Below, piece by piece: positions 1 to 64,000 of a stretch of DNA of 64,000 nucleotides (within the stretch, counting starts at the first letter, position 1; every line of letters begins with the position of its first letter). Origin of the DNA: Candidatus Babelota bacterium (GTDB taxonomy: Bacteria > Babelota > Babeliae > Babelales > Vermiphilaceae); NCBI GenBank assembly GCA_026388985.1, contig JAPLIS010000017.1, positions 27,641-91,640 on the forward strand, given 5' to 3'. The translations under genes were made by a program, and so were the position numbers. The notes under the pieces were generated by a model. The model ran no database searches. It was given only the letters and a program-made list of their open reading frames with translations, and was not told where the DNA came from.

Positions 1-168
1 TTCCTGGCGAGTTAAAGGTGCAATAAAATCTGAAGACTGAATATCTCCTATTGCTTTGTCAGCACCCTTAAAGTAATCAAAAATGCGCATTCCCACAAAA
101 AGAATCGACGCGGTAATAAGCGCCGTGATAAGCCCTGACATAATCACATTGTGCAACTTTTTCATCAT
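1..168 (-). CDS. N-terminus of a membrane-anchored hypothetical protein (partial)
   Basis: Read on the minus strand, this is an open frame of 56 codons from a double ATG that runs off the left edge of the window. A ribosome binding site (AAGGATG) lies just upstream. The peptide starts MMKKLHNVIM and has one hydrophobic segment at about residues 9-27, so it is an N-terminally anchored or secreted protein. The visible part then turns polar. I do not recognise the family; the rest of the gene lies outside the window. Confidence 0.6.
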   Translation of the reverse strand, partial: MMKKLHNVIMSGLITALITASILFVGMRIFDYFKGADKAIGDIQSSDFIAPLTRQE

Positions 169-384
169 AACAAAACATCCTTAAAAGTAGACATGTACCT
201 CAAAACAGAATACATACATATAGATTATATTTAACACACAAAAAACCACTAAATTATTCCTGATAATAACACATAAGCAACTCATGTGCTAGCGCAAAAG
301 AAAATCTAATGGTATTTTACAAATTAACATGAGTTCGACATAAAACATAAAAAAACAGTTCCCGCTCTTCAAAAAGGAAATAGT

Positions 385-774
385 ATGAGAATGCAGAAAA
401 GACAATTTCGAATAGGAGAATTCGCTAAACATCTTAACATTGAACGATTTGTTGTTCGTTTTTGGGAAAAAGAATTCAATCTCAAAACAGATCGCTCTCT
501 GGGAGGACAACGATTTTATAGCGAAGAAGATCTTGATATGTTTACAAAAATAAAAGAGTTATTGTACAACAAAGGCTTCACCATTGCTGGTGCAAAACAA
601 CAGATTTTTAGACAACCAGAGCCAACAATTATAGCTTCAAAAAAAACAATTATCGATTACACAGAACAAGATCTCCTGCAGCTAAAAACCCTTTTTAATA
701 AAGAAAAAAAGCACTTAATCAATCAACTATTAGATCTTCGCCAACAACTACATAAACTACAAAACTTGTTATAA
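385..774 (+). CDS. MerR-family transcriptional regulator
   Basis: This 129-residue protein begins with a MerR-type winged helix-turn-helix at about residues 7-75: the FRIGEFAK helix, a WEKEF turn and a GGQRFYSEEDL wing. A C-terminal leucine/glutamine-rich helix at about 95-129 probably dimerises. MerR proteins bind spaced promoters as dimers. There is no cysteine cluster or large ligand domain, so the signal it senses cannot be named. The start follows AAAAAGGAAATAGT; a second ATG two codons later is equally possible. It lies 150 bp upstream of murC on the same strand, but murC has its own promoter, so a shared transcript is not required. Confidence 0.85.
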   Translation: MRMQKRQFRIGEFAKHLNIERFVVRFWEKEFNLKTDRSLGGQRFYSEEDLDMFTKIKELLYNKGFTIAGAKQQIFRQPEPTIIASKKTIIDYTEQDLLQLKTLFNKEKKHLINQLLDLRQQLHKLQNLL

Positions 775-832
775 AACATAGTATTAAAACCGACTACTTT
801 TTAATAATTTAATTTTTAATGCCATATGAGAA

Positions 833-861
833 TTGTGTATATGGGGCAAACATGTTAAAAT
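833..861 (+). promoter_or_regulatory. Predicted sigma70-type promoter of murC
   Basis: TTGTGT at 833-838 and TAAAAT at 856-861 are separated by exactly 17 bases, in the gap between the MerR gene and murC. The fit to TTGACA-17-TATAAT is good. It leaves a leader of about 55-60 bases before the murC start. Sequence match only. Confidence 0.5.
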
Positions 862-926
862 AGAGCTGTTTTCTTTAATTATTCAGATACAATAAACAAA
901 TTGCCTATAAAGAAATAATAGAATTA

Positions 927-2312
927 ATGTATAAAAAAAAAGCACATATACACTTCATTGGCATTGGCGGCATAGGTATGAGCGGTATTGCAACCATTTT
1001 AAAATACCAAGGCTATACTATTTCTGGTTGCGATATGGAATTGGACCAACAAAGTATCAAAAATTTAAAACAGATCGGTTGCACTGTTTTTCACGGCAAC
1101 AACACCACATTGTGTGCTGATACCAGTATTACTATAGTTGTATACTCATCGGCAATTCAATCAAACAATCCGGAAATTATTGCTGCGCAACAACGTGGCA
1201 TAGCGACTATACCTCGTGCACTTATGTTGGCCGAACTCATGCGTACAAAATATAGCGTTGCCATTGCCGGCTCACATGGCAAAACAACTACGACTTCCTT
1301 AATTTCTCATATATTAATCGAAGCGGGCATTGACCCAACAGTTATTATTGGAGGGCATTTGCACACCATCTCAACCAATGCTCGTTTTGGCGCCAGTGAC
1401 TTTTTAGTTGCAGAAGCTGATGAGAGTGATCGCTCTCTTTTGTTTTTACACCCAACTCTGGCAGTAGTAACCAATATTGACTTAGAGCATCTAGAAACAT
1501 ATCGAGACCTAGATGATATAAAACAGACGTTTCAACAATTTTTAAGTCTATTGCCATTTTACGGCAAAGCATTTGTATGTGGTGATGATGAAAACATAGC
1601 CTCATTGCTCCCTATCGCCCACATTAGTATGGTAAAATATGGCATTAACCCACATAATGACATTATTGCGGATAACATTCAGCTCCACACAGACCATTCA
1701 TTTTTTAATGTGCATGTTAAAAAAAACATGCTTGGGACCATTCATCTGAATATGCCAGGGAAACACAATGTGCTTAATGCGCTTGGCTCTATTGCTCTTG
1801 CACTTGATCTAGATATCCCTTTTGCTACCATTACAGCTGCTCTTGCTACTTTTCAAGGGGTTGATCAACGCTTTACCTATCGTGGCACCTTTAATGGGGC
1901 ACAATTATTTGATGATTATGGACATCATCCAAAAGAAATAGAACTCACCCTTGAAGTTGCTCGAAAATGCACCAAAAACAAATTATGTGTTATCTTTCAG
2001 CCTCATCGATACACAAGAACGTATCATCTATGGAATCAATTTATAGACACATTTTTAAACAGTCCTATCGATCATCTCGTAATAACTGATATTTTTCCCG
2101 CCAGTGAACAACCGATTGAGCATATCACCAGCAAACGCCTTGTGCAGGAGCTACAATCTCGTAACCCTTCTTTCACTATTCAACATATCCCCTATGATAG
2201 CGCTCTTACAGCCATAGAAACCTATGTGCACGATAATGCTCACCTCTATGGCCTCATTCTTTTTTTAGGTGCCGGCAAAATCAATAAGATTTCAAAAAAA
2301 CTATCACATTAG
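927..2312 (+). CDS. murC: UDP-N-acetylmuramate--L-alanine ligase
   Basis: MurC adds L-alanine to UDP-N-acetylmuramic acid, the first peptide-forming step of cytoplasmic peptidoglycan precursor synthesis. The 461 residues match the usual family length. The N-terminal Rossmann motif HFIGIGGIGMSG is at about 9-20. The ATP-binding loop GSHGKTTTTS is at 115-124, and the central-domain EADESD motif follows. A Mur ligase C-terminal domain starts near residue 310 (DDYGHHPKEI, then QPHRYTRT). All hallmark motifs are intact. With murA at 59.96-61.3 kb it indicates that a peptidoglycan pathway is kept. The murC neighbours seen in a typical dcw cluster (murG, murB, ftsQ) are absent here. Confidence 0.97.
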   Translation: MYKKKAHIHFIGIGGIGMSGIATILKYQGYTISGCDMELDQQSIKNLKQIGCTVFHGNNTTLCADTSITIVVYSSAIQSNNPEIIAAQQRGIATIPRALMLAELMRTKYSVAIAGSHGKTTTTSLISHILIEAGIDPTVIIGGHLHTISTNARFGASDFLVAEADESDRSLLFLHPTLAVVTNIDLEHLETYRDLDDIKQTFQQFLSLLPFYGKAFVCGDDENIASLLPIAHISMVKYGINPHNDIIADNIQLHTDHSFFNVHVKKNMLGTIHLNMPGKHNVLNALGSIALALDLDIPFATITAALATFQGVDQRFTYRGTFNGAQLFDDYGHHPKEIELTLEVARKCTKNKLCVIFQPHRYTRTYHLWNQFIDTFLNSPIDHLVITDIFPASEQPIEHITSKRLVQELQSRNPSFTIQHIPYDSALTAIETYVHDNAHLYGLILFLGAGKINKISKKLSH

Positions 2313-2540
2313 GCATGTTTTAAAAAACAATTAAAGAAAATTATTACAAACTGTTGCTTTTTCGGCTTTCTTGATGCTATTCTAAACAGTAAGAAGTAAC
2401 TCTAAATAGCAATTAAGCGACTTTATATATTTAAAACATATAAACAGGAGGACCCAGACAATTCATGTTAAGAGAGACTAAAGAAAAATCGAATAAAAAA
2501 GTATTTAAATATATATAATTTATAAAAAAGGGAATATATC

Positions 2541-2717
2541 ATGAATAAAAAAATACAAACACAAGCAGAAAAGTTACATAACCAACTTAATAATACTGCT
2601 GAACAAATCCACGAGTTAAAAAAAGAACTTGGGTAATATACCAAAAATAGCGACTCGGGTAACTGCAACGATACTAAAGGCAACAATAAAAACAACAATG
2701 GTGGCCAGAAAAAATAA
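2541..2717 (+). pseudogene. Upstream copy of the small coiled-coil gene, interrupted by a stop codon
   Basis: The frame opens with ATG and reads MNKKIQTQAEKLHNQ, matching the intact copy at 2806-2985 codon for codon. Codon 32, GAA in the intact copy, is TAA here (2634-2636). After that stop the same frame continues to a second TAA at 2715-2717, through an Asn/Gly-rich tail ending in GGQKK as in the sister copy. It is therefore a point-mutated duplicate and not an unrelated ORF. The 31-residue heptad-like helix could still be made. Confidence 0.75.
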
Positions 2718-2805
2718 CCTCCATTAGGCGAGACTCAAAAAGAATCGAATAAAAAAGTATTTAACTATATATAATTATATAATTTATAAAAAAAAGGAAT
2801 ATGTC

Positions 2806-2985
2806 ATGAATAAAAAAATACAAACACAAGCAGAAAAGTTACATAACCAACTTAATAATACGGTTGAACAAATTCACGAATTAAAAAAAGAACTTGGGGA
2901 ATATACCAAAAATAGCGACTCGGACAACTGCAATTCTGGTAACGGTAACGATACTAATGGCAACAAAGGTGGTCAAAAAAAATAA
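2806..2985 (+). CDS. Small coiled-coil / Asn-rich hypothetical protein (intact copy)
   Basis: A 59-residue protein with a strong ribosome binding site (AAAAAGGAATATGTC) before the ATG. Residues 1-31 form an amphipathic helix with a coiled-coil pattern (KLHNQL, EQIHELKKEL). Residues 35-59 are a polar Asn/Gly/Ser tail with one cysteine, ending GGQKK. There is no signal peptide. I recognise no family. Its coding status is supported by the near-identical tandem copy, where most differences are silent, conservative or in the tail. A 10-bp inverted repeat follows at 3045-3078. Confidence 0.6.
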   Translation: MNKKIQTQAEKLHNQLNNTVEQIHELKKELGEYTKNSDSDNCNSGNGNDTNGNKGGQKK

Positions 2986-3044
2986 CCTCCAAATAATAAC
3001 CTCTATGGTAAAATATGGCGGTAAAAAATGACAAAATAGTTATT

Positions 3045-3078
3045 ACATAAGCGATACTAAATAGAGTGTCGCTTATGT
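3045..3078 (+). terminator. Hairpin terminator candidate
   Basis: A perfect 10-bp inverted repeat, ACATAAGCGA and TCGCTTATGT, with a 14-base loop. It lies between the small coiled-coil gene and the glycine-rich protein genes and is followed by GTTTATT. It is plausible as a weak intrinsic terminator; the T-tract is short. Confidence 0.45.
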
Positions 3079-3144
3079 GTTTATTAAGCCTTAGTTAATA
3101 GTTTTATTATAGAACTTTACCGTACTTTAAAAAGGAGATCGGCA

Positions 3145-3840
3145 ATGAAAAAAATTACATTACTACTTATGAGCGTAGTTCTTATAGGTAGCAGCTTAAC
3201 AGATATATATGCTCGTGGTGGCGGAGGACGCGGTGGCGGTGGCGGACGTAGCGGTGGCGGTAGTCGCGGCGGCGGCATGAGAAGCGGTGGCGGCGGTAGT
3301 CGCGGCGGTGGCATGAGAAGCGGCGGCGGTAGCCGTGGTGGCATGAGAAACAGTGGACGTGGCGGAAATAGAGTAGCTGGCAATAGTGCTGGCAGACGTA
3401 CCGGTAGACCAGGTACTGGAGCGGGAGGCAATAGATCCGGCAATCGAGGCAGAGGCAATCGCAATATAAGCAACACCACTAATAATGTGGGTGTTGTTGG
3501 AGGAGGCAGAGGCTATTCTGGTGGCGGCGGATACGGCGGCTACTATGGCAATGGTTATGGCTGGGGTGGTTATGGCACTGGAGCAGCAGTAGCTGCTGGC
3601 TTAACTGGCGCAGCGCTCTTAGGTACTGCAGCTTATGCTGCATATCCTGGTCGAGGATGGTATACTCCTAATGCATATGATACTGGGTATTATGGCAACT
3701 TTACTTACGACAATTCAATCACAGACGAAGAAAATTACAGATTATGGGCAGAGAATGACCGATTGAGACAAGAAAAAGCCGATCTTGAAGCCCAAAACGA
3801 AACTACTCAAACTGAAACTCAAGAAATGAAAGTTAATTAA
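3145..3840 (+). CDS. Secreted glycine-rich repeat protein
   Basis: This 231-residue protein has a clear signal peptide (MKKITLLLMSVVLIGSS, cleavage probably after IYA near residue 23). A long Gly/Arg/Ser-rich region at about 24-115 contains tandem units of the type SRGGGMRSGGG. A Gly/Tyr-rich part follows at about 120-145, then an Ala/Gly hydrophobic stretch at about 148-170 and a charged C-terminal coiled coil at about 190-231. The start follows AAAAAGGAGATCGGCA. A single base separates it from the next gene, which has the same plan, so the two form an operon of envelope or surface proteins. No enzymatic motif is visible and the function is unknown. Confidence 0.8.
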   Translation: MKKITLLLMSVVLIGSSLTDIYARGGGGRGGGGGRSGGGSRGGGMRSGGGGSRGGGMRSGGGSRGGMRNSGRGGNRVAGNSAGRRTGRPGTGAGGNRSGNRGRGNRNISNTTNNVGVVGGGRGYSGGGGYGGYYGNGYGWGGYGTGAAVAAGLTGAALLGTAAYAAYPGRGWYTPNAYDTGYYGNFTYDNSITDEENYRLWAENDRLRQEKADLEAQNETTQTETQEMKVN

Positions 3841-3841
3841 C

Positions 3842-4294
3842 ATGAAAAAGCATACTTTACTACTTATCGGCATAGCGCTTATAGGACAGAGTATACTAGT
3901 GGTGGCCCAACCAGGATATTGGGGTGGGCCTGGTTATTATGGATATGGCTATTATGGATACGGACCTGGCTATTACGGTGGATACGGACCTGGTTATTAT
4001 AGTCGTAACGCCGCAATTGCTACAGGAGTTGGATTCGGTGTTAGTAGCTTAATTGGTGCTGCTGCAGCTGATTCAGATAGTCGGCGTGCACGCCGTGAGC
4101 GTCAAGAACAAGTGCGCGAAAATAGAAAATTAAAAGAAGAAAATAGACGCCTTCGCCGCGACAATACACAACAAACACTACAAAGTAAGCACCGTGTACA
4201 ACGAAACACTAACACCAATAACCCTAATTACAGAAATAATAGCGATAGGCATGATGCGCGCCAGTATATAGAAGAAGAAGATAATGCTGTCTAA
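3842..4294 (+). CDS. Secreted Gly/Tyr-rich protein, paralogue of the upstream gene
   Basis: This 150-residue protein starts one base after the stop of the glycine-rich gene. It has a signal peptide (MKKHTLLLIGIALIGQS, cleavage near VVAQ). The mature N-terminus has GPGYY/GYGYY repeats at about 24-55. A glycine/alanine segment follows at about 60-77, which could cross or insert into a membrane. An Arg/Glu-rich coiled coil (REENRKLKEENRRL type) occupies about 85-110, and the tail is Asn-rich. The same order of modules is seen in the upstream protein. I infer an envelope-associated structural role and cannot name a family. Confidence 0.75.
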   Translation: MKKHTLLLIGIALIGQSILVVAQPGYWGGPGYYGYGYYGYGPGYYGGYGPGYYSRNAAIATGVGFGVSSLIGAAAADSDSRRARRERQEQVRENRKLKEENRRLRRDNTQQTLQSKHRVQRNTNTNNPNYRNNSDRHDARQYIEEEDNAV

Positions 4295-4305
4295 TTTTCA
4301 GAGAA

Positions 4306-4836
4306 TTAAAGCATACGATCAGATATGAAAATAAAAACATGTATACTTTTTTTGTAGGGCCTGATAGAGATTACAGATCTTTTATCGGGCTTTACAAAAA
4401 AAAGCAATACTTCATGTGCATAAACATCATGAGATAGACTCCAGCCAAAACGTTCCATATTTGATAGATAAAAATCAACTATTTCACCCCTATTCTGACT
4501 ACTCTTATAGCTCAGCTGCCTATCGAGCGATTCTTGAACATCACTCGTGTTATCTAGCTCATTTTTTAGAGATTTTTTTTTCAGTTCATGTGCATGAATG
4601 GGAATAGGAATATCTATAAAATCAGCCCCCATTTCTTGGGATAATAATAAAGAAGTGGCACGCCTCTTGGACATGCCACTCAATAAAGCATTTTTTGCAT
4701 GTTCATCAAACTCTGATTGTAAACCAACCGCCTTGCATTCACTCTTCTTTTTAGAATGACCTACGCACCCGGGCAGCAACAACACATAGCCTATCAGTAG
4801 ATGCTTATAAACTTGTTTCTGTACCAACGGAACCAT
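4306..4836 (-). CDS. Predicted lipoprotein, last gene of the trmD-rplS operon
   Basis: This 176-residue protein has an N-terminal hydrophobic segment ending in LLLPGC, so Cys24 could be lipidated, although proline at position -2 is atypical for a lipobox. Two parts are recognisable: [11 protein letters not shown] at about 71-81, and a C-terminal alpha/beta stretch containing [10 protein letters not shown] at about 127-136 followed by [15 protein letters not shown]. The start overlaps the last 32 bases of rplS, so translation is probably coupled; no good ribosome binding site is seen. It is convergent with the gene ending at 4294. No function is assigned. Confidence 0.7.
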
Positions 4837-5215
4837 GTTTTTTATCTGCAGCCTTAACTATTTTTTCTTTAAGACGTGCTGATTTACCTACGCGATCACG
4901 TACATAATATAATTTTGCACGACGAACATCACCTTTTTTGACCAATTTGATTGACTCAATAAGCGGTGAGTATACGGGTAAAATACGCTCAACAGATATC
5001 CCTTGGGCACTTATTTTACGAACAGTAAAGGTGCTTGATGCCCCCTTGCTATGCTTAGCAATTACATCACCTTCAAAAATTTGTAGACGTTCTTTGTCGC
5101 CTTCTTTGATTCGTAATGAAACTGCAATACCATCACCTACATCAAAAATAGGAAATGAACGATCATACACGCCGATGTCGCCAATTGTTTCTTTAGTTAA
5201 TTTTTTTGCTTTCAT
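4805..5215 (-). CDS. rplS: 50S ribosomal protein L19
   Basis: L19 sits at the interface between the 30S and 50S subunits. The protein has 136 residues. Its core motifs are intact: [21 protein letters not shown] at the N-terminal beta domain, then TFTVRKIS and the [16 protein letters not shown] region, then [10 protein letters not shown] near the C-terminus. The ATG at 5215 was chosen because AAGGAAATATGC lies directly in front; the frame stays open upstream, but nothing there resembles L19. The C-terminal tail is somewhat longer than usual and overlaps the lipoprotein gene. It follows trmD in the standard order, with 82 bp between. Confidence 0.95.
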
Positions 5216-5297
5216 GCATATTTCCTTATCAATGTCATTGAGAAAAGCCATCCAAATATATTTTAATATAACGCAAAAGAACACTTTCGCCAAGAAC

Positions 5298-6620
5298 TTA
5301 CTCTCCCTGATTACCCCCATCTTTACTATTAATGCCCAACCAACGATCAAGTACCACCGCTACAGCAGAACGTACCGAAAGATGATTGAAATCACTAAAT
5401 CCTTCAATTGGCAGCAATTGAAAGTCGCACTGACATAAAAATTCTGGTCTCAACCCCTGGCCAGTGCCAAAAACTAACAATACAGGCCTGTCTAATTGCC
5501 ATGCAGTTACTTGATCATAAAAAGTAATAAGTGGTGCATGAACAAGCCCTGTCACCGCTGAAGTTGCAATAACTAATGGAGCAACCCCCTCTTGCTGTTC
5601 TATGGCTGCGATTGTTTGTTCAATCGTATCTTGCACAGTAACTAATTTAACTGCTCGATGACGACTTTTATTATACATAATGCCATTATCAGAACACCAA
5701 AAATCTAATAATTTTTTCACAATTCTTTTCTGATCAAGTAATGGCGTCACCACAAAAAATTCTTTTACCCCATAGGTAGCACATGAACGGGCAATATCAT
5801 GTAAATCTATAGAGGTCACCGAAGTCGTACCAACACCTCGCTCACCACCAATTAATACATCCCCATGAACCAATGCAACATAATGCCGAGGCATATAACT
5901 AGCTGCACAATCTTGTTGTTTTTTGGTCATTGCATGAGAACGCATCCATGAAAAATGCTTACGAACACTGGTACGTGCAGCCTGATGCATACGCCAATCA
6001 GCAATAGCCGCATGATTGCCAGACCGAACAATATCAGGCACTAATCTATTTTTCCACTCGACAGGCTCAGTATACTCAGGGTAATCAGTAAAGGGACCCG
6101 TGAATGATTCCTCATGAACTGATTCCTCTTTGCCAACTATCCCCGGTATCAAACGCAAAAAACCTTCCAGCAACATCATTGCTGGTATGTCTCCACCCAT
6201 TAATACAAAATCGCCTACCGATACAATCATATCAGCATACTCTTGTTCAACGCGTGCATCCATACCTTCATAGCGTGCAGGAAACAACATTACATGCCCT
6301 GCATGTTGCGCTTGTACTGCTATTTTTGCAAGCAATCGCTGATTCAATGGTTCACCCTGAGGTGAGAAAAAAATCTTAAATGCTTTCCCGTGTGCCTTTT
6401 CCTGGCGCTCAACAGCATCCTGCACTACTTCAGGTCGAATTAACATACCTGATCCAGGACCAAATGTTGCAGCATCAATACGCTTTTTAGGCGGCACTAA
6501 TGAAAAAAAAGATTGCACATCAATGCCAATCAATCCTTTTTCTTGTGCACGCTTAATAAGGCTTACACTCAAAAAAGGTTCATACAATTCAGGAAAAACA
6601 GTAATTATTGATACATTCAT
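5298..6620 (-). CDS. trmD: Fusion: tRNA (m1G37) methyltransferase TrmD + TM1570-like SPOUT RNA methyltransferase
   Basis: Residues 1 to about 240 are TrmD, which methylates N1 of G37 in tRNAs to prevent frameshifting: [11 protein letters not shown] at the start, FGPGSGML, the knot region [27 protein letters not shown], and the catalytic-site segment [13 protein letters not shown]. Residues from about 248 to 440 match the family seen as the separate Thermotoga protein TM1570 (Pfam Methyltrn_RNA_4): [32 protein letters not shown] and [10 protein letters not shown]. One frame therefore encodes two knotted methyltransferases. rimM, normally between the KH gene and trmD, is absent. The target of the second domain is unknown. 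Confidence 0.92.
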
Positions 6621-6639
6621 AAATAACTATTCAACCCAT

Positions 6640-6870
6640 TTAATCTGCTACTCGCACAGATATTTTTTCTTCTGCGCTAATAACTGTGTCAACTAGAGTA
6701 CGTATCGCCCTAATTGTTTGCCCTCGTTTACCAATAAGCCGACCACGATCTCTCGCGCTCACCTTAATGTTAACCGTACGCACATCATTATCCTGTACTA
6801 TTGATACCTGAACACTTTCAGGATCATGAACCAATTGCACAACAACGTACTCAACAAGTTCTTTAATCAT
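6640..6870 (-). CDS. khpA: KH-domain RNA-binding protein (KhpA/YlqC family)
   Basis: A 76-residue single KH domain of the YlqC/KhpA type. The RNA-binding loop is clear in RGRLIGKRGQTIRAIR (GKRG is the GxxG motif), followed by an acidic/basic C-terminus ending SVRVAD. The ATG at 6870 is preferred because AAGG lies 7 bases upstream; a GTG two codons earlier is too close to it. It sits between rpsP and trmD, the usual place in many bacteria. KhpA proteins bind many RNAs, often together with KhpB/Jag. Confidence 0.9.
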   Translation of the reverse strand: MIKELVEYVVVQLVHDPESVQVSIVQDNDVRTVNIKVSARDRGRLIGKRGQTIRAIRTLVDTVISAEEKISVRVAD

Positions 6871-6892
6871 AGACACGCCTTAAGGTACTACT

Positions 6893-7273
6893 TTAGCTTT
6901 TTATAGCCTCAGTCTCTTTACTTTTTGTATCTGACTTTTTGGATTCAGCAGATGTTGCTTTAATTGTCTTTTTAACATCAACAGCTTTTTTAGCTACTTC
7001 TGTTGTCGCGGCACCACCAACTGCTGCTTTTTTTAATCCACGCTTATAGGTACGATATATTTTTTTTGCTGTATCTGAAGGAATAGCTCCTTTAGAAATC
7101 CAATCTTGATATATATCTTCCTTGAAGTTGATCACAACCCCTTTAAGACCATCATATGTTCCTATATCAGATAAAAAAGCCCCATCACGCTTACTGCGTG
7201 AATCAACAGCAACAAGAGTGTAAAAGGGAGTTTTTTTTCTGCCAATCCGTGAAAGCCTAATTCTAACAGCCAT
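6893..7273 (-). CDS. rpsP: 30S ribosomal protein S16
   Basis: S16 helps the 30S 5' domain assemble. The first 80 or so residues match the family: MAVRIRLSRIGRKKTPFY, AVDSRSKRDG, IGTYD, then DWISKGAIPSDTAKKI. The remaining part of about 45 residues is a Lys/Ala/Glu/Ser-rich low-complexity tail, as found in several phyla. The start at 7273 was chosen over one two codons upstream because AAAGGA is then 9 bases away. It stands downstream of ffh in the ffh-rpsP-khpA-trmD-rplS order. Confidence 0.95.
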   Translation of the reverse strand: MAVRIRLSRIGRKKTPFYTLVAVDSRSKRDGAFLSDIGTYDGLKGVVINFKEDIYQDWISKGAIPSDTAKKIYRTYKRGLKKAAVGGAATTEVAKKAVDVKKTIKATSAESKKSDTKSKETEAIKS

Positions 7274-7303
7274 GTACATAATCCTTTATAAAAAACAGTA
7301 AAT

Positions 7304-8638
7304 TTATCGAAACAATCGTTTTAACGGGCCAGACTTCTTTAAAAGCTTAACATATTGTTGCGCTTGTTCAAAGCGCGCAATAAGAGTATTTACATCAGAA
7401 ATCTGAACCCCCGCACCCAAAGCCACTCTTTTTTTCCGTGAAACATCAAGAATAGATGGATTAATGCGCTCTTTTGAGGTCATAGAACTAATAATTGACC
7501 TAAAGCGCTTTAAATCCCCTTCTCCTTTGTGTAATTCTTCTTGAGAAATACGAACATCCCCCATGCCAGGCATATATTTCATAATAGTAGACAATGAACC
7601 AATTCTATTCATCATATCCATCTGCTGGGCAAAATCATCTAACGTCATATGCCCTGAAAGCATTGCTTTCTGCATATCTTCTTGCTCTGATTCTTTAATT
7701 TTATCTTCTGCGTGCTCAAAAAGCGTCTGCAAATCTCCCATTCCCAAAATACGACTTGCTGCACGCTCAGGATAAAATTGTTCAAGACTATCAACCTTTT
7801 CACCTACGCCTACAAAAATAATTGGTTTTTTTAATGAATAACGAAATGAAAAAGCTGCTCCACCACGAGTATCGCTATCCATTTTGGTCAATATAGCGCT
7901 ACCAAATCCAACACCACTATCAAATGCCTGCGCTACCGCTAGAGACTCTTGACCTGTCATCGCATCCAAAGCCAATATTTTATAACGAGGACTTAAGTGT
8001 GCATCAATATCCCGCAACTCTTGCAACATTTGATTGTCAACATGTAAGCGACCAGCCGTATCTAAAAAAAGCAGCTCATAGCCATTGTTTTTAAATTCTG
8101 CATATATTTCTTTAGCTGCCTCTACCGGATTGGTACTTTTTGCACGATAAAATGACGCATTAGCCTGCAAACTCAACTGCTCAAGCTGATCTATAGCTGC
8201 TGGACGATAAAAATCAACCGATGCCATCAAAATAGACCGTTTTTTCCCTCGACGCCCTGCCTGCTTTTGCACATAATGAGCTAGCTTTGCACAGGTGGTC
8301 GTCTTGCCAGAACCCTGCAATCCCATCACCATGACAACGGCAGGCAATTGAAATGAAAATTCAACCGCTTGTTTACCACCAAAAAAGGCGAGCAAAGAAT
8401 CGTGAACGACTTTAACTAAATGCTCACCTGGCTTTAATGAACCAATAAGTTTTTTACCTACTACCTCTTTTTTTACCGAATCAACAAAAGCAATGGTCAC
8501 ATCAAAAGGGACATCTGCCTCTAATAATGCGTCGCTCACCTTCTCAAGAGTCTGTTTAATATGATCTTCAGAAATCGTTGTATTTTTCGACAACCCTGAA
8601 AACACTGATGCTATTTTATGAGAAAGAAAATCAAACAT
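7304..8638 (-). CDS. ffh: Signal recognition particle GTPase Ffh (SRP54)
   Basis: Ffh binds signal sequences with the 4.5S RNA and, with FtsY, targets nascent chains to the membrane. The 444 residues hold an N domain at about 1-95 and a G domain with P-loop GLQGSGKTT at 106-114, then FLDTAGRLHVD, TKMDSDTRGGAAFS and VGVGEK. The methionine-rich M domain runs from about 310 and includes DFAQQMDMMNRIGS and a PGMGD segment. It is complete and of standard length. It is the first gene of the rpsP-trmD-rplS cluster. The many exported proteins in this window depend on a general secretion route of this kind. No SRP RNA was seen. Confidence 0.97.
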   Translation of the reverse strand: MFDFLSHKIASVFSGLSKNTTISEDHIKQTLEKVSDALLEADVPFDVTIAFVDSVKKEVVGKKLIGSLKPGEHLVKVVHDSLLAFFGGKQAVEFSFQLPAVVMVMGLQGSGKTTTCAKLAHYVQKQAGRRGKKRSILMASVDFYRPAAIDQLEQLSLQANASFYRAKSTNPVEAAKEIYAEFKNNGYELLFLDTAGRLHVDNQMLQELRDIDAHLSPRYKILALDAMTGQESLAVAQAFDSGVGFGSAILTKMDSDTRGGAAFSFRYSLKKPIIFVGVGEKVDSLEQFYPERAASRILGMGDLQTLFEHAEDKIKESEQEDMQKAMLSGHMTLDDFAQQMDMMNRIGSLSTIMKYMPGMGDVRISQEELHKGEGDLKRFRSIISSMTSKERINPSILDVSRKKRVALGAGVQISDVNTLIARFEQAQQYVKLLKKSGPLKRLFR

Positions 8639-8746
8639 ATGTATTTTACCCTACGTAGTATACTACTATTATATCACGCAATTAAAAGTATATACTCCTT
8701 ATATTTTTTTGTAAAAAAGAAAGCATCTTTAATTAAAAATATATGC

Positions 8747-8785
8747 AAAAAAGAAAGCACCCCATACACCGATGCTTTCTTTTTT
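8747..8785. terminator. Terminator-like hairpin between the small lipoprotein gene and ffh
   Basis: AAAAAAGAAAGCA (8747-8759) and its exact complement TGCTTTCTTTTTT (8773-8785) form a 13-bp stem with a 13-base loop ending in a T-run on either strand. A third related arm at 8711-8727 also pairs perfectly over 17 bp with 8771-8787, so two alternative hairpins are possible. It lies downstream of the minus-strand gene 8912-9268 and most likely ends that transcript. No gene is otherwise seen in 8639-8911. Confidence 0.55.
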
Positions 8786-8911
8786 ACGATTTTATCGCTT
8801 TACAACCTCATTAAAAAGCCCACTAAACTAATTTTTAACCTACTCTTTTACCTGTCTATTGCTAAGTAGATTAACAACCTACATTAGCTGTAAACATAGC
8901 TTTAACTCAGA

Positions 8912-9268
8912 TTAACTAAATAGGCCAGTAAACTTTTTCCAAACAACAGCCAATCTTGCAAGAATCCCTACCTGAACTTGCTCTTTCTGTTTTTCTGCTC
9001 CCGCTTGCTCTTCTACCGACTGTTCTACTACTACAGCAGTTTCTTCTGGCGCTTTAACCTGCTGTTCACTCTTATCTTGAGTGGCTTTTTCAACTAGTGC
9101 AGCTTTTGCCAACGCCGCTCTTGACGCTTTAGTAGATCTTGCGTTATTAACAGACACTGACCGACGAGACACGCCACAGCTTCCATTTTTACATCCAGCT
9201 ACAAGATCCATACCTAATCCAAAAAAACCAACTACCGCTAAAACTGAAACAGTTGTACGATTTTTCAT
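8912..9268 (-). CDS. Small exported, probably lipid-anchored protein
   Basis: The ATG at 9268 follows a strong GGAGG 8 bases upstream, giving a 118-residue protein. Its signal peptide ends in LVAGC, a good lipobox, with the next residues CKNGSCGV adding a second cysteine. The mature part is rich in Ala, Glu, Gln and Val (low complexity, about 35-95) and ends in a short amphipathic helix (LARLAVVWKKFTGLFS) that could touch a membrane. No family is recognised. It is transcribed towards ffh with a terminator-like hairpin between. Confidence 0.65.
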   Translation of the reverse strand: MKNRTTVSVLAVVGFFGLGMDLVAGCKNGSCGVSRRSVSVNNARSTKASRAALAKAALVEKATQDKSEQQVKAPEETAVVVEQSVEEQAGAEKQKEQVQVGILARLAVVWKKFTGLFS

Positions 9269-9656
9269 AATAACCTCCAAAAAAAATTGAATAAAAACAC
9301 CATTAATTCTTTATCATAGTATCATAAATACAGAGTTTTTAAACTGCCAAGCTCACTATTTACTTTAACTGTTACAGGTAGCAAATCTTTAACGCTCCTC
9401 GCCTCAGAACCAGTTCACCCCACCCTTCTGAATTCATAAACAATACCAATCAATAACCCCCGCCACCTGCCGTATTCTAAAGCTGCAATTACCCTTCTTC
9501 TTAGCCTTAACATATAAAATGTGTCCTCTTTTGATTGACAATTGGATAATTACATATAAAATTATAATTAAAAGCAAGCTCTTAAAAAAGCATTACTTAT
9601 TGCGCACATGTCAAACACTTACCTCTATTATAAAAATAAAAGCAAGGCCTTATATC
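9269..9656. other. Intergenic region, divergent promoters expected
   Basis: About 390 bp between a minus-strand lipoprotein gene and a plus-strand ankyrin gene must hold a start site in each direction. I see no gene, no strong hairpin and no convincing -35/-10 pair. An open frame continues upstream of the ankyrin start to 9519, but that stretch does not look like protein and lacks a ribosome binding site. Confidence 0.4.
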
Positions 9657-10868
9657 ATGCAAGCTATCAAAACATTAATTACTGTTACTGTATTAACTAT
9701 AACCCTAGGGCCCCTAGGTATGCATGGAGCGGGAGAAGGGCAAGATTCTAGAGAAGCCCAAGCTACTCCGGCGTTTACGCATAACCAGATAGAGCTAGCA
9801 AATAAACAATTACTCACCGCCTCGCTCAATGGCAACACATATGGTGTAAATCAAGCATTATCTAAAGGAGCTAACGTTAATCAAGTAAACTTGGGCTGGA
9901 CCCCATTAGACTGCGCTATTTTCAAGAATTACACTGAAATAGCAAGCATATTGCTAGCAAATGGTGCAAATGCCTCTCGTGCAAAGACGGGAGACGAACC
10001 CCCACTCTATTGGGCTATTAACCACGACAACGTTGAAATAGTAAAAAAACTTCTTGAAAAAGGCGCAAATCCTAATCATGTTGACGTAAAAGGCAACACT
10101 CCTTTAATGCAGGCAATCCTAAATAAAGGCTCGCATGAAATGATACAAATACTGATTAATGCCGATTCCTATGTGAACAATCCTAGCAATTTTAAGACAT
10201 CCCCTTTATCCATAGAAACAATCAAAGAACAACCCTCTAGCCTATTAAATACAAACCAAGTCAATACAATAAATACCTATATAGCTGAAAAAATGGTACT
10301 GATGATTTGTACTGAAAGAATATATTCAGCTATCATTAAACCATTCGGATTACTACAAATATGCGCTGGTGCTGCGTACGAAAATCAACCTGTAATACAC
10401 GAGCCTTACCCTTTAACCCCTTTATTGCTTCTATCTAGTGCAGCTGCCGCTAGCGCATATGGAATATATCATCACCCTGAGATCCCACAAAATATATACC
10501 AGACTATAAAGCGGGAAATAATCCAAGCTATAGGAAACATAACAGGCCTTAACCATCAAGTCACTAGCAATAATACCGTTGATGCACTTGAAGTAGCTAT
10601 GCCTCAACTATTATTACCTATAATCAGAGACAAAAACATCATTAACATAATAAAAAATTATGCTGGCGATTCAGATTATACAGACGAACAACGTGACCGT
10701 GCAGATATGTGGCAAGATATAGCCCAGCAAAGCTATCATAACGAAGCAATGGCTCAAAAAGAAAAGCGTATGCACCTTCTTTTGCCCATAGAAAATAAAA
10801 ATGCCCGCGAACAAGAGCTGAGACACATGCGCGAAGTGCGCTCAAAGAAATTTGATCCCAAAAAATAA
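9657..10868 (+). CDS. Exported ankyrin-repeat protein with KKFDPKK C-terminus
   Basis: The ATG at 9657 (AAGG 9 bases upstream) gives 403 residues. They begin with a signal peptide (MQAIKTLITVTVLTITLGPLG). About four ankyrin repeats follow at roughly 40-180 (WTPLDCAIFKNYTEIASILLANGA, then GNTPLMQAIL). A hydrophobic Ala/Ser-rich segment at about 255-270 may cross a membrane. Near residue 320 a motif, LLLPIIRDKNIINIIKNYA, resembles a short motif in neighbouring ankyrin proteins. The last residues, SKKFDPKK, are shared with the next gene. Ankyrin repeats bind proteins; in intracellular bacteria they are common in host-directed effectors. The target is unknown. Confidence 0.85.
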   Translation: MQAIKTLITVTVLTITLGPLGMHGAGEGQDSREAQATPAFTHNQIELANKQLLTASLNGNTYGVNQALSKGANVNQVNLGWTPLDCAIFKNYTEIASILLANGANASRAKTGDEPPLYWAINHDNVEIVKKLLEKGANPNHVDVKGNTPLMQAILNKGSHEMIQILINADSYVNNPSNFKTSPLSIETIKEQPSSLLNTNQVNTINTYIAEKMVLMICTERIYSAIIKPFGLLQICAGAAYENQPVIHEPYPLTPLLLLSSAAAASAYGIYHHPEIPQNIYQTIKREIIQAIGNITGLNHQVTSNNTVDALEVAMPQLLLPIIRDKNIINIIKNYAGDSDYTDEQRDRADMWQDIAQQSYHNEAMAQKEKRMHLLLPIENKNAREQELRHMREVRSKKFDPKK

Positions 10869-10923
10869 CACTAAACAAAGAATCTTTTTAAATCGAGTAT
10901 AAACAAATGGAAAGGGTTATACC

Positions 10924-11889
10924 ATGAAAACTATCAAAAAATTAATTATTGCCACTGCACTGATTGGCTCTTTAAGCATGCAAGACATAAAGCTTTATGC
11001 AATGAACAGTGATACAGAGGATGAGGGAAGCGAAGAAAATGCAAGTGCTGCCCAAGAAGCATTACCTACACCTAGGTTTACTACAGAAAGAATAGCCTTA
11101 GTTAGACCTTTTTTATCTCCTCCAGGCATATCAGAATTAGTATCTCTGTATGCGCAACCAACAGAAGAGGACGCCAAAGACGCCACCAAAAATATTCTTG
11201 ATGCAAGTAGAGCTGGAGATATGGGCGCTTGCATGCAAGCTCTTGAAAATGGGGCCGATGTTAACTGTGCACATCTTGCCGGCACACCACTAAGTAGAGC
11301 TATTTTTAACAACAACACCCAAATAGCACACCTACTGCTTTCTCATAATGCCGACCCAAATCAATCATCTGGGCGGAAATACACCTCTCCTCTTGAATAC
11401 GCTATAAGAAGAAACAATGCCAAAGCTGTCGAGCTATTGCTTGACCACAAGGCAGATCCTAATCAAGAAACTGGAAGGTTTGACCTAAGACCATTATGCC
11501 TGGCAATTGAAGATGTTACCACAAAAGGCCATAGTCTTGAAACCATACAAAGACTTATTTTTGCTGGAGCCGACCCTTTACTGACCAACGAAAATGACGA
11601 TAGAAGTTATATGGATATGGCGACACCAGAAATAAAAGCAGCAATTGAACAAGCGCAAGCAGCAGCACGGCGGCGGGCACAAGAACATGCGGCTGCAGCG
11701 CAAGAAGGTGCGGTCACTGAGCCATCATCAGAAACAGCTCAAGATGCAAGAACACAAACGTATAGCATTAGCTCTGCAAGAACTGAACAAATGCCTGAAC
11801 AAGTGGCGCATGTAGATGCAGCCGAACAGCCAAGTGAACGTGAGCGCATGATTGCTGCACGGCTAAAAAAATTTGATCCCAAAAAATAA
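10924..11889 (+). CDS. Exported ankyrin-repeat protein with KKFDPKK C-terminus
   Basis: This 321-residue protein has signal peptide MKTIKKLIIATALIGSLS, closely related to those of the neighbouring ankyrin proteins. An acidic linker leads to the motif RPFLSPPGISELVSLYA at about 60-76. Three or four ankyrin repeats follow at about 90-235 (AGTPLSRAIFNNNTQIAHLLLSHNA and so on). The rest is an Ala/Gln/Glu-rich, partly helical region ending in AARLKKFDPKK. It is 55 bp downstream of the previous ankyrin gene and probably cotranscribed. Its transcript is likely ended by the hairpin at 11962-12005. It is a paralogue of its neighbours, and its function beyond protein binding is unknown. Confidence 0.85.
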   Translation: MKTIKKLIIATALIGSLSMQDIKLYAMNSDTEDEGSEENASAAQEALPTPRFTTERIALVRPFLSPPGISELVSLYAQPTEEDAKDATKNILDASRAGDMGACMQALENGADVNCAHLAGTPLSRAIFNNNTQIAHLLLSHNADPNQSSGRKYTSPLEYAIRRNNAKAVELLLDHKADPNQETGRFDLRPLCLAIEDVTTKGHSLETIQRLIFAGADPLLTNENDDRSYMDMATPEIKAAIEQAQAAARRRAQEHAAAAQEGAVTEPSSETAQDARTQTYSISSARTEQMPEQVAHVDAAEQPSERERMIAARLKKFDPKK

Positions 11890-11961
11890 CAATAACTAAA
11901 AAACTGATTTACACAGGGCTTTTTAATTAATAGTTAAAAGATTCGTTAAGCAAGTAACATA

Positions 11962-12005
11962 AAGAGGGGGAGTAGATGCGAAAAATTCCACCCACTCCCC
12001 CTCTT
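11962..12005 (+). terminator. Hairpin terminator, copy 1 of a repeated element
   Basis: AAGAGGGGGAGT (11962-11973) pairs perfectly with ACTCCCCCTCTT (11994-12005). The element shares AAGTAACATAAAGAGGG and the loop GATGCGAAAAATT with a second copy at 13580-13623, and each is followed by a C-tract. Both lie after ankyrin genes. Confidence 0.65.
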
Positions 12006-12165
12006 ACTATCTCAAGCCTTACCCCCCCCTCTAGCCTCAGAAGACCGTCGCTCCTTTATTTTCAAGCTTTACACCTATCGACAAATTAATAATTTAATAT
12101 AATATTATAAGTAAAAAGCAATTCTATCTGTGCTGGTTACGCAAAAAATAAATGGAAGGTTTGCG

Positions 12166-12771
12166 GTGAAAACTATGAAATATCTTATTATTGCTACTTT
12201 ATTGACTACAGCTTTAGGATCGGTCTGTGTGTATGCAATGGATGACAATCAAAAAGAAGAAGAAACAAGACAATTACAATTAAGAGATCAAAGAACCCCT
12301 CACATAGTCCCATTTTTGCCTGTCCCTGGGGTTGCCAATATAGCATCAGAATATGCAGCCTTTACTCCTGAAGAGGTTACGCAAGCGAATAACGCATTAT
12401 GGCGTGGCATAGACACTAAAAATGTAGATGTTATAGCTCAAGCACTCGATAGTGGTGCACAAATTAATCAGTGTAATCCCCATCGTGGCGTGACAGCATT
12501 AAATTGGGCTTGCGGCAAAGAAGGCTATACTGCAATAGTAAAATTATTACTCAATCGTGGCGCAGATGCTAATGAGCGTGCAAAAAATGGCAACTATACT
12601 CCATTAGAGTGGGCTTGCAAGAAAGGCTATATTGAAATAGTAAAAATACTTGCCTTTCATGGAGTAGGACCTTCTGGCCAAGTATCAGAAAATGTGAAGA
12701 CTATTATTAAACAAGTGCAAGAAGCACGACGAGAGTTGGGTGATCAAAATTGGTTGCCACAGGAACCATAG
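12166..12771 (+). CDS. Exported ankyrin protein, N-terminal part of a gene interrupted by an amber stop
   Basis: A GTG at 12166 with GGAAGG 6 bases upstream starts a signal peptide, VKTMKYLIIATLLTTALGS, that aligns with those of sister proteins; an ATG three codons later is the alternative. The motif VPFLPVPGVANIASEYA precedes two clear ankyrin repeats and a partial third at about residues 75-180. The frame ends with TAG at 12769-12771 inside a short Gln-Glu-Pro repeat, where CAG would be expected. The same frame then stays open to 13413 and encodes more ankyrin-family sequence. The 201-residue product is therefore either a truncated protein or the first half of a readthrough product. Confidence 0.75.
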   Translation: MKTMKYLIIATLLTTALGSVCVYAMDDNQKEEETRQLQLRDQRTPHIVPFLPVPGVANIASEYAAFTPEEVTQANNALWRGIDTKNVDVIAQALDSGAQINQCNPHRGVTALNWACGKEGYTAIVKLLLNRGADANERAKNGNYTPLEWACKKGYIEIVKILAFHGVGPSGQVSENVKTIIKQVQEARRELGDQNWLPQEP

Positions 12772-13413
12772 GAACCACAGGAACTAGTTAAAACTCAAGA
12801 ATTAACTCCCTTTGTACAGATAACAGCTCTTCATAAATTGATTTGGGATTATGCTGCTTATCCTCTTGATAGCATACAGGATCCTGCATTGAAAGAATTA
12901 ATGCAACAGCAGATTATCAAAAATAGACTACAATTTGCGCAAGAAAGAGTTGCTGCAGCTCAAAGCCAAGATGGTGCAGAGGCACAGGAACGCCCAAACA
13001 AACAAGAAAATGTAAATCCAGCTCCACAGCCAGCTCCACAGCCAGCACAGCCAGCTCCAGTTCAACAGCCAGCACAGCCAGCTCCACAGCCAGTTCAAGT
13101 TCAACAACAGCCAGAACAAGTTCAACAGCCAGCACAGCCAGCTCAACAGCAAGCTCCAGTTCAACAGCCAGTTCAACAGCCAGTTCCACAGCCAGCTCCA
13201 GCTCCACAGCCAGCTCCAGTTCAACAGCCAGCTCAAGCCTTCCTTAACAAAAACAAACACTCTTCACCTTTAAACATCAGCCTTCTAGGAATAGCCGCAG
13301 TTACTGGTATATATGCCGCATGTCACTACTTGCCTAAAATAAAACTGTATATCGAGTCTTTGTTTATTAAAAAAAAAGAAGCAACAAAAAAACCGGTTAC
13401 AACTCAAACTTAA
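12772..13413 (+). pseudogene. In-frame continuation of the ankyrin gene after the amber stop (Pro/Gln-rich and membrane segment)
   Basis: Directly after TAG the frame continues EPQELVKTQELTPF and reaches a further copy of the family motif (LHKLIWDYAA). A Pro/Gln/Ala/Val repeat region follows at about 13018-13240, built from CAGCCAGCTCCA-like units. The C-terminal part has one hydrophobic segment (ISLLGIAAVTGIYAACHYL) and a Lys-rich tail. An ATG at 12838 could start a separate 191-residue protein, but no ribosome binding site precedes it. The joined product would be a signal peptide-ankyrin-PQ linker-membrane anchor protein. I read it as one gene broken by a single C-to-T change, unless the stop is suppressed. 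Confidence 0.65.
13018..13240 (+). repeat. Pro/Gln-coding short tandem repeat
   Basis: Imperfect 6-12 base units (CCAGCTCCACAG, CCAGTTCAACAG, CCAGCACAG) follow each other for about 220 bases and encode alternating PAPQ/PVQQ/PAQ blocks. Such arrays change length by slippage. Long open frames on the opposite strand here are by-products of the repeat. Confidence 0.8.
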
Positions 13414-13469
13414 AAAAATAAAAAACATATATATAAAGGCACCTGAATCAGCTGCACCTGCTAATTTAA

Positions 13470-13544
13470 CCGAAAGAAAAGCACCGTGAACAAAAACATG
13501 AGCTTATGCGTGCTGCACGGTTAAAAAAAATTGGCTCTCAATAA
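13470..13544 (+). pseudogene. Remnant of an ankyrin-family C-terminus
   Basis: A short frame of 24 codons plus stop, with no start codon, reads KHREQKHELMRAARLKKIGSQ before TAA. It matches the C-terminal tail of the ankyrin proteins at 10.9-11.9 kb (RMIAARLKKFDPKK). It is probably what is left of a lost C-terminus or of another family copy. The rest of 13414-13703 holds only the hairpin at 13580-13623 and a C-tract. Confidence 0.55.
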
Positions 13545-13579
13545 TCAGATAAATAACAAGCAAAGAAAAAAGTAACATA

Positions 13580-13623
13580 AAGAGGGAGAGTGGATGCGAA
13601 AAATTGCATCCACTCTCCCTCTT
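13580..13623 (+). terminator. Strong hairpin terminator, copy 2 of the repeated element
   Basis: A perfect 18-bp stem pairs AAGAGGGAGAGTGGATGC (13580-13597) with its complement at 13606-13623 around the loop GAAAAATT. It is homologous to the element at 11962-12005, including the upstream AAGTAACATAA and a downstream run of C. A looser relative with G-U pairs lies at 33411-33448. Confidence 0.7.
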
Positions 13624-13703
13624 GCTATTTAGGCGATCAAGACTTTTGACTTTCCCCCCCCTTTCTAATAGAATAAATTATATACTTTCTAACCCCACAT
13701 ACG

Positions 13704-14918
13704 ATGTTACGGTTGCGCATGGCTAAAACACTTATTTTCGAAACAAAAGAATACCCGAAAACCCTTATTATAGGCATTCATGCACCTTATCAAAGAGCTG
13801 GCAACATCGATGCTTATTTAGAAGAGTTCCGCAATTTAGTAAAAACAAACAATGTTCCCTATGAACAAATGCTCACCGTAAAATTACGTGAAATTAGCCC
13901 TGTTTATTTTTTCACTAAAGGGAAACTTGAAGAAATAAAAAAAGTATGCGATGAACATAAAATCGAAAATGTGATTATATCTGACATACTTACACCACAA
14001 CAAGAACGTAACATAGAAGATTACCTTTCAGTAGATGTTACTGACCGGACACAATTAATTTTAGAAATTTTTGAAAAAGCAGCTCGTTCAGCCGAAGGTA
14101 AAACGCAAGTAGCTATTGCTATGCTTCAACATCGCAAAACACGCTTGGCGGGAAAAGGAATTTACCTTGAACAACAATCAGGTGCCGTTGGCGTACGTGG
14201 TGGATTTGGTGAAACCTTAAAAGAGCGAGATCGGCGTTATATTAATAGCCAAATTACCAAATACAAAGATCAATTAGTATCTATGCAAAAAGTACGTGAA
14301 ACACAACGTAAAAGTCGCCTTGATGCTCAGGTACCACAAATATGCTTGGTTGGTTACACCAATGCGGGCAAGTCAACTATTTTAAATGCACTAACCCATA
14401 GCGATGTACTTGCAGAAGACAAGCTCTTTGCAACGCTTGACACTACGACTCGCAGCTTGTTTATTGATAATACACAAAAAGGAATTATCTCTGACACGGT
14501 TGGTTTTATTCAACAACTACCGACACGTTTAATTGAAGCATTCAAATCTACTCTTTCTGAATTGCAGTTTGCGGATCTATTGCTCCACGTTGTTGATATT
14601 TCTGATCCAAGTTGGGAACTCCACATTAAAGTAGTAAATGGCATTCTTGCTGATCTTAAATTAAACAAAGAGATGCTCTATGTCTTCAACAAGTCTGACA
14701 AAGTAGAAATTACCGCTGATATTCAAGAAAAAATAGCTAGTTATCAACCTCATGCGATTACATCCGCCTATTCAAAAAAAGGCCTTGAACCATTGGTAAG
14801 CTATTTACGCGCATGGCAACCAAACAAACAAGAAGTAGAAATTAAAACAGAGCCTACCGATGATACTGACGACGATACTGACGAATATTTCGAAAATTAC
14901 GAAAACGAAGAAAAATAA
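13704..14918 (+). CDS. hflX: Ribosome-associated GTPase HflX
   Basis: HflX binds the 50S subunit and splits stalled ribosomes. The 404 residues contain the glycine-rich N-terminal HflX domain, the subdomain motif SGAVGVRGGFGE(T)LKERDRR at about 160-180, and a GTPase domain with P-loop GYTNAGKST near residue 218. DTVGFIQQLP (G3) and NKSDK (G4) follow. The C-terminal tail is acidic (DDTDDDTDEYFEN). Neither the ATG at 13704 nor the one five codons later (MAKTLIF) has a clear ribosome binding site; the second is equally possible. The 3' end overlaps the convergent RING gene by 22 bp. Confidence 0.95.
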   Translation: MLRLRMAKTLIFETKEYPKTLIIGIHAPYQRAGNIDAYLEEFRNLVKTNNVPYEQMLTVKLREISPVYFFTKGKLEEIKKVCDEHKIENVIISDILTPQQERNIEDYLSVDVTDRTQLILEIFEKAARSAEGKTQVAIAMLQHRKTRLAGKGIYLEQQSGAVGVRGGFGETLKERDRRYINSQITKYKDQLVSMQKVRETQRKSRLDAQVPQICLVGYTNAGKSTILNALTHSDVLAEDKLFATLDTTTRSLFIDNTQKGIISDTVGFIQQLPTRLIEAFKSTLSELQFADLLLHVVDISDPSWELHIKVVNGILADLKLNKEMLYVFNKSDKVEITADIQEKIASYQPHAITSAYSKKGLEPLVSYLRAWQPNKQEVEIKTEPTDDTDDDTDEYFENYENEEK

Positions 14919-15373
14919 ACCAATAAAGCAAAAAGCGGTATGATAGCCAGCCAATCTATTTCTGGTTGCTGCCAGAGACTATCATCTCTTTCTTCTTGAT
15001 CAGATTCACTATCGCTATAGTCACTACTAGTATATGAGCTATGACGGGCATGAGCATTGCCAGCAATAGCATTAAGTATGTCAACAACCTCTGAACTCAG
15101 GGGCTGTTGACAGAGTACACATACAAAACTATGAGAAACATCACACCATTTCTTAATACACTTTGTATGATACGAGTGCAATAGGTTTTTTTTCTGACTA
15201 CACTGACTATTGACAACAGAATCAATAGTTAAATCATCATGACATATTACACAGATAGACAGCTCTGTGTCTTGTTCTGTAGCAGAATATAAAAAAGTTG
15301 ATTTACCTAAAATACAAAAAAACAGTAATAGTATGCTCACTTTTTTGGTGATTACATAATCTGGTATAATCAT
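14897..15373 (-). CDS. Membrane RING-finger protein, eukaryote-like
   Basis: This 158-residue protein starts with a signal peptide or anchor (KVSILLLFFCILGKS). A RING-H2-like finger at about residues 40-95 runs CVICHDDL, then HSYHTKCIKKWC, then CVLCQQPL. The usual third cysteine two residues before the first His is a leucine; a cysteine six residues further upstream might replace it. A Ser/Asp-rich linker leads to a C-terminal hydrophobic helix (IIPLFALLVYF). RING-H2 domains in eukaryotes are ubiquitin E3 ligases that bind E2 enzymes. Bacteria lack that pathway, so a host-directed role is inferred. The start has AGGA 7-8 bases upstream. Confidence 0.75.
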   Translation of the reverse strand: MIIPDYVITKKVSILLLFFCILGKSTFLYSATEQDTELSICVICHDDLTIDSVVNSQCSQKKNLLHSYHTKCIKKWCDVSHSFVCVLCQQPLSSEVVDILNAIAGNAHARHSSYTSSDYSDSESDQEERDDSLWQQPEIDWLAIIPLFALLVYFSSFS

Positions 15374-15691
15374 AAATCAATCCTATACTTGAATAAAGAG
15401 AACGCATACTTTTATTTCTGATGTTATAAAAAACATAGCAAACGGCCTTACCATAAAGATAGAATTCTTCCTGTTCTCTTTATAAAAAAATCGTCTAAAG
15501 CGATAATAGCTTAAAAAAACTACATTCATATCAAACATTAAGCCCACACATCAAAGCTTAATCAAAAACGATTTTTCACGCCTACCCCACTCGTGAAAAC
15601 AAAAAACTCTTTATTTCAGATAGAATTATATGCTATGATTGTAATTGAAGAGTAATAGTTTAATACCATTTATTAAAAAGGAGTACTTATC
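15374..15691. other. Intergenic region with hairpin and candidate promoter
   Basis: No gene is seen. An 8-bp inverted repeat, TTTTCACG and CGTGAAAA with an 11-base C-rich loop, lies at 15573-15599. About 35 bases further on is an extended -10 sequence for the next gene. The hairpin is close enough to the promoter to be an operator, but that is a guess. Confidence 0.4.
15611..15639 (+). promoter_or_regulatory. Candidate extended -10 promoter of the secreted-protein gene
   Basis: TGCTATGAT (15631-15639) fits an extended -10 element; TTATTT at 15611-15616 is a weak -35 at 17-base spacing. It would give a leader of about 45 bases before the start at 15692. Confidence 0.35.
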
Positions 15692-16489
15692 ATGAAAAAA
15701 GTACATTTATTATACACAATGGCTCTATTGAGCCTAAGCGCTACAGGAAGATTATATTGTGCTGAAGAAAGAAGTTCTAACTGGAAGACTCAATTGATAG
15801 AGTATAGTAGTGAAACAGGGTTGCCAATGGTATCCTCCGATGTATATGATGCTTTGACCCCTGAAAAAAAAGCAGAAATTGATGCCGAGATAGAAAGATT
15901 AAAAAATGCAGCTAAAATAGGAGCTGTACTAGGAGGAGTAGCCCTTGCAGGGGCAGCTTATAATCAGTATGCACCAACTCTTGATCAAATGCACCAAGCT
16001 GCAAGCAGTTGGGTGCCAGGATGGCTTTCAAGTCGGGTACCAGATAGATTAAAAAATGCGTTTAAACCATCTGCAGCCCCAATAGTTGATAGATTAATAA
16101 CGGGCGTTTTATATAGTACAGATTTCATGAAAGAAGCTCAGTGGAGCAAATCTTTCAGATGGATGTTAAAACAAATTGCAGAAAAAAACAAGAAAGTGCA
16201 ATTAGGCTTTATAGAACTCATACGAGCTTTAAAGTTGGTCTCTTCTGAAGGTCCTAATATGGCACCCGACGAAGGGGAAGAGATGTTGAAACAGGTGTTT
16301 ATATCTATGGGTGCGAAACCTTCAAAGATACCGTCATTTTTCTCGAAGGAAACCGATTACAATACGGTGGATTTATATAGAACAGAATCCTTAGATGTGC
16401 CTGGAAAATTAACCGGCCAAGAAATAGTAGATCGGCGAATAAGGGAGTTAGAAACAATCAACTCTAATCTTTTTAACTTTCTTTACTAA
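15692..16489 (+). CDS. Secreted hypothetical protein (paralogue of the next gene)
   Basis: A 265-residue protein with signal peptide MKKVHLLYTMALLSLSATG, cleavage near YCAEE. A Gly/Ala segment at about 72-90 (GAVLGGVALAGAAYNQY) may insert in a membrane. The conserved part at about 145-215 contains AQWSKSFRWMLKQIAEKN and ISMGAKPSK, matching WSSSFRWILEQLALN and NSMGARQS in the next protein. The ribosome-binding segment AAAGGAGTACTTATC is identical in both genes, so they arose by duplication. No enzymatic motif is visible. Two signal-peptide paralogues in tandem suggest an exported family of unknown role. Confidence 0.75.
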   Translation: MKKVHLLYTMALLSLSATGRLYCAEERSSNWKTQLIEYSSETGLPMVSSDVYDALTPEKKAEIDAEIERLKNAAKIGAVLGGVALAGAAYNQYAPTLDQMHQAASSWVPGWLSSRVPDRLKNAFKPSAAPIVDRLITGVLYSTDFMKEAQWSKSFRWMLKQIAEKNKKVQLGFIELIRALKLVSSEGPNMAPDEGEEMLKQVFISMGAKPSKIPSFFSKETDYNTVDLYRTESLDVPGKLTGQEIVDRRIRELETINSNLFNFLY

Positions 16490-16521
16490 TAAATACACAG
16501 GTTAACTAAACATATAAAAAC

Positions 16522-16556
16522 AATAGACCTCTTTTTGATATAAGAAGAGGTCTATT
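16522..16556 (+). terminator. Intrinsic terminator between the two secreted-protein genes
   Basis: A perfect 12-bp stem, AATAGACCTCTT and AAGAGGTCTATT, has an 11-base loop rich in T and A. It lies between the stop at 16489 and the next start, so each paralogue may have its own transcript. Confidence 0.65.
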
Positions 16557-16598
16557 TACTAAAATAAATCTAAAAACAAATTAAAAGGAGTACTTATC

Positions 16599-17414
16599 AT
16601 GAAAAAAATATCTATGCTATTTATAATGGCTCTTGCGAGCTTAAGTTATAGTTTTAAAACATCTGCAGCAGATGAGCCTGTTACTCCTCCTGATACTGGG
16701 GTGGCGGCTGCCGCAGAGGGAAGCAGCAATCAAGGATGGACTGCTGGATGGGGAACGGGATTAGCCAGAAGAGCTAGAGATGCTGGCAATGCTGCTGGGG
16801 CAATGGCTGAAAGCGCTAGAAATGCTGCTACACCTGAACGCATAGAAACTGCCAAAACAGCTGGACAAGCTTTCGCAATGGGACTTGCTAGCTTAGCGAC
16901 CCTCTATGGAGCAACAAAAGTTTTTGCGAAAGGGCAAGAGCTCCTACGCTTGCAGCAGAATCGTGTTGCCCAAACCAACCGCCAGATTGAAAAGTTATTG
17001 AACATGCCATTTATGAGTGATCCGAATTGGAGTTCATCCTTTAGGTGGATATTGGAGCAACTAGCTTTAAATGGGCCGCGTAAAAACACCAGAGTAAACG
17101 AAAAGTTTGTAACATTAATAAATGCTTTATATAGAAATCAATCAGAAGCACAAATCAAAGAGATAATGAATTCAATGGGAGCTCGTCAATCTATGTGGGC
17201 TTATGCTGGTATGAAAGCTAAACCATTTGATATTACTGAATACAAAAACGGTAATACCCCGCCAGGGGGATGTCTAAGAAAAGCATGCTCATCAAAAAAG
17301 AATAAAACAACAGGCGAAAAAGAGGTAAGTACTTTTGTTTTCTTAAATTCATCTGAATTCAGTTTCTTTGACAGGAACCCTCAACAGGAAGGCAATGATG
17401 ATGAAAAAGCTTAA
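16599..17414 (+). CDS. Secreted hypothetical protein (paralogue of the previous gene)
   Basis: A 271-residue protein with signal peptide MKKISMLFIMALASLSYS, cleavage near TSAADE. An Ala/Gly-rich helical part at about 45-110 may associate with a membrane. It is followed by the block shared with the upstream paralogue, NWSSSFRWILEQLALN at about 147-162 and MNSMGARQS near 190. The C-terminal part has two close cysteines (GGCLRKACSSKK) absent from the paralogue. No known domain. Its start has the same AAAAGGAGTACTTATC leader as the paralogue. Confidence 0.75.
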   Translation: MKKISMLFIMALASLSYSFKTSAADEPVTPPDTGVAAAAEGSSNQGWTAGWGTGLARRARDAGNAAGAMAESARNAATPERIETAKTAGQAFAMGLASLATLYGATKVFAKGQELLRLQQNRVAQTNRQIEKLLNMPFMSDPNWSSSFRWILEQLALNGPRKNTRVNEKFVTLINALYRNQSEAQIKEIMNSMGARQSMWAYAGMKAKPFDITEYKNGNTPPGGCLRKACSSKKNKTTGEKEVSTFVFLNSSEFSFFDRNPQQEGNDDEKA

Positions 17415-17482
17415 TAATGCGTATATAGCAATACAATAGGTTACATAAAACCTATAATAAACCTATATACATAGTAACAAAA

Positions 17483-17532
17483 AAATAAGGGGCGGGCTTT
17501 GATTAGTATATCAAAAAAACCGCTCCTCATTT
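17483..17532 (+). terminator. Terminator hairpin after the second secreted-protein gene
   Basis: AAATAAGGGGCGG at 17483-17495 pairs with CCGCTCCTCATTT at 17520-17532, with two G-U pairs in RNA. It is GC-rich against an AT-rich background and lies 70 bases after the stop at 17414. Confidence 0.5.
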
Positions 17533-17676
17533 ATAGATTACAGCCATACAGCCAAAAACAAGCCACATAAAAAATTTGAATTATCATGAGTTATATTTAC
17601 ACTAATAATTACTTACCTAATTAGATTGATACTAAAACACAGTTTATACTGACCATATATTCATTACTGAGGCATC

Positions 17677-20046
17677 ATGGCACAATCAAACACTTTTGAT
17701 GCATTTGTTACAGAACAATTAAACCCTTCGCAACAAGAAGCTGTTCTGCATGGCCATGGGCCTATTTTGGTAATTGCTGGTGCTGGATCAGGTAAAACTC
17801 GTGTAATTACTGCACGCATCACCAATCTTATTCTAAATAATAAAATACCACCGCACGCTATCATTGCGCTTACATTTACTAACAAAGCCGCCAATGAAAT
17901 GAAAGAAAGAATTGCTCACTTTTTGGGAACTACACATAATGTGCCATTTGTTGGCACATTTCACGCCTACTGTGTACGTCTTCTTAAACAAAATAGCAAC
18001 CAGCTCAATACACCTACTTTTACTATTTTAGATAGTGATGATCAACTCAAAATGGTAAGCAGCATCTTGCATCGTGTTAACGCAGGCAAAAATATCACAC
18101 CACGCAATGCAATATATCAAATTTCTCATATTAAAAATCAACTCATAAGCCCTATCAATAGCTCCCTGTTTTCGCACCCCATTATGGAACAGGTGTATAC
18201 CGCCTATGAAAAAGAAAAAAAAGTAAGCAACTGCTTTGATTTTGATGATTTAATGCTGGAAGTGTTAAAGTTATTTAAAACAAACACCGTTTTTAAAATG
18301 CTTCACCAGGAACGAGTGCTTCATATACTGGTTGATGAATATCAAGATACCAATATAGTGCAACATGAACTGCTTAAACATATGGCTCTCAAAAATACTA
18401 CTCTTGCCGTTGACTCTTTGTGCGCTGTTGGCGACGAAGATCAATCTATTTATTCATGGCGAGGAGCTACTATTGCCAACATGCTTAACTTTAAAAAAGA
18501 TTTTACCGATACAAAAACCATTAAAATAGAGCAAAATTATCGCTCAGTTCAACCAATACTTGAAGTTGCCAACCGAGTCATTGAAAAAAATATTAATCGT
18601 AATCCTAAAAAATTATGGTCAGATAAAAAAGGCTCCGATCGTGTACGCATTGCAACCTGCATGTCTGAATATCAAGAAGGTGAATGCATTGCTCAGTGCT
18701 TAAAAGCTGCTAGCATCCAGCAAAAAAGAAGCTCTATCGCTGTTCTTTATCGCACCCATGCCCAATCCCGAGCAATTGAAGAAGCGCTGATTAAACATTC
18801 TATTCCTTATAAAATTATTGGTGGCATTCAATTTTATGAACGTAAAGAAATTAAAGATCTTCTTGCTTATGTGCGATTAATTATAAATCCATTTGACCGA
18901 ACCTCTTTTTTTAGAATTGTAAATACCCCTAGCCGTGGCCTGGGAACCAAATTTGAAGAACTTTTTTATGAATATTGGGATAATGAACCCTTTTTAACGT
19001 TTAAAGAAATTGCCCTCAAACTTATAACAGATGGTATGATTAGAGGTGCAAAACAAACAGCTCTTGAACAATTTAGTACCCTTTTTAATGGCCTTGAACC
19101 AGAAACTGCGCCAAGCACAGCCCTGGAAACACTTATAAAAAAAACAAAATATATAGAATTCCTTAAAGACTCATATGAGCCGCAAGAAGCGCAAGAACGC
19201 ATAGACAACGTACAAGAACTTTTAGATGCAATCCGCTATTTTGAAAAAAATGGTATTAATACCATAGAATTGCTTTTGCATGAAGTCGCCCTGATGCAAG
19301 AAAAAATGCACAAACAAGATGATCAGCAAGATAAAGTGCTTCTCATGAGCTTGCATGCAGCTAAGGGATTAGAATTTGATATGGTCATACTTGCCGGGCT
19401 TGAAGAAGGAATCATGCCCACCAGCCGTGCGCTGAGTAGTGATGATGCGGTTGAAGAAGAAAGACGATTATTTTATGTTGGCATAACACGCGCAAAAGAA
19501 CGCCTTTTAATTACGCATACTAAGCATCGATATACCTACGGCAAAATGGTTGACCAATTTGTTTCACGATTTTTAGATGAAATGCCAGCGCCTGTTACTC
19601 TTCGCCAAGATGCTTCTTGCTTAAATCCATTACAATTGCATGGTTTTTTTTCAGAATGGTTTGGCGTTAAAAGCCATAACTCAGTCATGACTTTTGGCCA
19701 ATCAATGCAGCATAAAGCATACACCAATCACTTGGACACCCAGGCTCAACTTACCAAAACCTATAATCGCCTTCACTCAACAGCTGAAGGCACTTCACGA
19801 GCAAAAAAAACCGTTCAGACTCGGGTACCTGATACTGCCAGCTCATCAAGTACGCAATCGCCACGCTTTTACCCCGGCACACCCGCAGTCAATTCACAAT
19901 GGCGCAAAAATCAACCAGTTAAGCACATAAAGTATGGTCTTGGGTTGGTAGAAATGGCAGAAGAAAAAGACGGCAGCACCTATGTGACGGTTAAATTCAA
20001 AGAAGGTGTTAAAAAGATTGTTTCACGATTCTTAGAGCATGTATAA
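17677..20046 (+). CDS. pcrA: UvrD/PcrA-type 3'-5' DNA helicase
   Basis: A superfamily 1A helicase of 789 residues, of the type used in nucleotide excision repair, mismatch repair and replication restart. Motif I is GAGSGKT at 35-41; then TFTNKAANEMKER, GTFHAYC, Walker B LVDEYQDTN near 218-226, GDEDQSIYSWRGA, QNYRS and VLLMSLHAAKGLEFD, with YVGITRAKERL in the C-terminal half. A low-complexity Ser/Thr linker precedes a C-terminal PcrA-like module (VKHIKYGLGLVEMAEEKDGSTYVTVKF). uvrD or pcrA are both possible names. The last 70 bp of the gene are repeated at 21790-21859, beyond the next gene, and the gene's likely terminator sits after that second copy. Confidence 0.95.
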   Translation: MAQSNTFDAFVTEQLNPSQQEAVLHGHGPILVIAGAGSGKTRVITARITNLILNNKIPPHAIIALTFTNKAANEMKERIAHFLGTTHNVPFVGTFHAYCVRLLKQNSNQLNTPTFTILDSDDQLKMVSSILHRVNAGKNITPRNAIYQISHIKNQLISPINSSLFSHPIMEQVYTAYEKEKKVSNCFDFDDLMLEVLKLFKTNTVFKMLHQERVLHILVDEYQDTNIVQHELLKHMALKNTTLAVDSLCAVGDEDQSIYSWRGATIANMLNFKKDFTDTKTIKIEQNYRSVQPILEVANRVIEKNINRNPKKLWSDKKGSDRVRIATCMSEYQEGECIAQCLKAASIQQKRSSIAVLYRTHAQSRAIEEALIKHSIPYKIIGGIQFYERKEIKDLLAYVRLIINPFDRTSFFRIVNTPSRGLGTKFEELFYEYWDNEPFLTFKEIALKLITDGMIRGAKQTALEQFSTLFNGLEPETAPSTALETLIKKTKYIEFLKDSYEPQEAQERIDNVQELLDAIRYFEKNGINTIELLLHEVALMQEKMHKQDDQQDKVLLMSLHAAKGLEFDMVILAGLEEGIMPTSRALSSDDAVEEERRLFYVGITRAKERLLITHTKHRYTYGKMVDQFVSRFLDEMPAPVTLRQDASCLNPLQLHGFFSEWFGVKSHNSVMTFGQSMQHKAYTNHLDTQAQLTKTYNRLHSTAEGTSRAKKTVQTRVPDTASSSSTQSPRFYPGTPAVNSQWRKNQPVKHIKYGLGLVEMAEEKDGSTYVTVKFKEGVKKIVSRFLEHV

Positions 20047-20049
20047 ATA
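19980..20049 (+). repeat. Direct repeat, copy 1: functional 3' end of pcrA
   Basis: Seventy bases covering the last 22 codons, the stop and a few bases beyond are repeated at 21790-21859 with five mismatches. The last 40 or so bases are identical. The two copies lie on either side of the minus-strand AAA/nuclease gene. Confidence 0.9.
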
Positions 20050-20052
20050 TGC

Positions 20053-21669
20053 CTATAGACGCTTTTCAAGCCACTCAAGTTCTAACTGCCCCTGTTGCGA
20101 TACAGTAGCAGCTGAGCTGTGAGCCCCCCGCTTAAAGTTAATATTAATACCTACTAACACAATTTCTTTATTTTTATACATATACTTTTCATGATATTTT
20201 TTCTCAATAATTTGATTTAAAGCCTCTTGAGCCGATTTATTATATTTAAACTCAAATACAATAACAGCATCTGCGCTTTCTAAGACAAGGTCAGATTCGC
20301 CATAACGAGTGGCCTCTTCTGACTTTGGCCTCATGCTAAGCATGTCAAACATAAAGTGAAACAACGAATGATAATATGCTTCACGAGCGATATGCAAATT
20401 ATGGGGAATACTTGCAAAAAGCGCTTTTACCGCATTACAAAATTGTTCGAAATCTTTACTGACTAATGCGTTTCTCATCCGCGAAAGTTCATCTTCTATT
20501 AACTCAGGAGTCGCATAGGCAAAAGCCTGCATTAAATAATCCTTAAATGATTCACGTACTTCTCGATTAGGATAGTCTAAAGTAAACACTTCAGTTTGCG
20601 CATCATAATCAACAATTGTTAGATAGCCGGTCTGAAAAAGCAGAGCAAAAAGAGGAATATTGCTTATATCTATTGCATTTAAACTTTTATTTGAAACTTT
20701 AATTACCTGGCGAAGTTCAAGGCTTATTCCCTTTAGCCGCAAAAGTGCAATCAAAAAACCTGGGCTTCCCGTATTAAACCAATAATTAGAAAGTCGTTTA
20801 TTATCTATAGATGCAACAACCGAAAGGGGACTGTACATTTGTGGCTTTTGCATATCATCACAAAACCTATATCCATCATACCATATCTTCATGCTATCAA
20901 GTGTCTCCTGCCTTGTTTTACCCAAATGGAGAGCGAGATCATCTATCCGTGGTAAAAAATAAGTCACGAGTTCTGCATAGGTATACCCAAAAAGTTCAGC
21001 CGCAACAGGGTCAAAGGTTAGTTCTTTAAGGTTATTAAGCCCCGAAAAAACCGAGGTTCTTGCAAACTTACTTACGCCAGTTATAAAAATAGCCCGCCAG
21101 CTTGATTCCAAGGACTTGACGGTAGTATAAAAACTATTAAGTATTTTTCTGTTTTCTTCTGCCAACGATACATTATCCACATGATCAACTAAGGGCTTAT
21201 CATATTCATCAACAAGCAGTACAACTTTGGCTCTTTTTTCTAATTGTTCAACAAGCTCATTTAACATACTTCCCGGACTTATTGCTTCCAATTTAGCACA
21301 ATCATACTGCCGTGCTATCTTCTGCAAAGCAAGACATAAATTATGCTTAAACTCTTGTGCAGTGGCATTTTCAATACCGCCAAAATCTAAATGTATAACT
21401 GGATGCTTTCGCCAATCATATGAACTATTTTTCCCTATCCAATATTCAGCAAATAATTCTTTTTTACCTGCAAAAATCTCTTTAAGCGTTGAAATAAAAA
21501 GCGATTTACCAAAACGACGGGGCCGAGATACAAAATAAAAATGTTTTTTATCTAAAGCTGTTATGAGATCATATATAATCTTAGTTTTATCAACATAGAT
21601 ACGACCTTCTGTTACAAAATGTTCAAAGATACTGCAATTAAGCCCCAATTGTTTAGGTTTATTATTCAT
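20053..21669 (-). CDS. AAA-ATPase / PD-(D/E)XK nuclease-like protein (DUF1703 type)
   Basis: This 538-residue protein matches the AAA-ATPase-like family with a C-terminal PD-(D/E)XK domain. The start, FEHFVTEGRIYVDKTKII, is typical. A modified Walker A, RPRRFGKS, is at 49-56 and Walker B VDEYDKPL at 153-160. A nuclease-like core shows Asp460 and then Glu473-Phe-Lys475. All key residues are present. Members occur in many copies in some host-associated bacteria; their function is not established, and a mobile or conflict-related role has been proposed. It runs opposite to pcrA and lies neatly between two copies of the pcrA 3' end, which suggests insertion as a cassette. Confidence 0.88.
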   Translation of the reverse strand: MNNKPKQLGLNCSIFEHFVTEGRIYVDKTKIIYDLITALDKKHFYFVSRPRRFGKSLFISTLKEIFAGKKELFAEYWIGKNSSYDWRKHPVIHLDFGGIENATAQEFKHNLCLALQKIARQYDCAKLEAISPGSMLNELVEQLEKRAKVVLLVDEYDKPLVDHVDNVSLAEENRKILNSFYTTVKSLESSWRAIFITGVSKFARTSVFSGLNNLKELTFDPVAAELFGYTYAELVTYFLPRIDDLALHLGKTRQETLDSMKIWYDGYRFCDDMQKPQMYSPLSVVASIDNKRLSNYWFNTGSPGFLIALLRLKGISLELRQVIKVSNKSLNAIDISNIPLFALLFQTGYLTIVDYDAQTEVFTLDYPNREVRESFKDYLMQAFAYATPELIEDELSRMRNALVSKDFEQFCNAVKALFASIPHNLHIAREAYYHSLFHFMFDMLSMRPKSEEATRYGESDLVLESADAVIVFEFKYNKSAQEALNQIIEKKYHEKYMYKNKEIVLVGININFKRGAHSSAATVSQQGQLELEWLEKRL

Positions 21670-21789
21670 ACATAATGCCCTTTTTTATAGTAACTCTATT
21701 TAATAGCTACATTGTCTCATAATAAGCCTACCAAAAATAGCAATAACTTACACCGTCACAAAGACGTTGCGAAAAAAAATGGCTGTTAT

Positions 21790-21859
21790 CTATGCGCCAG
21801 TTACATTCAAAGAGGGTGTTAAAAAGATTGTTTCACGATTCTTAGAGCATGTATAAATA
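21790..21859 (+). repeat. Direct repeat, copy 2: orphan 3' end of pcrA
   Basis: This matches 19980-20049 at 65 of 70 positions and still includes the TAA stop context (GAGCATGTATAAATA). It is not attached to any reading frame. The mismatches cluster in the part furthest from the stop, as expected if that part is no longer selected. Confidence 0.9.
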
Positions 21860-21898
21860 AACAAGCTGCCCATGCTTTATGCTCACAGACAGCTTGTT
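21860..21898 (+). terminator. Hairpin directly after the orphan pcrA 3' end
   Basis: AACAAGCTG (21860-21868) pairs with CAGCTTGTT (21890-21898). It starts right after the repeat, where a terminator for pcrA would be expected, whereas no hairpin follows the real pcrA stop at 20046. This suggests the second copy marks the original gene end. Confidence 0.55.
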
Positions 21899-21990
21899 AT
21901 ATCATGTCATTCTATACTTTTTTATATTACGCAAGGCTTTTTACAAGCACAGCTATAAATCATCCGATTTTTCCTCTTCTTCTAAATTTC

Positions 21991-24045
21991 TTAGAAAACT
22001 AAGAGCATCTTCTGTACTCTAGAAGCATCAAGCAAAATCTTTACCGCCTCCATATTGCCCCAATAAGTAGCTTTACGCAATTCATTGTCCACGTCTTCTG
22101 TCCTTGCAAAAAAATTTTTTGCTTTGCTTGTGCATGTGCTAAAAAATTCTTTTTTTGGCTCTTGCTGTATGCTTACTTTTTTAATAAGCCTTATCCTGTC
22201 TTGAACAATACGATCATTATCTTGAGACTCCAATTGCAAGCGCACATCTGCAAAGCGTTTTATTTCTGCTATTTTTTCAACAGCTAATGTAATTTTTTTT
22301 GTATTAGTCTCTTTAATATCAGTAATGCAATGACGATGATACGTAGACAATATATCTCTATATTGTTGCTCATTTAGATAGTTTGGCCTATTAGGATCAA
22401 TCATATTAACGACTAATTTTCTACCATTCAACTTCTTTAAAGCATATGCTTGACTGTATTGACTATAACCTGAGATATCAATAACAACATCCTCTAATTC
22501 ACCTTTATTATCTATCAATTTTTCAATAATAAATTTCTTTATTATCAAATCGTTACCATAATCTATAGATTTAATAAAGACAGGAACATCAAACGATAAA
22601 TTCTCTACAATAATAGATTTAAATGAATGTATGACGGTTTCTCCTGATAACATCGATATAAATAGAGGCATTGTTGAAACAGTTGCGTCAATAATTACCG
22701 GAAATGGAATTTCTGTTGTTTCAAGCAATATAGACTTAACACTATTATCTATAACTAAAGGCTTTTTTCTTGTTGCAGCCATAATTTTAGAAATAGTAAT
22801 CACGTTACCACAAGACTTATCATAAACAGGCTTAAAAACAGGAGCCTCTGGAGCTCGTAAAAGCGGCATACTCGCAACTTCTTGAGGCAATTGCACATCA
22901 ACAGCCCTTTTTACCAAGGGAAATATATGACCCAAAGCTTCTGTGTAATTAAGCTCATCAGCTTGTACAGCTTGCACAAAGTGATCAAATCGCAACTCTG
23001 TATCTAAAGAACCATCAGCTGATTTTTTAAAATTAAACTTATTTAAATAAACAATCGCATCAGTAGTTGCACCTGTCACTATAGCAAAGGGATAGGTACG
23101 CACTCCGCCAGCTGCTTGTACATCACCATAAATAAGCTGATGCGCCAAACCTGCAGCAAAACATGAGTTGTACATAAATATCTTCGTATTAATCTTCGTT
23201 TTTAAGTAACCCAATAATTGCTGAAAGGCTGAATCCTGCTGTCCCTCTTCAGGATGTAAACAAATACCGGCAACATGCTTATTATAATTGCCATGTCCGG
23301 TACAATAAATGGCATATCTATGGTGTGTGCCTGGCACAAAAAGTGTATTATGTTCTAAGGCATGCAACAGCTGTTGACCCAAGACACCTGTTCCCTCACA
23401 AATATCTTGTACAGCCTTCTCTTTAAATTCATCATGCTTTGCTATAAAATATGCCTGAATAGCATCTGATTTTTTATTTTCTTCAATATCTTTGATCGCT
23501 TGCATACTACGCCAATTGATACCGATACTATTTTCTACCGAATCATCTCCGATTAAGCACTTTTTGGGCACCAACACATATAAATCGTCCGAAAGTTGCC
23601 GAATAATCCACTGACGAGAATCAAATCTATCCACAAACAACTTCACCAATACCTTGATCTCCCCAGGGAGATTGCCATTCCTATAGTTAAAAATAAGACT
23701 TAACAATGAGCCTGATATCACGAGAGGGCCAACCTGCTGCTGTAAAATAGGTATTGCTTGCGCCAAAGTGAATGCCCGGTGGCTATCAGGGCGATGTATT
23801 TCCGTATTATCAATACATATTGACACCAAATGAGTTTTATTCATTTCAGCGGCAGCCTCTTTTCTGTCTTCGTCATGTCCCCCAAACCCCACGGCCTGCG
23901 CCCTAGGCTCATTTTCCGCCAATAAACCAGTTACTGCGCTCCCTTGGACTGCCAATACTCCCTCCTGAGCAGCCTGACACATGGGTGAAAACAAGAAACC
24001 CCACACAACAACCATAAACAATCCGATATTGTATCTTTTTTCCAT
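21991..24045 (-). CDS. Exported caspase-like (clan CD) cysteine peptidase with ankyrin-like C-terminus
   Basis: The ATG at 24045 follows GGAGGTTTATC and gives 684 residues with a signal peptide (MEKRYNIGLFMVVVWGFLF, cleavage near CQAAQE). The caspase-fold dyad is visible: strand plus His in YAIYCTGHGN (His251) and strand plus Cys in IFMYNSCFAAG (Cys295). The later half is beta-rich with no motif I know. The end contains one ankyrin-like unit (ELRKATYWGNMEAVKILLDAS). Clan CD enzymes cleave after specific residues such as Arg, Lys or Asp; specificity here cannot be read. A different frame extends the helix plausibly to 21953, so the gene may have a late frameshift. Export suggests action outside the cell. 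Confidence 0.72.
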   Translation of the reverse strand: MEKRYNIGLFMVVVWGFLFSPMCQAAQEGVLAVQGSAVTGLLAENEPRAQAVGFGGHDEDRKEAAAEMNKTHLVSICIDNTEIHRPDSHRAFTLAQAIPILQQQVGPLVISGSLLSLIFNYRNGNLPGEIKVLVKLFVDRFDSRQWIIRQLSDDLYVLVPKKCLIGDDSVENSIGINWRSMQAIKDIEENKKSDAIQAYFIAKHDEFKEKAVQDICEGTGVLGQQLLHALEHNTLFVPGTHHRYAIYCTGHGNYNKHVAGICLHPEEGQQDSAFQQLLGYLKTKINTKIFMYNSCFAAGLAHQLIYGDVQAAGGVRTYPFAIVTGATTDAIVYLNKFNFKKSADGSLDTELRFDHFVQAVQADELNYTEALGHIFPLVKRAVDVQLPQEVASMPLLRAPEAPVFKPVYDKSCGNVITISKIMAATRKKPLVIDNSVKSILLETTEIPFPVIIDATVSTMPLFISMLSGETVIHSFKSIIVENLSFDVPVFIKSIDYGNDLIIKKFIIEKLIDNKGELEDVVIDISGYSQYSQAYALKKLNGRKLVVNMIDPNRPNYLNEQQYRDILSTYHRHCITDIKETNTKKITLAVEKIAEIKRFADVRLQLESQDNDRIVQDRIRLIKKVSIQQEPKKEFFSTCTSKAKNFFARTEDVDNELRKATYWGNMEAVKILLDASRVQKMLLVF

Positions 24046-24298
24046 GATAAACCTCCATTTATACACAAAAACAGTTAAAACGATAAACTACATGTTTTTA
24101 TTATTACAAAGAGAATTAATCGTGTCAGGTTCGGCTTTTATGGGTTATTTCTATTTAAAATAGAATATATATTTATAAAAACATCTTTAAATCTACTATC
24201 TATATAAAAAGCAATAACTGCTTTTTTTATTTTTATACCATTGTATACTAATAAAAACACTTTTTAGCTCTTCATTCAAAAAAAATAGGACCAACCAG

Positions 24299-27271
24299 AT
24301 GTATATACGTAAAACTATAACCATAATTAGTTTTCTTATACCTCTAACCTGCACAGTAATCAGCACTCTTTCAAATACCGCTAATCAAGCTACCATCAAA
24401 GACCAATGCTGCAACCTTAAACACACAAAGATACATACTCTCCACAATACCACCGATAAAACAATCTACGTAGCTGTATATTTAGAAAGCAAACAGATTC
24501 CCTATATAAATGGCCAAGGCAAGTTGGCAGATAATTCAATTGCCATCATAGCCCCTAAAGGGCAGCTTAAATTACATATCCCTTATAGAGCTGGTTATAT
24601 AAGCAATACCTACCCTGTTATTTTCTATACGCATACTAAAAATGAACTTACTCCCTTTATAGACACAACTGCTCTTTCAATAAATGACCAGGTATGGCTC
24701 TACGCTAATAAAAAAACAACATGGAGAGAGGACATTAGCTTTGTTGACACACACAAAAAAATCAAACTATATGAACAAACACCAGTAGAAATAGCTTATG
24801 AAAAAGAAAGAAACAGCCCAACTGCACGTATCAAACCCTATAAGCCATATACTTTTGAAAACAGCCTTAAAGCTCCTATCTATGCTGCTTTTTATATCAA
24901 AAATCAAAAAGTGCCTTTTTATAATTATCGCAATAACATCTCTACCGGAGATCACATTTTAACTATCCATGGCACAACCACTGAAACTGTCTCCATTCCC
25001 TATGTAAACAATTGGACCAAAAACTACTATCCAACAGTGCATTTTTCTACCTCTATAGCTGATTTTCCAGAAACACTACCTACTGCCAATAACCACTCAA
25101 CCTATAACCTCAATCAAGAAACATGGGGCTATTTTACCTTTTCAAAAGGAAATGCACCCTCTAAAATCACCTTAACTGCCACTCATGTAACTGGCATAAA
25201 GGCAGCGCTAGCCAATTCATCTCATTACACAATTCACAATAATACCAGCAAAGTCCTCTATTTTAATCTATACTATCAATCAACTGATGGTACCTTTAAA
25301 AGTATGTCTATCCTAGGAGACAAGCAATACCTACTCAATGCGGTTAGAGGCAAACACAGTAAAATATTTAAAGTCCCTGCCATGCCCAACATGCGTCTTT
25401 ATGTGAGCACAAACCAAGATCTATTAACAGAGAATGCGCCTGATCTATCAAAAAATACACAATGGTATCAATTTCCCTCTGTCGCCAATCGACTCCATGG
25501 GGCAATCATTATTACTTGCGACACTAAAGGGAACTTTTTTATATCCAGAGAAATAGATAATTTGCTAGACACAGCAACCAACTCCCTTACTTCCCTTCTT
25601 GCATCTAGCACCAACACAGTGCTTGCCGCTCATAAAATAATAAGTGCTTTAATACGAGGCGCCTGGTATAAAAATATAAGCAGCTCTTTACTCAAAACGT
25701 TTAATGAACATCAGATACACTACTATGAAAAGGCTTGCAAACATCCAGCTCAAAATCAAGAAGCTTATGTTACGAATAGTTCTGACTTATCAGATGAAGA
25801 AAAACAGTATCTAGCGCACCATGCAATGCAGGAAACTATTGATAATGATCGCCCTATCCGTATAGCATTATGCTCTTCTGGCGGAGGATATCGCGCAATT
25901 ATTAGCACTTTAGGTTTTTTTGAGGGGCTACAAAATATCAATCTCATGAAACATGTTACCTATAATGCCGGACTATCTGGCTCTTCTCTCGCAATGACCG
26001 GATGGCAGACCTCTCATGAAAAAAAAGTGGAAACGTACAAAAATGCCCTTTTTTCTCGTGCAAGTAGGTTTTTAAACCATGAGCTCTATGATCAGAGCAA
26101 AGAAGAAATGCAGCACATGCTACATCAAATCATCCAAAACAAAGCCCTGTACCCAGACACTCCTTTTTCTATCATAAGCCCCTATGGATCTATTCTAGCT
26201 CAGCGCACACTCATGGTATCTCATCCGGAAAAAACATGTCTTACCGATATCCAAAAACAATCAATATATATGCCATGGAACTTACATACCGCAGTAATAC
26301 CCCAAAAAGATATCAACAAGAGCTGTGAAGGATTTTATTGGGTAGAGTTTTCACCGTATCACGTCAACTTTGTAAACTATTCAGGCGATGCACGTATACC
26401 CTTATGGTCATTTGGACGTCAATTTGATCATACTCAAAACAAATCAATAAATTATTCCCCTCCCTATTCTTTACCTTTTTGCTTAGGTATGTGGGGATCA
26501 GCTCTTTCGGCAAGCATACAAGAAGTTACCAGTGATGATGGGGTACAATCTCAAATTATACCTCTCTTGCAACTGTTACAAGCTAGCACGCACACAACTC
26601 AATCGACGCAGGTTTCTATTGATTCAGAAAAAATCAAACATCTTATTAATCTTGCTCTCAACACAGAACAGTACAAACAGTTAGAAAAATATCAAATTTT
26701 TACCAATGGAAGACTATGCCCTGCCCGCATTCCTAGCTGGGTAACTAGTGATGAAAAATTTCTTACTATTGTAGACGCAGGAGTAGATTTTAACCTACCC
26801 CTACCACCACTCCTGATACCCGAGAGAAATATAGATGTTGTTATTATTAGTGATGCATCAGGTGACTTGCATACTGCTGGGGCGAGCGAACTACAAAAAG
26901 CACTACGCTACGCAAAAAACACCTATGGATTTGAATATGAAATACCCGGAGAAAAAGATAATGACCTTTTAGCAAAAAATGCATTATCAACAGAATACGT
27001 CTTATCTCTACTTAAAAAGTACAATCGATCATATCTTATATTTAAGCCAAAAAACATAATTCGTCCTCTTGCTGGTAAGCAAAAAGCTCCATTACTACTC
27101 TATATTCCGCTACTAGATTGCAATAGCACAATACAACTTACCGAAACATTTCCGGTACATAAACTTTCATACTCAAAACAAGAAGCTGAATTCTTATATA
27201 AGGCTATGCGAGACAAAATAGATATACGTATTATTGAAGAAATTAAGCGGCATACTAGACGCAGGTACTAA
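24299..27271 (+). CDS. Exported cytosolic-phospholipase-A2-like lipase
   Basis: This 990-residue protein has a signal peptide (TITIISFLIPLTCTVIS). Three divergent repeats of about 130 residues form the N-terminal half, with shared themes such as NTTDKTIYVAVYLESKQIPY, LKAPIYAAFYIKNQKVPF and NTSKVLYFNLYYQ. The catalytic domain from about 515 matches the eukaryotic cPLA2/PLA2c family: oxyanion segment SSGGGYRA at 526-533, nucleophile Ser560 in GLSGSS, and Asp826 in VDAGVDFNLPLPPLL followed by IDVVIISDASG. Such enzymes release fatty acids from phospholipids. An exported cPLA2 relative in a bacterium is best read as a membrane-attacking effector; that role is inference. Confidence 0.85.
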   Translation: MYIRKTITIISFLIPLTCTVISTLSNTANQATIKDQCCNLKHTKIHTLHNTTDKTIYVAVYLESKQIPYINGQGKLADNSIAIIAPKGQLKLHIPYRAGYISNTYPVIFYTHTKNELTPFIDTTALSINDQVWLYANKKTTWREDISFVDTHKKIKLYEQTPVEIAYEKERNSPTARIKPYKPYTFENSLKAPIYAAFYIKNQKVPFYNYRNNISTGDHILTIHGTTTETVSIPYVNNWTKNYYPTVHFSTSIADFPETLPTANNHSTYNLNQETWGYFTFSKGNAPSKITLTATHVTGIKAALANSSHYTIHNNTSKVLYFNLYYQSTDGTFKSMSILGDKQYLLNAVRGKHSKIFKVPAMPNMRLYVSTNQDLLTENAPDLSKNTQWYQFPSVANRLHGAIIITCDTKGNFFISREIDNLLDTATNSLTSLLASSTNTVLAAHKIISALIRGAWYKNISSSLLKTFNEHQIHYYEKACKHPAQNQEAYVTNSSDLSDEEKQYLAHHAMQETIDNDRPIRIALCSSGGGYRAIISTLGFFEGLQNINLMKHVTYNAGLSGSSLAMTGWQTSHEKKVETYKNALFSRASRFLNHELYDQSKEEMQHMLHQIIQNKALYPDTPFSIISPYGSILAQRTLMVSHPEKTCLTDIQKQSIYMPWNLHTAVIPQKDINKSCEGFYWVEFSPYHVNFVNYSGDARIPLWSFGRQFDHTQNKSINYSPPYSLPFCLGMWGSALSASIQEVTSDDGVQSQIIPLLQLLQASTHTTQSTQVSIDSEKIKHLINLALNTEQYKQLEKYQIFTNGRLCPARIPSWVTSDEKFLTIVDAGVDFNLPLPPLLIPERNIDVVIISDASGDLHTAGASELQKALRYAKNTYGFEYEIPGEKDNDLLAKNALSTEYVLSLLKKYNRSYLIFKPKNIIRPLAGKQKAPLLLYIPLLDCNSTIQLTETFPVHKLSYSKQEAEFLYKAMRDKIDIRIIEEIKRHTRRRY

Positions 27272-27275
27272 TATA

Positions 27276-27854
27276 TCATTCTCCATCATCAGACAAGGCA
27301 ATCATATCAGCTAATTTAGCTAAAGAGGATGCATTACTTGGCAACTCAAGAGGTAAGGCAAAAGATTGATTATCGAACAATAAAACATCTTTTTCATACA
27401 TCATGCTTGCAATGTCTACATTTTTATCTAGCTTTATATCAGTACCAATCACTGTGCCATTGGGCAACTTTACTCCATTACCGGGAGTAATAAAGTACCC
27501 TTTGGCAGTATGTACTACTTGATACTCGCGACCCTGAATAGTGGGGTTATCTTGCATATAGGGCCCCTTCCATTTATCTGGATAACGAAGATTCATAGAG
27601 CCAACTTCAGAACCAGCAAATGAAATCACATTCAAAAAATTGATATTATTTTTCTGATGATCAAAATTAATAATACCACAGTCTTTATCAATTGCCTGAA
27701 ATGCCTGACTTAATACTTGTAAATCCTGCACCACTAATTTCACCATAGTAGCGCGCGATTCGTAATAAAAACTAATTATAAATACTATGCAAAGCACCAC
27801 TAAAATAACACCACTTACCACTGGTACTGTATATTTCTTGATAGAATCATTCAT
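27276..27854 (-). CDS. Membrane-anchored pseudopilin-like protein
   Basis: A 192-residue protein with one N-terminal membrane helix at about 10-30 (VPVVSGVILVVLCIVFIISF). A periplasmic or surface domain follows. LRYPDKWKGPYMQDNP at about 89-104 and the following ITPGNGVKLPNGTVIG loop recall the globular part of GspG-like pseudopilins, but the typical GFTLIE prepilin cleavage motif is absent. It is convergent with the lipase gene (4 bp apart) and lies just downstream of trpS on the same strand, 25 bp away. Family assignment is tentative. Confidence 0.6.
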   Translation of the reverse strand: MNDSIKKYTVPVVSGVILVVLCIVFIISFYYESRATMVKLVVQDLQVLSQAFQAIDKDCGIINFDHQKNNINFLNVISFAGSEVGSMNLRYPDKWKGPYMQDNPTIQGREYQVVHTAKGYFITPGNGVKLPNGTVIGTDIKLDKNVDIASMMYEKDVLLFDNQSFALPLELPSNASSLAKLADMIALSDDGE

Positions 27855-27879
27855 ATCTACTCCTTTTTTTGATAGATCA

Positions 27880-29007
<1,128 letters not shown>

Positions 29008-29245
29008 TCAATTGGTCTAGGATTGCACCACCCACCTCTTATATCTTTTTAACCATGCCCCACATTAATTCAAAAAAATAAATTACAATTATAAAACCAA
29101 TTTATTCTCTTTACTATTCACCTAACCAATTTACTTAATTCTTCTTTATGTTACTTTATTATAATAGCTGTTAACTGTTCTTTGCAGAAAAACTCAGTTA
29201 ATAGTTTTTGTATCGTATGTAACTGTATAATTAAATGGAGAAATA

Positions 29246-30913
29246 ATGATATCGTATCCTTTCAAGGCAACCCTTGCCTTTTTATTAAGCGCCTGCCACT
29301 TTGCGGCCAATTCATCTACGATGCCAAAAAGTAGCCTATTGGACTCAACAACTCACTATGATTTAGACTTATTAAGTAATACTGGGCCCACAGTAAGCAA
29401 CGCAATCAATAAAACTATTACTAATGGTGGTAAAAAAGCACTTGATGAGCTTCTACTTAACCCGAGCGATAACTCGGACGAACTCATAGCACGACAAGCA
29501 TCAATTAAGTTTTTTCTTGAACGACAAGCATTAACAGCTGCTCTCAAAGATCAACTTTTGATAGCGGCTCATAATGAATCATCTTTAGAAGAACCCTCTG
29601 ATGAGCTTGGAAAAAAATCGTTTGAACGTGTTTATTTTTCATCCTCAAGGTTTAAACACTTAAATACCTCAACCTATGGACTTGATCTTGCCTATGTAAT
29701 GAGTATATGTGCTACCTGCGCACCTTTATTTGAGCATGCCCTTATGCATATTTTGATTGACCTGTTTGATAAAAGGAAAGAACCTAACCTTTTACCTGCG
29801 GCCCCCTGCAATCATGGTGGTCCATGTAACAACGATCATAACCATGGTCACCAACACGATGCTCCTAGATCCGCCTGCCCAGTGCCCCATAAAGAATCAA
29901 CCAGTCCCCACATATATTATATGCTACAAGCAACTCATTGGGGGTTACATCTTCCTCGATTGTACAGTATGGCATGTGATGTTAAGCATCAAGCAGAAAT
30001 GGTTAAATATGTTCAACATCGTATGATTAAAGTTGCAGATTATATCCATGCAGCAGAATCTATCTATACATTATTAGAAAAAAACAAAGCGGATCAAATT
30101 AATTTTAAACCACTGACCGATTTACACCATTTTTTTGGCAAACATCAAACCTGCTCTCAAGATTTTAAACAATTAAGTACCCTATTAAGCAAACAAACGT
30201 TCACGGGGCACGCTTCATTATTCAACCATGTAGGCAATGTTCTAGCTGCCCTTGCTCTTTTTAATAAGGTTGAAAAAGAATGTGCAGCCATTACCAAAGC
30301 AATCAGCGAGATCGATGTGTATTTAAACATAGCAGAGCTATGTGCACAACAGACATCGCAAGCACCATGGTGCTTTGTAACATTGAGCAATCATGAAAAT
30401 CCACACATACAATTACGCAATGTCCGTCATCTTTTTGTTCCTAACAGCAGGCCTTTGAATTTTTCTTCAGACGATGGTGCCCATACTGTTATCATGGGTG
30501 ATAACGGTTCTGGTAAATCTACGTATACTTTCAGCATCGGCCATGCAGTTATTTTGGCACAAACATTTGGCATTGCTCCAGCAGAATCTTGTGTATTGAC
30601 TCCATTTTCTCACATTTGTACTTTTAGACTTATCCAAGACAATATGCCTGAAGGTATATCCCGTTTTTATGCTGAATGTGCACGTGTTCAAAAAATTATT
30701 GATATCATTCAAAGCAATTCAAAGCGGGCATTGGTGCTATTTGATGAACCTTTTACCTATACTACAGCACAAAAGGGATCAGTACGCTTACAAACAATGC
30801 TTTCAGATCTTTCAATGTCACGCAAAACTATTAGCTTAGTTGTCACGCATTATCATGACATAGGGGCAACAAAAGAGGGTTCTTGGAACAAGGTTTATCT
30901 GGGTGCACGTTAA
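29246..30913 (+). CDS. Exported MutS-like ATPase (first of two in the window)
   Basis: A 555-residue protein with signal peptide (PFKATLAFLLSACHFAA). Its C-terminal half matches the ABC-type ATPase domain of MutS: P-loop GDNGSGKST at 418-426, QTFGIAPAE after it, and Walker B ALVLFDEP near 495 with a following His. The middle is a MutS lever/core-like helical region. The mismatch-reading N-terminal domain is absent. A His/Cys-rich insert near 190-215 (CNHGGPCNNDHNHGHQH) may bind metal. A signal peptide on a MutS-type ATPase is unusual; role unknown. It is a paralogue of the protein at 54615-56600. Start context GGAGAAATA. Confidence 0.82.
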   Translation: MISYPFKATLAFLLSACHFAANSSTMPKSSLLDSTTHYDLDLLSNTGPTVSNAINKTITNGGKKALDELLLNPSDNSDELIARQASIKFFLERQALTAALKDQLLIAAHNESSLEEPSDELGKKSFERVYFSSSRFKHLNTSTYGLDLAYVMSICATCAPLFEHALMHILIDLFDKRKEPNLLPAAPCNHGGPCNNDHNHGHQHDAPRSACPVPHKESTSPHIYYMLQATHWGLHLPRLYSMACDVKHQAEMVKYVQHRMIKVADYIHAAESIYTLLEKNKADQINFKPLTDLHHFFGKHQTCSQDFKQLSTLLSKQTFTGHASLFNHVGNVLAALALFNKVEKECAAITKAISEIDVYLNIAELCAQQTSQAPWCFVTLSNHENPHIQLRNVRHLFVPNSRPLNFSSDDGAHTVIMGDNGSGKSTYTFSIGHAVILAQTFGIAPAESCVLTPFSHICTFRLIQDNMPEGISRFYAECARVQKIIDIIQSNSKRALVLFDEPFTYTTAQKGSVRLQTMLSDLSMSRKTISLVVTHYHDIGATKEGSWNKVYLGAR

Positions 30914-30984
30914 TAATAGATAAAAATACATACGTTAAAAACTAAAATAACAAACCAAAATAACATAAAGCCAGATAACTTATC

Positions 30985-31593
30985 ATGAACACTCGTAAAA
31001 AACTTATTATTATTGCTATATTAACCACCGCTTTAGGCTCTATTGTGAGTGTGTATGCGATGGACTATCAAGAACAACATTTAATTGAGCAAGCTCAATG
31101 TGCATTAGGGCTTGCTATACGATCTGGAGATACAGATAACGTTATTAAAGCGCTCGAAAATCCGCTTGTAGAGATTAATGGTACAGTATCGGGGCCAAAT
31201 CTCTTTTCCCATCCAATAGAAACTAATAGAGCAACCCCCTTATCGATTTCTCTTGAAAACAATAATCCTAGAATTGTAGAATTATTAATTGCAAAAAATG
31301 CTAACATTGAACAAATTAATTCAATACGTTGGACGCCTCTTGATACAGCTACCATGCGTGCATTTAAAGAAATAACCTGGCTACTTAGTTATGCCGGCGC
31401 ACAATCGACCATGGAAAAAAAAAATGGAAAAAAAATGGAAACAATAATAATAAAAGCTCGAGAAGCTCGACAAAAAGAACCAGAAAATAGACTTGCTAGA
31501 AATAATGCCCTCTATCCAATAATTGCAGTACCCGGCATTATTTCTATAATTAATGCCTATGCTGCTGCATCATATTCTGACATACAAGACTAA
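30985..31593 (+). CDS. Exported short ankyrin protein
   Basis: A 202-residue protein with signal peptide MNTRKKLIIIAILTTALGS and mature start YAMDY, closely like the ankyrin proteins at 10.9 and 12.2 kb. There are two to three ankyrin repeats at about 35-150 (ATPLSISLENNNPRIVELLIAKNA). A Lys-rich stretch at about 145-155 is followed by the family motif near the C-terminus, LYPIIAVPGIISIINAYAA. Here the motif comes after the repeats, whereas in other members it comes before. No enzymatic domain. It lies 71 bp after the MutS-like gene. Confidence 0.8.
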   Translation: MNTRKKLIIIAILTTALGSIVSVYAMDYQEQHLIEQAQCALGLAIRSGDTDNVIKALENPLVEINGTVSGPNLFSHPIETNRATPLSISLENNNPRIVELLIAKNANIEQINSIRWTPLDTATMRAFKEITWLLSYAGAQSTMEKKNGKKMETIIIKAREARQKEPENRLARNNALYPIIAVPGIISIINAYAAASYSDIQD

Positions 31594-31716
31594 ATACTAA
31601 AATAGCTCGCAGCTACACCGCATAGAGGCTCAATTATTAATCAAAAAACAATAAAAAAAAATTATAAAATACACACTATCAAACAACTGATTATCGCTAC
31701 TGCTCTAATAACCTCT

Positions 31717-33396
31717 TTGGGCCCGATTACCCATATACATGCAGGACCTGGAAGCTCACGCCTAGCAAATGCTCAATTACAGGCAGCAAATAGAGGACTA
31801 TTAATAGCGTCTGAAAGTGGAAATCTTAATGCCGCAATTGAAGCTTTGAGAGCTGGAGCAAACGTTAATATGACTAATCAAAAGGGATGGACTCCATTAT
31901 TATTAGCTAGCCGAAATGGCAATAGTAACATAGCCGAAGCATTAATTAGGGCCAAGGCACATATTAATCACGCTACTTCTCTCGAGGGATGGACTCCATT
32001 ATTGCAAGCTAGCGAACAGGGGCATACCGGCCCAGTAGACATGTTACTTAAGGCGAAAGCAGAAGTTAATAGGGCAACTTTCGAAGGACGGACTCCATTA
32101 TTCATGGCTAGCAGAGAAGGGCATGTCAACATAGCAAACATCTTACTTGAAGCTAAAGCAGAAGTTAATCAGCCTAATTTCAAGGGAGTGACCCCACTAT
32201 TCCTAGCTAGCCAAAATGGCCATACTGACATAGTAAAAATGTTAATTAGTGCTAAAGCAAAAGTTAATATGGCTGAGCACGAAGGATCTACTCCATTATT
32301 ATCAGCTAGCGCACAAGGGCATGTCTATATAGTAGACATGTTAATTACTGCGAAAGCAAACATTAATGTGGCTGATCAGGAGGGATGGAACCCATTATTA
32401 TTCGCTAGCCAAAATGGTGATACTAAAATAGCTGAAATATTAATTAGTGCTAAAGCAGAAGTTGATATGGCTGATCACGAAGGATCTACTCCGTTATTAT
32501 TCGCTAGCGACAAGGGGAACCCTAAAATAGTAGAAATGTTACTTGGAGCTAAAGCAAAAGTTGATACGGCTAATCTTAAGGGAGCGATCCCACTATTCCT
32601 GGCTAGCGAACAGAGACATAGTGGCACACTAGGTATATTAATTGAAGCAAACGCAAACGTTGATCAGGCTGGTCCAGAGGGATGGACCTCACTATTAATA
32701 GCTAGCCAAGAAGGCCATACTGACATAATACAAACATTGATGGCACATAACGCAAATCCAAATTGTGCGAGCAATCAGGGCTACACAGCTTTAAGCGTAG
32801 CAACATCAGACATATTACACGTGATAGGGCAAGCACGAGCAGCACGGCCTCAACCAAAACCAGAAGAAGAAAAAAAAGAAGAAGAAGAAGAAAAGCCATT
32901 AAGGTGTGCCCGACTCGATGTTACAAACTTACCTGTTATGCTCGCTTTAGCTGTGGCAGAAGAACATAAAGGGCATCAACATATGGTTCCGTGGCTTTTG
33001 CAATCAGCGCCACAAGCTCGTGAGCAAGCCGGAGATTGCAGTATCTGCGCAGATAGCTTTGTAGATCTTGTTGTCAACAAAGCTGAACTTAGCCGTACAC
33101 ATACAAAATGCTGGCATGTTGTGTGTGATATATGTGAACAAAAGCAAAGGTTGATATGTCGTATAGAGCCACTTACTCAATGCCCGATGGGGTGTCACAA
33201 GTCAGATAGACTAGCATTTGAGCCAACAATGGAGCAGGCGCAAGAGTTTGCAGAACTTAAGCAATTATTTGAAAATAGAGCTTGCATGCAAGGGCAACTG
33301 CGTTCAGAAGTAGCTAGCAGTGTTGATGCTGAGCCATTAGAAGCAGTGCACAATGCAAGACCGCATGATGGGCAAGAGTGCGATACAAATAAATAA
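31717..33396 (+). CDS. Ankyrin-repeat protein with C-terminal RING finger
   Basis: From the first ATG the protein has 559 residues. About ten ankyrin repeats cover residues 25-360 in strict 33-residue spacing (GWTPLLLASRNGNSNIAEALI type). A Glu/Lys-rich linker follows, then a RING-HC finger at 441-493: CSICADSF, TKCWHVVCDIC and CPMGC hold the metal ligands. In eukaryotes such proteins act as ubiquitin ligases with ankyrin substrate binding. The frame stays open 16 codons upstream and there encodes a family-type signal peptide (TIKQLIIATALITS), but the expected start codon is ATA (31669). Either a non-canonical start is used or export has been lost. Confidence 0.82.
   Translation: MGPITHIHAGPGSSRLANAQLQAANRGLLIASESGNLNAAIEALRAGANVNMTNQKGWTPLLLASRNGNSNIAEALIRAKAHINHATSLEGWTPLLQASEQGHTGPVDMLLKAKAEVNRATFEGRTPLFMASREGHVNIANILLEAKAEVNQPNFKGVTPLFLASQNGHTDIVKMLISAKAKVNMAEHEGSTPLLSASAQGHVYIVDMLITAKANINVADQEGWNPLLFASQNGDTKIAEILISAKAEVDMADHEGSTPLLFASDKGNPKIVEMLLGAKAKVDTANLKGAIPLFLASEQRHSGTLGILIEANANVDQAGPEGWTSLLIASQEGHTDIIQTLMAHNANPNCASNQGYTALSVATSDILHVIGQARAARPQPKPEEEKKEEEEEKPLRCARLDVTNLPVMLALAVAEEHKGHQHMVPWLLQSAPQAREQAGDCSICADSFVDLVVNKAELSRTHTKCWHVVCDICEQKQRLICRIEPLTQCPMGCHKSDRLAFEPTMEQAQEFAELKQLFENRACMQGQLRSEVASSVDAEPLEAVHNARPHDGQECDTNK
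31780..32770 (+). repeat. Tandem 99-bp ankyrin repeats with a fixed GCTAGC hexamer
   Basis: The hexamer GCTAGC, coding for Leu-Ala-Ser, occurs at 31906, 32008, 32107, 32206, 32305, 32404, 32503, 32602 and 32701: once 102 and otherwise exactly 99 bases apart. Other segments are also conserved at the base level, which indicates recent tandem amplification or gene conversion. Confidence 0.9.
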
Positions 33397-33410
33397 ATAA
33401 GCTCTATGTG

Positions 33411-33448
33411 AATCGGAGTGGGTGTAAGAAATTGCATCCACTTCGATT
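33411..33448 (+). terminator. Hairpin after the ankyrin-RING gene, related to the repeated terminator
   Basis: AATCGGAGTGGGTG and CATCCACTTCGATT form a 14-bp stem with two G-U pairs and a 10-base loop containing AAATTG. Loop and stem resemble the elements at 11962 and 13580. A repeat fragment CTCACCACGAATGGGATTAAT follows at 33471. Confidence 0.5.
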
Positions 33449-33651
33449 GTGTCTTGTTTTTACTTTGGAGCTCACCACGAATGGGATTAATAGAATTAAA
33501 AAATAACCTTTCTCATGAACAGTATTAAAAAAAAGTATCAGGAATAAGCTTTAAAAATAGCCGCATTGCTGAATCAAAAGACAACTATTTGTCAAACGAC
33601 ACACATTAGATTAGGTTAAACATAAAAACACCCTAAAAAAGGAGTTTATAC

Positions 33652-34509
33652 GTGATTCAATACATAAGCATGTACTGGCGAGATGCGATAGAAATAGCAT
33701 TTTTCTCTCTGCTTTTTTATTATTCAGCATTATGGCTTAAAAAAAATCGCTCTCATAACTTACTCCCCTATCTGTATGGTTTTATACTACTCTACAGCTT
33801 CAGTTATGCTTTAGAATTAAATAGCATTACCTATATTTTATTTTACACATGGCCTGCCTTACTAATGCTGTGCATACTCATGCATCAAATAACATTACAG
33901 CGTAATTTTGTAGCTCTTAAAAATAATACCTACAAACAACAAGCAAACCCAGATTGGTTGGAGACTTTAATGGCTAGCTCTTTACTTGCCCTGAGCAATA
34001 ACCAATCTGTCTACTGCCTTATAGAACATACTGATTCTATGCATGCCTTTATAGATACAGAGATAGTATTAAATGCACACCTTAACAAAGAGTTGCTAAC
34101 ACTAATACATGCAAGTAATACATATAATTCTCATAAAATGATATGGGTAACTACGCAAGGCACCATACAGGGCATTAACTGTGTGTGGAAGCTATCTCAT
34201 AATGGTCAAAGTGCTGAAACTAATAATATGGCTACTGAATGGCTTAATCATACTATTTTACATACTCATACAACCGATGCGAGTGCCTTTTTTGGGGATC
34301 CAAACTCGCATACCTTTACTTTAATTACAAAAGACACCATAACCTCCCACCTGAGTGCTCATAACCTATTACAATTATTAATAGCAGACTATTCGCTCTC
34401 TCATACCATTGATCAAACCACTACAAGTGCTCGTAGCAAAGCTCACTTAACACAGGAATATATGTATGCAAAATATAAAAATCCTACTCTCAAGCAACGC
34501 ACCAATTAA
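33652..34509 (+). CDS. CdaA-like membrane protein with degenerate diadenylate cyclase domain
   Basis: The GTG start follows GGAGTTTATAC. The 285 residues have three N-terminal membrane helices in the first 85 or so, then a domain that aligns with the CdaA DAC domain (QSVYCLIEHTDSMHAFIDT, LNAHLNKELLTLI). Where active enzymes have LHDGA the protein has NSHKM, and the GTRHRAA segment is replaced by an unrelated stretch (NNMATEW). It should therefore not make c-di-AMP. Gene order is cdaA, ybbR (cdaR), glmM as in Firmicutes, with a 44-bp overlap with the next gene. A retained scaffold or regulatory role for CdaR/GlmM is inferred. Confidence 0.75.
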   Translation: MIQYISMYWRDAIEIAFFSLLFYYSALWLKKNRSHNLLPYLYGFILLYSFSYALELNSITYILFYTWPALLMLCILMHQITLQRNFVALKNNTYKQQANPDWLETLMASSLLALSNNQSVYCLIEHTDSMHAFIDTEIVLNAHLNKELLTLIHASNTYNSHKMIWVTTQGTIQGINCVWKLSHNGQSAETNNMATEWLNHTILHTHTTDASAFFGDPNSHTFTLITKDTITSHLSAHNLLQLLIADYSLSHTIDQTTTSARSKAHLTQEYMYAKYKNPTLKQRTN

Positions 34510-34849
34510 AGTAATTTCTTTTATGCTTGGCTTTCTGTCCTGGTTTTTATTGGTTAATTCACATACAGAAACTATCACAAAAGAAGTGCCTTTGTCTTTT
34601 TATGGTATAAGCAAAAAATGGATTGTTCGTGCCCCTGAAAAAGTAATGGTGACTTTATCTGGCAAACGCAGTTACCTGCGCACCCTTGATATCAATACAT
34701 TAGCCCTACACATTAATGGAACAAAACTCAAACCCGGATTGCAACCAATTAACCTATCAACCCATCAATTATTTGTACCTAACTCAATCAAACTGATACA
34801 CTATATACCAACTACTCTATCGGTGGAGCTCATTAAAAATAATACATAA
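34466..34849 (+). CDS. ybbR: YbbR/CdaR-like protein
   Basis: A 127-residue protein with one N-terminal membrane helix (VISFMLGFLSWFLLVNS) and a single YbbR domain (KEVPLSFYGISKKWIV, PEKVMVTLSGKRSYL, LQPINLSTHQLFVP). Typical CdaR proteins have several YbbR domains, so this is a minimal form. CdaR regulates CdaA at the membrane. It overlaps the cdaA-like gene by 44 bp with its own AGGAATATATGT site and is followed 40 bp later by glmM, so the three are an operon. Confidence 0.82.
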   Translation: MQNIKILLSSNAPIKVISFMLGFLSWFLLVNSHTETITKEVPLSFYGISKKWIVRAPEKVMVTLSGKRSYLRTLDINTLALHINGTKLKPGLQPINLSTHQLFVPNSIKLIHYIPTTLSVELIKNNT

Positions 34850-34888
34850 AAATATATACTTACATACATAGCAGGGAACTTTTTTCTG

Positions 34889-36223
34889 ATGAATAACAAT
34901 CTTTTTGGCACTGATGGCATCAGAAATAGAGTTGGACAAGAACCTTTTACGCAAAAGCAATTGCAACAATTAGGAAGCGCTATAGCCAGCTGGGCGCAAA
35001 CCCGATACAACAGTGCTCATCCTGTTGGTGTAATTGCCAGTGATACACGTATATCCTGTTCATTTGTTAAGGCATCCCTATTAAGCGGCATGTTGTTAAG
35101 CACTGTAAAGCTCATCGATGTTGATATTTTACCAACACCCGCCGTTTTTGCTTTGTTAAAACAGCATGATACAACATTTAATTTTGGGATCGTTATTTCT
35201 GCATCACATAATCCCTATGCTGATAATGGCATAAAATTAATTGATGGACGTACCGGCAAACTAACAGAAATGGATGAAATAGCCCTCTCATCCCTCTATT
35301 ATCAAACTACCCCAACTCATACGTATACGCAGTTCAGTACTGTTACCCAATGGCCTCATGCCTCTCAAGAGTATAGTGCCGCTATAACTCACTATTTTAA
35401 ACCAAACATGCTCAAAAATAGAACCATTGTTCTTGATTGTGCTCATGGCGCAACATCTACCGTTGCTCCTTCATTATTTAACCTACTTGGTGGACGTACC
35501 ATCGTTATTAATAATACTCCGAATGGTACCAATATAAATGATAAGTGCGGGGCTCTTTACCCTGAGTCACTACAACTAGCGGTTAAAAAGCATAAGGCTG
35601 ACATGGGCTTTGCTTTTGATGGTGATGGGGATCGTGTTATCGCCGTTAACAACAAGGGTGAAATAAAAAATGGTGATGACATACTCGCTCTTCTTGCCAC
35701 ACATCATCGTTATGTTGAACAAAAAACGATAGTAGGCACGATAATGAGCAATGAAGGTTTAGCTGACCATTTACGATTACAGAACAAACACCTTGTGCGT
35801 ACAGCTGTGGGAGATAAACATATTAGTGCCTATCTGCAAAGAGACCATCTTTTGCTAGGAGGAGAACAGTCGGGACACATTATTATGAATGATTATTTGC
35901 CTGCTGGTGATGGCATATTTACGGCCCTCTCTATGTTAGAAGCGATGATTGAAACTAATAATAAAGAATGTGCGACCTTTATCCACTATCCTCAAATCCT
36001 TATCAATATACCTGTGTTAACAAAACAAGATTTAAGCCATAAACCTTACGCTGATATTATTGCCGATTATGCAGAACAATTAACTAATGGTAGACTTGAA
36101 GTACGTTATTCTGGCACTGAAAACTTGTTACGTGTTATGGTAGAAAGTAAAGATAAAGAATTAGCTTTATCTATTGGTAATCAATTAGCCTATAATCTCA
36201 AAAAAAAATTAAGCACTCTCTAG
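34889..36223 (+). CDS. glmM: Phosphoglucosamine mutase
   Basis: GlmM converts glucosamine-6-phosphate to glucosamine-1-phosphate for UDP-GlcNAc synthesis, feeding peptidoglycan. The 444 residues match the family. FGTDGIRNRVG lies at the N-terminus, and the active phosphoserine is Ser106 in SASHNPYADNGIK. The metal loop is DGDGDR near 247-252, followed by GGEQSGHII and the C-terminal phosphate-binding RYSGTENLLRVM. All are intact. It is the third gene of the cdaA-ybbR-glmM cluster. Confidence 0.97.
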   Translation: MNNNLFGTDGIRNRVGQEPFTQKQLQQLGSAIASWAQTRYNSAHPVGVIASDTRISCSFVKASLLSGMLLSTVKLIDVDILPTPAVFALLKQHDTTFNFGIVISASHNPYADNGIKLIDGRTGKLTEMDEIALSSLYYQTTPTHTYTQFSTVTQWPHASQEYSAAITHYFKPNMLKNRTIVLDCAHGATSTVAPSLFNLLGGRTIVINNTPNGTNINDKCGALYPESLQLAVKKHKADMGFAFDGDGDRVIAVNNKGEIKNGDDILALLATHHRYVEQKTIVGTIMSNEGLADHLRLQNKHLVRTAVGDKHISAYLQRDHLLLGGEQSGHIIMNDYLPAGDGIFTALSMLEAMIETNNKECATFIHYPQILINIPVLTKQDLSHKPYADIIADYAEQLTNGRLEVRYSGTENLLRVMVESKDKELALSIGNQLAYNLKKKLSTL

Positions 36224-36233
36224 GAGAATATAT

Positions 36234-36878
36234 ATGTCTATCTCAAAAATAACTTCACGCATCGGACAGCATCTATCATCCCTTTTTCTAAATGGTCTTT
36301 TGACAATTTTACCTATCATCCTCACTATTGCTTTGTTTAATACCTCATTCAAACTGATTACTGGATGGCTACAACCTTTACGAAGACTAACACAATGTAC
36401 CTGCCTCAATACTATTCCCTATGCTGAAGTGATTCTAGCCATAGTTGCTATTTTTGCGATAGGTGCTTTCATTAAAATAGTCATACTGCGTCCCCTTGTT
36501 CATGCTTTTGAACATATACTGTTTCGTATTCCCCTGGTACGTCCCGTTTATTCAGGTATTAAACAACTGGTCGCTGCTTTTAGCTTTCAAAACAAAGTTA
36601 CTTTTAAACAGGTAGTGATGGTCGAATTTCCTCGCAAAAACATGTATAGCATTGGTTTTCTAACAGGTGAATTATCAGAAAACATATCCCCCAATAAAGA
36701 TGAAAAATTTTTCAACATATTTATTCCCACCACCCCAAATCCCACTACCGGCTTTTTGGTTATACTCCCAGAAACAAGTATTCACCCTATTGATGATATA
36801 ACGCGACAAGAAGCTATGACCATGGTTATTTCTGGCGGCATAGTCCAACCAGAACGTTTTATGAAAAACAAATTATAA
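36234..36878 (+). CDS. DUF502 family membrane protein
   Basis: A 214-residue protein with two membrane helices (LLTILPIILTIALFNTSF at about 22-40 and YAEVILAIVAIFAIGAFIKIVI at about 63-84). The conserved DUF502 segments follow: IPLVRPVYSGIKQLV, FKQVVMVEFPRKNMYSIGF, FIPTTPNPTTGFLV and AMTMVISGGI. The function is not established; members are widespread envelope proteins. It begins 11 bp after glmM and has a good site (CTAGGAGAATATAT), so it belongs to the same operon. Confidence 0.88.
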   Translation: MSISKITSRIGQHLSSLFLNGLLTILPIILTIALFNTSFKLITGWLQPLRRLTQCTCLNTIPYAEVILAIVAIFAIGAFIKIVILRPLVHAFEHILFRIPLVRPVYSGIKQLVAAFSFQNKVTFKQVVMVEFPRKNMYSIGFLTGELSENISPNKDEKFFNIFIPTTPNPTTGFLVILPETSIHPIDDITRQEAMTMVISGGIVQPERFMKNKL

Positions 36879-36888
36879 TCAGAGCGCT

Positions 36889-36925
36889 TTATAAAAAAAA
36901 TTATAAAAAAAATTATAAAAAAAAA
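36889..36925 (+). repeat. Three 12-bp direct repeats before an ankyrin start
   Basis: TTATAAAAAAAA occurs three times in a row, ending two bases before the ATG at 36927. It occupies the place of the ribosome binding site, so no Shine-Dalgarno sequence is present. Confidence 0.8.
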
Positions 36926-36926
36926 C

Positions 36927-37460
36927 ATGAAAAAAATAAGTTTACTAACAATTGTATCTATAGCTTTATCGACACTGATCCCTACTCAATCAATAAAAAC
37001 TATGGAACAAAATAATAATCCTCAGATATCGGAAAGCAGAGAGAATAACGCGCTCTTTAAAGCAGTCATTGATTACAATGTGCCTGCAGCCATTCGCGCC
37101 CTTCAAAGGGGAGCCGACATTAATACACAAAGTTTTAGCTGTATCTATAGACATACACCCCTGCACTTAGCTGTTATGATGGGCCATGATAAAATGGTTG
37201 ACACCTTAATTAGCCATAAAGCAAATAGTAATATACAAAGTAGTGATGGCTCAACACCATTAATACTGGCAGCCTCAGGTACTTTTGCCAACTTATATAT
37301 AATAAAAGAGATTATATGTGCGGGTGCTGATATAGAAATTAAAGACCACAATAATCGAACCGCCTTTGAACAGATCAAAACAGATTACGTACGCACTGTA
37401 TTTTTAAATGCTGTAGCAGAACGAGACAATAAAATAAAAGCACTCAAAGCTCATCTATAA
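36927..37460 (+). CDS. Exported ankyrin protein
   Basis: A 177-residue protein with signal peptide MKKISLLTIVSIALSTLIP. Three to four ankyrin repeats at about 35-160 include HTPLHLAVMMGHDKMVDTLISHKA and STPLILAASG. It has no extra domain and lacks the PGI-type motif of the other small ankyrin proteins. The start is preceded only by an A/T repeat. The 3' end overlaps the convergent gene at 37455 by 6 bp. Confidence 0.82.
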   Translation: MKKISLLTIVSIALSTLIPTQSIKTMEQNNNPQISESRENNALFKAVIDYNVPAAIRALQRGADINTQSFSCIYRHTPLHLAVMMGHDKMVDTLISHKANSNIQSSDGSTPLILAASGTFANLYIIKEIICAGADIEIKDHNNRTAFEQIKTDYVRTVFLNAVAERDNKIKALKAHL

Positions 37461-38402
37461 TTCAAAAAAACGTGCGTAAAAAAGATCTAACCCTATCGAG
37501 TTATCACTATTTTTAAAGCGATAATCTAATCGATACACAAAATCATGTGCTGCCATAAGCTCTGCTTGTGTATAATTACGCCAATCACGGTTAATAAAAG
37601 AAAAGGGCAATCGAAATGCTATCTTGCGTGCATCATTATATTTCCGCTGCTTACTCAAATTAATAAACATGCTTGCTCGCCACAACTGTTCTGACCAAAA
37701 CGCTATCCAAAACTGTGGCGAATAGGCATCCATTACCATCTTCCACTGTATAAAAAATTGATTACTATTTTTTTGAAATAAATACTGACTCAAACTAAAC
37801 ATCGATTGCTCTGGAGCAATAATAACGTTAAGCCATTCTTCAAAAAACTGACTCTCTTTAATACCTAGTGGTATGTAACGCATAATAATACATGCATGTT
37901 CAAACGATATATATTCAAAGCGAGTGTATAATTGCTGTATACAATTTTTTGATTGGGAACTGGGAACAATACCAAACCATGTTAATAAAGCCCCAAATAC
38001 TATTTTATCAACTTTTTCCGGCACCTCTATCAAGGGAAAGTGAGCATTATAATTACTGATCTTATCTGGAGATATATAGGCAATAATGATATGTGGTCCG
38101 GTATATGATTGCAGAAAAGCCAAAAAAACAGTGTCTTTTGTACGACTATCAGTCTCTAAGCCGGTTATAAAATAAGCAACACTACAACCCAAAAAACTGG
38201 TTGATAAGCGCCCTATAACAAGCTGAATGTCTTCTTGAGCTATATCAATTACTTCAACTGCCATAGTGCGTTGTATCAAAAAACGCAACTGCATAAAAAA
38301 AAGAAATGGATACTCTGATCCACTAAACAAATGTACAGATTTTTTTGTAATAGATTCGCTTGTCTGGAAGTCTGCTATAAAACGATAAAAATCAAGTTGC
38401 AT
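37455..38402 (-). CDS. Probable divergent DNA polymerase III delta subunit (HolA-like)
   Basis: This 315-residue protein starts from the ATG at 38402 with AGGG 8 bases upstream. N-terminal similarity is weak. The C-terminal helical part resembles the delta-subunit collar: a LSKQRKYNDARKIAFRLPFSF segment, then YTQAELMAAHDFVYRLDYRFKN and SIGLDLFYARFF, which recalls the ADxxLKxG...LE pattern of HolA. Length fits HolA (about 330). Delta opens the sliding clamp during loading. The assignment is by pattern only and could be wrong. It is last in the rpsO-pnp-rph-holA run. Confidence 0.5.
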   Translation of the reverse strand: MQLDFYRFIADFQTSESITKKSVHLFSGSEYPFLFFMQLRFLIQRTMAVEVIDIAQEDIQLVIGRLSTSFLGCSVAYFITGLETDSRTKDTVFLAFLQSYTGPHIIIAYISPDKISNYNAHFPLIEVPEKVDKIVFGALLTWFGIVPSSQSKNCIQQLYTRFEYISFEHACIIMRYIPLGIKESQFFEEWLNVIIAPEQSMFSLSQYLFQKNSNQFFIQWKMVMDAYSPQFWIAFWSEQLWRASMFINLSKQRKYNDARKIAFRLPFSFINRDWRNYTQAELMAAHDFVYRLDYRFKNSDNSIGLDLFYARFFEL

Positions 38403-38450
38403 CTTTGCCACCCTATTCCATTACCATGGCAGGCAATGCTCAAAAGAAAT

Positions 38451-39284
38451 TTATGATAAATGCAAACGATTGTGCAAACTAAATAAAGGAACTCGCTCAG
38501 TAGCCACCGTGCTCTCTTTTTTTTCAGCAGCTAGTGTACTCTCTTTTTTTTCAGTAGCCATGCCCATCTTTTGTTGCTCTTTTTCAAACAATAAAAACCA
38601 TTGGGCAGCCCCATCTCGAGCCATAAGTTGCGCTTGCGTAAAAAGGTTCCAGTCGACAGGAGCTTTTTCTGCTCCTCCTTGAACCTCAACAATTCCTCCT
38701 GAACGAGCCATCACAAAATTAAAATCAGCCTGCCCAGAACTATCTTCTTGATATGAAGGATCTACCACGCAAACACCATTTACTACTCCTACAGATACCG
38801 CTGCAACTAAATCAGTTAAAAAAGGTTTTTTTAATAATTTAGAAGCAATCCATGCTTCTTGTGCACGCATTAATGCAATAGATGCTCCAGAAATGGAAGC
38901 GGTACGTGTGCCTCCATCAGCCTGTAGCACATCACAATCAACAAGAATAGTATAATCTGGCAACAATTTTAAATTAACTATAGAACGCAAAGCTCTCCCT
39001 ATAAGTCGAGAAATCTCAACGGCACGACCATTATATTTTAATGCTGATGCTTGTCGAGCAGTGCGATCCTGTGTTGCTGTTGGCAACATTCCATACTCTG
39101 CCGATAACCAACCACTGCCTTTGCCACGCAAGAAGGGCGGCACTCCTTGTTGTAACGTCACTGTACATAATACCTTTGTATTACCAACTTCAAGTAATAC
39201 AGCACCGGGGGCATACCCAAATGCTTTTTCATGTATTAATATAGTACGTAACTCACTAAGTGCTCGCCCATCAGTTCTTTGCAT
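38451..39284 (-). CDS. rph: Ribonuclease PH
   Basis: RNase PH trims tRNA 3' ends by phosphorolysis. The core of about 240 residues is intact: RTDGRALSELRTI, VLCTVTLQQGVPPFLRGKGSGWLSAEYGMLP, the RTARQ phosphate-site motif, EISRLIGRALR, and CDVLQADGGTRTASISG. The C-terminus is extended by a duplicated Lys/Glu/Ser unit (EKKEST twice), visible as a short tandem repeat around 38509-38560. It lies 29 bp after pnp, so two phosphorolytic exonucleases share an operon. Confidence 0.96.
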   Translation of the reverse strand: MQRTDGRALSELRTILIHEKAFGYAPGAVLLEVGNTKVLCTVTLQQGVPPFLRGKGSGWLSAEYGMLPTATQDRTARQASALKYNGRAVEISRLIGRALRSIVNLKLLPDYTILVDCDVLQADGGTRTASISGASIALMRAQEAWIASKLLKKPFLTDLVAAVSVGVVNGVCVVDPSYQEDSSGQADFNFVMARSGGIVEVQGGAEKAPVDWNLFTQAQLMARDGAAQWFLLFEKEQQKMGMATEKKESTLAAEKKESTVATERVPLFSLHNRLHLS

Positions 39285-39313
39285 TGCGTAATAATCTCAA
39301 TTAATAAAAATGG

Positions 39314-41416
39314 TTATTTAGCTTTATCATCTTCTACTAAGCGTAAACTAATTCTGCCTGATACGTCATCATGATCAAGAATATGCACAGTAATCAATTG
39401 ATCAAGAGCTAAATCTTTGGCATAGGTACGTTGCATGTGACGTGGAATATTAGAAATATGCACAAGGCCATCTACCCCTGGTACTAATTCTACAAAAATA
39501 CCAAAATCAGCGAATTTACGTATTTTACCTTTGAAGGTAGTGCCAACATCTATTTGACCAGCAAGTACTTTAACCCAACGAATCGCCATTTCTGTATTAG
39601 CTTCTGGTCCACCAAAGATTTTTACTAAACCGTCAGATTCTATATCAATAGTCGTTTTAGTAACTTCGATAATCTCACGAATTGTTTTACCACCACCACC
39701 AATAATACCACCAATTTTATCAGGCGCTACATGCAATGTCGTCACTTTTGGAACAAGATCAGATAATTGCTCATTAGGCTTGGTCATTACTTTTTGCATT
39801 TCACCAAGAATATGCAATCTGCCTTCACGAGCTTGGGCTAATGCTGATTCAAACACTTCGCGAGAAAATCCGCCTTTATATTTAATATCAAGCTGAATAG
39901 CGGTAACTCCATCATGTGTACCAACTACTTTAAAGTCCATTAAACCGAAGTCATCTTCGAATCCAGAAATGTCTGACAATACTGCTGTCTGGCCAGTCGC
40001 ATTTCTAAGTAATCCCATAGCAATACCACCAACCATCTTTTTAATTGGCACACCAGCGTGCATTAATGCCATGGTTGAACCACATGCAGTTGCCATTGAT
40101 GTTGAACCATTTGATTCAAGCATGTCTGCTACGATACGGATGGTATAAGGAAATTCTTCTTTTGAAGGAAGTACATATTTAAATGATGAAGCTGCAAGAT
40201 AGCCATGTCCCACTTCACGTCTTCCTGGACCACGCAACATACGCACTTCGCCCACTGAAAATGGAGGGAAATTGTAATGCAACATGAAAGAACTTTTTAT
40301 TGATTCTCCGGTATCCATAACATTTTCAAAGCGCTGTTCGTCTTGTCCACCACCGAGAGTGACGGTAACCAATGCTTGTGTTTGGCCGCGAGTAAATAAA
40401 GCTGAACCATGAGTGAATGGTAATAAACCAACTTCTGTAGTTATCTTACGTATTTCTGTGAAATCACGACCATCAACTCGCTTATTTTTATTAAGAATAA
40501 GCTCGGTAATTTTTTCTTTCATGACACTTTTGAAAATATATTCCACAACAGCTGGGATAATGCCTGGTACTTCTAATTCTTGTGTATTTTGAGTTAAAAA
40601 TTCATCTTTTAATTCTTTAACACGAGAGCTGCGCATTTCTTTATCAGAAACAAAAACAGGCTCTACGCGCTCGCTGGTTAAAAAATTAGCTGAAAGCTTT
40701 TCCCATACGCCCCAGTTTTGCCAATCATCACCATGTCCAACTTTGGCCTTACCAATCTCTTTTTGAATCTCTTCTTGCCATACAACAAGTTTTTTAATCG
40801 CATCATGAGCACAAAATAAAGCATCGATTAAATCTTTTTCTGGCAATTCATTCATAGCGCCTTCAACCATACAAATACCTTCTTTGGTACCCGCTACGGT
40901 TAAATTTGCTTGTGAACGTACGCTGTCTTCATATGTTGGATTCACCACCCATGCATCATCAATACGAGCTACTTCTACTGCGCCAACAGGCCCTAGAAAA
41001 GAAATTTTTGAAATAGATAAAGCTAAAGATGCTGCCACTAATGCTATTGTATTAGGAGCGTACCGTTTATCAACCGAATATACGGTAACAAGCACTTGAA
41101 CCTGATCGAAAAAATTTGCTGGGAATAAAGGTCTAATGGCACGATCTATTAACCGACTAGTTAATACTTCTCGATCAGAAGGTCTTCCTTCCCTCTTATA
41201 ATACCCCCCAGGAATTTTTCCTGCTGCTGCGAGCTGTTCTTTATAATCAACAGTAAGGGGGAGAAAGCCTGGAAATTCTTTAGATTCTGCTGATACAACT
41301 GTGGCTAAAATAACAGTACCGCCATGCTTAAAAAATAAAGAGCCATCGGCTTGAAGTGCAACTTTACCTATCTCAGCCTCAAATCCAAACTCTTCTAATC
41401 TAAAATTTTTGACCAT
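39314..41416 (-). CDS. pnp: Polyribonucleotide nucleotidyltransferase (PNPase)
   Basis: PNPase degrades mRNA from the 3' end. The 700 residues contain a first RNase PH domain at about 1-210 (REGRPSDREVLTSRLIDRAIRPLF), a helical linker, and a second RNase PH domain at about 300-530 (GQTQALVTVTLGG, RREVGHGYLA, ATACGSTMALMHAGV, LMDFKVVGTHDG). The KH domain follows (IGGIIGGGGKTIREI), then an S1 domain (FADFGIFVELVPGVDGLVHISN). Full length. The order rpsO-pnp is conserved across bacteria. Confidence 0.97.
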   Translation of the reverse strand: MVKNFRLEEFGFEAEIGKVALQADGSLFFKHGGTVILATVVSAESKEFPGFLPLTVDYKEQLAAAGKIPGGYYKREGRPSDREVLTSRLIDRAIRPLFPANFFDQVQVLVTVYSVDKRYAPNTIALVAASLALSISKISFLGPVGAVEVARIDDAWVVNPTYEDSVRSQANLTVAGTKEGICMVEGAMNELPEKDLIDALFCAHDAIKKLVVWQEEIQKEIGKAKVGHGDDWQNWGVWEKLSANFLTSERVEPVFVSDKEMRSSRVKELKDEFLTQNTQELEVPGIIPAVVEYIFKSVMKEKITELILNKNKRVDGRDFTEIRKITTEVGLLPFTHGSALFTRGQTQALVTVTLGGGQDEQRFENVMDTGESIKSSFMLHYNFPPFSVGEVRMLRGPGRREVGHGYLAASSFKYVLPSKEEFPYTIRIVADMLESNGSTSMATACGSTMALMHAGVPIKKMVGGIAMGLLRNATGQTAVLSDISGFEDDFGLMDFKVVGTHDGVTAIQLDIKYKGGFSREVFESALAQAREGRLHILGEMQKVMTKPNEQLSDLVPKVTTLHVAPDKIGGIIGGGGKTIREIIEVTKTTIDIESDGLVKIFGGPEANTEMAIRWVKVLAGQIDVGTTFKGKIRKFADFGIFVELVPGVDGLVHISNIPRHMQRTYAKDLALDQLITVHILDHDDVSGRISLRLVEDDKAK

Positions 41417-41465
41417 TACACTAAACCTAACATTGCTTTGATAACTTTTATAACATATAAATACA

Positions 41466-41735
41466 CTATTTACGTAGACCTAATTTTTCAATGACATTTT
41501 TGTAGCTCTGTACGTTTTTGCCTTTAAGATACAGCAAAAATTTCTTTCTACGGCATACCATTCTTAATAGGCCACGTTTTGTACTAAAATCTTTTGGATT
41601 TTTAATACAATGACCGTTTAGCTCATTGATACCATGAGTCAACAATGCAATTTGTACTTCGATTGACCCTGTATCATATTCATTGATTTTAAATGTTTGA
41701 ACTATTGTATTTATTACTTCTTTTTGCAATGCCAT
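41466..41735 (-). CDS. rpsO: 30S ribosomal protein S15
   Basis: S15 binds the central domain of 16S rRNA early in 30S assembly. The 89 residues match the family length and motifs: [21 protein letters not shown], the [23 protein letters not shown] block, and a final [12 protein letters not shown]. It is upstream of pnp with 49 bp between. A decamer-like AT repeat lies just upstream at 41757-41792. Confidence 0.97.
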
Positions 41736-41756
41736 TGTATTTAATCCTGTTTTTCT

Positions 41757-41792
41757 CTATTTTACTATTTTACTATTTTGCTATTTTACTAC
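41757..41792. repeat. Short AT-rich tandem repeat upstream of rpsO
   Basis: CTATTTTA-type units of 9-10 bases repeat about four times in the leader of rpsO (minus strand). It may reflect slippage; no regulatory structure is evident. Confidence 0.6.
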
Positions 41793-41876
41793 TTTAATAT
41801 CTTGTTATTTTTGCCTAAGCCATACGTCTATGTTTTATCAATCACCTTAACTTATCTGGCACCTTACATTATCTGG

Positions 41877-41948
41877 TAGGCACGAGCGGAATTGAACCGC
41901 TGACCCCTGCTACGTCAAAGCAGTGCTCTGCCCCTGAGCTACGCGCCT
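41877..41948 (-). tRNA. tRNA-Val (anticodon GAC)
   Basis: The minus strand folds as a 72-base tRNA. The acceptor arms AGGCGCG and CGTGCCT pair with one G-U. The anticodon stem CTGCT/AGCAG encloses TTGACGT, giving GAC. The T arm is GCGGTTCAATTCCGC. CCA is not encoded. It lies 8 bases after the rpoC stop. Confidence 0.92.
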
Positions 41949-41956
41949 ATCAATAA

Positions 41957-44900
41957 TTATGCTTCCGATGCTGACATTTTAAGTTCTTTCATCGCTTCTT
42001 CACGTTCTTGTGTTTCCGCTTTTGTTGCTTGTCTTTCTAAATCAGATAAATCATCTCCAAGATACTTTTCACGGAAAGACCGAATGCCAGTACCCGCAGA
42101 AATTACCTTACCAACGATCACATTTTCTTTTAATCCATATAAATGATCCGTCTGACCAAGAGTCGCTGCTTCTGCTAAAATACGTGTTGTTTCTTGGAAT
42201 GATGCAGCTGAAATAAAGCTTTCTGTGCCTAAAGATGCTTGCGTAATACCCATTAATATAGGCTTAGCCGTAGCTACCTTTTTACCTTCAGCTTTTAACA
42301 AACTGTTAACTGATCTGAAATGTATACGATCAATTTTATCCCCAATAGCAAAATCACTGCTTCCTTGATCAACTACACGAACCTTACGAACCATTTGACG
42401 TACAATAAGCTCTATATGACGATCGCTAATATCGATTCCCTGCAATCTATAAATTTCTTGTATATGATCAACAAGATACCGTTGAACAACATCAAGACCC
42501 ATAATGCGAAGCATATCATGCAACACAGGAGCACCAGACGTTAAACGATCTCCAGCACTTAAGCGTTCACCATTCACCACGTTTAATTGTTTGCCACGAG
42601 GAATCAAATAATCAAATGATTCTGCGCCAGAAACGACACTTACTTTACGCATACCTCGATGCAAACCACCAATAACAACATCACCATCTATGTCTGATAT
42701 AATTGCTGCTTCTCGTGGTGCACGAGCTTCAAATAATTCGGCAATTCGAGGTAAACCTCCCACGGTAATATCCTTACTTCGCGATATTTCTCGTGGCATT
42801 TTAACAAGCACATCACCAATATTTATCTGTTGATTGTCTGATACACTCAGATGCGAACCACTCGGTAAATAATAGTGAGCTAATTCCTCACCATCTTCAT
42901 CGATAATGCTGATTGCTGGCTGATATTTTTCACTACGTGTTTCAAGAAGCGTAAAGGTAGACTTATTGGATGCTTCATCAAAACGTTCTTGTACCGTAAC
43001 ACCTTCAATTAAGTCGATAAATTTAACCACACCTGCTTTTTCAGTAAGAATCACTTTATTATGTGGATCCCATTCTGCAAGCTTAGTACCTACTTTAACG
43101 GCTTGTTTATCTTGTACATTGATAATCGATCCATACTCTAAATCATATCGTTGCAATTCACGGTTATCTTCTGCAAGAATCACGATTTTCGCCTTACGAC
43201 TCATTACGATAGACTGTCCTTGATGATTCGTAATAGTACGTATTCCTCGCCACTCAATAATACCTTCTGATTTTGCTTCATAATATGGCTGATCAACCAA
43301 ACCACTAGCCGTACCCCCAATATGGAAGGTCCTCATGGTAAGCTGCGTTCCTGGTTCACCAATTGACTGAGCCGCAATAATACCAACCGTGGTTCCTATG
43401 TCAACATAGGCACCTTTAGATAAATCATACCCATAACATTTAACACATACACCAAATTTGGTCTGACATGTTAACACTGAACGTACCAAAACTTTACTTA
43501 CCACTGATTCGGCAAATTTTGCAACCATATCTCGATCAACTACATCTCCCTGTTTTCCAATTAATTCACCTTTAACAGGATCTTTAACATCTGTAGCAAG
43601 AACTCGACCAAATAAACGATTAGCAAGCTTATAAATAACATCGCCAGAATCTTTTAAATCTTCTAACTCAACATAACCCAAAGTTCTACAATCTTCTGTT
43701 ATAACTACAACATCTTGTGCTACGTCAACTAAACGACGTGTTAAATAACCAGAGTTTGCTGTTTTAAGAGCTGTATCTGCTTGACCTTTACGCGCACCGT
43801 GAGTTGAAGTAAAGTACTCATAAACGGTTAAACCCTCTTTAAAGTTTGACTTTACCGGCATTTCCATAATTTCACCGGAAGGTTTTACCATGGGCCCACG
43901 CATACCAACAAGTTGCTTAATTTGATCTTTGGTACCCTTTGCTCCAGACTCAAGCATCATAAAAATAGAGTTAAAAGGCTTAAATGATTTATCGACATTT
44001 GAATATACATCTTTATTAATCGATTCAAGCTCTTTATACATAGCATTTGCAATATCAGCAGTAGCATGTCCCCAAATACTAATCACTTTGCTATGACGTT
44101 CACCATTGGTAATGATACCATCTATATAAAGCTTTTCAGTTTTTTTAACTACTTTTTCTGCTTGATGAAGAACTATTGCTTTTTCTTTAGGAATAACTAA
44201 ATCTGATAAAACAAAAGAAATACCACTGACTGTTGCATTATAAAAACCAAGTTTTTTAATCTTATCAAGACAAAGCACCGTAAGATCACTACCAAAACGA
44301 TAATAAATTTTTTCAATCATTTTGGCTAAGTCGCCCTTACTCACTACGGTATTTACCCAATGAAACAATGATCCTTCTGGTAAAGCTTCAAACAAAAGTG
44401 TACGACCAACAGTTGTTTCTACCACTGATTGATCTGCCAAGCGCACTTTAATTCGTGCATGTAAATCAACTTGTTTGCACTGAAATGCACGTACAACTTC
44501 ATGAACACCAGAAAATACAATTCCCTCACCGAGCGCATTTGCACGAACTTTTGTCATATAGTGCAAGCCCAATACCATGTCCTGAGAAGGTACTGTTAGG
44601 GGTCGACCATTTGAAGGAGAAAGTATGTTTTTTGTAGAAAGCATCAATTGTCTACTTTCCTCTTGTGCTCTTTCACTTAATGGCAAGTGAACCGACATGG
44701 TATCACCATCAAAGTCAGCGTTGAACGCACTACACACAAGCGGATGAATTTTAATTGCTTTGCCTTCAACCAAAATAGGATAAAAAGCCTGAATCCCCAA
44801 ACGATGCAACGTTGGAGCACGGTTTAAAAGTATTGGACGACTGGTCACAACACTTTCAAGAACATCCCAAACTTCTGGATGCCCTTCATCAACCAAACGA

Positions 44901-46102
44901 CGAGCAACGCGCATATTTGGCGCAAACTCTCCCTGCAATAATCCCGCAAAAACATATGGCTTAAATACTTCCAAAGCTATTGCTTTTGGAAGGCCACACT
45001 GATTTAATTTTAATTCTGGATCAACCACAATAACTGAACGTCCAGAATAATCAACGCGACGACCAAGTAAGTTTTGCCTGAATCGTCCTTGCTTTCCTCG
45101 AAGCATTTCACTTAATGACTTGAGCGGACGACGATTAGATCCTCGTACAGCCTGGCCACGACGACCATTATCAATTAATGCATCAACAGATTCTTGAAGC
45201 ATTCGTTTTTCATTTTTAACAATTACTGACGGTGCTTCAATTTCAAGCAAACGCTGTAAACGAATATTACGGTTTAATACACGACGATACAGTTCATTTA
45301 AATCAGAGCTCGCAAAACGACCACCCTCTAGTGGCACCAATGGACGTAAATCTGGTGGCAACACAGGAAGCACATCCATAATCATCCATTCTGGACGCAA
45401 TTTACTTTGCAATAAACCGTTAACCACTTTAATGCGACGAACTAATTTATGACGTAATGCAACAGATGTTGTTTCGCTATAGCATTGCTTTAAATGTTCA
45501 TGCTCTAAAGCTAAATCTAAATCTTTTAAAATAAGACGAATCGCTTCGGCACCTATTTCTGCTAAAAATTCAGTATCGCCCGGATGACCATCAATATAGT
45601 TTTCATACTCAACGTTAGTCAATAACACTTTACGTGCATAAGGAGACTTACCTTGACGTATCACTATGTAATTATCGAAATAAATAATACGCTCTATATC
45701 TTTAACAGCCATATCTAAAATAAGGCCAAAATAACTTGGCATACCCTTTAGATACCAAATGTGTGAAACGGGGGCCACTAATTCTATATGACCCATGCGT
45801 TCACGACGAACACGTGATTGAATAACCTCAACGCCACACTTTTCACAGGTGACACCGCGGTGTTTCATTCGACGATATTTGCCGCAATTACATTCCCAAT
45901 CTTTTTGTGGTCCGAAAATACGGGCACAAAACAGACCATCGCGCTCAGGCTTTAATGTTCTATAGTTAATTGTTTCTATCTTTTTAACTTCGCCATATGA
46001 CAATGAACGAATTTTTTCCGGTGAAGCTAGACTTACCTTGATAGCATTGAATCGCGTAACATTTACATACTCTTTAAATCGTTCCAATATTCGATTAGTC
46101 AC
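41957..46102 (-). CDS. rpoC: RNA polymerase beta' subunit
   Basis: The 1381 residues hold all expected parts. The N-terminal zinc finger is at about 66-85 (CNCGKYRRMKHRGVTCEKCG), and the catalytic Mg loop is NADFDGDTMSVHLP. The bridge/trigger region (TREDC-like second zinc site CQTKFGVCVKCYGYDLSKG, IAAQSIGEPGTQLTMRTFH) and the C-terminal jaw follow, with FQETTRILAEAA near the end. It is of near-normal length for a single-chain beta'. It overlaps rpoB by 8 bp, the usual coupled arrangement. Confidence 0.98.
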   Translation of the reverse strand: MTNRILERFKEYVNVTRFNAIKVSLASPEKIRSLSYGEVKKIETINYRTLKPERDGLFCARIFGPQKDWECNCGKYRRMKHRGVTCEKCGVEVIQSRVRRERMGHIELVAPVSHIWYLKGMPSYFGLILDMAVKDIERIIYFDNYIVIRQGKSPYARKVLLTNVEYENYIDGHPGDTEFLAEIGAEAIRLILKDLDLALEHEHLKQCYSETTSVALRHKLVRRIKVVNGLLQSKLRPEWMIMDVLPVLPPDLRPLVPLEGGRFASSDLNELYRRVLNRNIRLQRLLEIEAPSVIVKNEKRMLQESVDALIDNGRRGQAVRGSNRRPLKSLSEMLRGKQGRFRQNLLGRRVDYSGRSVIVVDPELKLNQCGLPKAIALEVFKPYVFAGLLQGEFAPNMRVARRLVDEGHPEVWDVLESVVTSRPILLNRAPTLHRLGIQAFYPILVEGKAIKIHPLVCSAFNADFDGDTMSVHLPLSERAQEESRQLMLSTKNILSPSNGRPLTVPSQDMVLGLHYMTKVRANALGEGIVFSGVHEVVRAFQCKQVDLHARIKVRLADQSVVETTVGRTLLFEALPEGSLFHWVNTVVSKGDLAKMIEKIYYRFGSDLTVLCLDKIKKLGFYNATVSGISFVLSDLVIPKEKAIVLHQAEKVVKKTEKLYIDGIITNGERHSKVISIWGHATADIANAMYKELESINKDVYSNVDKSFKPFNSIFMMLESGAKGTKDQIKQLVGMRGPMVKPSGEIMEMPVKSNFKEGLTVYEYFTSTHGARKGQADTALKTANSGYLTRRLVDVAQDVVVITEDCRTLGYVELEDLKDSGDVIYKLANRLFGRVLATDVKDPVKGELIGKQGDVVDRDMVAKFAESVVSKVLVRSVLTCQTKFGVCVKCYGYDLSKGAYVDIGTTVGIIAAQSIGEPGTQLTMRTFHIGGTASGLVDQPYYEAKSEGIIEWRGIRTITNHQGQSIVMSRKAKIVILAEDNRELQRYDLEYGSIINVQDKQAVKVGTKLAEWDPHNKVILTEKAGVVKFIDLIEGVTVQERFDEASNKSTFTLLETRSEKYQPAISIIDEDGEELAHYYLPSGSHLSVSDNQQINIGDVLVKMPREISRSKDITVGGLPRIAELFEARAPREAAIISDIDGDVVIGGLHRGMRKVSVVSGAESFDYLIPRGKQLNVVNGERLSAGDRLTSGAPVLHDMLRIMGLDVVQRYLVDHIQEIYRLQGIDISDRHIELIVRQMVRKVRVVDQGSSDFAIGDKIDRIHFRSVNSLLKAEGKKVATAKPILMGITQASLGTESFISAASFQETTRILAEAATLGQTDHLYGLKENVIVGKVISAGTGIRSFREKYLGDDLSDLERQATKAETQEREEAMKELKMSASEA

Positions 46103-49100
46103 TAACGTTCTCCTTGCCTACCTTTAATAAATCAACTTGCAAGCCTAAACTTTGTAGTTCTTTAATTAATACATTAAATGATTCTGGTACACCTGGATCA
46201 GGTATTGTACCGCCACGGACAATTGCTTCATAAACTTTATGTCTGCCAACAACGTCATCAGATTTGTATGTTAACATTTCTTGTAATGCATAAGCAGCGC
46301 CATATGCTTCTAATGCCCATACTTCCATCTCACCTAATCGTTGTCCACCCTGCTGCGCTTTACCGCCAAGAGGCTGTTGTGTTACCAACGAGTAAGGACC
46401 AACAGAACGAGCATGAAGCTTGTCTTCTGCCATATGATTCAATTTCATAATATACATATAACCAACAGTTACCGGTTGATCAAAAAATTCACCGGTACGG
46501 CCATCGCGCAATCTATATGCACCATTTTCTGACAAATTCATTTCACGCAAAAGAGGTACAATATCTTCATCTAATTGCGCACTGTCAAACACAGGCGTTT
46601 CAAATTTAACCCCATTTTTGAACGCTTTACGCGCAAGATCAGCTAAACCTTCTTTGCCATATGCTTGTTCGTATGCAGCAATAAGATCATCACCATAGTA
46701 TTGATTTAATAGCTGTTTAACTGCCATATCGCTTTGGCTATCAATATGTTTTTTAAGCGTATCACCCATAGTTTTACCCGCGAAACCTAAAACTACTTCT
46801 AAGATTTGCCCAACGTTCATACGTGAAGGCACACCAATCGGATTAAACACGATATCAACTGGCGTTCCATCTTGTAGGCATGGCATATCTTCTCGCGGAA
46901 TAACAATAGAGACAACACCCTTATTACCATGACGACCAGCAAGCTTATCACCCGCCGATACAGCACGTTTAGCAGCAATATAAACCTTAATCATTTTGAT
47001 AACCCCTGAAACAAGCGGGTCACCTTTTTTCAACTTAGCAATGCGCTCTTCTTTTAATCCAATTAAAATCCGCAACTGATTTTCATGCGCATCTCGCAAT
47101 ACTCTCACTGCTTCATTCAATTTTTTATCTTTTGCTTTAAGCGTTAACAATGTTGTTAATGATTGCTTTTGCAGTAATGACCTATCAAACATACCAGCAT
47201 CAACTAAGTCTTTGCCTATTGATCCAGCAGCCTCAACTCCAGCTAATAGATCTACTATTTTCTGCACAATCATTTTTTCAAGAAACAATTCATGATGAAC
47301 GTTATCAATTTCAAGTTTTTCAACTTGCTTAGCTACTTCTTGTTTGTAACGTTTATCTTTACGAACACCGCCGCGTGAAAATATTTTCACATCAACAATA
47401 GTCCCTTCAACTCCAGGTGGTACTCGCAATGACGTATCCCGCACTTCACGTGATTTTTCACCAAAGATTGCACGTAACAATTTTTCTTCTGGAGAATATT
47501 GTACGTCACCTTTTAATGTTACTTTACCAACAAGAATATCACCAGGCTTAACACGCGTACCTATGCGGACAATTCCATCTTCATCTAACCCTTTAAGCGC
47601 AGTTTCACCGACATTTGGAATATCACGCGTAATTTCTTCAGGCCCTAATTTAGTATCTCGAGCTTCTACGTCATATACATCGATATGAACAGAGGTAAGC
47701 TTATCATCTTCTACTAAACGCTTACTTAATACGATCGCATCTTCAAAGTTATAACCATGCCAAGGCATAAAGGCGATTAACAAATTTGAACCTAAAGCAA
47801 GCTCATTATCTCTTATAGCTGGTCCACTCGTTAATGCAAAGCCTTCATGAACGATATCGCCAACCTTAACAATCGGTTCTTGATGTACCCATGTACTATG
47901 ACTAGATAGTAAGAATTTTTTCAAGTGATATGTTTCTATCCCTCGAGCAACCCATTCATCCGAATCATGAAAATTGCTTTCATCAACACGAATAATAATT
48001 TTTTCTGATGATACATATTCAACAATACCGCTTCTTTTGGCAACAGTAATACTTCCTGAAGCCTTAACGATGTCTCTTTCCATCCCAGTACCAACAATAG
48101 GTGTTTCTGTACGAATAAGAGGAACCGCTTGACGTTGCATGTTAGCTCCCATGAGCGCACGCACCGCGTCATCATGCTCTAGAAATGGAATCAGTGCCGC
48201 AGAAACAGAAACTAATTGTTTAGGCGATAAATCAACATAATCAATCTTATCTGCATCAATATCCATAAAGTTACCATCATGTCGGGCAAAAACAGTATCC
48301 ACTTCAAGTTTTTTCTTACCTGGCTTAACTGAATCTGCTTGCGCTATGTAATGAGTTGATTCTTCAAATGCATCAAGAAAGACAACTTTATCTTTAATAA
48401 CTCTATTAACAACGGGGCGATAACCACTTTCGATAAAGCCAAGATCGTTCACCACTGCATAAGTAGCTAGTGATGAAATCAAACCAACGGTTTGTCCCTC
48501 TGGCGTCTCAATAGGACAAATACGTCCATAATGAGAGGTATGTACGTCACGAACTTCATAGGTAGCTCGATCTTTCATAACCCCACCAGGCCCGAGAGCT
48601 GACAATCGACGCTTATGCGCTAATTCTGCGAGAGGATTTGTTTGATCCATAAATTGAGACAATTGTCCCATACCAAAGAATTCTCGCAACACGGCACCTA
48701 ATGGCTTTACGTTCAGGAAATCTTGCGGCATAAGTGCGCCATGAGTTTCTTGCATCCTAAATCGCTCACGCACTATGCGTTCGATACGCATAAAGCCAAG
48801 ATACATTTGGTTATTCAGCAATTCACCCACTAAACGAACCCGACGATTACCTAAATGATCAATATCATCTAGCGTACCTTCTCCACGTTCACGTAAGTTC
48901 ACTAAATAACGAACGGTTGCTACGATATCTTCTCTTGTTAATGACAGAGTATGCTCATCTATAGATAGACCTAATTTTCTATTCATACGAATACGACCAA
49001 CGCGAGTTAGATCGTAAAAACGATTGTTGAAAAGTAAATTTTCGAAGCGTTCTTTAATTTCTTTTAATGCAGAGCTATCACCCGGCCACAATTTAGTATG

Positions 49101-50420
49101 CAGCTCTTTAAGTGCCTCCTCAAAAGAATGACACGAATCTTGTGCTAATGTCATCGCAACTGTTGGTTGAAATACATAACCTGATGATTGCACTAAATGA
49201 AAAGACAAACTTTTCATTCCAGTAAATATATCAAAATGATGTTCTGAAATAACCTCACCTTGTTCTATCAACACCTCACCGGTTTCAGCATCAATAATGT
49301 CTTTACCAACAACGCGATTCAATAAGCTATGTTTTTTTAAAGTAAGATACTCAATACCTTCAGCTTTAAGCTTATTGATCATTTCTTTAGTAACACGACG
49401 CCCTACAAAAAATCGCTCTTGCTCTTCAGGGACCATTCCTTTTTCCAACCGTTGACCCAGCAAATTATCATCTACTAGACGGAAAAAAGACCCCTTTTTG
49501 CACTCAATAAGATCAAAATCATAAAACTGTGCAATGATTTCATCACGCGAAAATCCAAGCGCTTGTAAAAACGTTGTTACTAATAATTTCTTTTTCTTAT
49601 CTATACGTACATAAAGATAATCATTACTATCAAATTCAAAATCAATCCATGATCCCCGCATAGGAATAATGCGCGCAAGATAGTATGGACGACCTCGGAA
49701 ATCTTTAACTTTTTTACTTTGTGAAAACACAACACCAGGGGAACGATGCAACTGACTAACAACAACCCGGTCAACTCCATTAATTAAAAAAGTACCTAAG
49801 TTTCCGAGCTTAAAGCTGCCATTTTCTTCATACAAATCACCCATTACCGGAATATCTGAAAAGAAAATGTCTTGTTCTTTAATATCTCGGACTAACTTAG
49901 TCCCTTGATCATCAACGGTCCAGCTGATCAGCTGCATTCTGATTTTCAATGGCATTGAAAATGTTTGATCACTCGTACGACACTCTTCAAGTGTCATCGG
50001 CAATTGAAGCGCAACTCTTGTTAAGCAGTTAGAACAAATTTTATATTTTGCAGTTTTTTTATCACAATTAGTACACCGATAATCATTAGATAAGCGAGAG
50101 CAAGCAGATATTTTACACGAAGAACAATCCCACTGATAACGATTTTCGATACCAGTCAGCTTGCTACACGCACACGCCCAATGTCCCAACTCATAGGTGA
50201 CATACTCCATAGACATCTTGTCTTCATATTCAATCGGAAATACATCACGTAATACCTTTTCCAATCCGATGAGCTTGCGCTCTTCGGGAAGATAATCAAG
50301 TTGCACAAAGTCATTAAATGACGACGATTGAATTTCTATCAAGTTAGGAACTGGAACAATGTCTTTTATCCGTCCAAATGATTTCCGGAGATTACTCTTG
50401 TCCATACAGAAGTCTGACAT
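46095..50420 (-). CDS. rpoB: RNA polymerase beta subunit with a Cys-rich N-terminal insertion
   Basis: The 1441 residues include the standard motifs: the rifampicin region FFGMGQLSQFMDQTNPL with HKRRLSALGPGG, CPIETPEGQTVGL, GANMQRQAVPL, HGRHGNKGVVS, and the C-terminal GGKAQQGGQRLGEMEVWALEAYGAA. Unusual is a stretch at residues 80-140 (50001-50183) with ten cysteines: CAC, CSSC, one single Cys, CTNC and CSNC. It sits in the beta1/protrusion region between the conserved YVTYELG and ECRTSDQTFSMPLKIRM segments, where E. coli has only a short link. It looks like one or two zinc ribbons. The start follows AGGGGCGACTTA. It forms one operon with rplL upstream and rpoC downstream. Confidence 0.97.
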   Translation of the reverse strand: MSDFCMDKSNLRKSFGRIKDIVPVPNLIEIQSSSFNDFVQLDYLPEERKLIGLEKVLRDVFPIEYEDKMSMEYVTYELGHWACACSKLTGIENRYQWDCSSCKISACSRLSNDYRCTNCDKKTAKYKICSNCLTRVALQLPMTLEECRTSDQTFSMPLKIRMQLISWTVDDQGTKLVRDIKEQDIFFSDIPVMGDLYEENGSFKLGNLGTFLINGVDRVVVSQLHRSPGVVFSQSKKVKDFRGRPYYLARIIPMRGSWIDFEFDSNDYLYVRIDKKKKLLVTTFLQALGFSRDEIIAQFYDFDLIECKKGSFFRLVDDNLLGQRLEKGMVPEEQERFFVGRRVTKEMINKLKAEGIEYLTLKKHSLLNRVVGKDIIDAETGEVLIEQGEVISEHHFDIFTGMKSLSFHLVQSSGYVFQPTVAMTLAQDSCHSFEEALKELHTKLWPGDSSALKEIKERFENLLFNNRFYDLTRVGRIRMNRKLGLSIDEHTLSLTREDIVATVRYLVNLRERGEGTLDDIDHLGNRRVRLVGELLNNQMYLGFMRIERIVRERFRMQETHGALMPQDFLNVKPLGAVLREFFGMGQLSQFMDQTNPLAELAHKRRLSALGPGGVMKDRATYEVRDVHTSHYGRICPIETPEGQTVGLISSLATYAVVNDLGFIESGYRPVVNRVIKDKVVFLDAFEESTHYIAQADSVKPGKKKLEVDTVFARHDGNFMDIDADKIDYVDLSPKQLVSVSAALIPFLEHDDAVRALMGANMQRQAVPLIRTETPIVGTGMERDIVKASGSITVAKRSGIVEYVSSEKIIIRVDESNFHDSDEWVARGIETYHLKKFLLSSHSTWVHQEPIVKVGDIVHEGFALTSGPAIRDNELALGSNLLIAFMPWHGYNFEDAIVLSKRLVEDDKLTSVHIDVYDVEARDTKLGPEEITRDIPNVGETALKGLDEDGIVRIGTRVKPGDILVGKVTLKGDVQYSPEEKLLRAIFGEKSREVRDTSLRVPPGVEGTIVDVKIFSRGGVRKDKRYKQEVAKQVEKLEIDNVHHELFLEKMIVQKIVDLLAGVEAAGSIGKDLVDAGMFDRSLLQKQSLTTLLTLKAKDKKLNEAVRVLRDAHENQLRILIGLKEERIAKLKKGDPLVSGVIKMIKVYIAAKRAVSAGDKLAGRHGNKGVVSIVIPREDMPCLQDGTPVDIVFNPIGVPSRMNVGQILEVVLGFAGKTMGDTLKKHIDSQSDMAVKQLLNQYYGDDLIAAYEQAYGKEGLADLARKAFKNGVKFETPVFDSAQLDEDIVPLLREMNLSENGAYRLRDGRTGEFFDQPVTVGYMYIMKLNHMAEDKLHARSVGPYSLVTQQPLGGKAQQGGQRLGEMEVWALEAYGAAYALQEMLTYKSDDVVGRHKVYEAIVRGGTIPDPGVPESFNVLIKELQSLGLQVDLLKVGKENVSD

Positions 50421-50486
50421 TAAGTCGCCCCTCGCTCTCGCTCACAATAAATAATGATCAAATTTTATTCTTAAATTTTATCCAAA

Positions 50487-50867
50487 CTACGCAAGCTCTA
50501 CTTTTGCTCCGGCCTCTTCAAGCTCTTTTTTCATTGCTGCTGCATCAGCTTTTGATGCTGCTTCAGCAATAACTGTTGGTACTTCTTCTGCTGCTTTTTT
50601 AGCATCAGATAAACTAAGAGTAGGAACAACCTTGCGTAATGCTTTAATTACTTTGATTTTTTCAGAACCAATGTCTGTCAAAGTAACTTTGAATTCAGTT
50701 TTTTCTTCTGCTGCTGCCGATTGAACACCAGTAGATTGCTCTGCTGCCGCTGGCATAGCTGCTGAAACACCAAATGCTGCTTCAAGTGTTTTCACTAGAT
50801 CTGCTAGTTCCAACACTGACATTTTACCAATTTCTTCAATCAACTTTTCACTAGATATTGATGCCAT
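50487..50867 (-). CDS. rplL: 50S ribosomal protein L7/L12
   Basis: L12 forms the flexible stalk that recruits GTPase factors. The ATG at 50867 follows GGAGATTGCA and gives 126 residues. The N-terminal dimerisation helices (ISSEKLIEEIGKMSVLELADLVKTLEAAFGV) are joined by an Ala-rich hinge to the C-terminal domain (KVTLTDIGSEKIKVIKALRKV, LSDAKKAAEEVP, KKELEEAGAKVEL). It follows rplJ by 62 bp, a usual site of attenuation or mRNA processing, though I see no hairpin I would defend. Confidence 0.97.
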   Translation of the reverse strand: MASISSEKLIEEIGKMSVLELADLVKTLEAAFGVSAAMPAAAEQSTGVQSAAAEEKTEFKVTLTDIGSEKIKVIKALRKVVPTLSLSDAKKAAEEVPTVIAEAASKADAAAMKKELEEAGAKVELA

Positions 50868-50929
50868 TGCAATCTCCACCCACACATAAAATATTAAAAA
50901 ATATTAACCCAATAAACCACTAAACAGCA

Positions 50930-51451
50930 TTACTCCTGCTGCTTTTCTTGCTCTTGCCCCTGAGGCCCAGACAATTTCTGCAAATATGCATTCAAAGTCC
51001 ATACAAATTTCGCTATCGGTGCATTCAATGAACCACATAGTCTTCCAAGTAGCACCTCCCTGGATGGCAATGCCGCTATGCGCTTCACTCCAGCCTTATC
51101 AAAAATTCGTGACTCAAAATAACCCGCGATTAAATCAAGAGCTGTATTTTCTCTTGAAAAATCACTGAGCACTTTAGCAACAGCTGGTGATGTTTGATTC
51201 ACAAAAACAACCCCCACCTGCTCTTTTAAAAACGGCATAAATCCTTCGCCACAGGCAACATCATTTACCGCTCGCTTAATCAAACGTACTTTAGCTACTT
51301 TTAATTGCCCACCTTCTTGACGCAATTGTGAACGCAAAGCCTGAGTTTGAGTTACAGAAAGCCCTTTTATACCAACCAAAAATGATGCCGAACTTTGTTC
51401 AAAATGTTCGCGCAGCTCTTTGATGGTCAATTCTTTTTGTTGCTTATTCAT
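50930..51451 (-). CDS. rplJ: 50S ribosomal protein L10
   Basis: L10 anchors the L12 stalk to 23S rRNA and often represses its own operon. The 173 residues have the N-terminal domain (ELREHFEQSSASFLVGIKGLSVTQTQALRSQLR, LKVAKVRLIKRAV) and a C-terminal helix that binds L12. The tail is Gln/Glu-rich (QGQEQEKQQE). The start has AAGGGATCCTA in front. It is 10 bp after rplA. Confidence 0.95.
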   Translation of the reverse strand: MNKQQKELTIKELREHFEQSSASFLVGIKGLSVTQTQALRSQLRQEGGQLKVAKVRLIKRAVNDVACGEGFMPFLKEQVGVVFVNQTSPAVAKVLSDFSRENTALDLIAGYFESRIFDKAGVKRIAALPSREVLLGRLCGSLNAPIAKFVWTLNAYLQKLSGPQGQEQEKQQE

Positions 51452-51461
51452 TAGGATCCCT

Positions 51462-52157
51462 TTATGAAACTAGTTCGTCAGGGTTAATTAATATCCCCAC
51501 GCCCATCGTAGAAGACACGGTCATCTTTTTAAGATACTTACCTTTTGCTGCCGATGGTTTTGCTGCAACAAGCGCCTTAACAAAGGCTGTCAAATTTTCT
51601 TTAAGTTTGTTAGGCGCAAAAGACATTTTTCCAAGAGAAAAATGCACTATACCGCTTTTATCATTTTTAAAAAATACTCGACCACGCTTAAGATCATCAA
51701 CAACATCTGCAACATCAAATGTTACCGTCCCCAACTTTTTGTTTGGCAGTAAACCACGTGGCCCTAAAAGTTTTGCTAATTTACCCACAAGACCCATAAG
51801 GTCTGGTGTTGCTACTGCATAGTCAAAACCTAACCAGCCACCACTAATTTTTTCCACCAAATCTTCTGAACCCACAAAATCAGCTCCCGCTTTTTCTGCT
51901 TGAGTAGCATAATCACCCTTAGCAAAAACAAGAACACGAGGTTTCTCGCCTTTAGCATAAGGCAATACTACAGAACCACGAACAACTTGTTCGCCTTTTG
52001 ATGCATCTATACCTAAATTAATATCGATATCTACCGATTCATCAAACTTGGCATAGGCTACTTCTTTAATCTTAGCAAATGCTTGATCTGCGGACAGCAC
52101 TTCACGGTGCTGAACTTTTTCTTGCGCACTTGCATATTTTTTGCCATGCTTCGCCAT
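51462..52157 (-). CDS. rplA: 50S ribosomal protein L1
   Basis: L1 forms the mobile stalk at the E site and binds its own mRNA in many bacteria. The 231 residues carry the expected GKKYASAQEKV start, DINLGIDASKGEQVVRGSVVLPYAKG, GPRGLLPNKKLGTVT near the middle, KNDKSGIVHFSLGKMSF, and a C-terminal TVSSTMGVGILIN. It is complete. It is 16 bp after rplK. Confidence 0.97.
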   Translation of the reverse strand: MAKHGKKYASAQEKVQHREVLSADQAFAKIKEVAYAKFDESVDIDINLGIDASKGEQVVRGSVVLPYAKGEKPRVLVFAKGDYATQAEKAGADFVGSEDLVEKISGGWLGFDYAVATPDLMGLVGKLAKLLGPRGLLPNKKLGTVTFDVADVVDDLKRGRVFFKNDKSGIVHFSLGKMSFAPNKLKENLTAFVKALVAAKPSAAKGKYLKKMTVSSTMGVGILINPDELVS

Positions 52158-52173
52158 ATTATAGCCCTACAAC

Positions 52174-52599
52174 TTAATCAATAACATCAACACCCATACT
52201 CCGTGCACTACCCGCGATAATTTTTTTAGCTTGCTCTATATCGTGAGCATTTAAATCAGCCATTTTTACTTTGGCTATATCTTCAATATCTTTCCAAGAT
52301 ATCTTGCCAACTTTTAATTCATTTGGCTTAGAAGATCCCTTTAAAATATTGATTTTTTTTCTGATAAGTTCCGTAACTGGAGGTGTCTTGACAACAAACG
52401 TAAAGCTTTTGTCTTTATATACAGTAATAACAACCGGAACCGTCTCACCTTTTCGATCTGCTGTTTTTGCATTAAATTGCTTGCAAAATTCCATGATCGC
52501 AACACCATGTTGACCCAAAGAAGAACCAACTGGCGGACCAGGAGTTACCACACCACCAGGAATTTGTAATTTAATTTGAGCTCTAACCTCTTTTGCCAT
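52174..52599 (-). CDS. rplK: 50S ribosomal protein L11
   Basis: L11 binds the GTPase-associated centre of 23S rRNA. The 141 residues match the family: [38 protein letters not shown] at the N-terminus, [17 protein letters not shown], and the C-terminal rRNA-binding [19 protein letters not shown]. It follows nusG by 16 bp. Confidence 0.97.
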
Positions 52600-52615
52600 T
52601 CAACACACCTTATCT

Positions 52616-53134
52616 TTATCGTTTAACTTGATTAAAACCTAATTCTACGGGCGTCATGCGACCAAAAATACTCACCATAAGAGTTAATCGCTCATTTTCC
52701 TGATCAACACTATTGATGATCCCAACAAAACCTGCAAATGGACCGTCTTGTATTTCTACTTCTCGCCCTAAAGTAAATTCTTGCACATCCGAACGGACAG
52801 AAACTTCACCTTTAATCTGAGAAAGCATTTTGTCAACTTCTTTTTGACGCAATGCCATCGGACTTTTTCCTCCCAAAAAACGCATAACTCGTAAACTTGA
52901 TGTCGCAAAATTTTCTGTTTCTGGGACCATCTCCATTTCGATTAATACGTAACCAGGAAACAACTGCTGACTTTGCTCGTCAACCGCCTGAAAAACCTTT
53001 TTGAATTTTGCTGAAGGAACTAAAACCTGACCAAATTGATCAATCAGATCCGATCCATTAATACGTTTGACCAGATCATCTTTAACTGCCTGTTCGTATC
53101 CCGCGTATACTTGAAGAACGTACCAACGCTTCAT
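52616..53134 (-). CDS. nusG: Transcription termination/antitermination protein NusG
   Basis: NusG binds RNA polymerase and links it to Rho or the ribosome. The 172 residues have the N-terminal NGN domain (MKRWYVLQVYAGYEQAVKDDL, FPGYVLIEMEM) and a C-terminal KOW domain (EVEIQDGPFAGFVGIINSVDQENERLTLMVSIFGR). It is of normal length. It stands between secE and rplK, the conserved order. Confidence 0.97.
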   Translation of the reverse strand: MKRWYVLQVYAGYEQAVKDDLVKRINGSDLIDQFGQVLVPSAKFKKVFQAVDEQSQQLFPGYVLIEMEMVPETENFATSSLRVMRFLGGKSPMALRQKEVDKMLSQIKGEVSVRSDVQEFTLGREVEIQDGPFAGFVGIINSVDQENERLTLMVSIFGRMTPVELGFNQVKR

Positions 53135-53155
53135 CTGATTATATTCCTATTTGAT

Positions 53156-53341
53156 CTAATAAGCACCATATAGCCTCAAAACATACTGTGCCAGTTGCGA
53201 TAACCCTAAATCAATTACAAAAAAGTAAATTGCAAACGCACATACCAGAAGAAGGACCACAATTGTTGAACCTTGAAATTCATCAAATTTGGGCCACACA
53301 ACTTTCAGCAATTCTGCACGTACTTCATGTAAAAACTGCAT
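53156..53341 (-). CDS. secE: Preprotein translocase subunit SecE
   Basis: SecE clamps SecY in the membrane channel. The ATG at 53341 follows AGGAGTAGTG and gives 61 residues, the short single-helix form. An amphipathic helix (FLHEVRAELLKVVWPKFDEFQGSTIVV) leads into one membrane helix (LLLVCAFAIYFFVIDLGLSQL). It is complete. It is upstream of nusG and downstream of tRNA-Trp. Confidence 0.93.
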   Translation of the reverse strand: MQFLHEVRAELLKVVWPKFDEFQGSTIVVLLLVCAFAIYFFVIDLGLSQLAQYVLRLYGAY

Positions 53342-53401
53342 CACTACTCCTAATAATTGAAAAGTTTAAAACATTAGACTCCCCATTTTTACCTTGAAAC
53401 C

Positions 53402-53477
53402 TGGCAGGCCAGGAGGGATTCGAACCCCCAACACACAGATTTGGAGTCTGCTGCTCTACCGTTGGAGCTACTGGCCT
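53402..53477 (-). tRNA. tRNA-Trp (anticodon CCA)
   Basis: A 76-base minus-strand tRNA including an encoded 3' CCA. The acceptor AGGCCAG/CTGGCCT pairs perfectly. The anticodon stem GCAGA/TCTGT encloses CTCCAAA, giving CCA. It lies between rpmG and secE. Confidence 0.95.
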
Positions 53478-53486
53478 ACAAAGAAC

Positions 53487-53645
53487 TTATTTCGTTTCTT
53501 TATGTTCATGATGCTTGCGGCATCGGGAACAAAACTTTTTCAACTTCAAGGTACCAATAGTTCTACCTTTACCCACCACCTGAGTATAATTACGCTCTTT
53601 GCACTCAGAACATACTAAATGGGTGGTTATTCTATTTTTTGCCAT
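53487..53645 (-). CDS. rpmG: 50S ribosomal protein L33
   Basis: A 52-residue L33 starting MAKNRITTHLVCSECKERNY, with CSEC and CSRC pairs forming the zinc-binding (C+) version. The middle GTLKLKKFCSRCRKHHEHKE matches the family. The upstream extension of the frame overlaps tRNA-Thr and is not coding. Its place between tRNA-Thr and tRNA-Trp ahead of secE is common in several phyla. Confidence 0.94.
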   Translation of the reverse strand: MAKNRITTHLVCSECKERNYTQVVGKGRTIGTLKLKKFCSRCRKHHEHKETK

Positions 53646-53711
53646 AAATATCCAAAACTTATTCAGAGAATTTTTACTTAAAACACCGCATTTCGAAACA
53701 TCATACTTTTT

Positions 53712-53787
53712 TGGAGCCCGCGACCGGATTTGAACCGGTGACCTCTCCCTTACCAAGGAAGTGCTCTACCGACTGAGCTACGTGGGC
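53712..53787 (-). tRNA. tRNA-Thr (anticodon GGT)
   Basis: A 76-base minus-strand tRNA with encoded CCA. The anticodon stem CTTCC/GGGAG encloses TTGGTAA, giving GGT. The acceptor arms GCCCACG and CGCGGGC have one A-C mismatch at the fifth pair, while the remaining arms pair well. Confidence 0.93.
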
Positions 53788-53893
53788 ACAAACACTATAA
53801 TCCCTAGCATGATACATATCTAGATTAAATCAAATTGTAAAAAAGACAAGAATTTGTCGAAAATATGCACCATATTATTTTTTTTATAAAAAA

Positions 53894-53969
53894 TGGAGCT
53901 GGCGGCCGGATTCGAACCCGCGACCTGCTGATTACAAATCAGCTGCTCTGCCAACTGAGCTACGCCAGC
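53894..53969 (-). tRNA. tRNA-Thr (anticodon TGT)
   Basis: A 76-base minus-strand tRNA with encoded CCA. The acceptor GCTGGCG/CGCCAGC is perfect. The anticodon stem GCTGA/TCAGC encloses TTTGTAA, giving TGT. Confidence 0.95.
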
Positions 53970-53984
53970 GTACATATCAAATTT

Positions 53985-54060
53985 TGGAGCGGGAAACGGG
54001 GCTCGAACCCGCAACCTACAGCTTGGAAGGCTGTCGCTCTACCAATTGAGCTATTCCCGC
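53985..54060 (-). tRNA. tRNA-Gly (anticodon TCC)
   Basis: A 76-base minus-strand tRNA with encoded CCA. The acceptor GCGGGAA/TTCCCGC is perfect. The anticodon stem ACAGC/GCTGT encloses CTTCCAA, giving TCC. Confidence 0.95.
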
Positions 54061-54066
54061 ATTAAC

Positions 54067-54151
<85 letters not shown>

Positions 54152-54614
54152 AGCAAAAATTAGCACTTTCACTATACGTTCACCATAATAGTGTTTTTTT
54201 GCGAGTATTTCAACTTAAATCTTGGCTTTTTTGCTGACTACTTTCTCTCCACTGCAGATTCATCCTTATATTTATACCCATAAGTAAAAAAATTATCAAG
54301 CAGATTCTAACCAATTTTGCAGATTTCTACTTTTACTCCCCATTTTTCCCCTCTTTATTCTATCTTTACCCCATTCAGAACTGAGCACGAGTTGCCAGCA
54401 AGAATTTAATTGCCAAATATTAGTTCTCACCATTTCACCTGTTTTCTTTGAAAAAATATCTGCTATTATTAACAATATAAGATTTATACTAAATACACTT
54501 TGCTAAGTATAGCTAACTATAAATAGATATACGTCTAGATACGCATAAGAATAAAAAATAAAAAAAATATATATAAATACTGATATCAAACCCCTTTCTT
54601 TCCAGGAGCCTTTT
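54152..54614. other. Divergent intergenic region between the tRNA/rpo cluster and the MutS-like gene
   Basis: About 460 bp of AT-rich sequence. On the minus strand it contains a near-consensus promoter 34 bases before tRNA-Tyr. On the plus strand it must hold the promoter for the MutS-like gene, whose ribosome binding site is CAGGAGCC. No gene or stable long hairpin was seen. Confidence 0.5.
54185..54213 (-). promoter_or_regulatory. Strong predicted promoter of the tRNA-secE-nusG-rpl-rpo cluster
   Basis: On the minus strand TTGAAA (54208-54213) and TATTAT (54185-54190) are exactly 17 bases apart. The predicted start of transcription falls about 25 bases before tRNA-Tyr. Near-consensus elements fit a promoter for stable RNA and polymerase genes. 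Confidence 0.7.
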
Positions 54615-56600
54615 ATGAACAGGATATACTCGAGCACACAAAAGCTCAGCCTCTTTATACTGCTTTCTCTGCCATTCTCTACTTTTACGTATGATAAAAA
54701 ATATATGGAAGAAGTTCAGAATAGCAACATTAACTCATTGGGCATCCGGCCAGAAAAAATCACCCCACCCGAAGTTATATATGGCAAAGATGGAGTCATT
54801 AGCGTATATAAAAGTATTTTTAAACCAAGCCCATTTATTTTGCCAGAATTAAGTAAGCATGAGCAACGCGAAATCATTTTTCAAATAACAGAACAAAACA
54901 CATACGACAACTATAGTACCATATCAGCTACAACAGCAAAAAAAATGGATCTTATTGCTAACACTGGTGAAAAATGTGGCGACCACTTAGCGCATCGCAT
55001 ATCAACCATAATTGACGATAAAAACAAAGTAACCCCATTAATATATACCGAAAGCGGCAATTGCGCATTAGCTAAAAAAATCAGTCAACCAAACACCGAT
55101 ATAAATACGCTGACACGCAGACAAAACATCACTAAAGCATGTATGGCTAATAGTAAGCTACATGCTGACCTAACATCAACACTACAAATCATGGGTAGCG
55201 CAGAAAATCACTTCTTATCATTCTACGCAACTCAGTATATTAATCCTGCGCAGATTAAGCTGTTTCATCACTGGAACACATGGCCATTTACTCGCTTAAA
55301 TAATAGCGCTGACGGTCTTGAAATAGGTCGCTATGTTGGTCACGCCTCACAGATATTCGGAATATCTCTTTTTTGCACGCGCTTTATCCGTGGTTATGTA
55401 AAGAGAATGGCCCAGATGAACGGTGATAGTGGCCTAGAAGAGATTGACCAATTCTTTAACAAACCCGCCATGAAGGCGGCACATTACGCTTGGAATATGT
55501 ATTTCTTATCGATGCAAGTGCCTTTTATAAAATTCAATAAAGAACTACTTAACTGCGTACAAACCCAACTCATTGGTGCTGCCAACTATGTAAATGGCGC
55601 AAAACAACTCTACAATCTTGCCTCTAAAAACTCAGAGATTGCAAGCAACCTTGAATCACTTAAAGAATTAAAAGCGTTAGTTCACCGAACAAAAGAACAC
55701 TCTCCAGAATTTAACGAACTTATAGAACTGTTGGGTACTGACACCTTTAAAGGTGAAGCTTCATTCTTTTCTATGACTGGCCGCGTATTACGTGCGTACA
55801 CACTCATGAATACCGAATCGGTGAAAAAAGAGTTTGCTGGCGTGGTGAATGCGGTTGGCGAATTAGATGTTTATGTAGCTTTGGCTCATAAAATAAACAC
55901 TACTGCTCCCAACGAAGTCCGTTACTCTTTTGTTGAATTTGACACCACTAGCACTACCCCATACATCAAAGCAACCGGCCTGTGGAACCCATTTGTTAAT
56001 GAATCACAAGCAGTCACCAATACGATTGAGTTGGGTGGCGCAAAACCACGCAATATCGTATTAAACGGACCAAATACGGGCGGTAAATCAACTATTGCAA
56101 AAGCGGTTTTATTAAACACTATCTTGGCTCAAACATTTGGTATTGTTGCAGCTGAAAAAATGGTTATGACACCGTTTGGCAACTTAGACTGTTACTTGAA
56201 CATGACTGACGACACAGCAAGTGGCGTATCGGGACTTAAAGCAGAAGTTAACCGTGCAAAAGAGCTTATCGAGAGAATCAAAAATCAAGGTAACGCCTTT
56301 AGTTTTGTGGCATTAGATGAAATCTTTACGGCAACATCACCGGATCAAGCTGAAAAATTGGCTGTTTCATTTATTACCAGCCTAAGCTTGGAACCTAACT
56401 GTCTCTTTATTAACCCTGCACACTTTGAAGGTAGTGTTCAATTTGCAACACAATCTCCAAACTGCAGAACGTGCCACATGGCAGTAATCACTGACGCGCA
56501 AGGCAAAGTATTGAAATATACATACAAACTTGCTGAAGGCCGATCTCATGTTAAAAACGCTGCACAAGTAGCGCAAGAAGGCATGGCAATTAACTGGTAA
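54615..56600 (+). CDS. Exported MutS-like ATPase (second of two in the window)
   Basis: A 661-residue protein with signal peptide (KLSLFILLSLPFSTFTYD). A long helical region at about 100-400 resembles the MutS core and lever domains (ITKACMANSKLHADL, FKGEASFFSMTGRVLRAY). The C-terminal MutS ATPase domain has P-loop NGPNTGGKST at 484-493, LAQTFGIVAAE, the dimer-type signature SGVSGLKAEV, and Walker B FSFVALDEIF. The mismatch-binding and connector domains are absent. It shares layout and motifs (QTFGI, MTPFG) with the protein at 29246. The ATPase looks active; the substrate and compartment are unknown. A strong terminator follows. Confidence 0.85.
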   Translation: MNRIYSSTQKLSLFILLSLPFSTFTYDKKYMEEVQNSNINSLGIRPEKITPPEVIYGKDGVISVYKSIFKPSPFILPELSKHEQREIIFQITEQNTYDNYSTISATTAKKMDLIANTGEKCGDHLAHRISTIIDDKNKVTPLIYTESGNCALAKKISQPNTDINTLTRRQNITKACMANSKLHADLTSTLQIMGSAENHFLSFYATQYINPAQIKLFHHWNTWPFTRLNNSADGLEIGRYVGHASQIFGISLFCTRFIRGYVKRMAQMNGDSGLEEIDQFFNKPAMKAAHYAWNMYFLSMQVPFIKFNKELLNCVQTQLIGAANYVNGAKQLYNLASKNSEIASNLESLKELKALVHRTKEHSPEFNELIELLGTDTFKGEASFFSMTGRVLRAYTLMNTESVKKEFAGVVNAVGELDVYVALAHKINTTAPNEVRYSFVEFDTTSTTPYIKATGLWNPFVNESQAVTNTIELGGAKPRNIVLNGPNTGGKSTIAKAVLLNTILAQTFGIVAAEKMVMTPFGNLDCYLNMTDDTASGVSGLKAEVNRAKELIERIKNQGNAFSFVALDEIFTATSPDQAEKLAVSFITSLSLEPNCLFINPAHFEGSVQFATQSPNCRTCHMAVITDAQGKVLKYTYKLAEGRSHVKNAAQVAQEGMAINW

Positions 56601-56627
56601 TTCAAGAACTTAAACGCGAACGATTAA

Positions 56628-56655
56628 CAAAGCCCCGGCATATGTCGGGGCTTTG
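56628..56655 (+). terminator. Intrinsic terminator after the second MutS-like gene
   Basis: CAAAGCCCCG and CGGGGCTTTG form a perfect 10-bp GC-rich stem with an 8-base loop, 27 bases after the stop, followed by TTGTT. Confidence 0.85.
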
Positions 56656-57669
56656 TTGTTATGTTATATCTCTGTCGAGTTGTACGGTAGATGGTTCGAG
56701 GCTCACTTGCGTTCGCACCTCACCACGAACGGGATTAATAGTAATTTTTACAATAAAAAGTGCTTTTCTAAATGACAAATAATAAGCACTTATCTAAGTA
56801 CAAACTGCTTGCTTCACGTTTTACTAAAATCTTATTTTGGGCTTGAAGCTTCTAATGAACAGCGGCTTTTGAAGAAACAAAGATCATTAATCCTGGGTTC
56901 CCGTTTTCACGGGAATGACGTGGGAGGCAAGTCTATTTTGCTAATTGCGAGGATGACGTAGCAGAACGCATATCTCATTGGCAAGGACAACGCAGGAGAA
57001 CGCATATCGCGCTGGCAAGGACGATGTAGGAGGCAAGTCTATTTTGCTAATTGCGAGGATGACGTGGGAGAAGGCACTCATAGTTTTACGTGGACATGTA
57101 TTTTTAAAAAATTAAACCCACGATATCCTGATTCCAACTGTTTGTTGCAAATTTTACTAAAAAATATCGTTTTTAGTTGTTCAGCTTCTAACGAACAGCG
57201 TTTTCAAAGGTGGATGGTTCGAGGCTGTCTCCCGGGAGTGTCAGACGCGTTCTAGCGAACAGCTTTTGATTAGTCGATAAAGCAAGCAAAGTATTTAATA
57301 TTTTAACAACTAACTTTTTACAAACCAACGTATTAATTGTTTGCACGAATAAGATGGATTCCCGCCTTCGCGAGAATGACGTTGGAGAAAGCCCTTTTCA
57401 TGAATCTACAATGATGGCATAGAAGAAAGCCTTTTCCACAAATCGACATCGTTTTTAGTTTTCAAGCTCACCAGGAACGGGATTAATCGCAATTTTTCCA
57501 ATAAAAAATGCTTCTCTAAGTTAGAAATAACATGAAAAAAATGGATCTTCATTTTCATGAAGCCCTACGGACGAGAAGGCAATAATTGTTTTACGTGGAT
57601 ACGCACTTTAAAAAAAATCAAACCCACAATATTTGGGTCTCGTCTCGAACAGCTTTTTTAGGGGCCAAT
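56656..57669. other. Non-coding region of decayed palindromic repeats
   Basis: About 1 kb holds no convincing gene. It contains two copies of TTCCCG(N)CG(C/G)GAATGACG-type hairpins (56895-56921 and 57356-57381) and copies of CTCACCACGAACGGGATTAAT (56719-56741, 57468-57488; another at 33471). There is an exact 37-bp direct repeat at 56923-56959 and 57029-57065. Two diverged copies of a GTTTTACGTGGA unit lie at about 57083 and 57588. A short frame at 57064-57255 is made of these repeats. Confidence 0.7.
56923..57065. repeat. Exact 37-bp direct repeat with an inner tandem repeat
   Basis: GGAGGCAAGTCTATTTTGCT and the following 17 bases occur identically at 56923-56959 and 57029-57065. Between them, a unit of about 35 bp starting AGAACGCATATC occurs twice in tandem (about 56963-56996 and 56998-57030). 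Both belong to the repeat-rich non-coding region. Confidence 0.85.
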
Positions 57670-58101
57670 TTACGTTTTTATTATCATGACTCGTTTATCA
57701 AGATCTGGGCAATAATCGATACTTACGTGACACACATTATCAAAAAATAAAGGGGCTATAATATCTGGCCATTCAATAAGCGCTACACTATTTGGTGCGT
57801 ATAGATACTCATTAAAGCCTGCCTGGACAAAGTCATCAACTGACTCAATGCGATATAAGTCAAAATGGTAAAACGTGCGCCCTTGGCTGTTTTTATAGAG
57901 ATTAACATAGGTATACGTAGGGCTGGTGATGGTTCCTTTAACCCCACACGCACGCAATAGCGAACGAACCATCGTTGTTTTTCCCGCACCTAACGGGCCG
58001 GTAAATGTCATGATTGCAGCTTTTTTGGCTATGCTTGCTAACTCAACCGCAACAGAATCTACCTGATCTAACGAGTATATAATTTTTTTTTCTTGATTCA
58101 T
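57670..58101 (-). CDS. tsaE: tRNA threonylcarbamoyladenosine biosynthesis ATPase TsaE
   Basis: TsaE works with TsaB and TsaD to make t6A37 in ANN-decoding tRNAs. The protein has 143 residues from the ATG at 58101. The P-loop is FTGPLGAGKTT at about 33-43. The switch-like TSPTYTYVNLY and FYHFDLYRIESVDDF follow, then ALIEWPD. The length is typical. A GTG immediately after the upstream stop is an alternative start three codons earlier. Either way it is translationally coupled to the YacP-like gene. Confidence 0.95.
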   Translation of the reverse strand: MNQEKKIIYSLDQVDSVAVELASIAKKAAIMTFTGPLGAGKTTMVRSLLRACGVKGTITSPTYTYVNLYKNSQGRTFYHFDLYRIESVDDFVQAGFNEYLYAPNSVALIEWPDIIAPLFFDNVCHVSIDYCPDLDKRVMIIKT

Positions 58102-58110
58102 GATAAGCAC

Positions 58111-58728
58111 TTATAATTTTTTGAAAATTTTTAACAGACGACGATCATTGCGCGCTAATTTATTACGTGCATTTTCTATCTTAGATATACGGATATCTGC
58201 CTGCTTAAGGGTTACATGCTCTGAAGCTTGCTCCATATATTCATCAAACTCAGTCGATGAATCGTTATGTAATTTCACAATACCATTTTCACGGCCATTT
58301 GCACGATTTTTTGATCTCTGCTGTGCGACAGTATCTGTATCGTTATTATCACTATTAATCGTATCTTTAAACAAAGCATAAAAACTGCTTGAATCAATAG
58401 ACGCAATCCCTTTGTCTGATGCGATGCTATTTAATTCATTATCACTTGAAACCAGCACTATCTCTTGATTCTTATGTTTCTCAAGATAGCTACTAATATA
58501 ATCATCTGCTGTTTGGCGGGCACCCGAATACACAACCTGTACCGCTGCGGTACGCTCACTGTGCGGCCATTCATGTGGCCCGCCATCAAATACAAGAACT
58601 ATCGTATGCTTTTTATGAAAAGCATACCTTCCAAGCAGTGTAATAAATACTTTACACTCTTGGGCACCAATAACATGAGTAGTTATTACCTGCTTGAGCA
58701 CATTATAGCCATCGATAACAATAATCAT
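58111..58728 (-). CDS. NYN/PIN-like nuclease of the YacP (Rae1) family
   Basis: A 205-residue protein with the YacP NYN domain at about 1-150: IIVIDGYNVLKQV, VLVFDGGPHEWPHSER, VYSGARQTADDYISSYLEK and IVLVSSDNELNSIA. The acidic residues expected for metal binding are present (D6, the D in VFDGG, DD, SSD). Rae1 cleaves mRNA on the ribosome in Bacillus. The C-terminal part is charged and helical. It lies directly upstream of tsaE without spacing. Confidence 0.88.
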   Translation of the reverse strand: MIIVIDGYNVLKQVITTHVIGAQECKVFITLLGRYAFHKKHTIVLVFDGGPHEWPHSERTAAVQVVYSGARQTADDYISSYLEKHKNQEIVLVSSDNELNSIASDKGIASIDSSSFYALFKDTINSDNNDTDTVAQQRSKNRANGRENGIVKLHNDSSTEFDEYMEQASEHVTLKQADIRISKIENARNKLARNDRRLLKIFKKL

Positions 58729-58761
58729 CTCTTAACCATAACATGCTTACTGCCTTTATTA

Positions 58762-58935
58762 TTACTTCTTTTTTGGAGCTGTTGTGCCAGCACCAATACG
58801 GAATACACCAGTACCGCATGCAGGACATACACCCTTAGTTGCCGGTTTACCATTTTTTAAAGTAACAGCCTGTGCATCTTTCATTTCAACTTTTTTACGA
58901 CACTTTACACAATATGCTTCAATTTTGTCTGCCAT
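58762..58935 (-). CDS. Small zinc-ribbon protein (DUF5679 type)
   Basis: From the ATG at 58935 (GAAAGGTTATATTC upstream) the product has 57 residues. CVKC at about 9-12 and CPAC at about 37-40 form a four-cysteine zinc ribbon. The linking segment KKVEMKDAQAVTLKNGKPATKG is characteristic of DUF5679, also found at the C-terminus of some topoisomerases. The C-terminus is Lys-rich. The function is unknown; nucleic-acid binding is plausible. Confidence 0.82.
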   Translation of the reverse strand: MADKIEAYCVKCRKKVEMKDAQAVTLKNGKPATKGVCPACGTGVFRIGAGTTAPKKK

Positions 58936-59041
58936 GAATATAACCTTTCTGTTAAACAATGATATAATTTAGCCTCAGAATACCCGATCGCACAAAAATA
59001 CACTACCTTATTCCATTATTTTCATATAAATAGCATAACAA

Positions 59042-59070
59042 TTGCAAACATGTGCAATAAAAAGTACATT
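59042..59070 (+). promoter_or_regulatory. Candidate promoter of atpG
   Basis: TTGCAA at 59042-59047 and TACATT at 59065-59070 are 17 bases apart, about 45 bases before the gene. The -10 element is weak. Confidence 0.3.
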
Positions 59071-59115
59071 AAACATGTGTGTAAAAGACATAATCATTAA
59101 AATTATGGTCCGGCT

Positions 59116-59967
59116 ATGTCAAAACTTATTCAAATGCGTCGTCGTATTAAAGCAATAGAAACTATAAAAAAAGTAACTCATGCTATGCGACTTATATCTA
59201 TGTCGGCTCACTCTCGGCTTAAAAGCAAGCAACATGCGCTCGCCGAATATGTAACTGCCATTGAGACTCTTTTTCAAAAGGCATTACATGGCAGCTCTGC
59301 ATGGACCAATCCCATAATACAACCACCACCAACAAGCACTAAAACATTGATTATTGTAGTTGGATCACAAAAAGGCTTGTGCGGAAACTTTAACAACACA
59401 CTATTTGCTCGCTTTAATGCACACACCAATATGGGCATGCACGAAAATATTGCACTTATTGCTGTTGGTAAAAAGGCAACTGATGAGCTCAAAAAAAGCG
59501 CTCCTCATGCACTTGTCGAAACGTATGAACATTTTACAACGAGTACGTTCTTGGCTATTTCTCACACATTAATTAAACATATAACCACACAAGAAACACC
59601 GTACGCGCACGTTATTATGTGGAGCAATGTAGCAAAAAGTTTTTTTATACAAAAACCTCTTCAAACAAACCTCATTCCCCTTACTAGTGGGCCACATGCA
59701 TTCACCAGCAGCGGCTATCAAGAAGAATATAGAGAAGAATATTCGGCAGAAGAAATAATAAATACCCTTGCAATGCAATGCCTTGAAGCCCACATTGAAC
59801 GGTTACTGTTTGAATCACTGTTGGCCGAACAAGCCGCCCGCTTTATTTCTATGGACGGCTCAACTCGCAATGCACAAAAGTTATTGGATGAAACACGACT
59901 ACAGTATAACAAAATTCGTCAGGCAAAAATAACCAAAGAGCTCACCGAACTCATTGGTAGCTTTTAA
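59116..59967 (+). CDS. atpG: ATP synthase F1 gamma subunit
   Basis: Gamma is the central rotor shaft of F1. The 283 residues match the usual length. The N-terminal helix carries LIQMRRRIKAIETIKKVTHAMRLIS, the Rossmann-like part GSQKGLCGNFN is near residue 85, and the C-terminal helix contains SMDGSTRNAQKLLDETRLQYNKIRQAKITKEL. It stands alone here: no alpha, beta, delta or epsilon gene is next to it. It overlaps the convergent murA gene by 4 bp. Confidence 0.96.
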   Translation: MSKLIQMRRRIKAIETIKKVTHAMRLISMSAHSRLKSKQHALAEYVTAIETLFQKALHGSSAWTNPIIQPPPTSTKTLIIVVGSQKGLCGNFNNTLFARFNAHTNMGMHENIALIAVGKKATDELKKSAPHALVETYEHFTTSTFLAISHTLIKHITTQETPYAHVIMWSNVAKSFFIQKPLQTNLIPLTSGPHAFTSSGYQEEYREEYSAEEIINTLAMQCLEAHIERLLFESLLAEQAARFISMDGSTRNAQKLLDETRLQYNKIRQAKITKELTELIGSF

Positions 59968-61292
59968 CTATTTAAATGCTCATTTTTTTGTGCAAACGGG
60001 GCAATAAAAGAAGCATGTTTATTCTTGGTTTTTACCGATATGCGCGCGCCCAGATGTGCTAATTTTTCATCTAATGCGTCATATCCTCGATACCAATGCT
60101 CTATGCCTGTTATTGTTGTAGTACCTTGAGCCACTAATCCTGCCAATACTAAAGCGCATGACCCACGAATATCTGACGCAATAACAGAAGCTCCAAACAA
60201 TCCATCAACACCTGTTACGGTTGCCTTATTATATTCAACCTTAATAATGGCACCCATTTTTTCTAACTCTCGTACCTGCAAAAATCGATTTTCAAACACT
60301 GTTTCTTCAATAACACTTGTTCCCTGCGCTATGCATTGAGCAGCCATCATCGGTGCTTGCAAATCAGTGGGAAAACCAGGAAATGGCCCTGTTTTAAATG
60401 AAACCGCTCGAGGCCTACTGGTCGCTTTAAAAGAAATACCCCTACCGTCATTACCAGCCTCAATCGAGTGCCCCATCTCTTGCAATTTAAGCAAAAAAAC
60501 ATCAAGAGTACTCACCTGTATATCTGGTACATATACCTGACCGCCTGTCATTGCTGCCGCTAACAATAGAGCACCAGCTTCTAAACGATCCGGAATTACC
60601 GCATGTGTTATAGGAAGTAATACATCTACTCCTTGTATCTCAATAGTTGCTGGAGCATGAACAGCTATAGAAGCTCCCATTTTTTGCAAAACGGTAATTA
60701 AATCAAATACTTCTGGCTCTAAAGCAGCATTAATAATGCGCGTTGTGCCACGCGCAAGTGTGGCGGCCATCATACTATTTTCAGTGGCACCCACACTTGG
60801 ATACTCAAGTATAATCGTGCATGCTTTTAATTCATGCGTTTGTGCTTTTAAAAAATCAGCATCTTGCTCTATCTCAACACCCATTTTTTCAAAATTTCTC
60901 AGGTGATAATTAATAGGGCGTGAGCCAATAACGCAGCCACCCGGAGACGCAATATCTGCCCGCCCAAAACGTGCCAATAAAGGCCCCATCACCAAAATAG
61001 ATGCGCGCATTTTCTTCATAATAGCAGAATTAACTCTCCATCTATTGATACCAGAAGTATCAATGGTCAACTGATGCTGAATTTTGTCAAATACAACTAC
61101 TGCACCAAGTTGTTCTAGCAATGCTATCATGTGCACAACATCTGCCGACAATGGCACATTAGTTAATACCGATGTGCCACTTGTTAAAATCAGTGAAGCC
61201 ATGGTTACAAGAACTGCATTTTTAGCCCCTACCAAAGGTACGCTGCCGTGTATATTTAGTGATTGTTCAATTTCTAGATATGCATCAACCAT
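59964..61292 (-). CDS. murA: UDP-N-acetylglucosamine 1-carboxyvinyltransferase
   Basis: MurA transfers enolpyruvate to UDP-GlcNAc, the first committed step of peptidoglycan synthesis. The 442 residues show GAKNAVLVTMASLILTSG (with the conserved Lys-Asn) and Cys120 in SPGGCVIGSRPINYHL. That is the catalytic cysteine targeted by fosfomycin. PGFPTDLQAPMMA and IRGSCALVLAGL lie near the C-terminus. Start follows GGAGCTTTTGA. With murC it supports an active cell-wall pathway. Confidence 0.97.
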   Translation of the reverse strand: MVDAYLEIEQSLNIHGSVPLVGAKNAVLVTMASLILTSGTSVLTNVPLSADVVHMIALLEQLGAVVVFDKIQHQLTIDTSGINRWRVNSAIMKKMRASILVMGPLLARFGRADIASPGGCVIGSRPINYHLRNFEKMGVEIEQDADFLKAQTHELKACTIILEYPSVGATENSMMAATLARGTTRIINAALEPEVFDLITVLQKMGASIAVHAPATIEIQGVDVLLPITHAVIPDRLEAGALLLAAAMTGGQVYVPDIQVSTLDVFLLKLQEMGHSIEAGNDGRGISFKATSRPRAVSFKTGPFPGFPTDLQAPMMAAQCIAQGTSVIEETVFENRFLQVRELEKMGAIIKVEYNKATVTGVDGLFGASVIASDIRGSCALVLAGLVAQGTTTITGIEHWYRGYDALDEKLAHLGARISVKTKNKHASFIAPFAQKNEHLNS

Positions 61293-61335
61293 TCAAAAGC
61301 TCCATATAAAATTTCACCTATTTACTCTGTACCAT

Positions 61336-61803
61336 TTATTCAAGATGAGAACGTAACATCCATGCTATTTTTTCATGCATTTCAATTAATTCACCTAACA
61401 TATTTACCGTGCCTTCATCATGCACAGCTGCAGCCTGTAGACTATATTCACGAATCAACCGTATTATTAATTCATGATCAACCAGCAATTGGCGTATCAT
61501 ACCCATATCATCTGGATTTTGGCCCGGCTCCTCTTGCACGCTTGCTTGTGCCGCAAACTCTTGCAACGTCCCTAATGACAAACCCCCAAGAGCACGTACA
61601 CGTTCAGCTACGCGATCAGCAGTAGACAAAAGCTGCTCATACTGCTTGCCAAACAATTCATGAAGTGGCCCGAAGTGCTTACCCCGAATGTTCCAATGAA
61701 ACTTTAATGTTTTTGTATACAATACGTATTCATTAGCCAAAAGCGTATTAAGTGTTAATGCTACATCTGATCGTTGTTTTTCATTCAAACCTATTGATAT
61801 CAT
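61336..61803 (-). CDS. dps: Dps/ferritin-like DNA-protecting protein
   Basis: Dps dodecamers oxidise and store iron and protect DNA. The 155 residues form the expected four-helix fold: LNTLLANEYVLYTKTLKFHWNIRG, then HFGPLHELFGKQYEQLLSTADRVAERVRALGG with the ferroxidase-site His, Asp and Glu positions. A C-terminal helix ends KIAWMLRSHLE. Lys-rich DNA-binding tails are missing, so DNA binding is uncertain. Start follows AAGGGAATTGT. Confidence 0.93.
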   Translation of the reverse strand: MISIGLNEKQRSDVALTLNTLLANEYVLYTKTLKFHWNIRGKHFGPLHELFGKQYEQLLSTADRVAERVRALGGLSLGTLQEFAAQASVQEEPGQNPDDMGMIRQLLVDHELIIRLIREYSLQAAAVHDEGTVNMLGELIEMHEKIAWMLRSHLE

Positions 61804-62088
61804 ACAATTCCCTTTTGAATATTGAGTATATATTTCTACATCTTCACTTTTCTCTTGTTATCTGCACTTTTTACACATGCAATTACAAGCGTCTCTCAGG
61901 ATACCTATTTTTAAAGCATTATAGCAAGAAGCAACTTTATTTATAGCAAGAGGCGAACTTATTTCAAACTACCTACACTAGCAATTTTAATTGCAAAAAT
62001 AGTTTCAAGTTGACATAACTATACAAAACTATATACTCATAGTGATAAGCAAAAATATAATTAATTGCTAAAAATACAGGTGAGTGCC

Positions 62089-64000
62089 ATGAAAAACAGA
62101 TTATCACGCATTTTATTCACATTAAGTATTATAACTAGCTATAGCACAGGTATGTTTGGTGCAAGCAATCCGCCTAAACCGCCTGTCGACATAGAAAACA
62201 AAGATGGCTACACCCCTCTTATGCTTGCTGTCAAAAAAGATAAAATATCCGACGTGAGACGATTAATCAAAGCTAAAGCTGATGTAAACCATACATCAGC
62301 AAATGGCCTTACTCCTCTTATCTGCGCTGCGCAATCGGGACATATAAATAATGTAAAAATATTATTACAACATAAGGCAGATCCAAATGCAAGCGAGTTC
62401 TTAGGTAATACTCCCTTGATGTATGCAATTGCTCATAATCAAGTACCGCTATGCAAAGTGCTTGTTGAAAGTAAAGCAGATAGAGAATTAAAAAATAAAT
62501 ATGGAGATACCGTACTTGATTTGGCAAGAAAATCAGGCAAAAGCGATCAATTATTGCGCTATTTATTCAATCCCGATGAACAAAAAGATACGTATTCTCA
62601 AGGGTCTAACGATAGAGCCTTAACGTATATTCAACAAAATAACATTAAAGAATTAAGCAGACTAATAGCTGAAAACAATATTGATGTTAATGCTGAATAT
62701 ACTGATAAAACAACACCTTTATTCGTGGCTGTACATATGGATAAGCCCATCATAGCCAAAATGCTTCTTGAAGCGCAGGCTGATCCTAATCATCAAAACA
62801 CCTTTGGCGACACCGCTTTAATGTTGGCCGCCAGTACAAACAACACAGATATAGTGGAATTATTGCTTACTCATAACGCTAATCCTCATATTTTAAAAAA
62901 AGATGGCTTTACCGCTTTATTGATAGCAGCGCAAGAAGGGCATATAGATACAATAGAAATATTCCTAAAACACGGATTAAACATTAACAATCAAGAAAAT
63001 CGATTCAAAGCATCAATGCTTATGATGGCCGCTGAACATGGCCACCTTCCACTCGTTAATTACTTAACAATGAACAATGCGGACATTAGCCTTGTAGACA
63101 GCGCTGGCAATAATGCATTTACCATTGCAGTAGGTGCTAACAATCTTCTTATAGCACAAGAACTGTTCAATGCTGGAATAAAAACAAATAAGACTTTTGA
63201 TATCTTTATGGGCAACAATAATGGAGACAATGCATTAACAATAGCTATTCAAACCAAAAATACAACAATGGTGGCATTTTTATTGGATACAATAAAAAAA
63301 AGCGATCAAGCCCCTTTTAATTATTATATCAATCTTAATATAAAAAAGGCTCTCACAAAAGCTGTCGCCAATAATTATGTTGATGCAACAAGGATTTTAC
63401 TAGCCAAAAATCCTATTCATCAAAAAGATGCACAATTGCTTTATTCACACGCAATAAAAAATAATTTTACCCAAATAGCGCAGCTACTCAAAACTTACTT
63501 ACCAGATGAACCAGAAGTACCTGCCCATGTTGATCAAAAAGCAACCTGCTCTGGTCCCGGGTGCGACAAAGAAGGCCCACAAAAATGCGTTCAATGCGCA
63601 ACAGTATCTTACTGCTCTAAAGAATGCCAAACAGCTCACTGGAAAACGGGGGGGCATAAAGCTGTGTGTCTGTCTTTAGGCGGAAAAACATCTGTAGCCT
63701 CAAAAAAACATGAACAGAATTCTCAAACAGTTCTAACACAAGCTAGCAAACCTAAAGAAACAGAAGACTCAAGCCATATGGCTCTCTTGCTCGCTGCACA
63801 GCAAGAAAAAAAAGCACAACAAGAAGCTGAAAAATCTGAAAAATCAAAAAAACTTGTAGCTCTATTACGTGATTTTAATCCTGAAAATACTATAGAACGG
63901 GCTCATTTAAAACGTCACATACAAGATGGATACAGACTTCATGGTGAAGATATAAAACTCTATAAAACAGAATATGAAAAAGCGGAAAGTCTACTTTTTC
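62089..64000 (+). CDS. Exported ankyrin-repeat protein with MYND zinc finger (partial, runs off window)
   Basis: The ATG at 62089 (AGGTGAGTGCC before it) opens a frame of at least 637 codons that continues past the window. A signal peptide (LSRILFTLSIITSYSTG) is followed by about ten ankyrin repeats at residues 35-470, for example GYTPLMLAVKKDKISDVRRL and GLTPLICAAQSGHINNVKIL. A MYND finger at 487-527 has the full set of ligands: CSGPGC, CVQC, CSKEC and the HWKTGGHKAVC end. A Lys/Glu/Gln-rich coiled coil follows. MYND fingers bind proline-rich peptides in eukaryotes, so a host-directed role is inferred. Confidence 0.88.
   Translation, partial: MKNRLSRILFTLSIITSYSTGMFGASNPPKPPVDIENKDGYTPLMLAVKKDKISDVRRLIKAKADVNHTSANGLTPLICAAQSGHINNVKILLQHKADPNASEFLGNTPLMYAIAHNQVPLCKVLVESKADRELKNKYGDTVLDLARKSGKSDQLLRYLFNPDEQKDTYSQGSNDRALTYIQQNNIKELSRLIAENNIDVNAEYTDKTTPLFVAVHMDKPIIAKMLLEAQADPNHQNTFGDTALMLAASTNNTDIVELLLTHNANPHILKKDGFTALLIAAQEGHIDTIEIFLKHGLNINNQENRFKASMLMMAAEHGHLPLVNYLTMNNADISLVDSAGNNAFTIAVGANNLLIAQELFNAGIKTNKTFDIFMGNNNGDNALTIAIQTKNTTMVAFLLDTIKKSDQAPFNYYINLNIKKALTKAVANNYVDATRILLAKNPIHQKDAQLLYSHAIKNNFTQIAQLLKTYLPDEPEVPAHVDQKATCSGPGCDKEGPQKCVQCATVSYCSKECQTAHWKTGGHKAVCLSLGGKTSVASKKHEQNSQTVLTQASKPKETEDSSHMALLLAAQQEKKAQQEAEKSEKSKKLVALLRDFNPENTIERAHLKRHIQDGYRLHGEDIKLYKTEYEKAESLLF

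What the first reader, a model, noticed from the sequence alone, without database searches (positions are those of the whole stretch)
19980..21898. AAA/PD-(D/E)XK gene inserted between two copies of the pcrA 3' end
The last 70 bp of pcrA recur 1,810 bp downstream with five mismatches. The only gene between the copies is the DUF1703-type AAA/nuclease, on the opposite strand. The likely pcrA terminator follows the second copy and is missing after the first. This is what insertion at a gene's 3' end with restoration of that end would leave, yet no integrase or transposase is visible. The family may itself be mobile, or move by a passenger-like route.
Basis: partly seen in the sequence, partly recalled or inferred. 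Interest (0 to 1): 0.75.

Follow-up and report, generated by a model that had tools for sequence, protein, structure and literature searches.

The report
Nuclease gene between copied gene ends
In a small bacterial genome, a single gene for a predicted ATPase-nuclease sits between two near-identical copies of the end of a helicase gene, the likely scar of an insertion that copied its landing site; about a quarter of the toxin-antitoxin loci sampled in related and unrelated bacteria lie between copies of the same kind, which suggests a shared way of moving that would need no transposase.

Summary
The last 70 bp of pcrA recur 1,810 bp downstream (65/70 identical). Only an AAA-ATPase/PD-(D/E)XK gene (PF09820+PF08011) lies between the copies. 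No recombinase gene or attC-like pair is there. In 29 relatives' pcrA loci there is one 3' end and no such gene beside it.

The reading is partly supported. The closest known process is "insertion with long target duplication", described for restriction-modification genes. In this order (Candidatus Babeliales), 8 of 86 ATPase/nuclease ORFs lie between direct repeats within 450 bp, against 11 of 491 other ORFs. Toxin-antitoxin loci show the same scar: HicA 8/30, MNT 7/30, MNT in other phyla 8/30, against 0/89 control loci. One genome has an ATPase/nuclease gene between two copies of a maf-like 3' end; a same-genus genome has that end once and no such gene there. One target took two different modules in a row (ATPase, HicBA).

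So the route looks generic and shared with addiction modules, not special to this family or to gene 3' ends (8 of 21 flanked loci). None of nine other own-genome copies tested shows it. How the cut is made, and what the protein does, stay inferred.

The parts
17677..20046 (+). pcrA (UvrD/PcrA-type helicase), intact, target gene
   Evidence: PF00580, PF13361
19980..20049 (+). copy 1 of the duplicated target: last 67 bases of pcrA with its stop codon, plus 3
   Evidence: score against null
20053..21669 (-). insert: AAA-ATPase/PD-(D/E)XK (DUF1703-type) gene, 538 aa, Walker A, Walker B and SD..EFK motifs present
20132..21701 (-). stretch alignable at DNA level with the own-genome paralogues (upstream edge at 21701; no long common leader beyond it)
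21790..21859 (+). copy 2 of the duplicated target; all five differences lie in its first 25 nt
21860..21898 (+). inverted repeat after copy 2 (9-bp stem), possible old pcrA terminator, not confirmed
   Evidence: (sequence)

Best explanation
The AAA-ATPase/PD-(D/E)XK gene lies alone between two copies of the pcrA 3' end, and it was most likely put there by a transposase-free insertion with long target duplication. In this reading incoming DNA carrying the gene would have been joined into a staggered break of about 70 bp at the end of pcrA; filling in both sides copied the target, so pcrA stayed whole (copy 1) and the old downstream sequence now follows copy 2. The same scar around HicA, MNT-HEPN and other ATPase/nuclease genes suggests a generic capture route rather than a recombinase of this gene. 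Direct repeats should let such an insert be looped out again, so the inserts that persist are likely those whose loss is costly; the protein is therefore predicted to be a selfish or defence-type module. Shown: repeats, contents, rates against controls, one same-genus empty site, serial use of one target, purifying selection. Inferred: the staggered break, the outside source, the addiction or defence role.
For: Repeat far above chance. No second pcrA end and no such gene in 29 relatives' pcrA loci. 8 of 86 family ORFs flanked within 450 bp against 11 of 491 other ORFs, p = 0.003. Empty site in the same genus for L348. Serial inserts with different cargo at one target: L153 and L352. Toxin-antitoxin loci 23 of 90 against 0 of 89 controls. 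Repeats of different loci share no core beyond a 12-nt word in one pair, and attC-like pairs occur in 1 of 32. dN/dS 0.08-0.17 among seven own copies. The repeats differ by 5/70 while the three nearest of nine own paralogues differ at 64-70% of synonymous sites, so the insert is not a recent copy of any of those nine.
Against: Nine other own-genome copies tested have no such repeats. Two of the eight flanked family ORFs are weak (L328, L351), and most family and toxin-antitoxin loci show no repeat. No same-genus genome of the window's organism is held, so the empty pcrA site itself is not shown. The five differences cluster in the first 25 of 70 nt (p = 0.004), which a simple fresh duplication does not predict; later gene conversion or allelic exchange is needed. 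The control ORFs include flanked tandem paralogues, so the scar alone is not proof for any single locus. Non-independence: one HicA locus is the L153 site, and the 8 other-phyla hits come from 6 genomes.
Confidence: 0.7

Rival explanations
1. An integrase-type element: the pcrA end is an attachment site, and a recombinase acting in trans (tyrosine integrase, or a PDDEXK_2/Rpn-type enzyme) inserted the gene and left attL and attR.
For: Identical core with one diverged arm in copy 2 is what attL/attR would look like. A PDDEXK_2 gene exists in the own genome and is the target of an MNT-HEPN insert. Serial insertion at one target (L153) resembles tandem integration.
Against: No recombinase gene between the repeats. 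Targets differ between loci and share no core; repeat length varies from 24 to 223 bp in the Babeliales loci. Toxin-antitoxin modules with no integrase inside show the same scar.
Confidence: 0.12
2. Transfer from a relative by recombination: foreign DNA with the gene and a diverged pcrA end recombined on one side by homology and on the other side by illegitimate joining.
For: The one-sided divergence of copy 2. No recent source copy among the nine own paralogues compared.
Against: It only moves an existing insertion between relatives and does not explain how the first one arose, nor why different modules sit in duplicated targets of many kinds.
Confidence: 0.1
3. Ordinary segmental or tandem gene duplication, with the gene merely caught between the copies.
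For: Some flanked control ORFs in the window are tandem paralogues sharing ends or signal-peptide starts; L343 looks like this among the family copies.
Against: At pcrA, the maf-like gene, the AlaX-like gene and the FkbM-type gene only a gene end is duplicated. Same-genus empty site. Rates differ between toxin-antitoxin and control loci.
Confidence: 0.05
4. The protein itself makes the staggered cut with its PD-(D/E)XK domain and so moves its own gene.
For: ATPase and nuclease motifs are intact in the window's copy and the family is under purifying selection.
Against: Modules that encode no DNA nuclease (HicBA, MNT-HEPN) carry the same scar at a higher rate, so the domain is not needed in cis. 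Other own copies show no scar.
Confidence: 0.08

Closest known systems
Insertion with long target duplication of restriction-modification genes (Nobusato et al. 2000; Furuta et al. 2010; seen only through passages of PMC3874152 and PMC3031569)
   Same: Bare gene module between direct repeats of the order of 100 bp, variable in length, no transposase
   Different: Cargo is a one-gene AAA/PD-(D/E)XK module or a toxin-antitoxin pair; one target can take different modules in series
DUF1703 / AAA-ATPase_like + PDDEXK_9 family, expanded in Cardinium cCpun (passages of PMC6387759) and defined in PMC1913061 (passages)
   Same: Same two domains, many diverged paralogues in one small genome, function unknown
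   Different: In the passages seen, expansion is put down to transfer, duplication and recombination; no flanking target duplication is mentioned
Microcystis toxin-antitoxin module between 152-bp direct repeats beside MaOC1 (passages of PMC7935541)
   Same: Module fenced by long direct repeats just after a gene
   Different: A single locus; there the repeats are identical and hold a 16-bp inverted repeat
Islands that integrate at gene 3' ends with an integrase (from general knowledge)
   Same: Gene end duplicated so the target gene stays whole
   Different: No integrase, no common attachment core, variable repeat length

Membership tests
Insertion with long target duplication | Module between direct repeats of tens to hundreds of bp | tested here: met
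   70 bp at pcrA; 24-223 bp at other Babeliales loci
Insertion with long target duplication | Relative with the target once and no module | tested here: inconclusive
   Met for L348 against G083 of the same genus. At pcrA only distant relatives, one end each in 29 of 29 loci
Insertion with long target duplication | No transposase or integrase in the insert | tested here: met
   Only the ATPase/nuclease gene lies between the pcrA copies
Insertion with long target duplication | Cargo is a restriction-modification system | tested here: not met
   Cargo is PF09820+PF08011; hence filed as a variant, not as the same thing
Integron cassette | attC-type site in the repeat | tested here: not met
   No attC-like pair in either pcrA copy; 1 of 32 repeats overall has one; copy folds like shuffled DNA
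Integrase-type island | Integrase gene and shared attachment core | tested here: not met
   No such gene between the repeats; no shared core. A recombinase elsewhere in the genome was not searched for
Insertion sequence / transposon | Terminal inverted repeats and a short target duplication | tested here: not met
   No inverted pair at the insert ends; the duplication is 70 bp
DUF1703-type AAA/PD-(D/E)XK protein | Both Pfam domains over their cut-offs, with active-site motifs | tested here: met
   PF09820 177 bits, PF08011 52 bits; motifs
Toxin-antitoxin module | Toxin gene with a partner antitoxin gene | tested here: not met
   Only one gene lies between the repeats
Toxin-antitoxin module | Toxic on expression or on loss of the partner | not testable with these tools
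   Needs a growth assay
Known anti-phage defence system | Clear match to a defence model | tested here: not met
   PADLOC: only weak hits at E 0.005-0.01 for two of four family proteins, none for the other two

The most novel reading that the evidence does not exclude
A transposase-free insertion route that copies some 30-220 bp of its landing site is a main way by which addiction modules (toxin-antitoxin pairs as well as restriction-modification genes) and one-gene AAA/PD-(D/E)XK modules enter bacterial chromosomes across phyla, and the AAA/PD-(D/E)XK protein is itself a one-gene addiction or defence module kept by the cost of losing it.
Probability: 0.3. Interest if true: 0.85.

Novelty: new variant of a known kind. 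Interest (0 to 1): 0.66.

Why it matters
Toxin-antitoxin modules are described as exceptionally mobile (PMC2701414, passages), yet how bare two-gene modules move is not settled. Here about a quarter of sampled HicA and MNT loci (23 of 90) carry a long flanking duplication, against none of 89 control loci. The scar would mark insertions, give their ends and relative age, and could be searched for to find unknown selfish modules. It also suggests that the widespread DUF1703 genes of unknown function belong with them.

Tried and rejected
Rejected: chance (score 116 against a null maximum of 37); attachment-site or integron reading; recent copying from one of nine own-genome paralogues; a rule that only gene 3' ends are targets (8 of 21, plus window; L343 left out as tandem paralogues). 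Structure prediction was not used. In one search the looser rule (repeats within 2.5 kb) gave 15 of 80, inflated by repeated gene families (for example L160 of the own genome, L176, L344), so the 450-bp rule is the one I use. In one search, 4 of 32 repeats were dropped as second copies of a locus before 378 pairs were compared. In one search my motif pattern for the nuclease matched 5 of 7 own copies. Scripts failed and were repeated; L320 had no paralogue to compare and L336 gave no row.

Full report
What is there. pcrA (17677-20046, +) is intact. Its last 67 bases, stop codon included, plus 3 more (19980-20049) recur at 21790-21859, 65 of 70 identical, 1,810 bp apart. At E <= 0.001 these are the only two matches in the 1.18 Mb genome. 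Between them lies one gene on the other strand, 20053-21669, with AAA-ATPase_like and PDDEXK_9 domains and Walker A, Walker B and SD..EFK motifs. The local alignment across the gene scores 116; 702 mismatched pairings of flanks from 27 family copies reach at most 37. After copy 2 comes an inverted repeat (21860-21898) that folds moderately (z -1.6) but is not scored as a terminator.

Which organism. I call the order Babeliales on that basis.

Relatives at pcrA. pcrA was found in 34 of 36 genomes, the own one included. The 29 relatives' pcrA loci that were fetched were tested: no ATPase/nuclease gene in the fetched flanks (tblastn, E < 1e-3), and no second pcrA end downstream (0 of 29). None is of the same genus, so the exact empty site is not available.

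Other copies of the family. The own genome gives 17 matches, several partial. Of 10 own copies tested with both flanks, only the pcrA copy has flanking repeats within 800 bp; a looser 2.5-kb rule also picks a 69% repeat around L160, which I take as a repeated gene family. Over the order, 34 of 101 genomes hold the family. Of 86 ATPase/nuclease ORFs in fetched regions, 8 lie between direct repeats within 450 bp, against 11 of 491 other ORFs (p = 0.003). Two of the eight are weak (L328, L351). Of the 11 others, four are toxin-antitoxin or defence-like genes (HicB, the partner of an MNT gene, a YhcG-type nuclease, an AAA_35-like ATPase). Three, in the window, look like neighbouring paralogues with shared ends or signal-peptide starts. 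The remaining four (L175, L176, L178, L349) I did not work out.

Empty site. In G084 (L348) the gene lies between two copies (53 bp, 94%) of the 3' end of a Maf-like gene. In the same-genus genome G083 the fetched locus matches the Maf-like gene once, with one such end, and nothing matches the ATPase/nuclease gene at that place. The sequence just beyond the repeat is too diverged to align; homology resumes farther on.

Serial insertions. In G008 (L153) the end of an FkbM-type methyltransferase gene is followed by the ATPase gene, a copy of that end, a HicBA pair, and a third copy. The right-most copy runs on in the methyltransferase frame to another stop codon (my reading), which suggests that it keeps the old downstream sequence. 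In L352 a DUF1703-type gene and an AAA_35-like gene lie between three copies of one target. In L154 whole copies of a small gene alternate with an MNT-HEPN pair and the ATPase gene, and a Gp49/HTH pair follows.

Toxin-antitoxin loci. Direct repeats on both sides: MNT (PF01909) 7 of 30 and HicA (PF07927) 8 of 30 in the order; one of the HicA loci is the L153 site. In the own genome an MNT-HEPN pair lies between two 169-bp copies (97%) that include the end of a PDDEXK_2 gene. In 30 genomes of other phyla, 19 had MNT matches; of 30 loci 8 are flanked, from 6 genomes (Fimbriimonadaceae, Cyclobacterium, Scalindua, a Bacteroidetes MAG, Melioribacter, Stygiobacter). Controls: ABC transporters 0 of 30, pcrA 0 of 29, ABC transporters in 19 of the other-phyla genomes 0 of 30 (two loci have repeats, neither spans the gene). 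Together 23 of 90 against 0 of 89, p = 5e-8. The controls are mostly conserved genes, not matched accessory genes. The other-phyla loci were tested for repeats only; their genes were not annotated.

Nature of the repeats. They are 24 to 223 bp long at the Babeliales loci looked at closely and up to 283 bp in other phyla. They overlap the 3' end of a clear gene in 8 of 21 loci (my reading plus the window, L343 left out); most others are intergenic or in short ORFs. Repeats of different loci share little: the longest common words are 12 and 11 nt in one pair each of 378, against 10 in shuffles; attC-like pairs occur in 1 of 32. Of 12 repeats folded, two (L320, L352) fold better than shuffles, the rest do not. 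ATPase inserts are 1,665-1,867 bp, little more than the gene; toxin-antitoxin inserts are 542-1,079 bp in most cases, while L199, L201 and L214 are longer and hold further ORFs.

Selection and age. Seven own-genome paralogues give dN/dS of 0.08-0.17, so the protein is being kept. The pcrA repeats differ by 5/70, while the three nearest of nine own paralogues differ at 64-70% of synonymous sites. The insert is thus not a recent copy of any of those nine; arrival from outside is likely. The five differences lie in the first 25 nt (p = 0.004), so copy 2 was probably partly overwritten later by gene conversion or allelic exchange (inferred).

Mechanism. The pattern matches 'insertion with long target duplication', known for restriction-modification genes (passages of PMC3874152 and PMC3031569). 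The primary papers (Nobusato 2000, Furuta 2010) were not read; the second is not held. I infer a staggered break or replicative capture, since modules without a DNA nuclease share the scar. Because direct repeats invite loss by recombination, survival of the inserts suggests that losing them is costly. That would fit toxin-antitoxin pairs and predicts the same of the ATPase/nuclease, whose role is not known (passages of PMC6387759 and PMC1913061).

Literature. PMC2701414 (passages) describes MNT-HEPN insertions between close relatives, and the term 'direct repeat' does not occur in its main text. One Microcystis module between 152-bp direct repeats is described (PMC7935541, passages). A link of PDDEXK_2 transposases with cif genes is reported (PMC12445526, passages). 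In the listings I saw no title or abstract reporting long target duplications around toxin-antitoxin or DUF1703 genes as a class; only part of the matching papers was listed in several of these, and subscription journals are mostly not covered.

Noticed in passing
L159:12691-13876 (own genome, contig C2): An MNT-HEPN toxin-antitoxin pair lies between two 169-bp copies (97%) that include the 3' end of a PDDEXK_2 gene.
   Followed up: yes
L388, L392, L395, L400, L402, L403, L405, L408: MNT loci of other phyla also lie between long direct repeats (8 of 30 tested); in L388 and L403 the insert is only about 640 bp.
   Followed up: partly
L352:4161-6198: An AAA_35-like ATPase gene sits between two copies of the same target that flanks a DUF1703-type gene.
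   Followed up: partly
L180:5312-6652: A YhcG-type PD-(D/E)XK nuclease gene lies between 58-bp direct repeats (84%).
   Followed up: no
window 10844-10882 / 11865-11903 and 11952-12010 / 13570-13628: Further direct repeats in the window: shared 3' ends of two neighbouring ankyrin-like genes, and a 59-bp pair (90%) around two more ORFs.
   Followed up: no
window 20053-20131: The pcrA-site copy has an extra stretch of about 12-15 residues near its C-terminus that its own-genome paralogues lack.
   Followed up: no
L163:3371-4504 (own genome, contig C4): A 351-aa transposase-like ORF (label from memory) between 30-bp inverted repeats: an ordinary IS-like element, unlike the insert studied here.
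   Followed up: no
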